A DNA stretch of 30,456 nucleotides from a virus. The notes under the pieces were generated by a model. That model was not told the DNA's origin and did no database searches. It saw only the letters and a program-made list of their open reading frames with translations. Position numbers and translations under genes: made by a program. Positions within the stretch are counted from its first letter, which is position 1. Every line of letters begins with the position of its first letter. Location: positions 1 to 30,456 of IMG/VR virus record IMGVR_UViG_3300021197_001799, one strand, 5' to 3'. This document shows, piece after piece, positions 1 to 30,456 of this stretch.

Positions 1-19
1 TCGATCCAACAAGATCACA

Positions 20-379
20 CTACTTTAATGGTTTCATCCGTCGATCGCGTTTGCTTCTGCGCAGTGTGTCTGCATATCCGATCGCGTTTGTGTATGTCCG
101 TGTTTTGGCTGGCCGTGCTCTGGTGATAGTGACAGCAGGGATCCCAACTTTAGCCAGTGCGCGCGCAGCCTGTCCAGCCGATCCGACTAGCCCACCTTTG
201 GCCGCTGGTGCGATCGTGGTGCCGTTGCTCTTGAGTCTGCCTAAGCTCTCCAACCGAATAGCTGCGGCTATGGCCTGCCGTCGATTGTGGACGCGTGGAG
301 ACACGCGCAGCAGACGCGGGATCGCTGCTTCTATCCGTTCATTTGCTGATCGACCTGTGATCCTGATGTACTGCGCCAT
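20..379 (-). CDS. Small basic phage protein, function unknown
   Basis: A 119-residue protein rich in Arg, Lys and Ala with no family I recognise. The start is supported by an AGGAG Shine-Dalgarno sequence 5 bases before the ATG. It points leftward, out of the window start. If the genome is circular it is the first gene before the terminase small subunit, which lies at the other end of the window in the same direction. Its start is only 45 bases from the divergent gene at 425. The basic composition would fit nucleic-acid binding or a virion-internal role, but nothing in the sequence proves this. Confidence 0.7.
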   Translation of the reverse strand: MAQYIRITGRSANERIEAAIPRLLRVSPRVHNRRQAIAAAIRLESLGRLKSNGTTIAPAAKGGLVGSAGQAARALAKVGIPAVTITRARPAKTRTYTNAIGYADTLRRSKRDRRMKPLK

Positions 380-424
380 GCTAGCTCCTGTGATATACAG
401 ATCTTATATCATAAGGAGATTTAC
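380..424. promoter_or_regulatory. Divergent intergenic region with a 6-bp inverted repeat
   Basis: This 45-bp AT-rich gap separates two divergent genes and carries the Shine-Dalgarno sequences of both. An inverted repeat GATATA-N7-TATATC lies at 392-410, roughly centred in the gap, where an operator would be expected. I see no convincing -35/-10 pair on either strand, so the promoters are not assigned. Confidence 0.4.
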
Positions 425-781
425 ATGGCAGTAGATACCAGACCGCCTGCAGATGTCAGACGCGCTGCACGCATTGCACTAGAGACACGCGCCAGCATGT
501 CACCGAGTAATAAAGCTATGGTAGGTGAGGATGGCAAGCCAAGCACAGGATACTACACAGCACGCAAGCTGATCAGTGGTACACCAGTATCAAAAAAGCT
601 TCTGATCACCATGCGAGCTTGGTTCGCCCGGCATGACAATGATTCTGAAAATACAGCACGCAAAAACGACAAAAAACGAGTCAGTAAAGCATGGCAAGCT
701 TGGCTAGCTTGGGGTGGCACTGCTGGCCGTCGCTGGGCTATTCGCACGCTGCGCGCGATCGAACGAGACGAAAGCTCTTGA
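425..781 (+). CDS. Small phage protein with RxW...WGGTAG..WA C-terminus
   Basis: A 118-residue protein with a good Shine-Dalgarno AAGGAG 8 bases before the ATG. Near the N-terminus there is an Arg/Ala-rich helix, then a stretch ending in PVSKKLLITMRAWFARH (roughly residues 54-70). The C-terminal part reads KAWQAWLAWGGTAGRRWA. From memory, this pattern of a VS..T..RM..FF.RH segment followed by a W..WGG..G..WA segment recurs in small domains of other phages, where its function is also unknown. It is the first of two rightward genes, followed by the oxygenase gene. The functional assignment is left open. Confidence 0.75.
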   Translation: MAVDTRPPADVRRAARIALETRASMSPSNKAMVGEDGKPSTGYYTARKLISGTPVSKKLLITMRAWFARHDNDSENTARKNDKKRVSKAWQAWLAWGGTAGRRWAIRTLRAIERDESS

Positions 782-830
782 TTTTGTGGGTACTCATACA
801 GATCGACTCATACAATTTTAAAATTTGAAT

Positions 831-1337
831 ATGATAATACGCATACAAAACGCCATATCACCAACAGAGGCAGCAGAGCTTTATGATCTGCGCCTTAAAA
901 TAGCAGGCCAGAAGCTACAGGCTGCACACTGGCAGCTTCCAGTGGTACAGAAGATTCTAGATCAAATACAAGCTGCTGTACCTGCAGAGCTTATGCTGGA
1001 GTCACCTAGCTACATATCGCTTGAGCAAAAGACCAGCGGGCACCCTGCACACATTGACGGCTGCCAACAGACGACAGACGGATACATTGATAATCATATG
1101 TCATGGTGTAGCTGGTCTGCTACTCTGCTGGTGTCTGATCCTGCGCTCTGCTCTGGTGGTATCGTGCGATTTGCTGATCAGATCATTCGACCTGCTGATC
1201 ACTACTGCACACTGTACCTGTGGCCATCTCATCCGCGTACAGGATACAGGCCTGTCATGCACTCTGTAGACGCTCACAACGGCTGCAGAGTTGTGTTGTT
1301 ATGTTTCCTAGCACAAAAAGCAATACAGGCCCCGTAA
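831..1337 (+). CDS. 2OG-Fe(II) oxygenase (prolyl 4-hydroxylase-like)
   Basis: A small Fe(II)/2-oxoglutarate dioxygenase of 168 residues. The jelly-roll active-site residues can be placed: iron ligands H74 and D76 in an HID motif, the distal ligand H144 in the segment MHSV, and the 2-oxoglutarate-binding R153 in GCRVVLL, with a GG-x-x-RF strand between them. Such enzymes use 2OG and O2 to hydroxylate a protein or nucleic-acid side chain. The substrate here cannot be told from sequence. I chose the ATG at 831 over an in-frame TTG at 825; neither has a clear Shine-Dalgarno sequence. The stop codon falls in the loop of a hairpin that also terminates the oncoming leftward operon. Confidence 0.82.
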   Translation: MIIRIQNAISPTEAAELYDLRLKIAGQKLQAAHWQLPVVQKILDQIQAAVPAELMLESPSYISLEQKTSGHPAHIDGCQQTTDGYIDNHMSWCSWSATLLVSDPALCSGGIVRFADQIIRPADHYCTLYLWPSHPRTGYRPVMHSVDAHNGCRVVLLCFLAQKAIQAP

Positions 1338-1352
1338 GGCCTGTATGTGGTT
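1311..1352 (-). terminator. Bidirectional terminator between converging genes
   Basis: A 9-bp stem (1323-1331 with 1338-1346, ATACAGGCC/GGCCTGTAT) is followed on the minus strand by UAUUGCUUUUUG, a good intrinsic terminator for the leftward gene ending at 1385. On the plus strand it is followed by only a weak GUGGUUUUAUU tract. The same hairpin and the same U-tract occur at 2176-2205, and a version without the U-tract sits before two of the hammerhead ribozymes. Confidence 0.85.
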
Positions 1353-1384
1353 TTATTGTCTGTCTAACTACAATTCAATATCTG

Positions 1385-1750
1385 TTAAATTTCGTTTTGC
1401 CATTCAAGCTCGCTTTGAGCGATCTCTTTTTGGCGATTTTGAATCCGTCGCGATCGCTCATTAAAGAGCATATCAACGACAGCTTCATTATTTTCTTTTA
1501 TTGCTTTAACAAGTGCACTATCCAATATATCATTAGATGCATTTTTTAAGTCGCAGATCGTGTCATAGAATGGAATACCACCATTGTTATCTACAAAACC
1601 GATCCAGTGGGCCTGTAGTCGCTTTGTGTCTGTGCAGTGCTCAGATAATCGATGAGTACCCGTAGCACCCTTCATGATGTAATTGTCACCGACTAGCTCT
1701 AGTGTGCACGTGTGGCCTGTTGTTGTCGTGATCATTATTGGCAATTTCAT
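1385..1750 (-). CDS. Hypothetical early protein, 121 aa
   Basis: No family recognised. The N-terminus looks like a small beta-rich unit (MITTTTGHTCTLELVGDNYIMKGATGTH) and the C-terminus is acidic, helical and rich in Glu, Asn and Arg (ENNEAVVDMLFNERSRRIQ). The frame is open for 20 codons upstream, but that stretch is the hammerhead ribozyme and leader. The true start is the ATG at 1750, which has AAAGGA at good spacing. It is the second gene of the two-gene operon driven from the promoter at 2127-2156, and it is separated from the first gene by ribozyme A. Confidence 0.75.
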   Translation of the reverse strand: MKLPIMITTTTGHTCTLELVGDNYIMKGATGTHRLSEHCTDTKRLQAHWIGFVDNNGGIPFYDTICDLKNASNDILDSALVKAIKENNEAVVDMLFNERSRRIQNRQKEIAQSELEWQNEI

Positions 1751-1774
1751 TTTTTCATTCCTTTGTAGTTTGTA

Positions 1775-1825
1775 GCTGTTTCGTCCTTTTGGACTCATCA
1801 GTGACGGCACACACCGCCAGACAGC
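1775..1825 (-). ncRNA. Type III hammerhead ribozyme A
   Basis: Read on the minus strand. Stem III is GCUGU (1825-1821) with ACAGC (1779-1775). The cleavage triplet is GUC with the cut after C1820. Stem I is UGGCGG (1819-1814) with CCGUCA (1807-1802) closed by the loop UGUGUG. The core CUGAUGA follows, then stem II GUCC-AAAA-GGAC with the canonical G10.1-C11.1 pair, then GAAA. Every invariant hammerhead core base is present. It ends about 25 bases before the ATG of the 121-aa gene, so cleavage would give that mRNA its own 5'-OH end. A GGCCC-CACG-GGGCC hairpin (1826-1839) lies directly upstream and would become the 3' end of the preceding mRNA. Confidence 0.93.
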
Positions 1826-1848
1826 GGCCCCGTGGGGCCTGTGTGTGG

Positions 1849-2082
1849 TTAGATAGAAGCGTAAAGTTTAGATATTGCAACAGTAGCTGGCTGATTGTTA
1901 TCGAAAATAACTTTTAAAATTGATTCGATGTTTTCATTGATAAAGTTGTAAATATCTTCTGTTGTTGTTGAGTCAGTATCAAAATAATTACGCCTAACAA
2001 TTTCTGCCATTGATCGAGTGGCGACCATGTTGATAAAAGTGTTTTTGTATTCAGTGTTTTTGTTTAATAGTTCGTAGGTCAT
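1849..2082 (-). CDS. Hypothetical early protein, 77 aa
   Basis: An acidic, Asn-rich 77-residue protein (MTYELLNKNTEYKNTF...) with no recognised family; the C-terminal half looks helical. The ATG at 2082 has the leader CUACAAAGGA shared by the early genes of this region. Eleven further in-frame upstream codons are untranslated leader by comparison with the predicted transcription start near 2120. It is the first gene of its operon. Its stop codon UAA runs straight into CCACACACAGGCCCC, the hairpin element that precedes ribozyme A. Confidence 0.72.
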   Translation of the reverse strand: MTYELLNKNTEYKNTFINMVATRSMAEIVRRNYFDTDSTTTEDIYNFINENIESILKVIFDNNQPATVAISKLYASI

Positions 2083-2105
2083 TTTGTTTTTTCCTTTGTA
2101 GTTAC

Positions 2106-2156
2106 ACAGAGTCATTCTGTACAGACATTCTATCTGTGTCTGTTGTCATTTGTCAA
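2106..2156 (-). promoter_or_regulatory. Early leftward promoter with 5' hairpin
   Basis: A near-consensus sigma70-type promoter on the minus strand: TTGACA at 2156-2151, 18-bp spacer, TAGAAT at 2132-2127. The predicted start is near 2120, exactly where a small hairpin ACAGA-AUGAC-UCUGU (2120-2106) begins. The mRNA would therefore start with a stem-loop. The arrangement closely matches the promoter at 3582-3632. Confidence 0.82.
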
Positions 2157-2175
2157 CAATAAAATCAATTAATAC

Positions 2176-2205
2176 AAAAAGCAATACAGGCCCCGTAGGG
2201 CCTGT
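2176..2205 (-). terminator. Intrinsic terminator after the DUF2786 gene
   Basis: The hairpin ACAGGCCC-UACG-GGGCCUGU (2205-2186) has a UNCG-type tetraloop closed by C-G. UAUUGCUUUUUG follows on the minus strand. It ends the three-gene operon that starts at the promoter near 3600 and lies just upstream of the next promoter. Confidence 0.88.
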
Positions 2206-2230
2206 GTGTGGTTCTTTCAAGGTTTGATCG

Positions 2231-2956
2231 CTACCTTAGACTCTTTCGATCACCACCAGCGATCCCACGATTAACGCGGATCTTTTTTCCGTCCGCGTAC
2301 CCTCGATCAGAGTGCGTATAGCTTTTTGATGGCTTGCCTTTATTAAATGAGTAAGCAGATCGCGCCCAACTTTCAGCTATGTCATAGCGTCTGCTCAGTA
2401 TCAAAGCAGTAGATCCGCGCCCACTGCCGCTGTGTATGTCAGCTTCACGCTCTGCGCGCTCCTTTTGCTGGTTTAAATATGCAATAAAACCACGCACTGC
2501 GCTATCTCTGTATTCCTTACCACTGATAAACATGAAGCTCCTTTCCGGTAGCTCTCCTACCTCATTCAAATATTCTTGTTTAAGCTCGGCTGCGTACACA
2601 GCCCAGCCCGATTTAATCTGGTTTTTAGCAGCTTCAAATGTATATTCCGCGATCACACGATCCTGTAGATCACCGTATAAATACATATGACTGCGCGTTT
2701 TAGCAGCGAAAACACTGCTAAACTTGCAAATAGCAAAAAAGAGCTTGCGCTCCCAGCCTACAGCAGCACACTTGACCTTTGTACGCCCCATCTGGACGGC
2801 TTGACGATCTCCAGCGTCCAGATCTGCCTGTGTTATGGCATGCTGTGCCATAAGCCGAGCTACGGCCCTTGCTGCGTTCTCTGCTTCGCCACCTGTACCC
2901 ACAGCCGCGAGCTTTTTCGCGGCTTGAATTTTTCGTATTATTTTGTCTTTTGTCAT
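2231..2956 (-). CDS. DUF2786 domain protein
   Basis: A 241-residue protein. The N-terminal 40 residues (KIIRKIQAAKKLAAVGTGGEAENAARAVARLMAQHAIT) match the DUF2786 pattern of two helices around a G-x-x-x-EA-x-NA turn. A longer C-terminal region continues as in other phage members of this group: a mid-region FFAICKFSSVFAA and a basic Arg/Ser/Lys-rich tail. The function of the family is not established. The start at 2956 has AAAGGA; the 23 in-frame codons upstream are ribozyme B and leader. It is the third and last gene of the operon from 3560, closed by the terminator at 2176-2205. A 20-bp segment in its C-terminal coding part is duplicated at 3338-3357. Confidence 0.85.
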   Translation of the reverse strand: MTKDKIIRKIQAAKKLAAVGTGGEAENAARAVARLMAQHAITQADLDAGDRQAVQMGRTKVKCAAVGWERKLFFAICKFSSVFAAKTRSHMYLYGDLQDRVIAEYTFEAAKNQIKSGWAVYAAELKQEYLNEVGELPERSFMFISGKEYRDSAVRGFIAYLNQQKERAEREADIHSGSGRGSTALILSRRYDIAESWARSAYSFNKGKPSKSYTHSDRGYADGKKIRVNRGIAGGDRKSLR

Positions 2957-2980
2957 TTTTTCATTCCTTTGTAGTTTGTA

Positions 2981-3031
2981 GCTGTTTCGTCTTTTTAGAC
3001 TCTTCAGGTGGGCCACACAGCCCACGACAGC
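2981..3031 (-). ncRNA. Type III hammerhead ribozyme B
   Basis: Read on the minus strand. Stem III is (G)CUGU with ACAG(C) (3031-3027 with 2985-2981). The cleavage triplet is GUC with the cut after C3026. Stem I is GUGGGC (3025-3020) with GCCCAC (3013-3008), loop UGUGUG. The core is CUGAAGA (N7 = A), stem II is GUCU-AAAA-AGAC, then GAAA. Compared with ribozymes A and C, stems I and II differ by compensating changes while the core and the stem I loop are unchanged. This is strong evidence for a conserved RNA structure. It sits directly before the Shine-Dalgarno sequence of the DUF2786 gene. The hairpin CAGGCCC-UACG-GGGCCUG (3048-3031) abuts it upstream. Confidence 0.94.
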
Positions 3032-3055
3032 AGGCCCCGTAGGGCCTGTGTGTGG

Positions 3056-3241
3056 TTAGTTGTTACAATGTGTGCCATATGGCACACCATCCGAAAGCTC
3101 ATCTAATCGAGACTCAAATTCTTCTATTACACGATCATATTTTTGGTCGTATTCAGCCTGTAAATTTGAAAGAAAGTGCTCATAAATTTTTCTAAGCAAT
3201 TGCTCATCAGTAATAAACTGTAAAAAAGCCATATTTTTCAT
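3056..3241 (-). CDS. Small acidic helical early protein, 61 aa
   Basis: A 61-residue, mostly helical, acidic protein (MKNMAFLQFITDEQLLRKIYEHFLSNLQAEYDQKYDRVIEEFESRLDELSDG...) with a likely short coiled coil in the middle. No family recognised. The ATG at 3241 is preceded by AAAGGA; the longer frame upstream overlaps ribozyme C and is untranslated. It is the second gene of the operon from 3560, flanked by ribozyme C upstream and ribozyme B downstream. Its stop codon UAA is followed immediately by the CCACACACAGGCCC hairpin element. Confidence 0.75.
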   Translation of the reverse strand: MKNMAFLQFITDEQLLRKIYEHFLSNLQAEYDQKYDRVIEEFESRLDELSDGVPYGTHCNN

Positions 3242-3264
3242 TTTTCGTTCCTTTGTAGTTTGTA

Positions 3265-3315
3265 GCTGTTTCGTCCTTTTGGACTCATCAGTAGCGGCAC
3301 ACACCGCCAGACAGG
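3265..3315 (-). ncRNA. Type III hammerhead ribozyme C
   Basis: Read on the minus strand. Stem III has 4 bp, CUGU (3314-3311) with ACAG (3269-3266). The cleavage triplet is GUC with the cut after C3310. Stem I is UGGCGG (3309-3304) with CCGCUA (3297-3292), including one G-U pair, loop UGUGUG. The core is CUGAUGA, stem II is GUCC-AAAA-GGAC, then GAAA. A different hairpin, GCUGGGA-UAA-UCCCAGC (3331-3315), takes the place of the GGCCC hairpin upstream. It lies between the 72-aa and the 61-aa genes. Confidence 0.92.
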
Positions 3316-3341
3316 CTGGGATTATCCCAGCATTCCAACGA

Positions 3342-3560
3342 TTAACGCGGATCTTTTATGTAGCTCTGTATTGCTAAAAATATCTTTCCAATATTGGTAT
3401 TCCATAGCTTATGAAAAGTAGCAGGAGCATTAATCCTGCGCCAGCCATTACAAACTTCACCATACAAATGATACGGTGACGACGGATAAACGGCATAGCG
3501 GAATCCGTCAGCTTGAAGCACATACTTAGCTCCCTGTTTTTTGATCTTATAAGATTTCAT
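3342..3560 (-). CDS. Hypothetical early protein, 72 aa
   Basis: A basic, Tyr-rich 72-residue protein (MKSYKIKKQGAKYVLQADGFRYAVYPSSPYHLYGEVCNGWRRI...) with no recognised family. It is the first gene of a three-gene leftward operon. The ATG has AAAGGA 7 bases upstream. The last codons and the stop lie in a 20-bp segment that is also present in the C-terminal part of the DUF2786 gene in another reading frame, so the present C-terminus (YIKDPR) was probably created by recombination. Confidence 0.72.
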   Translation of the reverse strand: MKSYKIKKQGAKYVLQADGFRYAVYPSSPYHLYGEVCNGWRRINAPATFHKLWNTNIGKIFLAIQSYIKDPR

Positions 3561-3581
3561 TTTTCGTTCCTTTGTAGTTTC

Positions 3582-3632
3582 ACAGAATCATTCTGTATTG
3601 ACATTGTATCTGTGTCTGTTGTCTTTTGTCAA
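3582..3632 (-). promoter_or_regulatory. Early leftward promoter with 5' hairpin
   Basis: TTGACA (3632-3627), 18-bp spacer and TACAAT (3608-3603) on the minus strand, a near-consensus promoter. The predicted start near 3596 coincides with a hairpin ACAGAA-UGA-UUCUGU (3596-3582), followed by the leader GAAACUACAAAGG and the 72-aa gene. It closely matches the promoter at 2106-2156. Confidence 0.84.
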
Positions 3633-3640
3633 CAATAAAA

Positions 3641-3912
3641 TGAATTTATCTGGCTAACCTCTGGCCATAGGTTGGACAGGTTAGACACCTGCACACATTA
3701 CCCGCGCACAGGGGAGCTTCTTTTGTTGTCTTTTGTAGCTGGCTAACCTGTCACCAAAAAAAGCTAATTTATTGGTTTTTGCACATTTGTGCATTTTCTG
3801 TTTTTGTTTAGTTTTAGGTTGGACAGGTTAGACAGGTTGGACAGATCATCTGGTAGCCGGTCGAAAGTAGCTGGCTAACCTATGGCCAGAGGTTGGACAG
3901 GTTAGACAGGTT
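3641..3912. repeat. Iteron cluster and palindromes, probable replication origin
   Basis: No gene is seen here. The unit GGTTRGACA occurs in tandem runs at 3670-3687, 3817-3844 and 3891-3912, with one inverted copy at 3741-3752 (GGCTAACCTGTC). The palindromic block AACCTCTGGCCATAGGTT at 3656-3673 recurs at 3877-3894 as its exact reverse complement. A palindrome TGCACA-TT-TGTGCA lies at 3780-3793. Tandem iterons beside an AT-rich segment and a primase-helicase gene are typical of initiator-bound origins. The initiator itself is not identified; the primase at 4408-6615 is a candidate. Confidence 0.7.
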
Positions 3913-3970
3913 GCGTTTTGTTACAGTGTCTTAAATGTGTAGTATTCTCAAAACTAAAAAAACTAAAATG

Positions 3971-4102
3971 CTTCATTCTCAGGTACCCACCGCCCGCAGA
4001 TCAAGCCACAGTGGGGGATCTCAGGTACCCTCAACAGGTTGCGTTTTGACAACCCCCTGTGTGTGTTCATACATTGAAGCATTAAAACGGCTTAGAATCG
4101 AT
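3971..4102 (+). repeat. 132-bp repeat R1 with rightward promoter
   Basis: The first of four copies of a 132-bp element, read on the plus strand. It starts with CTTC and ends with ATCGAT. It has two CAGGTACCC boxes, a hairpin-capable AGATC/GATCT segment between them, then ACAGGTTGCGTTTTGACA. The promoter is TTGACA at 4046-4051, an 18-bp spacer and TACATT at 4070-4075. The predicted transcript would start just before a TTAAAACG/CGTTTTAA stem. It points rightward into a region without plus-strand genes and then antisense to the primase gene. Confidence 0.8.
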
Positions 4103-4117
4103 CCTCGTTCGTTTTAA

Positions 4118-4189
4118 AGGTATACAGTTTTAAGTGGCATAAAATTATAATATAGTTAGCTTATTTAATACCATAAAATGTGTATACCT
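4118..4189. repeat. AT-rich segment bounded by a 9-bp inverted repeat
   Basis: AGGTATACA (4118-4126) and TGTATACCT (4181-4189) enclose 54 bases of nearly pure A+T between R1 and R2. This is the kind of easily melted segment expected at a replication origin (inference). The right arm overlaps the first two bases of R2. Confidence 0.6.
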
Positions 4190-4319
4190 TCATTCTCAGG
4201 CACCCACCGCCGGCAGATCAAGCCACAGCGGGGGATCTCAGGTACCCGCTACAGGTTGCGTTTTGACAACCCCATCTGTGTGTTCATACATTGGAGACAT
4301 TAAAACGCTCAGAATCGAT
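4188..4319 (+). repeat. 132-bp repeat R2 with rightward promoter
   Basis: The second copy, in the same orientation as R1 and the same length. The promoter is TTGACA at 4263-4268, an 18-bp spacer and TACATT at 4287-4292. The predicted RNA start near 4299 is followed by a stem AAACGCTCA (4303-4311) with TGAGCGTTT (4323-4331). It ends about 90 bases from the stop codon of the converging primase gene. Confidence 0.8.
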
Positions 4320-4353
4320 ATATGAGCGTTTCAGTACTATGCAGCTATGTGAC

Positions 4354-4381
4354 ACAAAAAAAGCTGCACAATGGCAGCTTT
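4354..4381 (-). terminator. Intrinsic terminator of the replication operon
   Basis: The stem AAAGCTGC (4360-4367) with GCAGCTTT (4374-4381), loop ACAATG, is followed on the minus strand by a run of U residues. It lies about 30 bases past the stop of the primase gene. On the plus strand no U-tract follows directly; a T8 run lies 12 bases further on. Confidence 0.85.
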
Positions 4382-4407
4382 GATTTATGACACTTTTTTT
4401 TGACGGT

Positions 4408-6615
4408 CTAGCTTGGTGGGAACCAGTACCAAGCTCTTTTACCGTCAACAGATACACGCTTTTTTGACCAATTCAGACTAGACAGAATCGATCCTGTGCG
4501 GGTAGCTTGTGCTCTTGACTGGCGATCCGGTGTGATCAAAAGTGCATGATACATGACATCGGCCACAGTAGCTCCTGTCTCATGTAGCTCATCGTTGCAT
4601 GATAGCCATGTTTCAATGAAGCTCGCCCATGTGTCCTGCTGCTGATATTTTTCATTCACAGCATTTTTAGCTTGTATGACAGCCGGATCCAATTCCCACG
4701 CCCACCGTGTGGGATCGTTCCAGTTGTTATATATGTGCATAGCCTCTGCCCATAACTGATCAGATTCCGACTCCAATTTATCAAATGCGCACTGTGTACA
4801 GGCGACGATCCAATATCGACGGGATCCAGTGGGATCGCTCAGTATCTCTTGATCATTTGTGGTGCCTGCGAATACTACTTGTCTGGGTACCTCAGCTTCA
4901 TATTTTGCATAGGCTGGCCGGTATGTGTCCACCTGAGATGTCAAAAACGCCTTAACGCTGCGATCGTCTCTGCCTCTGGTAGACTCTAGCTCTGGAAACT
5001 CATAGATCCACACACCGGCCAGCTTGCTGTATGCGTCGCGCCCTGTGCGGATGTCTACAAAACTGTCCCTGTACCAGTCTGCAGACACAGACAGGATCCG
5101 CAGTGCGGATGATTTACCGATTCCCTGTGGCCCCTGCAGGATCAGACAGCCATCTGTTTTTGATCCTGCGCTCATAACACGCGCCACGCCCTGCACTAAC
5201 CAGCGGGTGCCGATCTCACCGTTAAGGGGTGTCTGCTCTGCACCCATCAATCGAGCTAGCCATGTAGCTAGCCTGCTGGTACCATCCCAGCGCAAGCTCT
5301 GCAGATACTCCTGCACAGGGTGATACTTGTTAGTGCTGGCGACATGATCGATCGCGTCACTCATAAGATCTTTATTGACTGTCAGCCAGTAAGCTCTATA
5401 AATCCATAACCTCAAGGCTGTACTGGTCTGATCACTGATCGATCGCCCGTCTACCTCGATTCTATTTTTGAAGCTGTTAAGCTTGATCTGACCAGCCCAG
5501 CGGGGATCATGCGTCAAAATATGCACCACATTGTGTAAGTTATTGACGATCTCACCGCCTTTTGTGCGGTGTGTGTCTGGATATCGGATCAGTTGATCTG
5601 CTGTGATAGGATCACCGCTTGACGGCCCGTCAACACCATCCAGCACGCGATCTGCCTCTGCGCGCTGTTCTTTGTATCGCTTGACATCAGCCAGAGCACG
5701 GCCCACAGTGCGGCTGTAATATGTGATCGGCTTTTTCTTGCCTCTCTCACTCACTCTGTATGCGATCGCGTCTGCTGTGTCCTCTGGTGTCGCACCCAAC
5801 CACAGAAGCTCACGAGCTACTGCATAATCGTAGCCGCTACCCGTCTGATCGCCTGTTGCTTTACCTATGCCGATCCACAGGTCGGCTAATATTTGATTCT
5901 TTGTCATAAGCTGCTGTACAGCCTGAGACAGTGCCGCTGTGCTGGTGTGATCTATTTTTTCGATGGACACAGACCGGCTAGCTGCACACTCTGGCCACAC
6001 ATCCAGCAGATCAAGGATCGAGTAGTCCGCCCCGCTGTAATGCATAAAATCAAGCTGTACTGGTCGCTGTATGTTCTTCTGGTGCCAGCTATATGGCAGA
6101 CGCAGAACACGCGCCCGATCGTGGCACTTATCACCACCAGACAGCGCAGCTAGTCGTTTGTTAGCCTCTTCGATCTCATGTGCTGGTGTGTCCTCACCTA
6201 AAAAATAGTAGAGGTGCAGACCACCACCAGAGACAACGATCGCAGAGGGAAAAGGATCAAGCCGCTCTAGCTTGCTGATGATCTCCCGTCTGCCGCCCTT
6301 GAAATCTTTATCATCCAGATCAGCCCAGACCACACATCCAGATTCAACACTGTCCGCTGTGCCTGTGCCCTGTGCCGCACGTGGTAATAAACCGATACAG
6401 CAAGCTAGGCGTTTTCTTCTGCAGTAGTCTATGATCTGCTGTTGTTTTTGCTTAAACTCATCCTGTGTAAACCACCTACGCGCGCTGTGGTCTATTCCTG
6501 CGCCAGTTTCATCTGAAAACGGGCGTAGCTCTATGTATCCGTCTGAATGTTCAAATATTGCATCAATAAATGCGTTTAGTTGTGTTATGTTCTTTTGTGG
6601 TTTATTTATGACCAT
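4408..6615 (-). CDS. AEP primase-VapE-type helicase fusion
   Basis: A 735-residue replication protein. Residues 1-210 form an archaeo-eukaryotic-type primase: metal-binding D99 and D101 in WADLDDKD, SGGGLHLYYF at 129-138, and DRARVLRLP at about 166-174. A PriCT-like helical linker follows (about 230-320). Residues 360-690 form a VapE-type (PF05272) P-loop helicase: Walker A GPQGIGKS 495-502, Walker B WIYEFPELE 536-544, sensor VFAGTTN 581-587, arginine finger TGSRR 596-600. Such proteins prime and unwind DNA at phage origins. I start at the ATG at 6615 (AAAGGA upstream), not 13 codons earlier, because those codons form the leader hairpin. It is the last gene of the operon with the regulator and RusA, and is adjacent to the iteron region. 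Confidence 0.93.
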   Translation of the reverse strand: MVINKPQKNITQLNAFIDAIFEHSDGYIELRPFSDETGAGIDHSARRWFTQDEFKQKQQQIIDYCRRKRLACCIGLLPRAAQGTGTADSVESGCVVWADLDDKDFKGGRREIISKLERLDPFPSAIVVSGGGLHLYYFLGEDTPAHEIEEANKRLAALSGGDKCHDRARVLRLPYSWHQKNIQRPVQLDFMHYSGADYSILDLLDVWPECAASRSVSIEKIDHTSTAALSQAVQQLMTKNQILADLWIGIGKATGDQTGSGYDYAVARELLWLGATPEDTADAIAYRVSERGKKKPITYYSRTVGRALADVKRYKEQRAEADRVLDGVDGPSSGDPITADQLIRYPDTHRTKGGEIVNNLHNVVHILTHDPRWAGQIKLNSFKNRIEVDGRSISDQTSTALRLWIYRAYWLTVNKDLMSDAIDHVASTNKYHPVQEYLQSLRWDGTSRLATWLARLMGAEQTPLNGEIGTRWLVQGVARVMSAGSKTDGCLILQGPQGIGKSSALRILSVSADWYRDSFVDIRTGRDAYSKLAGVWIYEFPELESTRGRDDRSVKAFLTSQVDTYRPAYAKYEAEVPRQVVFAGTTNDQEILSDPTGSRRYWIVACTQCAFDKLESESDQLWAEAMHIYNNWNDPTRWAWELDPAVIQAKNAVNEKYQQQDTWASFIETWLSCNDELHETGATVADVMYHALLITPDRQSRAQATRTGSILSSLNWSKKRVSVDGKRAWYWFPPS

Positions 6616-6637
6616 GCCTATTTGTCCTTTGTAGCTT

Positions 6638-6675
6638 GGGGCTGTCGCACACACGGCAGCCCCTTTTGTGTTTAT
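6638..6675 (+). terminator. Hairpin: rightward terminator and leftward leader stem
   Basis: GGGGCTG (6638-6644) pairs with CAGCCCC (6657-6663), and TTTTGTGTTT follows on the plus strand. That makes a good terminator for any rightward transcript, such as antisense RNA from R1/R2. On the minus strand the same sequence is the leader of the primase gene: a stem with an inner CG-UGUGUG-CG loop, directly before the Shine-Dalgarno sequence. The UGUGUG loop equals that of stem I in the hammerhead ribozymes, but the catalytic core is missing. Confidence 0.65.
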
Positions 6676-7088
6676 CGATCCTGCAGTATGTGGATCTGTG
6701 TGTGGGGATCATCATTGATCCCTGCAATGAATTTTGTAGCTCTTATCTCATAAATCAGATTATCGTCATGTAAAACGCCAGCCTGCACCAGTGCGTCAAA
6801 TGTGCTTTTTTGTAGGTTGTCTATGTCTGGTTTCGTCTTTTTGTGCTTCCGTTTTGTCTGTTTTTTGGGCGTGCTTTTTGGACGCTGGAAAATGTAAAAC
6901 ACCACCACACGACAGCCCTTTTTTATCGGTTCAAGCTCCCACTGTGCCTGTAACTCTGACACGGCCTGAGCTTTATATGCTTTATATTTTGCCGGCATAA
7001 ATGCATGGCCTGTTTTTGTCACACGTGGACGCGGACAGGCTACGGGCTGGCCTGATATGGTCAGCACATCATGTGAGATCATGCTCAT
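6672..7088 (-). CDS. rusA: RusA-type Holliday junction resolvase
   Basis: A 138-residue RusA-family endonuclease, which cuts four-way DNA junctions during phage recombination and before packaging. It begins with the family pattern TISGQPVACPRPRV. The catalytic acidic cluster is D88 and D90 in KPDIDNL with D108/D109 in GVLHDDN, followed by the typical YEIRATKF strand. A very basic segment KKQTKRKHKKTK precedes the first Asp pair. The start at 7088 overlaps the stop codon of the upstream regulator gene (ATGA), so I reject a start 40 codons earlier. It works with the ERF and exonuclease products of the rightward operon in recombination (inference). Confidence 0.92.
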   Translation of the reverse strand: MSMISHDVLTISGQPVACPRPRVTKTGHAFMPAKYKAYKAQAVSELQAQWELEPIKKGCRVVVFYIFQRPKSTPKKQTKRKHKKTKPDIDNLQKSTFDALVQAGVLHDDNLIYEIRATKFIAGINDDPHTQIHILQDR

Positions 7089-7309
7089 ACGACAGACGCG
7101 ATCATTTGAGCAAGAATAACTTTTGAGTTTATGCCTGTAAGCTCTTCTAGCCCCTGAGCTAAAATTCGCATATTTGCGATCTTTGGCATGCGTGATCCTG
7201 ATACCCAATGGCTGATCGTGCCTCTGTGTTTACCCGTCACACTCTCTAACTGGGTGTATGTAATTTGATGTTCTGTCATAAATTCGATTAGCCATGTGCC
7301 AATGTCCAT
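7085..7309 (-). CDS. Cro/CI-like HTH transcription regulator
   Basis: A 74-residue XRE-type DNA-binding protein. The helix-turn-helix spans about residues 16-45 (TYTQLESVTGKHRGTISHWVSGSRMPKIANM). Size and layout resemble Cro-type regulators, with no C-terminal peptidase domain. AGGAGG lies 7 bases before the ATG. It is the first gene of the leftward replication operon and diverges from the rightward recombination operon across a shared promoter region, so it probably controls that region. Confidence 0.88.
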   Translation of the reverse strand: MDIGTWLIEFMTEHQITYTQLESVTGKHRGTISHWVSGSRMPKIANMRILAQGLEELTGINSKVILAQMIASVV

Positions 7310-7412
7310 GTGATTACCTCCTATAGTAGATCGATCTTAGTATACTCTATTGGTTTACTATTGACAACAGAATACAAATTCACTAATATGTCTATGCTAC
7401 ATAGGAGCTAAA
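7310..7412. promoter_or_regulatory. Divergent control region with overlapping -35 boxes
   Basis: Rightward promoter: TTGACA 7361-7366, 17-bp spacer, TAATAT 7384-7389. Leftward promoter: TTGTCA (7367-7362), 17-bp spacer, TATACT (7344-7339). The two -35 boxes share five bases, so polymerase cannot hold both at once. A 10-bp palindrome AGATCGATCT at 7328-7337 lies just downstream of the leftward -10 box and is a candidate operator for the adjacent HTH protein. Confidence 0.85.
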
Positions 7413-7544
7413 ATGAACGATATATTAATTCAAATTCACGAAATGACACAAATTATCAACCCTGAGCTTGTGCTGGTCTGTATCATGATCTCAGCTTTAA
7501 TTTGGGCTGCTGGCTCATTACATGCTGAGGTCAAAAATGGATAA
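7413..7544 (+). CDS. Small membrane protein, 43 aa
   Basis: Too short for usual gene callers but well supported. AGGAG lies 5 bases before the ATG, about 17 bases after the predicted start of the rightward promoter transcript. The 43 residues (MNDILIQIHEMTQIINPELV...) include a hydrophobic stretch LVLVCIMISALIWAAGSL (about residues 19-36) that fits one transmembrane helix. The stop overlaps the start of the methyltransferase gene by 8 bases. Function unknown; as the first gene of the operon it is likely made early. Confidence 0.7.
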   Translation: MNDILIQIHEMTQIINPELVLVCIMISALIWAAGSLHAEVKNG

Positions 7545-8772
7545 AAGCTGGGAATCAGAAGAATCACAGGGGCTGCGAATACCGGCAGCCCGTGTGCTGT
7601 ATGGTAGCTGCTTGGACAGGCTGAAAGATCTACCAGACGGCAGCATAGACAGCATAGTTTGTGATCCACCCTACGAGCTAGGATTTATGAAAAAAACTTG
7701 GGACTCAAGCGGCATAGCCTACAACATAGAAGTGTGGCGGCAGTGTCTGCGCGTGCTTAAAGCTGGCGGGCATCTGGTGGCCTTTGGCGGTACTCGCACC
7801 ATGCACCGCATAGCCTGCGCGATAGAAGACGCAGGATTTGAGATCCGCGATATGATCTCATGGCTGTACTTTTCCGGCATGCCAAAAAACCACAATATCC
7901 CGCATGCCATAGACAGCACGATTCTGTCAGGATCAAGCTCTACTGTCAGCATGCGTGAGACTGAGCTAGAGCATGGCACAGGCTCATATCAGGACACCAG
8001 CCCCAATAATGGGATCCTAGGCCAGCCGGTCACAAAAGAGCGCAGAACGCTGGAACCACAGACACCAGAAGCTCAAAAGTGGGCGGGATATGGTACAGCC
8101 CTCAAACCATCACAGGAGCCGATCATATTGGCACGCAAGCCGATCGCAGCCGGCACCATAGCTCGCCAGATACTGGAGACAGGCACAGGTGCCATTAATA
8201 TAGATGGCTGCCGTTTTGCCTATGGCGATCCCTGCTGGGTAGGGCCTATAAATATTGTTTCAACACATAGCAGAAATGAGAAGCATATTTCTGCTTCATG
8301 GACAATTAAAGGCAAAATAGAATCGCATCAAACAGAAGGTCAAAAAATAGGCCGTTGGCCGTCTAATATCTATCAGTGCGCCAAGCCCAGCAGATCAGAG
8401 AAAGAAGCCGGCTGTCAAGATCTGCCACATATCACAGGCGCACAGGCCACCAACAGGAAAGAGGGATCAGCAGGTCTGCAGAATCCGCGCGCGGGATCCG
8501 GCTGGTCTTCATCTGAGATACGCAACACACACCCCACAGTCAAGCCGCTTAAACTGATGCGCTGGCTGGTGCGTCTGGTCACTCCACAGGGTGGCACAGT
8601 GCTAGATCCGTTCTGTGGATCTGGTACTACGATCGCAGCCGCCACGCTGGAGGGGTTTGATTCTGTGGGCGTTGAGCTTACTGCAGAGTATCTGCCGATC
8701 ATACATGCCCGCGTGGAATGGTCACGATCTGAATTTTGGAATCAAAATTTGCAATTGGGGATCCCGTGGTAA
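7537..8772 (+). CDS. DNA adenine/N4-cytosine methyltransferase, beta class
   Basis: A 411-residue SAM-dependent DNA amino-methyltransferase. The catalytic motif IV DPPY lies at residues 43-46 and the SAM-binding motif DPFCGSG at 357-363 near the C-terminus. This order defines the beta class, which includes N6-adenine and N4-cytosine enzymes. Between them lie the usual LKAGGHLVAFGG segment and a long target-recognition region (about 130-330). The ATG at 7537 has GAGG 5 bases upstream and overlaps the 43-aa gene; an upstream in-frame ATG at 7522 is less likely. No restriction partner is seen, so it is an orphan enzyme. Given the excess of GATC in this genome, GATC is a possible target, but unproven. 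Confidence 0.92.
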   Translation: MDKSWESEESQGLRIPAARVLYGSCLDRLKDLPDGSIDSIVCDPPYELGFMKKTWDSSGIAYNIEVWRQCLRVLKAGGHLVAFGGTRTMHRIACAIEDAGFEIRDMISWLYFSGMPKNHNIPHAIDSTILSGSSSTVSMRETELEHGTGSYQDTSPNNGILGQPVTKERRTLEPQTPEAQKWAGYGTALKPSQEPIILARKPIAAGTIARQILETGTGAINIDGCRFAYGDPCWVGPINIVSTHSRNEKHISASWTIKGKIESHQTEGQKIGRWPSNIYQCAKPSRSEKEAGCQDLPHITGAQATNRKEGSAGLQNPRAGSGWSSSEIRNTHPTVKPLKLMRWLVRLVTPQGGTVLDPFCGSGTTIAAATLEGFDSVGVELTAEYLPIIHARVEWSRSEFWNQNLQLGIPW

Positions 8773-9044
8773 GCACCAACAGAGAGACACTGATCGCATT
8801 TATCCTGCGATCATGGATGTCTGAGCATGGACACAAAACGACCAGCGCAGCACACCAGATCGGCACTGCGGATCATACATTAAATTCATGGCTGCGGGGT
8901 GATCACACTCCCAGCCCAGCTAACCAGACTATGATCGCCCTTGCGATCTGTGCTGATCAGCCCACCATAAACATTTTAGCGTGTAAGTCTCTGCTGCGAG
9001 CTTGCGCCAATTTTGACCTGCAGCACAAAGGAAAACAGACATGA
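8766..9044 (+). CDS. Small HTH-like DNA-binding protein
   Basis: A 92-residue protein. The segment TTSAAHQIGTADHTLNSWLRGDHTPSPANQTMIALAI (about 23-59) has the spacing of an XRE-type helix-turn-helix. The start is uncertain. GTG at 8766 overlaps the methyltransferase stop and would be translationally coupled; the alternatives are TTG at 8736 and ATG at 8817. The stop overlaps the ATG of the ERF gene (ATGA). It is a possible second regulator of the phage or a DNA-binding accessory of the methyltransferase. Confidence 0.68.
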   Translation: MVSTNRETLIAFILRSWMSEHGHKTTSAAHQIGTADHTLNSWLRGDHTPSPANQTMIALAICADQPTINILACKSLLRACANFDLQHKGKQT

Positions 9045-9598
9045 AAAACATAACAGAAGCGATCACAAAAACCATGCTGTCTTGCGGCTATATCAGCAAG
9101 GACAGCACCAACACACACCACAAATATAAGTACACCTCAGAGGCTGAGATTATCGGAGCTATCCGTGCGCCAATGGCTCAGAATGGCCTTTCACTGCTGC
9201 CTGTAGGTGTGCAGGTGCTAGAGTGTGCCACCAGCGGCAAAATGTACCGATATGATTTGTTGGTCACCTATAAGCTGCTCCATGTGTCGGGGGAATCGAT
9301 CGATCTGGTTGTGCCGGCCTCTGGTGCAGATACGCAGGATAAAGCTCTACCCAAAGCTATGACAATGGCTCTCAAATATGCCCTCATTCAAGCGTTTTTG
9401 GTGGCGCGTGGCGTGGATCCAGATGCAGACGGAGACATACACGAGAGCGAGCTAGCAAGCTGGGCGCGGCCTTTCGGTGGAATCAAAAAAATCCGTGGAT
9501 ACTGCAGGCGCAATGCCAAGCCAGATCCAGCCACGTGGTCAGATCAGACATTTGCAAATTTTGAGGCTGCACTGGCAGACGGCAGGATCGAGCTATGA
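9041..9598 (+). CDS. erf: ERF-family single-strand annealing protein
   Basis: A 185-residue recombination protein that anneals complementary single strands. It shows the ERF pattern: HHKYKYTSEAEIIGAIRAPMAQNGLSLLP near the N-terminus, then the central SGADTQDKALPKAMTMALKYALIQAFLV. A short C-terminal helical tail follows and may bind partner proteins. AAGGA precedes the ATG. Its start and stop overlap the neighbouring genes by 4 bases each, so it is translationally coupled. With the downstream exonuclease it forms a likely annealing-recombination pair. Confidence 0.9.
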   Translation: MKNITEAITKTMLSCGYISKDSTNTHHKYKYTSEAEIIGAIRAPMAQNGLSLLPVGVQVLECATSGKMYRYDLLVTYKLLHVSGESIDLVVPASGADTQDKALPKAMTMALKYALIQAFLVARGVDPDADGDIHESELASWARPFGGIKKIRGYCRRNAKPDPATWSDQTFANFEAALADGRIEL

Positions 9599-9972
9599 TT
9601 ATTGATCCCTGTGTGCAATATTTTGATGAGTCCAGCGACTGGAAAGAAAGCTTCAATCTGCATGCCCCGTACATGCTGCAGCGGTGCGAATATAACGATA
9701 TGTTATGGCGTGTGCTAAATGTCCGCAGGCGGCCTGTGGGCATATCCTCAAGCCCTGTACAGCACACACCCCGCACACTGCGCCCGCTGTACACCCACGA
9801 CATCAGCTTACACCATCGAGACACCAGCATGTTAAAGTCTGGATCGGTGTTGATAGACGATCGTATGCATAAAGTGTATTATTTTTGGTCAGATCTCAGG
9901 CCGGCTGTATTTCGAGACGATTGGGCGCGCTATATTGTCAAACTTGAGCGTTTTTTATCGACACGGAGCTAG
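9595..9972 (+). CDS. Hypothetical protein, 125 aa
   Basis: No family recognised. The protein is rich in Tyr, Trp, Arg and His (MLWRVLNVRRRP, HKVYYFWSDLRPAVFRDDWARYIVKLERF). Its start overlaps the ERF stop (ATGA) and its stop is one base before the ATG of the exonuclease gene. Its position between annealing protein and exonuclease suggests a role in DNA metabolism, without direct evidence. Confidence 0.75.
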   Translation: MIIDPCVQYFDESSDWKESFNLHAPYMLQRCEYNDMLWRVLNVRRRPVGISSSPVQHTPRTLRPLYTHDISLHHRDTSMLKSGSVLIDDRMHKVYYFWSDLRPAVFRDDWARYIVKLERFLSTRS

Positions 9973-9973
9973 A

Positions 9974-10540
9974 ATGAAATTTGTATTTTTTGACACTGAG
10001 ACAACACATTTAAGCCCTGTTAAAGGGGACATAATCGAGATCGCGATAGTCACAGAGATCGACGGCCAGATCACAGAGCGATATCACACAAAAATACAGC
10101 CAGAGCGCATCAAGCTAGCTTCTCCGTATGCCCTAAAGATTAACGGCTACAGCGAGCTAGCTTGGTCTGGTGCTCCAACTTGGGAGACAGTGGCACCAGA
10201 GATCGCCAGCAGGCTGCAGGACGGGATCTTAATAGGGCACAATATCAGCTTTGATCTGCGTCACATTATCCACCAGATGCAGCGACACAAAGCTATCTGG
10301 CGGCTGTCCGGTGCGCACATCTGCACCATGTCACTAGCCCGTGAGCATCTGCCCACACCATCTGTTAGCATGGACACGATCCGCTGGTTGTTTGGATGGC
10401 CAACAGAGGGCGCACACACTGCGCTGGTCGACACGCTGCAGACGCGCGATCTGTTTCATCATGTGTACAGGTGCGGGGTTTTTAAAAGGTTGTTTTTTCA
10501 AGTTTTGTATTTATGGCGAAAAAATGCAGAGCTAGACTAG
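9974..10540 (+). CDS. DnaQ-like 3'-5' exonuclease (DEDDh)
   Basis: A 188-residue exonuclease of the DEDDh group. Metal ligands and general base are visible: D7 and E9 in FFDTETT, D94 in GHNISFD, H148 and D153 in AHTALVDTLQTRDLF. Such enzymes degrade DNA or RNA 3' ends; in phages they act in recombination, repair or proofreading. I start at ATG 9974, which has GGAG 6 bases upstream, not 13 codons earlier. It is the last gene of the rightward operon; its final bases lie in a hairpin shared with the converging late operon. Confidence 0.92.
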   Translation: MKFVFFDTETTHLSPVKGDIIEIAIVTEIDGQITERYHTKIQPERIKLASPYALKINGYSELAWSGAPTWETVAPEIASRLQDGILIGHNISFDLRHIIHQMQRHKAIWRLSGAHICTMSLAREHLPTPSVSMDTIRWLFGWPTEGAHTALVDTLQTRDLFHHVYRCGVFKRLFFQVLYLWRKNAELD

Positions 10541-10550
10541 CTAGCTCTGC
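10517..10550 (-). terminator. Terminator of the leftward late operon
   Basis: A perfect 10-bp stem GCAGAGCTAG (10526-10535) with CTAGCTCTGC (10541-10550), loop of 5. On the minus strand it is followed by AUUUUUUCG. It lies 54 bases beyond the last late gene and inside the 3' end of the exonuclease gene. Confidence 0.85.
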
Positions 10551-10579
10551 GCCCTCACAACCTCTGACTAAATGCCAGC

Positions 10580-10600
10580 GCAGCTATTTGCTGCCTTTTT
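10580..10600 (+). terminator. Terminator of the rightward operon
   Basis: A short stem GCAGC-TATTT-GCTGC followed by CTTTTT on the plus strand, about 40 bases after the exonuclease stop. It is weaker than the neighbouring leftward terminator. Confidence 0.6.
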
Positions 10601-10603
10601 AGC

Positions 10604-10978
10604 TTAGTCCTCTTTTGACGGCTTGACCACTGCCGCCCGTATTTCGATGATCTGTGGCTCGATATTGTTTAGCCGGCTGTGTATGCCTGCAGTAGTGCTG
10701 CGCTGTTTTTCGATGATCTGATCGGTGCGTGCTAGACTCTGCGCTGTGTGTTCCTGAATTGCAGCATTGAGACGATCTAGCTGCTCAATTGTCTTGTCTG
10801 TCTGCTCCATATATTTTGCTACCACTGTGGGAACGAATTTAGCTAACCATCGCCCGATCGTGTAGATCATGATTACAGCCAGAGCGAGAGCAGACAGCGG
10901 GCCTGTCAATAATTCCATGTAGCTCAAATTAAACCCCTCAGCCGGTGCACCGGCAGCTTCTATTGTTTCGGTATTCAT
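10604..10978 (-). CDS. Membrane protein with coiled coil, probable holin
   Basis: A 124-residue protein with one hydrophobic helix at about residues 28-50 (LSALALAVIMIYTIGRWLAKFV). A long amphipathic coiled coil with many Gln, Asp and Ala (QTDKTIEQLDRLNAAIQEHTAQSLARTDQIIEKQ) follows, ending in a charged tail. It is the last late gene, just after the lytic-enzyme candidate, with GGAGG upstream. A small single-helix protein beside a lysin at the end of the late operon suggests a holin or holin partner, but the family is not recognised. Confidence 0.7.
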   Translation of the reverse strand: MNTETIEAAGAPAEGFNLSYMELLTGPLSALALAVIMIYTIGRWLAKFVPTVVAKYMEQTDKTIEQLDRLNAAIQEHTAQSLARTDQIIEKQRSTTAGIHSRLNNIEPQIIEIRAAVVKPSKED

Positions 10979-10984
10979 CAGTTC

Positions 10985-11548
10985 TCAGTCCTCCAGCAGT
11001 GTATAGCTGAATTTTGGCCAGCCCCACTGTGTCACCTGCTTATGACACAGTGACATGAGTGTTTGAAAATGTGCAGGGTTAGCTATCACCTGACAACCTG
11101 CAGACCATTTATCAACCTGTGAGCTTGTTCTGGTGCTGCTGGCGCGGTGAATGTTGATCCCAAATAAGCCAGTCTGACTGTGATCTTGATCGATCACATG
11201 ATCTCTGTTAGCGTCACGCCACACTGTCACAGGCCGACATTGACTGAGAGCTTCATATCCTCTGTGTGTGCCTATCTGCCACGCGCTCCGATACTGATCA
11301 GCTTTTAGAATAGCTGTTCCCTCTACCCTGCTGGGATTCTCGAACCAGTATGTGCCCGCGTCTGTCGTACATGGCCAGACAAGCTCCACCCATTGGCCCT
11401 GCTCTAGATAGACACAATAAAACTGATCATCAAAAACATTTGATATGCGGCTACTGGTGCGGACACCGATCAAATTGAGATCATAGTCTCCACTGTGAAA
11501 TGTCACATGTCCTGCAGCCTCTGCGCGCTGTAAAATGTCCGGTTTCAT
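10985..11548 (-). CDS. Cell-wall enzyme candidate with IHR...SAGC motif (endolysin?)
   Basis: A 187-residue protein. The segment FGINIHRASS (H134) followed by KWSAGCQVI (S149, G151, C152) resembles the H-x14-17-S-x-GC active site of YkuD-type L,D-transpeptidase folds, which act on peptidoglycan stem peptides. No signal peptide or transmembrane helix is seen. The gene starts at an ATGA overlap with the tail-tip gene, with AGGAG upstream, and is followed by a holin-like gene. Its place suggests that it is the endolysin, with cleaving rather than cross-linking activity (inference). A tail-associated role is the alternative. Confidence 0.7.
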   Translation of the reverse strand: MKPDILQRAEAAGHVTFHSGDYDLNLIGVRTSSRISNVFDDQFYCVYLEQGQWVELVWPCTTDAGTYWFENPSRVEGTAILKADQYRSAWQIGTHRGYEALSQCRPVTVWRDANRDHVIDQDHSQTGLFGINIHRASSTRTSSQVDKWSAGCQVIANPAHFQTLMSLCHKQVTQWGWPKFSYTLLED

Positions 11549-13443
11549 GGTTCAATTCTCCTGTTGGTGTTTATGTCGTAGCTGATGTGCAGAGTGTACA
11601 ACCAGATCCCCTGCTGCCACTCTTTAGCGACTATCTGAGACAGTGCGCCTGATAGATGCAGATCGGCACTGGTTAGCTCTATGACCTGACCAAGCTGTAG
11701 CCAGCCCCAATTCTGCGCAGCTTCAAATTGACACAGCATGATCGGTGAGCTTGTCTGGAGTAGTCGATCCCGAATCACACGGCCTGCTGTCACTCTGTCG
11801 TAAATGTAAGCTGTCTGTATTTTTAGCACTCTGCGCCCGTATGATCTCAGGCTGTCGATCTGTTGACTGGTTAGCACATTGTCTGCACCAGACGGCAGAT
11901 CGGGATCTGCTGTCATGCTGTATGTGTAGTCATCAGCCGGCCCGCTGTACCCGTATGTCAGCCAGATTACATTTATGATCTGACTTGGATCTGTCACGCT
12001 CTGCAGTGGCCCAGCTTGCTGCCAGTCCTGATCCGTCTGGATCTGTGTGGCGGCTACTGGTCTGGTGTATAGTGTCTGATATAGCAGTGAGATCACCGGA
12101 GCTAGCCCTTGAGGCCCGTTTATCACCTCTACAGGCATGTAGGCCACGATCTCCGCCTCTAGCCACTCCAGAGGCTTTACAGCCTCGTTTATGTATCCTG
12201 CAAATTCGTATGTGTTGAGCAGTGCGCCTGCAGCGGCCCAGCTTGCATGATCCACCGTCACACCTGCTTGTGATAGTGCCCAGCGGCATATGTCACCACC
12301 ACCAGACAGCACGCCTGATCCGTATGGACTAGGCAGGCCGCCCGCGCTGGTATCCCACTGGATCCACGCATAAAAATCTTGTGATCTCACACGGCCCACC
12401 ATGCCCGCAGATCCTGCGCTGGTTATCGTGCTGGCTCCAATACTAAAATGATAGTCATTTATTACCGACACAAGCTGCGCGGTTGTCTCCCCGTTATATG
12501 TTGGCGTGCTGTTTGTGCCTGCCAGATACACCAAGCTGCCCTGTGGGAATCCATGCCGCTGATCTGTCTCTATCGTGACCAGCCCACCTGCTGCAGCGTC
12601 TATATCTATGTCTACGATATTTTTGTTAAACTCAGACAGAGGCGTGCCGATGTCAGCACCAAAAATATTCACATAGCTGTATATTCTGCCCAGACCATCT
12701 GCAGCCTGTGACACAGACAGGGTAGCTGTGCGCCCGTCATAGCTCTGTACTACAACGGTAGACGCGGCCACGGGGTGGCCTGCGATTAGTAGACGGATCT
12801 CTGTGCTGGTGTCGTCAATTTTGACACAGTACGCTGGACTACAGCCGCGCGTGTAGTTGGTCGCCATGCCTGTAGTGCGTGCGGTTTTTGGTATCCCGAT
12901 CACTGTCGGGTACACTTTACCCTGTGCGCTCTCCACATCCAGATCAGGGAATGTCTGATCTGTGATTATTGCGCCCGCGTCTGGTATCGTGCGCGGCTGT
13001 ATAGCTCCGTCATTTTCTACGCTAAAAGTAGCATATCCGACAGGCTGAGACGGATCACCGATCACAGGCTGCACCACTACACCAGAGAATAGCTTGTATC
13101 TGCTCTCGTATGTCTGCAGGTTGGCCCCGTCTCGCTGCATGATACAACTGATCTCTGCTTGTGCCATGTCCAGAGCACGGCCCCTGCGTAGCTCCTGCGC
13201 CATGTCGACAGGAAAAATACACTCTATGGCCACACTGTCAGACTCTATGCTAAAACCTGCGATCTGTGTCTGCTCTGTGATCTCTGGATCTGACAGTCCG
13301 CCTGTATAGCTTAGGCTGTCCCCGCTGTCTGTCAGCACATCGATCGGGCGCGTGCTAAATCGATATATTGTGCCGCAAAAATCAACATTTAGCAGATAGA
13401 TCAGATCTGAGCTTTTTAAGTCCTGCAGCGTATACGGGCGCAT
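11545..13443 (-). CDS. Tail tip/hub protein
   Basis: A 632-residue protein encoded after the tail fibre-like gene in the late operon. Its N-terminus (MRPYTLQDLKSSDLIYLLNVDFCGTIYRFSTRPIDV) and beta-rich composition resemble tail-tip assembly proteins of siphoviruses. A region AGTNSTPTYNGETTAQLVSV (about 310-330) looks like a small inserted beta domain. No catalytic motif is seen. It overlaps the preceding gene by one base (TAATG) with AGGAG upstream. The role follows mainly from position and size. Confidence 0.7.
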   Translation of the reverse strand: MRPYTLQDLKSSDLIYLLNVDFCGTIYRFSTRPIDVLTDSGDSLSYTGGLSDPEITEQTQIAGFSIESDSVAIECIFPVDMAQELRRGRALDMAQAEISCIMQRDGANLQTYESRYKLFSGVVVQPVIGDPSQPVGYATFSVENDGAIQPRTIPDAGAIITDQTFPDLDVESAQGKVYPTVIGIPKTARTTGMATNYTRGCSPAYCVKIDDTSTEIRLLIAGHPVAASTVVVQSYDGRTATLSVSQAADGLGRIYSYVNIFGADIGTPLSEFNKNIVDIDIDAAAGGLVTIETDQRHGFPQGSLVYLAGTNSTPTYNGETTAQLVSVINDYHFSIGASTITSAGSAGMVGRVRSQDFYAWIQWDTSAGGLPSPYGSGVLSGGGDICRWALSQAGVTVDHASWAAAGALLNTYEFAGYINEAVKPLEWLEAEIVAYMPVEVINGPQGLAPVISLLYQTLYTRPVAATQIQTDQDWQQAGPLQSVTDPSQIINVIWLTYGYSGPADDYTYSMTADPDLPSGADNVLTSQQIDSLRSYGRRVLKIQTAYIYDRVTAGRVIRDRLLQTSSPIMLCQFEAAQNWGWLQLGQVIELTSADLHLSGALSQIVAKEWQQGIWLYTLHISYDINTNRRIEP

Positions 13444-16400
13444 TATTCGATCTCCTTTAGCGTCACACTGGCCACTCTGAAAACCTCACCGGTACTGCTA
13501 AATTCATCACCCACCACATGATCGATCGATATATCGCTATCCAGTGTACAGAGTATCGAAGCTTGGCGGCTGGTTAAAACGCGTGTCTCGTCTCCACTGG
13601 TGGCGGCATAATCGATCGCTGGTAGATACACCACCGGATCCCGACTACCGGCCAGCTTGCGGGCTAATCCTAGCATGTCATACGGCACTGATCCGTAGTT
13701 CGCCACGGGTAGCTCGTTGCTCTCTTCTGCTACCCAGTAGTTAAGATCTGGCGTGCTCTCAAATTGTTGTGTGGTGTCAATGCCATCTGTCCAAGCTATG
13801 GTAGCTACCCTGTGGCCTGCGGACAGTTCGCGCGATCGTCTGGTGCCGTCGATCTGTTCTATCTGGCTGGTGTTGTTTATGTAAGCTATCGATCGGCCTC
13901 TGCCATACTGTGGAGCGAACACATACACAGATCCGATCGACATGTGGCCGATCCTCAGATCGCCTGTGGTGGTGCGCTGTGCTGTGGTGCGTATCGCCCA
14001 AGCTGCGGCAGATATACCCAACATCGAGATCACAATAGTAGCTTTTTTGGGTATGATCGTAATTGCTCCGCTGGTGGACTCTGTGCCGTCCACATCTGCC
14101 AGAGTAAAAACGGCCTGCTTGCCTAAAGATGAAGCTCCCCACACACCCTCTGTATTTGTTTCAATCGTTCGATATTTTCCAGATGCACGTATACCGAGCA
14201 CACACGCTGCACCGGCTAGATCGTGCTGGTGAAAATAGCCGCCATATGTGCCGCCTGTATTCCAGCGCACAGTAGCTCCGTTTCTTTGATAATTGCTGGT
14301 TATGCCTGTATCGATCGTGCTCTTGACTACCCAGCTTGATGTGCCTTGATCGTAATACTCGATCGTAAATTGTGAAAAGTTGATATTTTCCAGATGGATA
14401 CACAACAGATCACTGTCTAGCTGGGTGTCTGCGCCTGATCCCATGGTCAAATTACTATACAGCGGTATCAGTTGAGACGGTACATTTGAGATCTTAGCAT
14501 TTGCCACGCTCCGCCACTGCAGACGGGGTGTCGGGCTGTATGTGTGCAAAATGTTGTCTATCGGGTACTGGTACCGCGTAGCTATGATGTTGATTTGCCC
14601 TGTGCCGCCATAGCCTCCGCGCGTGCTGATCAGTAGCCCCTGATCGATGTATACAGCTTGACCCTGTGCCGGATAGGGTGCCCCGTGTAGCTCGTCTGGG
14701 TTGCTCAGACCATAGGCAAGCTGTAGCCCTGTGTCTGTGTCGGACGAATAATTGAATTCATGCCAGATCGTCACAGTGTCTGCACCACTAGATACTGTCT
14801 CATGTCCAAAGCTGATCAAATTTGAAGCTGTACCACCAGCCGGCACATTTTGAGCGTTAAGATCTTGAGTCCAAGCTCTGGCGTGATCATCTAGATCACT
14901 GCTGCGCCTCCAAATGCTAGCTGTGCTGTCTGCCAGTGCGATCAATAGCTCCACACCCACTGTCAGATCTGCTGATACTGCCCCGCCTATCGTGCCGCCT
15001 GCTCCATCAAAAACCTGATATCCGGATGTGCTTATTTTAAGAATGATCTCATGTGTGGTGCTGTCGTGGTACCTCAGGCGCACTGTACGCCTGTTTGATC
15101 CGGTTGTGCCGCCTGTGGAGGCTGTGAACCTTGTGCGGACTATAAAACCGGCTGTAGCGTCCGTTACGGGCGTTTCTGAATAGTTGCACAGTGTGCCGCT
15201 GCTGGTGGTGGTGGTTATGGTCATGCCTGCAGAGGATATGACCCCACCACCTGATCCGCCCTTTGTCCATGTGCCCGCGTCTGGTAGCCAAAACGCAGAC
15301 CAGACAGCAGACCAGCCGATCCAATCGGTGATCCCTATGCTAACCGGTGATTCTGGTGGCAGTGTCACCGTAGAATACCCACCTAACCAGTGACCTAGAA
15401 TGCTTGTGTCTAGTGTGCCGTCTGTGCTGCTGCTGTTGGACACCAGAAGCTGCCGCCCGCCCACAGCACACCCAGCTAGCTGTGTGATAAATTCAGAGCT
15501 TGCCCCTGTTTTGTACAGGTTAGGCACCATCTGATCAAATGATCCGCCTCCGTCTGTGCTGACAAATATCCTGATCGGGTTGCCTGTGGTATTGCTGCGT
15601 AAAACGCCATACATAAACCCGCGATCATCAGCCCACAGGCAGCTATTTTGATTAGTTGCCAGACCGCCTGCGATCGTTATTTTGTTGGTGTATGCGGTGT
15701 TTATGCTCTCAAATGCATTTGAGAGCGGCACACTGTAAACTGTGCCGTTGTCATTTAGTGCCACATAAAACGCGCCATTGTGCACGGCTATATCTGGACT
15801 GTATGCTGTCGTCACTGCACCTGTGTCGTCTATGGTATCGACTAGCTCAAAAGTCAGGCCGTTGTCAGTGCTGGCATACTGGAGACAGTGTAGCTGGCTG
15901 GTGTCTGTGTCATGTGCTGACACGCCAGCCAATAGCAAGATCTGACCGTTGACGGCTGCAATTCTCAAGCGTAAAAGATCGTAGCCTGTCGCACCAGATC
16001 CAGCAGATCCAGCTATGTCGATCGTAGATCTAAGACAATCATTCGAGTACTGATCCCATGTGGCCCCATCATCTGTGCTGCGCAGCGTGCGAATAGTCGC
16101 CACGCCTGCCGCTGTGTCTCCGTAGTAGTGCGCCAGCAGTAAGCTGCCGTCTGAGAGCTTGCAGATCGTGGGATACAGATCCGTCATAAATGGAAACATC
16201 AAAACGCTAAAATTGGCTATCGTGCTGGTACTCCAGCCGCTGGACTCGTTCCATTTGCTCTGCTGGATCTGCTTGCCTGCGTTGAATTGATAGACGCAGA
16301 TAACAGATCCATCATTTAGCCCCACCACATCCGGATACACAGAGGCTGTGGCGTTATAGTGTATCGTCTCTGCATGGCTGATCGTGCCTGCAGAATCTGA

Positions 16401-16673
16401 GCCGTAATAATCACCAGATCCGCCCTGTCTCCAAATATAGGCCGCGCGATCGCTCACAGATCCGCCCTGCTGGGTTTTTATCTCATAGCTAGTGTCTGCG
16501 GCTTGCTGTCCGTGTGCGGTCACTATCAGCCCGTCTGGCGTATCAGATACAGGCACACCAGAGATCGGCCCCTGCTGTGTGTATGTGCCCTCTGATGTCC
16601 AGATCCAATCTGGAGTTAGTCGCAGCGGGATCGAGATCCCGCGCAGTGTGTCTGGGCTGGTGTTTGTACTCAT
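13443..16673 (-). CDS. Large tail protein with BNR/Asp-box propeller
   Basis: A 1076-residue virion protein, Ser/Thr/Gly-rich. The N-terminal third carries at least three Asp-box (BNR) repeats with the pattern S-x-D-x-G-x-x-W/F: STDDGATW at about 199-206, STDNGLTF at 268-275 and STDGGGSF at 372-379. This predicts a sialidase-like beta propeller. The middle (about 460-660) looks like lectin-type beta sandwich sequence. The protein probably forms the tail tip side fibre or spike that binds, and perhaps trims, surface glycans; catalytic residues for a sialidase were not verified. Its start overlaps the tape-measure stop (TGATG). Confidence 0.78.
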   Translation of the reverse strand: MSTNTSPDTLRGISIPLRLTPDWIWTSEGTYTQQGPISGVPVSDTPDGLIVTAHGQQAADTSYEIKTQQGGSVSDRAAYIWRQGGSGDYYGSDSAGTISHAETIHYNATASVYPDVVGLNDGSVICVYQFNAGKQIQQSKWNESSGWSTSTIANFSVLMFPFMTDLYPTICKLSDGSLLLAHYYGDTAAGVATIRTLRSTDDGATWDQYSNDCLRSTIDIAGSAGSGATGYDLLRLRIAAVNGQILLLAGVSAHDTDTSQLHCLQYASTDNGLTFELVDTIDDTGAVTTAYSPDIAVHNGAFYVALNDNGTVYSVPLSNAFESINTAYTNKITIAGGLATNQNSCLWADDRGFMYGVLRSNTTGNPIRIFVSTDGGGSFDQMVPNLYKTGASSEFITQLAGCAVGGRQLLVSNSSSTDGTLDTSILGHWLGGYSTVTLPPESPVSIGITDWIGWSAVWSAFWLPDAGTWTKGGSGGGVISSAGMTITTTTSSGTLCNYSETPVTDATAGFIVRTRFTASTGGTTGSNRRTVRLRYHDSTTHEIILKISTSGYQVFDGAGGTIGGAVSADLTVGVELLIALADSTASIWRRSSDLDDHARAWTQDLNAQNVPAGGTASNLISFGHETVSSGADTVTIWHEFNYSSDTDTGLQLAYGLSNPDELHGAPYPAQGQAVYIDQGLLISTRGGYGGTGQINIIATRYQYPIDNILHTYSPTPRLQWRSVANAKISNVPSQLIPLYSNLTMGSGADTQLDSDLLCIHLENINFSQFTIEYYDQGTSSWVVKSTIDTGITSNYQRNGATVRWNTGGTYGGYFHQHDLAGAACVLGIRASGKYRTIETNTEGVWGASSLGKQAVFTLADVDGTESTSGAITIIPKKATIVISMLGISAAAWAIRTTAQRTTTGDLRIGHMSIGSVYVFAPQYGRGRSIAYINNTSQIEQIDGTRRSRELSAGHRVATIAWTDGIDTTQQFESTPDLNYWVAEESNELPVANYGSVPYDMLGLARKLAGSRDPVVYLPAIDYAATSGDETRVLTSRQASILCTLDSDISIDHVVGDEFSSTGEVFRVASVTLKEIE

Positions 16674-18814
16674 CAGTAGCTCCCTATGCCGATCGGGCGT
16701 GTGCTGGATCTAGTGTATCGGCCCCGCCTACTGCTGGCCGTCATAAATTTGTCGAAATGCTTAAACGGCTGCACCACCACCACAGCCGGCCCCTGTGGCC
16801 CGCCACGCTGTAGCTCTCTTACACCCTGTTCACCGCCTATGCTGCGCACTGTGGCCCTGTCTAGTACAGCTTCACCAGATAGCAGGTTAGCCGTGGTCAC
16901 ATCTGGCCCGCTGGATCGGCCCACCATCCCTCCAACATCGAATTGGGGCACAGGTTGACTCTGTATAGCTGCGATCTGTGCTGCGCCTGTGGCCACTGTT
17001 AAGGCTGTCAGTGCGCCTGCTATTGGTGGCGCGGCTGCGTATAACGCTTGTATTTTTGAGATCCCGATCGCTGTATTGATCGCCACCTCCGCGATCCCTG
17101 CGGCCTTTGTTGCCATAAATAGGCGCGTGCTGCGCTCTTTGATCTCTTGGTTGCGTTGTCTAGCAGCTTCACGCTCTTCTTTTGACATGTCACGGGTGAT
17201 CTGTGTGGTTTTTTCGCCTGCGTTTTGTACTACAGTACTGATCGAATTTGTGATACTCACAGCAGATGTGGCGATCTCCTGTAGTAAATCCATTTGTGCC
17301 GATTTGATTCTGTCGCTCTCTGCTACGATCTCCGCTGCTGCTGCCTGCGTGGACTCTACCCAATCAGCATTTGACTGCTGTCTGAATTGAGCTAGCTCCT
17401 GCTCACGTGCAAATTCAAGCTCAGATCTGGCCATTGATATATCCAATACCTCACCGTGTGCATTTTTAAGATTGACAAGCTCCTGAATTTGATCGCTGTA
17501 TTTTTGTATGATCTCGTCTTCACCGGATAGCTGGCCCTTAAATGTATCAAGAAAGATCTGTTGTACTCTGGCACGCGCAGAGGCTAGCTGGAGTGCTTCT
17601 TTTTGTACGTGCAAATCAGAAGCAGCTTGCCCTGTGTCGTCTGGTGTGGTGCCGGCTGGTGTGGCGGCTGGTGCCTCCAAAATTGCAGCGCGTGACTTTT
17701 GAAGCTGCTCTACTTTTACCTGTGCAGTGTCTGCGGCTGATCCCAGTGCGCGCAGACCGTCTGCGGCCTCTGCTGCTGCTTCTGTCCTAAGCTCTGCGTT
17801 AAGTGTTGCGTAGTGCTCTCTAAGACGGATCGCGGCTGTGACATTGCCACTGAGCGCAGTTTTTGCGATCTCTGCATACTGCACAACCTCTGCGGCCTGT
17901 ACTGCAAAATCAGTAGCAAGCAGTCCAACCACACCCCGCGCGGCTGTGATCGTTGTCTCCAGTATCGATCCAAAATAAACCACACTATCAGACGCTAAAA
18001 ACAACACATCAGATAACTGTGTACTGTCTGTGATCAGTAGCAGCATATTACTAGCTACACCCTGTGAGACAGTGCCAAGCTCCGCCATAGCGCGCTGAAA
18101 TCTGGCAGCTTCCTCTGCAGCCTGTGGGCCTACAGACACGCCAAATTCACGCGCTAAATTTACATATGAGCTTAAATTGTCGAGCGCGCCTGTCTGAATG
18201 AGTGCGGCCCCCGCCTGCTGTCCGAAAATATCGATCGCGGCTGCGCTTTTCTCTGCGGGGTCTTTTATGCTTCCAATTTGAAATGCGATCTTTTTAAAGA
18301 TTTGATCTGAGTTTGAATTAGCGACATCATCCGCACTGATCCCGATGTTGGCCAGTGCTTCTGTAGCTTGTTTTGATCCTGTCCTCACATCCTGTATGAC
18401 AGAGGGCAGCTTATCTAATCCGCGCTGCAGATTCTCAAATGCAAGTCCTGATCCCTCTGCGGCCAGACGCAGGCCAGCTAAGGTATCCGTGGCCAGTCCT
18501 GATCGGGTAGCTGCGTCTGATAACTGATTATTCAGATCGGCTATGTGCTGGCCAAAGGCAACGATCCCAGCACCAGCGGCCAGTGTGCCGATCGCCAGTG
18601 CGCCCGCTACTTTTCCGGCTGCTTTAAATGCTTTACCGATCGATCGGGCGGTAATTTTGGCGCGCTTTTCTGTTTTTTTCATCCCTGCGTCAAATTCTGC
18701 CGCCATGCCCTTAGCTGCGCGCTCTGTCACTTTTGGAATCTTTTTCAGCTCATCCTGTAGATCGTCTGTGGTAGCTTCAAAATTAATACCAATTGTTTTA
18801 TTTACATCAGCCAT
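16673..18814 (-). CDS. Tape measure protein
   Basis: A 713-residue tail-length protein. It starts with a charged helical region (TTDDLQDELKKIPKVTERAAKGMAAEFDAGMKK), a hydrophobic Gly/Ala segment (about 70-90, AAGKVAGALAIGTLAAGAGIVAFG), then long Ala-rich helices. A hydrophobic stretch AAGIAEVAINTAIGISKIQALYAAAPPIAGALTALTVATGAAQIAAI lies near residue 600, and the C-terminal Gly/Pro-rich region is typical of the family. At about 0.15 nm per residue the tail would be about 105 nm long (a family rule, not measured). GGAAGG precedes the start. It follows the chaperone and tail completion genes as usual. Confidence 0.92.
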   Translation of the reverse strand: MADVNKTIGINFEATTDDLQDELKKIPKVTERAAKGMAAEFDAGMKKTEKRAKITARSIGKAFKAAGKVAGALAIGTLAAGAGIVAFGQHIADLNNQLSDAATRSGLATDTLAGLRLAAEGSGLAFENLQRGLDKLPSVIQDVRTGSKQATEALANIGISADDVANSNSDQIFKKIAFQIGSIKDPAEKSAAAIDIFGQQAGAALIQTGALDNLSSYVNLAREFGVSVGPQAAEEAARFQRAMAELGTVSQGVASNMLLLITDSTQLSDVLFLASDSVVYFGSILETTITAARGVVGLLATDFAVQAAEVVQYAEIAKTALSGNVTAAIRLREHYATLNAELRTEAAAEAADGLRALGSAADTAQVKVEQLQKSRAAILEAPAATPAGTTPDDTGQAASDLHVQKEALQLASARARVQQIFLDTFKGQLSGEDEIIQKYSDQIQELVNLKNAHGEVLDISMARSELEFAREQELAQFRQQSNADWVESTQAAAAEIVAESDRIKSAQMDLLQEIATSAVSITNSISTVVQNAGEKTTQITRDMSKEEREAARQRNQEIKERSTRLFMATKAAGIAEVAINTAIGISKIQALYAAAPPIAGALTALTVATGAAQIAAIQSQPVPQFDVGGMVGRSSGPDVTTANLLSGEAVLDRATVRSIGGEQGVRELQRGGPQGPAVVVVQPFKHFDKFMTASSRRGRYTRSSTRPIGIGSY

Positions 18815-18816
18815 TT

Positions 18817-19272
18817 TCAGCCCTTCCTTTTTAAGTTTTTGACCATCTGATCAGCTATCCTGTCAGCTAGATCTGTGGCTGCATGTTTCGCAGGCCTCCA
18901 CAGAAGCACATCAGCTACACGCTCCGCTGGTGGTACTGTGGTGTCAGATCTCCCATCTGCACCGGCATATATCGCCCACGCATAGGCTGCGGAGTTTTTG
19001 ACAAATGCTTGTACTCTGTCAGGCGGGATCACGCGTAGACCTGTGCTAAATTGATCTCTTGAGTCTTGAGATCGTCCGTATCGTTTTTGACGGGTGGGCC
19101 AGCTTGCCCGCGCGTCACGCTCTAGCCTGTCTGTGGTCTGCTCAAATTCATCCACGATCGCACCAGCAGCACTGCGTACCGCATCTATAAAGATCTGCCT
19201 ATACTCTGCAGACACAGAGACAGATCCCCGTCCAAATCCGATCCGGTAGTCCTTAAAGGCCACTTTCTGCAC
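18817..19272 (-). CDS. Probable tail completion/minor tail protein
   Basis: A 151-residue basic protein lying between the tail chaperone frameshift gene and the tape measure gene. No family match is certain; length and features loosely recall HK97 gp10-like tail-completion proteins. The start is a GTG: either 19272, only one base after GGAGG, or 19263, ten bases after it. It overlaps the end of the chaperone extension by about 20 bases. Confidence 0.65.
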   Translation of the reverse strand: MQKVAFKDYRIGFGRGSVSVSAEYRQIFIDAVRSAAGAIVDEFEQTTDRLERDARASWPTRQKRYGRSQDSRDQFSTGLRVIPPDRVQAFVKNSAAYAWAIYAGADGRSDTTVPPAERVADVLLWRPAKHAATDLADRIADQMVKNLKRKG

Positions 19273-19830
19273 GCCTCCTGCGCAGAGTGTCCAGCTTGGC
19301 GCGTTCTTTCTCTGCTGTGCTCTGTCTCTTTTTTGGCTGTAGATCCTCCAGATGTACCAGATAGTCTGCTAGCAATAGCTGCCGATCTTCTGGTGTCTGG
19401 TCAAAATACCAGCTTGGGGGCTGGTGCCAGTGCCTGCAGATAGCCAGAGCTAGCCGGTGATATTTTCCGGCTGCTCTGGATTTGAAAAATTTACTTGTGC
19501 GTCTACCTCTGATTCTTTCGGCAGAGCGTCCGCCATGTCTTGGATCAAAGACATTCCAGCATTGACGATCGCACCCGCTGTCACGCCCCTTTTCAAAAGA
19601 CGATCTAAACAGATATTTCCATATCCGACCACATCGAGAGAGCTGATCTTGTACACAGGTAGCTGCGTTTGGTGAGCTTGCGTACATAGGCCGATCGCAG
19701 CCGCGCACAGCCTGCCCACTTTGGCCCTGCTGGGATCGTCTCCCCAATCTGCGATTATATCGTAGCAGAGGACTAAGCTGGGCCGTGTGCATGTCAGATC
19801 ACCGATCGGTTTTAAGTTTATAAATTGCAT
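19253..19830 (-). CDS. Tail assembly chaperone, -1 frameshift product (G-T type)
   Basis: A 192-residue fusion made when ribosomes slip -1 at AAATTTT (19492-19486). It carries the first 115 residues of the short chaperone, then 77 residues from the -1 frame (FKSRAAGKYHRLALAICRHWHQPPSWYFDQTPEDRQLLLADYLVHLEDLQPKKRQ...). The extension looks like real protein rather than chance sequence. By analogy with lambda gpGT it would bind tape measure and tail tube proteins during tail assembly and be absent from the virion. Confidence 0.85.
19444..19492 (-). promoter_or_regulatory. -1 programmed ribosomal frameshift signal
   Basis: The slippery heptamer A-AAT-TTT (19492-19486) is in the zero frame. A 6-base spacer follows, then a stem-loop: CCAGAGC (19479-19473) with GCTCTGG (19450-19444), continued by AGCCGG (19472-19467) with CCGGCT (19457-19452). 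There is one bulged A and a 9-base loop. The zero-frame stop codon lies inside the stem. Confidence 0.92.
19450..19830 (-). CDS. Tail assembly chaperone, short form (G type)
   Basis: A 126-residue protein directly after the tail tube gene, ending inside the frameshift-stimulating hairpin. Most ribosomes would make this form. It begins MQFINLKPIGDLTCTRP; no catalytic motif is expected. Position, size, overlapping frame and slippery site agree with the G protein of siphoviruses. Confidence 0.85.
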   Translation of the reverse strand: MQFINLKPIGDLTCTRPSLVLCYDIIADWGDDPSRAKVGRLCAAAIGLCTQAHQTQLPVYKISSLDVVGYGNICLDRLLKRGVTAGAIVNAGMSLIQDMADALPKESEVDAQVNFSNPEQPENITG

Positions 19831-19848
19831 GTCTGTTTCTCTCTATTT

Positions 19849-20358
19849 TTATGGTGTATATCCAAGCGTCACACCGCCATAACATTCTGCGCTGATCTCG
19901 ATCGAGTCTGGATCGCCCTCTGTGAGTGAGTACACACAGAGACATTTGGCAAATGTAATTGTTTGTACAGCCTCACCAGAATCTACATAATTGGAATCAA
20001 TGGTAAATTTGATGTCTACTAGATACTGCTCAAACCCTGCACCGCCACTGCTAGCTACTGCTGTGGTAGCAGACGCATAGCCGCGATTATAGAGAAAATC
20101 TAACAGCACATCCGCTGTGGTGTTCGTGAGATCGCGCAGATGAGCAGAGAAGCTCATACTGAGTACGGGATCGTCGCCTTTTCGGAGGCCAACGATCGCA
20201 CCGCGATCCCTGATCACCGTTCGATCGGCTTTTTCTTCTGAATAGCTAAAGTCTCCAACCTCAAAAGATACGACAAATTCGTTAGCTGTGGGGCTGGTGC
20301 CGTCAATGATCGTTATTGTTCCATCTCGTTTTGTTTTTACTAGGCTTGATGCTGCCAT
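19849..20358 (-). CDS. Major tail tube protein
   Basis: A 169-residue beta-rich protein placed between the tail terminator and the chaperone genes, the standard position of the tube protein. It begins MAASSLVKTKRDGTITIIDGTSPTANEFVVSFEVGDFSYSE and contains GLRKGDDPVLSMSFSAHLRDL, a pattern common in siphovirus tube subunits. AGGAG lies 8 bases before the ATG. Confidence 0.85.
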   Translation of the reverse strand: MAASSLVKTKRDGTITIIDGTSPTANEFVVSFEVGDFSYSEEKADRTVIRDRGAIVGLRKGDDPVLSMSFSAHLRDLTNTTADVLLDFLYNRGYASATTAVASSGGAGFEQYLVDIKFTIDSNYVDSGEAVQTITFAKCLCVYSLTEGDPDSIEISAECYGGVTLGYTP

Positions 20359-20360
20359 GA

Positions 20361-20813
20361 TTAAGCTCCTGTGAGTGATAAATAGTGCAAAATGTCAAAT
20401 TCTACAGTGGTAGTGGTATACTCTCCACTGTCCGCCATGTCTGGAATAATTCGATTGAATCGGATCTGCAGATCTGCGTGTGTTGTTGGGTTGCGGTCTG
20501 TGATCGTTCTCATGATCTCCTGTGCCGCATCAAATGATTCGTTATAGCTCGTGATCTGATCTTTTGGCCTGATACGATAGGCAAATCTCACCGCCACAGT
20601 AGATCGTACCATGACACCCTCTGGGGATCGTCTCTGGCGATCGTCTGTCACCTGTGTACAGGATGTGATCCCGACAGCATAGTTTTTGTGTGCTACGGTG
20701 TTAGGCGCGCGGCCCCATTCCTGCAGGGGATTCCTTGACAGATACCAGCCAGACAAGCCCCCGATCGCTGTGGCGATCCGTGTGCGTATAGTAGACAGTG
20801 ACACAGTGGACAT
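20361..20813 (-). CDS. Tail terminator-like protein
   Basis: A 150-residue protein with no exact family match. It has an N-terminal helix (STIRTRIATAI), a mid-region with VRSTVAVRFAYRIRPKDQ, and a C-terminal beta strand (TTTTVEFDILHYLSLTGA). This layout and its position before the tail tube gene fit a tail terminator or joining protein. It directly follows the connector gene stop. Confidence 0.7.
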   Translation of the reverse strand: MSTVSLSTIRTRIATAIGGLSGWYLSRNPLQEWGRAPNTVAHKNYAVGITSCTQVTDDRQRRSPEGVMVRSTVAVRFAYRIRPKDQITSYNESFDAAQEIMRTITDRNPTTHADLQIRFNRIIPDMADSGEYTTTTVEFDILHYLSLTGA

Positions 20814-21587
20814 TTAAAACCGCCTATAGCCGATAGTCCACGGAGGGGGGGCCGATGTGTAGATCACAGGCTGCGCGGATCGTCGTGTGTTTGGGCTGTC
20901 CATTTTTCCGTCATGATCGATGTCATAACGAAAATTGATACGCTTTAAACCACCCTCAAAATTTTTGCGGTGTTCTGTGGCCAAATCCAAATATCGCCCC
21001 TCACCTAGTCCGCTGGAATCCATGTCTTTGAATATCAGATAGCATGTCAGATCTATGTGTGGCATGCGGAGAGCTTGCGGATCAAGAATCAAATATTCCA
21101 GATTCCCCAGCAGGCGCAGCCGCTCAATTATCTGATACCAAGCTTCATCAATATACTGCTGATAGCTCGTCAGGCTTGACGGCCTGATACTAGACAGATC
21201 GCTGTATTGTGCCTCTAGATCGATGTCAGAGATCACAGGGTACAGCCGCGATCGGGCTATGGCTGCAGGCTGTCTAAATGTATAGCTGTGTGTCTCACCG
21301 CCATGTGTAAACACCAAATCCCATTGTAAAATGTAGCCCTCACCAAGCTCCTGTGTGCTGCTGATGTCGGACACCTGCACCAAATACTGAGATATGTTGC
21401 CGTGTATAGACACAGCAGAGCTAAAGATCGTCACACCTGCACTATCTAAGAGAGCTACAGTGCCACTGTCTGGGCCGACCTTGTCACCATCTCTGTAGAC
21501 AGGTAGCTGCAGGGTGTACGCATACGATCTGCGCAGGATCTGCACCACGCGGATCTGTGGTGCCAGTAGTCGCCACTCAGAAGCCAT
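20814..21587 (-). CDS. Head-tail connector-like protein
   Basis: A 257-residue protein with a beta-rich N-terminal half (TLQLPVYRDGDKVGPDSGTVALLDSAGVTIFSS) and a helical C-terminal half (YQQYIDEAWYQIIERLRLLGNLEYL). It lies between capsid-side and tail-side genes, where adaptor proteins are encoded. The family is not recognised with certainty. It overlaps the preceding gene by one base (TAATG). Confidence 0.65.
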   Translation of the reverse strand: MASEWRLLAPQIRVVQILRRSYAYTLQLPVYRDGDKVGPDSGTVALLDSAGVTIFSSAVSIHGNISQYLVQVSDISSTQELGEGYILQWDLVFTHGGETHSYTFRQPAAIARSRLYPVISDIDLEAQYSDLSSIRPSSLTSYQQYIDEAWYQIIERLRLLGNLEYLILDPQALRMPHIDLTCYLIFKDMDSSGLGEGRYLDLATEHRKNFEGGLKRINFRYDIDHDGKMDSPNTRRSAQPVIYTSAPPPWTIGYRRF

Positions 21588-21922
21588 TACGCTTTGAAGA
21601 CCTCAAACCAGCCACCAGCACCACAGACCACTAAAACCGTCTCACCATTTGCACAGGTTGCGATCGTTATAGCTGGGCTTGTCTGGTCTTTTATGACTAC
21701 ATCAGCAGTACCAGTGGTAGCTGTATTTTTGATAAAATAGATCAGTCCATCCTGATCGGCTGGGAGTATAATATCACGGCTTGATCCGTCTGGATCTAAC
21801 ATCTGGATCATGCTGTCGCGTGCTACTAGACTTTTACCACCAGCTAAAGTTTCAGAATCTGCGAATCCTTTAAGGCGCAGCGGGCGGGGGATGTTGAAAT
21901 ATGGTCTACCGGAATAGCTCAT
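21587..21922 (-). CDS. Small beta-rich virion protein, 111 aa
   Basis: A 111-residue protein (MSYSGRPYFNIPRPLRLKGFADSETLAGGKSLVARDSMIQMLDPDGSSRDIILPADQDGLIYFIKNT...). The pattern of a D-x-G-x-x-R-D-I-x-L-P strand with IYFIKN recalls decoration or stopper modules of other phages, but the role is not established. AGGAG lies 7 bases before the ATG at 21922; a start 13 codons earlier lies in the preceding gene. Confidence 0.7.
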   Translation of the reverse strand: MSYSGRPYFNIPRPLRLKGFADSETLAGGKSLVARDSMIQMLDPDGSSRDIILPADQDGLIYFIKNTATTGTADVVIKDQTSPAITIATCANGETVLVVCGAGGWFEVFKA

Positions 21923-21923
21923 T

Positions 21924-22091
21924 TTAGCTCCTGTGTTTTTGATCGTGTTTTTCGGCTGCACGCTCTGCGACCTGTGCCGCTGCAGCGTGAGCTTGTTTTG
22001 TTGTTTTTCCAGCAGCTAGCTGCTGTCTATAAATTCGTGCTTTCATGGCCTGCACAGCCGCGAGCTTCTGCTCATATGTGTGTTCACTCAC
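21924..22091 (-). CDS. Small helical protein, 55 aa
   Basis: A 55-residue Ala/Gln/Lys-rich helical protein (MSEHTYEQKLAAVQAMKARIYRQQLAAGKTTKQAHAAAAQVAERAAEK). I start it at the GTG at 22091, which overlaps the stop codon of the upstream gene; a longer frame to 22178 lies wholly within that gene. A one-base gap separates it from the next gene, so expression probably depends on coupling. Confidence 0.6.
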   Translation of the reverse strand: MSEHTYEQKLAAVQAMKARIYRQQLAAGKTTKQAHAAAAQVAERAAEKHDQKHRS

Positions 22092-22725
22092 TGCGGGCCG
22101 CCTTGCGCGCTGTGCGTCGTTTGGCGGCCGCTGGTGGTGGTGTCTGCAGTTGATCTGCAGCCTGCTGCATCTGCTCAAGCTGTAGGCGCATAGAGTCTAG
22201 CCGCTTGGCTATCTCTGGTATGTGCTGCATGCTGATATTTCTTTCAATTCGTTTTTCGTGTCGCTCTACTAAAAGCTCTAAGATCTCAGGCTCCGGCGGC
22301 TGTATCATGCCGTCTGCCAGTAGCTGCCGCCGCCAATCATTATATCCGCTCTCATCAGTAGACCAAAACAGCTTAGATCCCACTTGCTTAGGGGTATCCC
22401 AGATAGATGTATAATAGTATCCGCCCGCTCTGCAGGGGTATCGCGTTTGATAACCAAGCTCTTGAGGTAGTATCGTGTACCCCTGATCCATGTAGTGGAC
22501 GCGTGATAGTGTGCTATCAGTGCCACCCTGTGGGATCTGCTGTACACCGTTAACACCTGCGATCTCATACAGTGTGCTAAATGTCGGCAGCCATTCTGCT
22601 GTGTCATTTTCGACGACAAGCTCCCACTGTGCCGGATGATGCATTAAAAAGTAGCTTGCATTTGCTGATATATTTAAGCGGGCGATCGTTGTGTCTGCCG
22701 CTCCGCCTGTCCAAGGTTGTGCCAT
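22084..22725 (-). CDS. Head-neck region protein, 213 aa
   Basis: A virion-associated protein of unknown family. Residues 1-130 look globular and Tyr/Trp-rich. Residues 145-195 are a long charged helix (EILELLVERHEKRIERNISMQHIPEIAKRLDSMRLQLEQMQQAADQL), probably a coiled coil. The C-terminus is a basic Ala/Arg/Lys tail. AGGAG lies 8 bases before the ATG. It is the first gene after the major capsid gene. Confidence 0.68.
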   Translation of the reverse strand: MAQPWTGGAADTTIARLNISANASYFLMHHPAQWELVVENDTAEWLPTFSTLYEIAGVNGVQQIPQGGTDSTLSRVHYMDQGYTILPQELGYQTRYPCRAGGYYYTSIWDTPKQVGSKLFWSTDESGYNDWRRQLLADGMIQPPEPEILELLVERHEKRIERNISMQHIPEIAKRLDSMRLQLEQMQQAADQLQTPPPAAAKRRTARKAARSE

Positions 22726-22838
22726 GTCTGTTTTCTCCTGTGGGGGTTATGGTGCCTGCCTCCAGAGATAGAGACAGGCACCCGAAAAATGCACACTGAA
22801 ACAGACAATAAAAGCGAGCTTCAGGTGCCTGTCAAAAA
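22726..22838 (-). promoter_or_regulatory. Alternative hairpins between capsid and next gene
   Basis: Three arms are seen on the minus strand: A GACAGGCACC (22833-22824), B GGTGCCTGTC (22782-22773) and C GGCAGGCACC (22760-22751). B can pair with A (10 bp) or with C (8 bp), not both. Pairing B-C places a stem shortly before the Shine-Dalgarno sequence of the next gene; pairing A-B forms a large closed loop. No strong U-tract follows either stem. Confidence 0.65.
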
Positions 22839-23789
22839 TTATGCGTCAGTGACGATCTTAACGATCTTCTCGTCCTCTGTGATCGCTGCGCCACAGTATA
22901 AGTGACCGACGATCTCAGTGAGAGCCTTTGATTCGTCACGCTCAAATGCAACCACTACCGGAGTACCAGCGGGTCGAATCTCAGCACCTGCGCCAGCTAG
23001 TGGGCGGGGTGTGCCGATACCATAACCAACTGCGCCCGCGCTCATCATAGCTCCGACTTTGTTGCCGGCTGGACTTGAGTTTTGGACATATGACGATCGG
23101 AAGATCTGCACACCTAAGAGCGATCCTTGGAATCCTTGACCCTTAATAGCTAGAGCTTCCTCTACTGCTGGGCTAAACGCGAGTGCGTTATTAGTTTCAG
23201 ACCGTAAGCTGTTTTGTAGATCTGCGAATTGTCGCGGATGTAGTACAGCATAAAAATTGCCAAGGTTGTCATTAAGCTCAAGCTCAAAAATAGCGTCACA
23301 GAAATCGTCCACGCTCATGTCTACACCTGTAGTACCCACAGAAGTAGTAGCTGCGCTGAATGATGAACAAACGATTTCCATAATACGCGCCTCTGCAGAC
23401 ATTGCCATTGAATTGGCAAGCAAGAAAGGATCGAGATCACGGCCTAGACCGGTCATAACTGCAGAATCTGTAATGTCATAGCGTAAGCTGTTACGGGCTA
23501 CAGTAATCGTGGTGGTAGCTGTTGAGAGTGCAGTGCTTGATACATCCGCATCCTCTGCCGCGCTGGACATAGGCGTTTTAGCTCCATAGCCAGCAAAGCG
23601 AAGTGTGATCGCATCTGAACCACTGCCAGCTACATCACCAGCAAAAAGCAGTGCGTCTGTCCCTGTACGAATAGAGGCCATATCAGCTAGCTGTGCTCTA
23701 ACCTCAGCTTCAATCATGGCAGATAAACGGAGGCCGTCAGGCTCCAAACCGGCAGCAGGTGATCCCGCTGAATAGAAAATAGTGCTCAT
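22839..23789 (-). CDS. Major capsid protein
   Basis: A 316-residue capsid protein, probably of the HK97 fold. The N-terminal helix (LEPDGLRLSAMIEAEVRAQLADMASI), the central ITVARNSLRYDITDSAVMTGLGRDLDPFLL, the segment NFYAVLHPRQFADLQNS and the C-terminal beta strands (GTPVVVAFERDESKALTEIVGHLYCGAAI) follow the usual order. It has an excellent Shine-Dalgarno sequence (TTAGGAGT). It is the first gene downstream of the tandem promoter repeats R4 and R3, which probably give the high expression needed for a coat protein. Confidence 0.85.
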   Translation of the reverse strand: MSTIFYSAGSPAAGLEPDGLRLSAMIEAEVRAQLADMASIRTGTDALLFAGDVAGSGSDAITLRFAGYGAKTPMSSAAEDADVSSTALSTATTTITVARNSLRYDITDSAVMTGLGRDLDPFLLANSMAMSAEARIMEIVCSSFSAATTSVGTTGVDMSVDDFCDAIFELELNDNLGNFYAVLHPRQFADLQNSLRSETNNALAFSPAVEEALAIKGQGFQGSLLGVQIFRSSYVQNSSPAGNKVGAMMSAGAVGYGIGTPRPLAGAGAEIRPAGTPVVVAFERDESKALTEIVGHLYCGAAITEDEKIVKIVTDA

Positions 23790-24005
23790 TTTGAGTACTC
23801 CTAAAATGTAATATTGTGTGTTGTGTCTGCTGGTGTTCTGCTGCTGTTACGGGTGCGACCCTCACCAATATTAGGACTCCAGAAGCTAGAGCTTCACACA
23901 TCCATGATACACAAATAGCACCTAAAAACGCAATTGACAAAATGTCACAAGTACAAAAGAGCTATTTTATGCGGTTATTTTTATGTGGTGCTTAAATGCT
24001 CATAA
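23790..24005 (-). promoter_or_regulatory. Long capsid leader with operator-like palindrome
   Basis: About 215 bases lie between repeat R3 and the capsid ATG, without a gene. The 19-bp sequence AATTGACAAAATGTCACAA at 23932-23950 contains the palindrome TGACA-AAA-TGTCA and is repeated exactly at 24146-24164, so the two copies flank R3. They may be operators for a phage regulator. Confidence 0.5.
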
Positions 24006-24137
24006 ATCGATTCTAAGCGTTTTTAATGTCTCAATGTATGAACACTTTACACCTGTTTACAAAAGTCAACCTGTCGATGGCACCTCAGATAGCCCATCAT
24101 TACTGCATCTGCTGGCGGTGGGTACCTGAAAACGAAG
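24006..24137 (-). repeat. 132-bp repeat R3 with leftward promoter
   Basis: A copy of the R element on the minus strand. The -10 box TACATT (24038-24033) is intact but the -35 box is TTGTAA (24062-24057), so this promoter is likely weaker. It points toward the capsid gene. Confidence 0.78.
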
Positions 24138-24281
24138 GTCTTATAAATTGACAAAATGTCACAACTCAGCAAATGCCCGCCCATACTGGATCGTTGGTGT
24201 TTATGGACATATATTGTCAAAAGTCAACATAAACACAGTAATAAAACACACAAAAAAAACCATGCTCTGATATGCGCATAA

Positions 24282-24413
24282 ATCGATTCTAAGCGTTTTT
24301 AAGGCTTTAATGTATGAACACTTTACACCTGTTGTCAAAACGCAACCTGTCATGGGTACCTCAGATAGCCCATCATATCTGTGTCTGCTGGCGGTGGGTA
24401 CCTGAAAACGAAG
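24282..24413 (-). repeat. 132-bp repeat R4 with leftward promoter
   Basis: A copy of the R element on the minus strand: TTGACA (24338-24333), 18-bp spacer, TACATT (24314-24309). A perfect stem CAGATA/TATCTG lies in its upstream part. It is the strongest candidate for the capsid and late-gene promoter. Confidence 0.8.
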
Positions 24414-24461
24414 GTCTTATATTTTTTTGTGATTATACACAAAACAACAAAAACACACGGC

Positions 24462-24490
24462 ACACTGTACACCTTTACAGTGTTTTTTTT
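24462..24490. terminator. Terminator between early head genes and capsid promoters
   Basis: The stem ACACTGT (24462-24468) with ACAGTGT (24477-24483) is followed on the plus strand by T7. On the minus strand it is followed by GCCGUGUGUUUUUGUUG. It can stop transcription from the terminase side before the R4/R3 promoters and may act in both directions. Confidence 0.7.
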
Positions 24491-24770
24491 ACATGGCCTG
24501 TATTAATTTATTCAGCATATCAGCTAGATCGTTGAAGACTTTTCTAGGGTTTTCTGTCACCACTAAACCATAAAAACAGCATAAATATTTTAGGCTCACA
24601 TAAGCTGATTCTGTCGATATTTGATTTTCATTTATGGCACTAATCAAAATTCGATTTACTATTTTTTGCTGCTCTAAAAAAATATCAGACACAGAAGCTA
24701 GCTGTTTTTCATAAGCAGCTAGCTCTGCAAATGTATATTTTTGATTAGATCCGACGATCGAAAAATTCAT
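24489..24770 (-). CDS. Hypothetical helical protein, 93 aa
   Basis: A mostly helical, Lys/Asn-rich 93-residue protein (MNFSIVGSNQKYTFAELAAYEKQLASVSDIFLEQQKIVNRILISAINENQ...) with no recognised family. I start at ATG 24770, which overlaps the upstream gene by 26 bases. A start at 24848 would overlap it by 104 bases and is less likely. It is the last gene of the terminase-to-scaffold block and is followed directly by a terminator. Confidence 0.6.
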   Translation of the reverse strand: MNFSIVGSNQKYTFAELAAYEKQLASVSDIFLEQQKIVNRILISAINENQISTESAYVSLKYLCCFYGLVVTENPRKVFNDLADMLNKLIQAM

Positions 24771-25137
24771 AACATTTAGCTGGATCTGGTTGTTTTGAAC
24801 ATAGCTCAATAATCGTTTTTTTGTTCGACACATTCCGGATAGCTTCACACTCTACCCCGCTGGTCTTACTTTCGATCCCTCTGGTGGTCATGCTGCAAAA
24901 AAGCTCACGGCATAACAGATCACCATGTGCAGCTATGTGCTCCGCACTACAGGCCACAGAGATCAGATCGGGCTGTGTCAAATTCTCTGCTGGTTTATAT
25001 TGTGCCATAGTCGCATGTATGATCTCCGCTGTGTCTACTGGTGGCGGCTGGTTTTTTCGCTCTACTGCCAGCCATGCACCACCAACTAAAACAGCACCAC
25101 CTAGCACACTGGCTACTATTGTAGGGATCATATTCAT
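24745..25137 (-). CDS. Membrane-anchored Cys-rich protein, 130 aa
   Basis: A protein with one N-terminal transmembrane helix or uncleaved signal anchor (IPTIVASVLGGAVLVGGAWLAV, residues about 4-25). A 105-residue domain with six or so cysteines follows (VACSAEH, LLCRELFCS, VECEA, ELCSK, KCYEF), suited to disulfides on the outside of the inner membrane. It starts at a 4-base overlap (ATGA) with the preceding virion gene. No family is recognised; a lysis-related or superinfection role is possible. Confidence 0.68.
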   Translation of the reverse strand: MNMIPTIVASVLGGAVLVGGAWLAVERKNQPPPVDTAEIIHATMAQYKPAENLTQPDLISVACSAEHIAAHGDLLCRELFCSMTTRGIESKTSGVECEAIRNVSNKKTIIELCSKQPDPAKCYEFFDRRI

Positions 25138-25898
25138 CTGCTCACAATAGAATAGTATAAATTGAAATCCATTGATTTAGATAAGCCCGCACCAACGACA
25201 CGCTGTCCAAACATGGCACCGAGGATCACAGGCCCTGTGCCTGTGGGTGTGGTGGCGCGTTGATTCATCGATCGATCTCCTGCTAGTGCTCCTGCGCTTG
25301 GCTCGTACTGATAGCCAATACTGATCCCCTGTGGCCCGCTGTCGCTGCTGGTGCCCAGCCTGATAGATGCGTCTAAAAACATACCTTTGAAAACTTGACC
25401 ACTACCATAATTATAATCTGAAAATGAATTCACGCCTAATCCTGTGGTTGTGTCGTTTGTAAATCTTCCAACTGCAGCCGCTGGTTTTATTCCTGTATTT
25501 AAAAACACAGCACCAGCCCACCCACCGATCGCACCACTAGCTAGTGTTGCGTTATCGGTTATATACAATCCAAAATTAAAAAAACACTGACTATCTGCGG
25601 CCTGCGGGTGTGTGTTGTCTAAGCTTGTCTCCATAGCAAAACCGATCACTGTGTTTTTATACGCGGCTAGATCTGCATAAGTCAGGCCAGTATCAAAATA
25701 CACAGACGCGCATGTAGTCACATCTAAATAGTAGCTGCTTGCTGCTGTGTCTACGGTGATCGCGTGTGCGAATCCAGCCGCTGCACTAGCTGAGTGTGTG
25801 AAGCCATAGCTGCCGCTGTCTGCTGCTGTGTCACTGTATCCGATCTCAGTCCATGTAGCGGCACCACCACCACCACCTGATAATAAAAAGCGCGCCAT
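25134..25898 (-). CDS. Gly/Ala/Ser-rich virion protein, 254 aa
   Basis: A 254-residue protein of low-complexity composition that starts MARFLLSGGGGGAATWTEIGYSDTAADSGSYGF. Several repeats of D-x-A-A-S and Y-x-D motifs suggest a beta-structured surface protein such as a head decoration or fibre. GGAGG lies 7 bases before the start, 2 bases after the preceding stop. Role inferred from position only. Confidence 0.62.
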   Translation of the reverse strand: MARFLLSGGGGGAATWTEIGYSDTAADSGSYGFTHSASAAAGFAHAITVDTAASSYYLDVTTCASVYFDTGLTYADLAAYKNTVIGFAMETSLDNTHPQAADSQCFFNFGLYITDNATLASGAIGGWAGAVFLNTGIKPAAAVGRFTNDTTTGLGVNSFSDYNYGSGQVFKGMFLDASIRLGTSSDSGPQGISIGYQYEPSAGALAGDRSMNQRATTPTGTGPVILGAMFGQRVVGAGLSKSMDFNLYYSIVSR

Positions 25899-25900
25899 GT

Positions 25901-26212
25901 CTATGCCTCCAAAATAACAGAAATAGTAGCTGTGCCGCTCTGCGCGGCTACTGCTATTTTTTCAATGCGCTGGTTTTTGCCCTGTGGTAGCTGTACCTCT
26001 AAGATCTGATCGGCTGGTATGCTGATTTTGTTGGTGGGCACTGCTGCACCATCTGCCACGCTGTCCAGCACCAGCCAGATCGCGGCATTGCCTCCAGCAG
26101 ACACGGTGCGCGCTGTGTCTGGTAGTGTGATCTCTTGTTGTGTGGTGCCTACAGAAGCTGTGGTACTCACTGCGGGGTACTCGTTTGTACCGGATAGATC
26201 GATAATTGCCAT
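25901..26212 (-). CDS. Small beta-sandwich head protein, 103 aa
   Basis: A 103-residue protein (MAIIDLSGTNEYPAVSTTASVGTTQQEITLPDTARTVSAGGNAAIWLVLDS...). Alternating short strands and no Cys suggest a small decoration or stabilising protein of the capsid. It follows the scaffold gene, where decoration proteins are often encoded. GAGAGG lies upstream of the ATG. No family match is certain. Confidence 0.65.
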   Translation of the reverse strand: MAIIDLSGTNEYPAVSTTASVGTTQQEITLPDTARTVSAGGNAAIWLVLDSVADGAAVPTNKISIPADQILEVQLPQGKNQRIEKIAVAAQSGTATISVILEA

Positions 26213-26271
26213 GGTTATAACCTCTCAAATTTTAAAATTGTTGTGTGTTGTGTGTGTGATAGTACGCAGGA

Positions 26272-26967
26272 TCAAAATTTTGTGGGTGTCTGTAGGCCCA
26301 TAGCTTTCCGCGCGTGCTGCTGTACAAGCTCGCGGTTGGCTCTATAAAATTCGTAGTCACTTGAAGCTCTGCGCAGTATGTCTGCAGATGTAGCTGCGTC
26401 TGGTGCATGTACCACAGATGCATTTGAGCTTGGTGCCTGTATCGCCTGCGCCATCTGTGGGGACACTGTAGCTTCGATCATGCCCTGTGCCGCCTGTGCC
26501 TGTGCTGTGGCCGGCTGTGCTGCTGCTGGCTGTGCTGTGGCTGTCAGTGCCTGCAGATGTGGACGCAGGACAGCTGGCGCGCTCTCAGGTGCAGCCATGT
26601 GGCCCTGCAACCAATCCCCGATCGAGGTTCGATCTTTCTTTGGTATGTTCTGCTGTGCTCTATCAAATGCCCACTCCACAGCATCACGCAGATCGGGATC
26701 TGTTATGCCTGTCTGGGCGATCGTGCTGTGGCGATCATACCTTGAATTGGCACCCTCAAGCTGTGCGCGCAGATCGGCCACTGTGCCTGTCATGGCTTCT
26801 GCTTCTGTTATCCTGCTGGCGTTCTGTTCTATCTGAGCTTTAAGCGTGGCCGCTGTCTCTTCAGATGTGCGCAGTTTCTCAGCCAGCTTGGTTAGTCTGC
26901 TGCTGACTATCTGATCTACTGCTGTTTTTTCGATGTACTCGACACCCTCAATTATTTTCGTTGTCAT
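26272..26967 (-). CDS. Capsid scaffolding protein
   Basis: A 231-residue protein with an N-terminal coiled coil (about 25-75, KLAEKLRTSEETAATLKAQIEQNASRITEAEA), a middle GITDPDLRDAVEWAFDRAQ segment, and a long Ala/Gln/Pro-rich linker (about 135-170). A C-terminal charged helix completes it (DYEFYRANRELVQQHARKAM). Composition and its place between portal and capsid genes fit a scaffold that shapes the procapsid and is later lost. AGGAG lies upstream of the ATG. Confidence 0.82.
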   Translation of the reverse strand: MTTKIIEGVEYIEKTAVDQIVSSRLTKLAEKLRTSEETAATLKAQIEQNASRITEAEAMTGTVADLRAQLEGANSRYDRHSTIAQTGITDPDLRDAVEWAFDRAQQNIPKKDRTSIGDWLQGHMAAPESAPAVLRPHLQALTATAQPAAAQPATAQAQAAQGMIEATVSPQMAQAIQAPSSNASVVHAPDAATSADILRRASSDYEFYRANRELVQQHARKAMGLQTPTKF

Positions 26968-26984
26968 GGTCTGTTTTCTCCTGT

Positions 26985-28448
26985 TTAAAATCCAAATTCT
27001 GCACGCTGTCTGCGTATGTCTCTCAGATACTCTGCAGCTTCTAAATCGGTCATGTTTACATGCAAATCTTTTACAGCGTCAATAGGTGTCATCAGTCCAC
27101 TGTCTAGTTTTTCGATGAGATCTTGACGCTGTGCTTTTTGTTCCTCTGGTGACAGCGGGATCGCTTGATACTCGATCGTGTATCCAGACTCTGGAAAGCT
27201 CTGCCCCAAAAACCGATTAGCCATCACAGCAGCTAGCTCTATGGTCTGCAGATCGCCATATCGAAACATAGGTGCGTATTTTCTCTGCGCGTCTCGTTTG
27301 CTAGATCTACTTATTGATATCGCATATCCAGATCGCGGATCACCTGTCATTTTTTGCACATCAGACGGATCGATCCCCATAATCTGGCCGATCCGTCTCT
27401 CGTATGTTGTCACACTCTCCAGCACTGAGACAGGATCCGCGCCCGCCTGAAACTGGCCGATCATTGGCTGCCCTACGCCTGCGATCTCTGTGTCGATCTG
27501 GAATACCAGAATAGACGCGGGATCAGTCGCTATTGAAGCTCTGCGGGCTGTCAGGTCTGTATCATACACAGACAGCCCCGCAGGCTGTAGACCCGCTACA
27601 TATCGCTGTGGGTGGCTGCAGTCGCGCAGCACATGGACTGCGAATGTATACAAACACGCACTGGTCAAGCTGCCATAGACAGCTTCACTGAGATCGTACG
27701 GGCTGAATAAATGACCTGTCATAGATGCATGATACAGCGAATACGGGATCACAGGGGATCCGTCTGTGCGCCTGTACGGATACGCGGCCCCGCTGTAATT
27801 GCTCTGCTCTAGATACTCACCGGTAACATCTGCACCAAGCTCACCGTCTGCGCCCACCTCCTGCACCCTGTAGATCGGATTCTGTGGATCGCGGATGTCG
27901 AAAACATCAGCCGTCCAAACCTGATCACCGGTTTTTGTGTGTCGCAGGCGTAGCTCGTACAGATAATCTGGCCTCATAGGATCACCAGCGGGAGCACGTG
28001 CAAATATCATATCAGGTGTGACAGGTCGAAATAGCAGACCATCTGCGGAGCTATTGACATCGATCCTAATAAACATTTCACGCATGCCCAGACACATAGC
28101 CTGTAGCCGCTGCATGAGTGGCCACAGGCCAGCTCGATCCAGATACCCACCAGATCCCAGCAGCACAGATGCGTCTGGTGATCCTGTTGGCAGACCGATC
28201 GCGGGCTGATCATTGTACAGAGCACTGAGAGCTTCAACAGAAGATTTGAAAATGTTAGACGATAGATCTGATACACCCCACGCGCTGCGCCTGTCACTGG
28301 GTATGTGTTGCGCTAAAGTATTCTCTAGATCTTGCACCCAATCACCAATTAAAAGTCTTCTCCTCAGTGCGCTGTGTTCCCACCTGCGCTGTGTGTACAT
28401 GTCAGAGGCTGCAGGTTTAGCTGGTATGCCATAACTGTATGTTTTCAT
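26985..28448 (-). CDS. Portal protein
   Basis: A 487-residue portal subunit, which forms the DNA channel at one capsid vertex. Its length and the segments MGIDPSDVQKMTGDPRSGYAISISRSSKRDAQRKYAPMFR and IPLSPEEQKAQRQDLIEKLDSGLMTPIDAVKDLHVNMTDLEAAEYL match the late stem and wing regions of portal proteins. The start overlaps the terminase stop by one base (TAATG), with GAGGA upstream. Confidence 0.88.
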   Translation of the reverse strand: MKTYSYGIPAKPAASDMYTQRRWEHSALRRRLLIGDWVQDLENTLAQHIPSDRRSAWGVSDLSSNIFKSSVEALSALYNDQPAIGLPTGSPDASVLLGSGGYLDRAGLWPLMQRLQAMCLGMREMFIRIDVNSSADGLLFRPVTPDMIFARAPAGDPMRPDYLYELRLRHTKTGDQVWTADVFDIRDPQNPIYRVQEVGADGELGADVTGEYLEQSNYSGAAYPYRRTDGSPVIPYSLYHASMTGHLFSPYDLSEAVYGSLTSACLYTFAVHVLRDCSHPQRYVAGLQPAGLSVYDTDLTARRASIATDPASILVFQIDTEIAGVGQPMIGQFQAGADPVSVLESVTTYERRIGQIMGIDPSDVQKMTGDPRSGYAISISRSSKRDAQRKYAPMFRYGDLQTIELAAVMANRFLGQSFPESGYTIEYQAIPLSPEEQKAQRQDLIEKLDSGLMTPIDAVKDLHVNMTDLEAAEYLRDIRRQRAEFGF

Positions 28449-29878
28449 TAATTCCTCAAGCTGAATTTAGCGGTTTTTGGTGCTCTGTATTGCTGATCTA
28501 TGATCGGCATAGTTGCATATCTGAGAGCGTCGATCAAGTGCTTCCATTCAGACATAACATCCAGCCGGCCTGTCCGTGTCATGCTCCAAAATTTTAGACT
28601 TTTGATCGTCCGTTCACATTTTGGGTGTATCTGAAAACGGCTGAGAGCCATAAGCTCATGTAGTGCCTGACAGCCATAATACACACTATACGCTGGTTTA
28701 TGTGCCATGCGAATAGCGAACGGCAGACGGCCACGCGGATAGCCCAGCACATGGCACATGGCAGCGGTGAGCATATTATTTGACATGCGCCCCCCGTATT
28801 TATCACCACCATGTGAGCGATCCCCGATCCAGTATCTGATCTGTTTTAGTTCCAGCTTGTTTCGCCTGATCATGGTTATGATCCCGCGTGCGTGAACCTC
28901 TGCAGAGCTAGCTCCTGCTGTGTACTCATCTATGACATACACATACGGCTTCCCGTTTTTCTTCATCTCAGATGTATCTACGGCTACCAATAGAGCTACC
29001 TCAGAATTCACTTGTGATCCGTGGTCTATACCGATCGCAAATATCCACTGTGATCCCTTAGTCTGTGCCGCCACATCAGATATAAGCTCTTCTTTGAAGT
29101 GCTCAAATATTCGCCCTTCTGGGATCCCAGCCTCCCAGCTTCCCTCCATACGCGCAGCCCGATCGATCGGCAGATAAGCTGCCGCTACATCATCGATCTC
29201 CTGCTGTGTCATGAGAGCTTCACATCCTGCTGGTGTTACATTTTCAAGGTTTAGCGGTGCAGGGTGATCAGATATGATACGAGACTCTACAAGCTGTTTT
29301 ATGTGGTCGCACGGTATCCCGATCGGTGTCATGGTGATCCCCATACGGCCCCGCGTGCGAACTAATCGACCTAACAATTCATTGAGAACATCTGGCGGGG
29401 GTGGCTCGTCTACCCAAACATAATCGACAGTTCCAGAAGCTAAACCCAATGTCCCTTGATTAGTCGTTTTAATCCGCATGATCGATCCATTGTCAAACCT
29501 GACAACGGGGGCACCTGTGCCCCTAAATCCTTTACCAGTAGAAAACTCTACGCTGCTGTGTAGCGTGGCGGGGGGTATCAGATCATAGATCTTTTTTTGA
29601 ATGATTCGACTCTGCTCCCAACTATGGCAAATCACCCACACCTCAACGGGTGGCGGGGGTGTGTTTAAAAATGGATGCTTGCCAAGACAGTAGCTGATAG
29701 CCTCCACACTACCGCACACAGATTTTCCGATCTGGTTGCCACCTCTCAACAGCTTGATCTTGCTTTCGTCTTTTAAATATCGCTCCTGCACTGGTGTAGG
29801 CGACCAGAAGCGCAGAGGATCTGCACACGCCACACCCTGCAGCCCTTTGGCCAGCTTATGAAGCGCAGCTAGTGTCAT
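28448..29878 (-). CDS. terL: Terminase large subunit
   Basis: A 476-residue packaging motor. ATPase: Walker A GGNQIGKS at 46-53, Walker B VDYVWVDE with D157 and E158, and a coupling motif near 180 (GRMGITMTP). Nuclease: D285 in FAIGIDHGS, D317 in VYVIDEYT and the segment GDRSHGGDKYGG at about 352-363, fitting an RNase H-like fold. The start overlaps the small subunit stop by four bases (ATGA). Confidence 0.95.
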   Translation of the reverse strand: MTLAALHKLAKGLQGVACADPLRFWSPTPVQERYLKDESKIKLLRGGNQIGKSVCGSVEAISYCLGKHPFLNTPPPPVEVWVICHSWEQSRIIQKKIYDLIPPATLHSSVEFSTGKGFRGTGAPVVRFDNGSIMRIKTTNQGTLGLASGTVDYVWVDEPPPPDVLNELLGRLVRTRGRMGITMTPIGIPCDHIKQLVESRIISDHPAPLNLENVTPAGCEALMTQQEIDDVAAAYLPIDRAARMEGSWEAGIPEGRIFEHFKEELISDVAAQTKGSQWIFAIGIDHGSQVNSEVALLVAVDTSEMKKNGKPYVYVIDEYTAGASSAEVHARGIITMIRRNKLELKQIRYWIGDRSHGGDKYGGRMSNNMLTAAMCHVLGYPRGRLPFAIRMAHKPAYSVYYGCQALHELMALSRFQIHPKCERTIKSLKFWSMTRTGRLDVMSEWKHLIDALRYATMPIIDQQYRAPKTAKFSLRN

Positions 29879-30405
29879 GCTGATCCCTCTTTGACTGTGT
29901 GCAGTTTTACAACATTATGAGCCTGTAGCTGCTTATCAAGCTGATGTTTTAACAGTGGCGGCAGGCTATGCACAGCGGCCACGATACTAGCCAGTAGCTC
30001 GTCTGGTGACATGTCATCTGTGTCCTGCTGTTCTTCTCTTAAATGTCTAATCTCATCATGCAAATTGATATGCAGCCGGTGCAAAGTTGGTAGCACCTGC
30101 ATCTGTCCGCGCTGTCTGGTCTGCATGATGTCAGACTCAAGCTCGGATAGCTTGGCGTGTCTAAAAGCGATCGGATCTGTCGGGCTGCTGCTGGGTGTCT
30201 GTGGGATCTGTGGCTGTGGTGTGGTCTGGGCTGGTGGAATATGTGCAGGTTGTATGCTGTCCACCTGCGGGCCGGCTTTATAAATATTTCTGCACGTGCT
30301 CTGCGGGATCCCTGTCTCAGCTTGTATCGCACGCCATGACAAGCCGCGATCTCTTAGAGTCCGCACCTGTGCCTTTTCTTCTGGTGTCCAGATATATTTT
30401 CCCAT
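29875..30405 (-). CDS. terS: Terminase small subunit
   Basis: A 176-residue DNA-recognition subunit. The N-terminus is a helix-turn-helix (YIWTPEEKAQVRTLRDRGLSWRAIQAETGIPQSTCRNIYKAG), then a Pro/Gln-rich linker, a coiled coil (about 85-125) and a C-terminal helix that would contact the large subunit. No strong Shine-Dalgarno sequence is seen before the ATG. A cluster of TGTGCA boxes directly upstream may be its binding site. Confidence 0.88.
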   Translation of the reverse strand: MGKYIWTPEEKAQVRTLRDRGLSWRAIQAETGIPQSTCRNIYKAGPQVDSIQPAHIPPAQTTPQPQIPQTPSSSPTDPIAFRHAKLSELESDIMQTRQRGQMQVLPTLHRLHINLHDEIRHLREEQQDTDDMSPDELLASIVAAVHSLPPLLKHQLDKQLQAHNVVKLHTVKEGSA

Positions 30406-30426
30406 GATTAATCTTTAGCCTGAAAA

Positions 30427-30452
30427 TGTGCAGTGTGTGCAGCATGTGTGCA
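30427..30452. repeat. TGTGCA box cluster upstream of terS
   Basis: TGTGCA occurs three times in 26 bases, starting at 30427, 30436 and 30447; the last two are extended to TGTGTGCA. Repeats just upstream of terS are a common place for the pac or cos recognition site, so this is a candidate. The window ends 4 bases later. Confidence 0.45.
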
Positions 30453-30456
30453 ATAG

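Follow-up and report, generated by a model that had tools for sequence, protein, structure and literature searches.

The window analysed here is the whole length (30,456 bases) of the IMG/VR virus record IMGVR_UViG_3300021197_001799. It carries genes of a tailed phage (terminase, major head protein, tape measure protein, helicase/primase, RusA, an Erf-like recombinase and a methyltransferase) and is probably close to complete, since contigs with related terminases (57-59% identity) measure 28-30 kb when they are long. Open reading frames were called mechanically. The locus discussed here consists of two minus-strand operons, A (two genes) and B (three genes), which are termed early from their position and are exactly delimited by two promoters and two terminators. 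Operon B starts with a promoter (TTGACA-18-TACAAT, 3603..3632; 11/12 in a consensus scan) and a leader hairpin predicted by folding (ACAGAAUGAUUCUGU, 3582..3596) at the putative transcript start, placed 7 nt past the -10 box. Its genes encode proteins of 72 aa (3342..3560, no PHROGs or Pfam match), 61 aa (3056..3241, from the open reading frame) and 241 aa (2231..2956), the last being a DUF2786/DUF7168 protein (PHROG 421, E = 6e-25; PF23771 and PF10979). The operon ends at an intrinsic terminator called by the terminator scan (ACAGGCCCUACGGGGCCUGU-AUUGCUUUUU, 2186..2205). Operon A has the same layout: a promoter (TTGACA-18-TAGAAT, 2127..2156; 11/12), a leader hairpin from folding (ACAGAAUGACUCUGU, 2106..2120) at the predicted transcript start, a 77-aa gene weakly similar to an integrase N-terminal domain (1849..2082; PHROG 5830, E = 6e-4; Pfam below cut-off), a 121-aa gene without PHROGs or Pfam family (1385..1750) and an intrinsic terminator (1323..1346) recognised both by the terminator scan and as a repeat of the terminator module described below. 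The promoter regions of the two operons are 88% identical.

Beyond operon B, the region 3650-4300 contains near-identical blocks at about 3970-4070 and 4190-4290, composed of CATTCTCAGG.ACCCACCGCC.GCAGATCAAGCCACAG.GGGGGATCTCAGGTACCC and both preceding a plus-strand TTGACA-18-TACATT, as well as GGTTGGACAGGTTAGACAGGTT motifs repeated at 3650-3920. Lying between the early operons and the helicase, this region may serve as an operator or an origin.

Type III hammerheads in the operon junctions

All the internal junctions of both operons are occupied by hammerhead ribozymes. When the whole window was compared with all 4227 Rfam families (cmscan), the three best matches were to RF00008 (Hammerhead_3), all of them full length (1-54 of 54) and on the minus strand: HHR1 (1773..1827; 43.9 bits, E = 1.2e-6), HHR2 (2979..3033; 39.4 bits, E = 2.4e-5) and HHR3 (3263..3317; 38.2 bits, E = 5.2e-5), the last also found by a descriptor. 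No further Rfam match with E < 1 was obtained in the window, the next best having E = 1. The original prediction of a type III hammerhead in each junction is thereby borne out, and the gene ends and starts that it gave (1849/1750, 3056/2956 and 3342/3241) are correct by the positions of the open reading frames. In the covariance-model check that it proposed, the three sites are the top matches, but at 38-44 bits none of them reaches the RF00008 gathering score of 48.5 bits. All the hammerheads in 37 other virus contigs with a UGUGUG loop likewise miss this score. A gathering threshold in Rfam is a curation limit and does not correspond to any biochemical feature.

The core elements announced for these ribozymes were all found: the GUC cleavage triplet, CUGAUGA or CUGAAGA (predicted as CUGANGA), GAAA, stem III CUGU/ACAG, loop I UGUGUG and loop II AAAA. 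The three hammerheads are in gene orientation, exactly between a stop codon and a ribosome-binding site, and the Shine-Dalgarno sequence expected after each of them is present as an SD-like AAAGGA. H17 lies at 1820, 3026 and 3310, so that the predicted cuts (1820/1819, 3026/3025 and 3310/3309) would leave 5'-OH nucleotides at 1819, 3025 and 3309, the same 5' ends as had been proposed. Stem I diverges strongly yet still pairs (GUGGGC/GCCCAC in HHR2, UGGCGG/CCGUCA in HHR1), and one base pair of stem II is altered on both strands. The core does not vary across 71 hammerheads that share one geometry, and their stems I and II are highly variable but paired, with one unpaired cell, although the descriptor that defines this set itself requires at least 3 bp per stem. 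In the same set, UGUGUG or UGAGUG predominates in loop I and AAAA in loop II, the kind of conservation that a loop-loop contact would produce. When the whole HHR2 or HHR3 cassette is folded, the structure of minimum energy differs from the active fold, loop-loop contacts being outside the fold model, and in HHR2 the upstream hairpin is predicted to be able to extend across the CUGU strand of stem III. The three cassettes are mutually 84-85% identical across 85 nt.

Hairpins upstream of the ribozymes

A GC hairpin adjoins the 5' side of each ribozyme of the window, upstream of stem III. At HHR3 it is GCUGGGAUAAUCCCAGC (3315..3331, minus strand), a 7-bp stem found by folding (z = -3.7 against shuffles) that abuts stem III; at HHR2, CAGGCCCUACGGGGCCUG (3031..3048, minus strand) also abuts stem III, and GGCCCCACGGGGCC (1826..1839, minus strand) stands upstream of HHR1. 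The hairpins of HHR1 and HHR2, identified by repeat and alignment, correspond to a terminator module without its U-tract: they consist of CAGGCCCYACGGGGCCUG or its core, preceded by AACCACACACA, and the identical module is found in both operon terminators. After the hairpin, the terminators run on as AUUGCUUUUU and the junctions as CUGUC, which is the first strand of the ribozyme. A U-tract, the criterion for an intrinsic terminator, thus follows the hairpin in none of the three junctions, yet does so at both operon ends. The HHR3 hairpin is unrelated in sequence and occupies an equivalent position. From its sequence, this arrangement appears to be one 3'-end hairpin coupled to two end-forming devices, a U-tract at the operon ends and a ribozyme at the junctions. 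The original description of the junctions, right about the ribozymes, had omitted the upstream GC hairpin, the common terminator module and the existence of a further early junction on the minus strand that has a hairpin but no hammerhead, that between RusA and the helicase.

This RusA/helicase junction (RusA 6672, helicase start 6615, minus strand) has a strong hairpin, GGGGCUGCCGUGUGUGCGACAGCCCC, with a GUGUGU loop and no hammerhead core, followed by a GCUACAAAGGA leader as in the hammerhead cassettes; read on the plus strand, it is a strong terminator (6638-6663). It is possibly a hammerhead-free version or a remnant of the junction cassette. A 31-nt direct repeat (90%) is also present at 2256-2286, in the 3' coding end of the DUF2786 gene (in another reading frame), and at 3327-3357, at the 3' end of the 72-aa gene before HHR3. 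It looks like a trace of the recombination that built the HHR3 junction.

The association between hairpin and ribozyme was surveyed in hammerheads gathered from IMG/VR and from eight bacterial or candidate-phylum genome contigs with patterns blind to the flanking sequence. The hairpin criterion was strict (a perfect stem of at least 5 bp with at least 4 GC, ending beside stem III); a looser folding measure was dropped because it misses clear hairpins such as that of HHR1 itself. Such hairpins were found upstream of 76 of the 129 nonredundant type III hammerheads, almost all from phages. The background is far lower: 9.7 are expected from dinucleotide shuffles, and hairpins were found at 41 of 600 gene ends without hammerhead in the same contigs and in 26 of 848 random windows. 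The gap between hairpin and stem III is 0 nt in 49 of the 76 cases and at most 2 nt in 67. When a stop codon lies within the 80 nt upstream the hairpin is present at 68 of 90 sites, compared with 8 of 39 sites without such a stop, and type III sites with an upstream gene that were retrieved by a loop-independent pattern have it in 44 of 63 cases; about a quarter of the type III hammerheads with an upstream gene fail the strict test. Near-identical ribozymes bear hairpins that differ in sequence and maintain their pairing. Since the 8 nt 3' of the hairpin typically hold 1-4 T, most of them from the CUGUC of stem III, the type III junction hairpins are not ordinary terminators.

The permutation of the hammerhead determines what is left on the upstream product. 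After cleavage of a type III hammerhead, this product retains only a single stem III strand from the ribozyme and so lacks an intrinsic hairpin, whereas in types I and II a closed stem III remains at its end. If a hairpin-capped 3' end matters, only type III would therefore need a separate hairpin. A pattern scan provided 173 nonredundant type II sites, with 35 type I sites from the same contigs. A separate upstream hairpin was found at 14 of the type II and 3 of the type I sites, and within 2 nt at only 5/173 and 1/35; for hairpins with a gap of 0-2 nt, the comparison of types III and II gives a Fisher p of 9e-25. The median distance from the stop codon to the ribozyme is 2 nt in types I and II and 32 nt in type III, and the fraction of sites at most 15 nt from the stop is 0.71, 0.70 and 0.07 for types I, II and III. 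Their own stem III hairpin reaches -6 kcal/mol or better in 97% of the type II sites. The descriptors are home-made and demand perfect stems, limits that should hit all types alike as the same hairpin measure was applied to all; the contrast persists with stricter stems, other thresholds and one hammerhead per contig. A survey of types I, II and III in 274 bacterial genomes gave too few matches for a comparison of abundance. In contig L125 (4218-4300), a type III hammerhead directly adjoins an upstream type I and lacks a separate hairpin, the stem III of the type I occupying that place. The idea that a stem I hairpin is universally required at the 5' end of the downstream mRNA was rejected: type I hammerheads leave none, yet they occupy phage junctions.

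Possible roles of the junction cassettes

Judging from these architectures, cleavage would leave the upstream mRNA with a terminal hairpin in all three permutations. The best explanation for the window, and one that we consider probable, is that the hammerheads create hairpin-capped mRNA 3' ends at the junctions. Each cassette would consist of a GC hairpin, a type III hammerhead and a ribosome-binding site. Because the hairpin has no U-tract, transcription would not be expected to stop there and would read through the junction. The hammerhead would cut between stem III and stem I, and the upstream mRNA would end in the hairpin and some six further nucleotides (..CUGUC) carrying a cyclic phosphate, resembling a 3' end made by a terminator; this terminal hairpin would make it resistant to 3'-to-5' exonucleases. 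The downstream mRNA would begin with a 5'-OH and the stem I hairpin, its ribosome-binding site being open. The two operons could in this way give rise to five single-gene mRNAs, all closed by hairpins at both ends since the first genes also appear to begin with a small leader hairpin, and a separate mRNA level could be set for each gene. Single-gene mRNAs with 5'-OH and cyclic-phosphate ends, as originally predicted, would be compatible with the sequence and with precedent. We infer the cleavage of the three window RNAs, the stabilisation of the mRNAs, their protection from exonucleases and a benefit for the phage. With regard to phages in general, we lean towards the view that hammerheads are 3'-end-forming modules equivalent to terminators, in which the permutation sets the architecture: types I and II would start at the stop codon and be capped by their own stem III, and type III would recruit a terminator-like hairpin.

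Several other scenarios may explain the cassettes. One possibility is that the hairpin is a folding insulator which shields the ribozyme from pairing with the upstream coding RNA and contributes nothing to mRNA stability. Stem III indeed has a short, easily mispaired 5' strand, and the hairpin abuts this stem directly (gap of 0 nt in 49/76). Nevertheless, types I and II expose a 5' strand too (of stem I or II) and have a hairpin within 2 nt in only 1/35 and 5/173 cases, the hairpin is rarer at sites without a preceding gene (8/39) although upstream RNA also exists there, and in the window it is the terminator module itself; a mere insulator seems unlikely. This last observation, that an identical hairpin sequence acts as intrinsic terminator at both operon ends, could instead suggest an attenuator or terminator, in which a partial stop would grade expression and the ribozyme would be secondary. 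Yet the junctions have no U-tract, the 1-4 T of the next 8 nt coming mostly from the CUGUC of stem III, and the terminator scan of the window called none of the minus-strand junctions, which leaves this reading quite improbable.

Alternatively, cleavage could be followed by religation, the common stem III joining the ends of different junctions to produce circles of the 61-aa gene or 'spliced' RNAs. The identity of stem III (CUGU/ACAG) in the three hammerheads would allow it, and HHR3 and HHR2 flank a single small gene in a manner comparable to the paired hammerheads that yield circular RNAs. We find it very unlikely, as stem III varies within other contigs with multiple hammerheads (L081, L107, L130) and spliced or circular products were sought by Perreault et al. 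and none was found (PMC3088659). Finally, the 84-85% identity of the cassettes across 85 nt and the contigs with related terminases that show no hammerhead could be taken to mean that the cassettes spread as passive repeats, or survive as remnants, without benefit to the phage. This is hardly credible: the pairing of stems I and II has been maintained despite changes between copies, all three cassettes have the orientation of the genes and a position precisely between stop codon and ribosome-binding site, and the hairpin-topology rule holds over phages with different flanking genes.

Distribution and known hammerhead systems

Hammerheads are absent from the 41 contigs with a related terminase (55-99% identity), of which seven measure 28-30 kb and many are fragments without the early region. 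Given this absence, they would seem to be dispensable for the terminase-related group, and the lack of hammerheads in these relatives together with the similarity of the three cassettes suggests that the latter were recently acquired and duplicated in this lineage. Exact patterns for hairpin plus hammerhead and for the stretch from hammerhead to ribosome-binding site had no match among the IMG/VR records available to the search, the early region had no DNA match in the phage DNA collection, and a protein scan with the DUF2786 gene found no relative; the same scan with the helicase retrieved one 43% relative, without hammerhead.

Many phage contigs have 2-9 consecutive hammerhead junctions. In IMGVR_UViG_3300038412_000035 (L281), nine type II hammerheads lie along a run of about ten small genes and fill almost all the junctions between them, and eight matches to Rfam RF02276 have E < 0.1. 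This contig and others (L248, L253, L016, L130, L091 and L106) resemble the window in their consecutive intergenic hammerheads in gene orientation; they differ in representing other phages with other genes (anti-restriction protein, HNH endonuclease, ATPase), and types I and II have no separate hairpin. The recurrent neighbours of about 320 aa had raised the possibility that hammerheads flank the major capsid gene, which was rejected, these neighbours being anti-restriction, HNH, ATPase or unknown proteins. Genes for anti-restriction proteins (PHROG 7245) lie directly downstream of a hammerhead in two further phages, L033 and L126, comparable to the link between ardA and hammerheads of Perreault et al. 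2011. Hammerheads with the UGUGUG loop were also observed in Patescibacteria/Saccharibacteria genome bins (L080, L082, L084, L085 and L086), with at most four per bin; these contigs are likely phages or prophages of CPR hosts.

The original claim of knowing no described phage operon in which every intergenic junction is self-cleaving is contradicted by Perreault et al. 2011 (PMC3088659), and many other phage contigs also have hammerheads at consecutive junctions: hammerheads at the junctions of a phage operon are an already known arrangement. In that study, hammerheads flank single genes in prophages, their processing to single-gene mRNAs was proposed, and cleavage was demonstrated in vitro and, for the A. 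tumefaciens triple, in E. coli. A text search of the same paper found neither a 3'-end hairpin beside the ribozyme nor a dependence on the hammerhead permutation, and the open-access papers searched mention neither; the novelty of the hairpin/permutation rule is provisional and concerns the open-access literature. What hammerheads do in bacteria and phages was described as an open question in 2017 (PMC6155905), and why they are associated with certain genes was termed 'still unknown' in 2023 (PMC10085705). Extending over all three permutations and many phages, the hairpin rule points to selection for the formation of mRNA 3' ends. If this is true, the cassette would be a natural cleave-and-cap part, working without termination, for splitting operons in engineered bacteria.

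The window hammerheads agree with Rfam RF00008 in core, stems, topology and full length, with scores below gathering, and their loop pair UGUGUG/AAAA is common to many phage hammerheads. The HHphage of haloviruses HF1/HF2, for which the mapped mRNA 5' end is at most three nucleotides from the cleavage site (PMC3088659), similarly lies immediately upstream of an early phage gene, but it has a variant core and forms a single site before the first gene, with no chain of junctions. As in clustered phage hammerheads, several ribozymes of the same orientation flank single genes in the window, within a virus record that encodes a terminase, a major head protein and a tape measure protein. A close parallel is with the prophage clusters (the A. 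tumefaciens ardA triple, C. scindens and A. caulinodans; PMC3088659), which likewise have several hammerheads around single genes in one transcription unit; the window differs from them in that the hairpin module of HHR1 and HHR2 doubles as the operon terminator hairpin.
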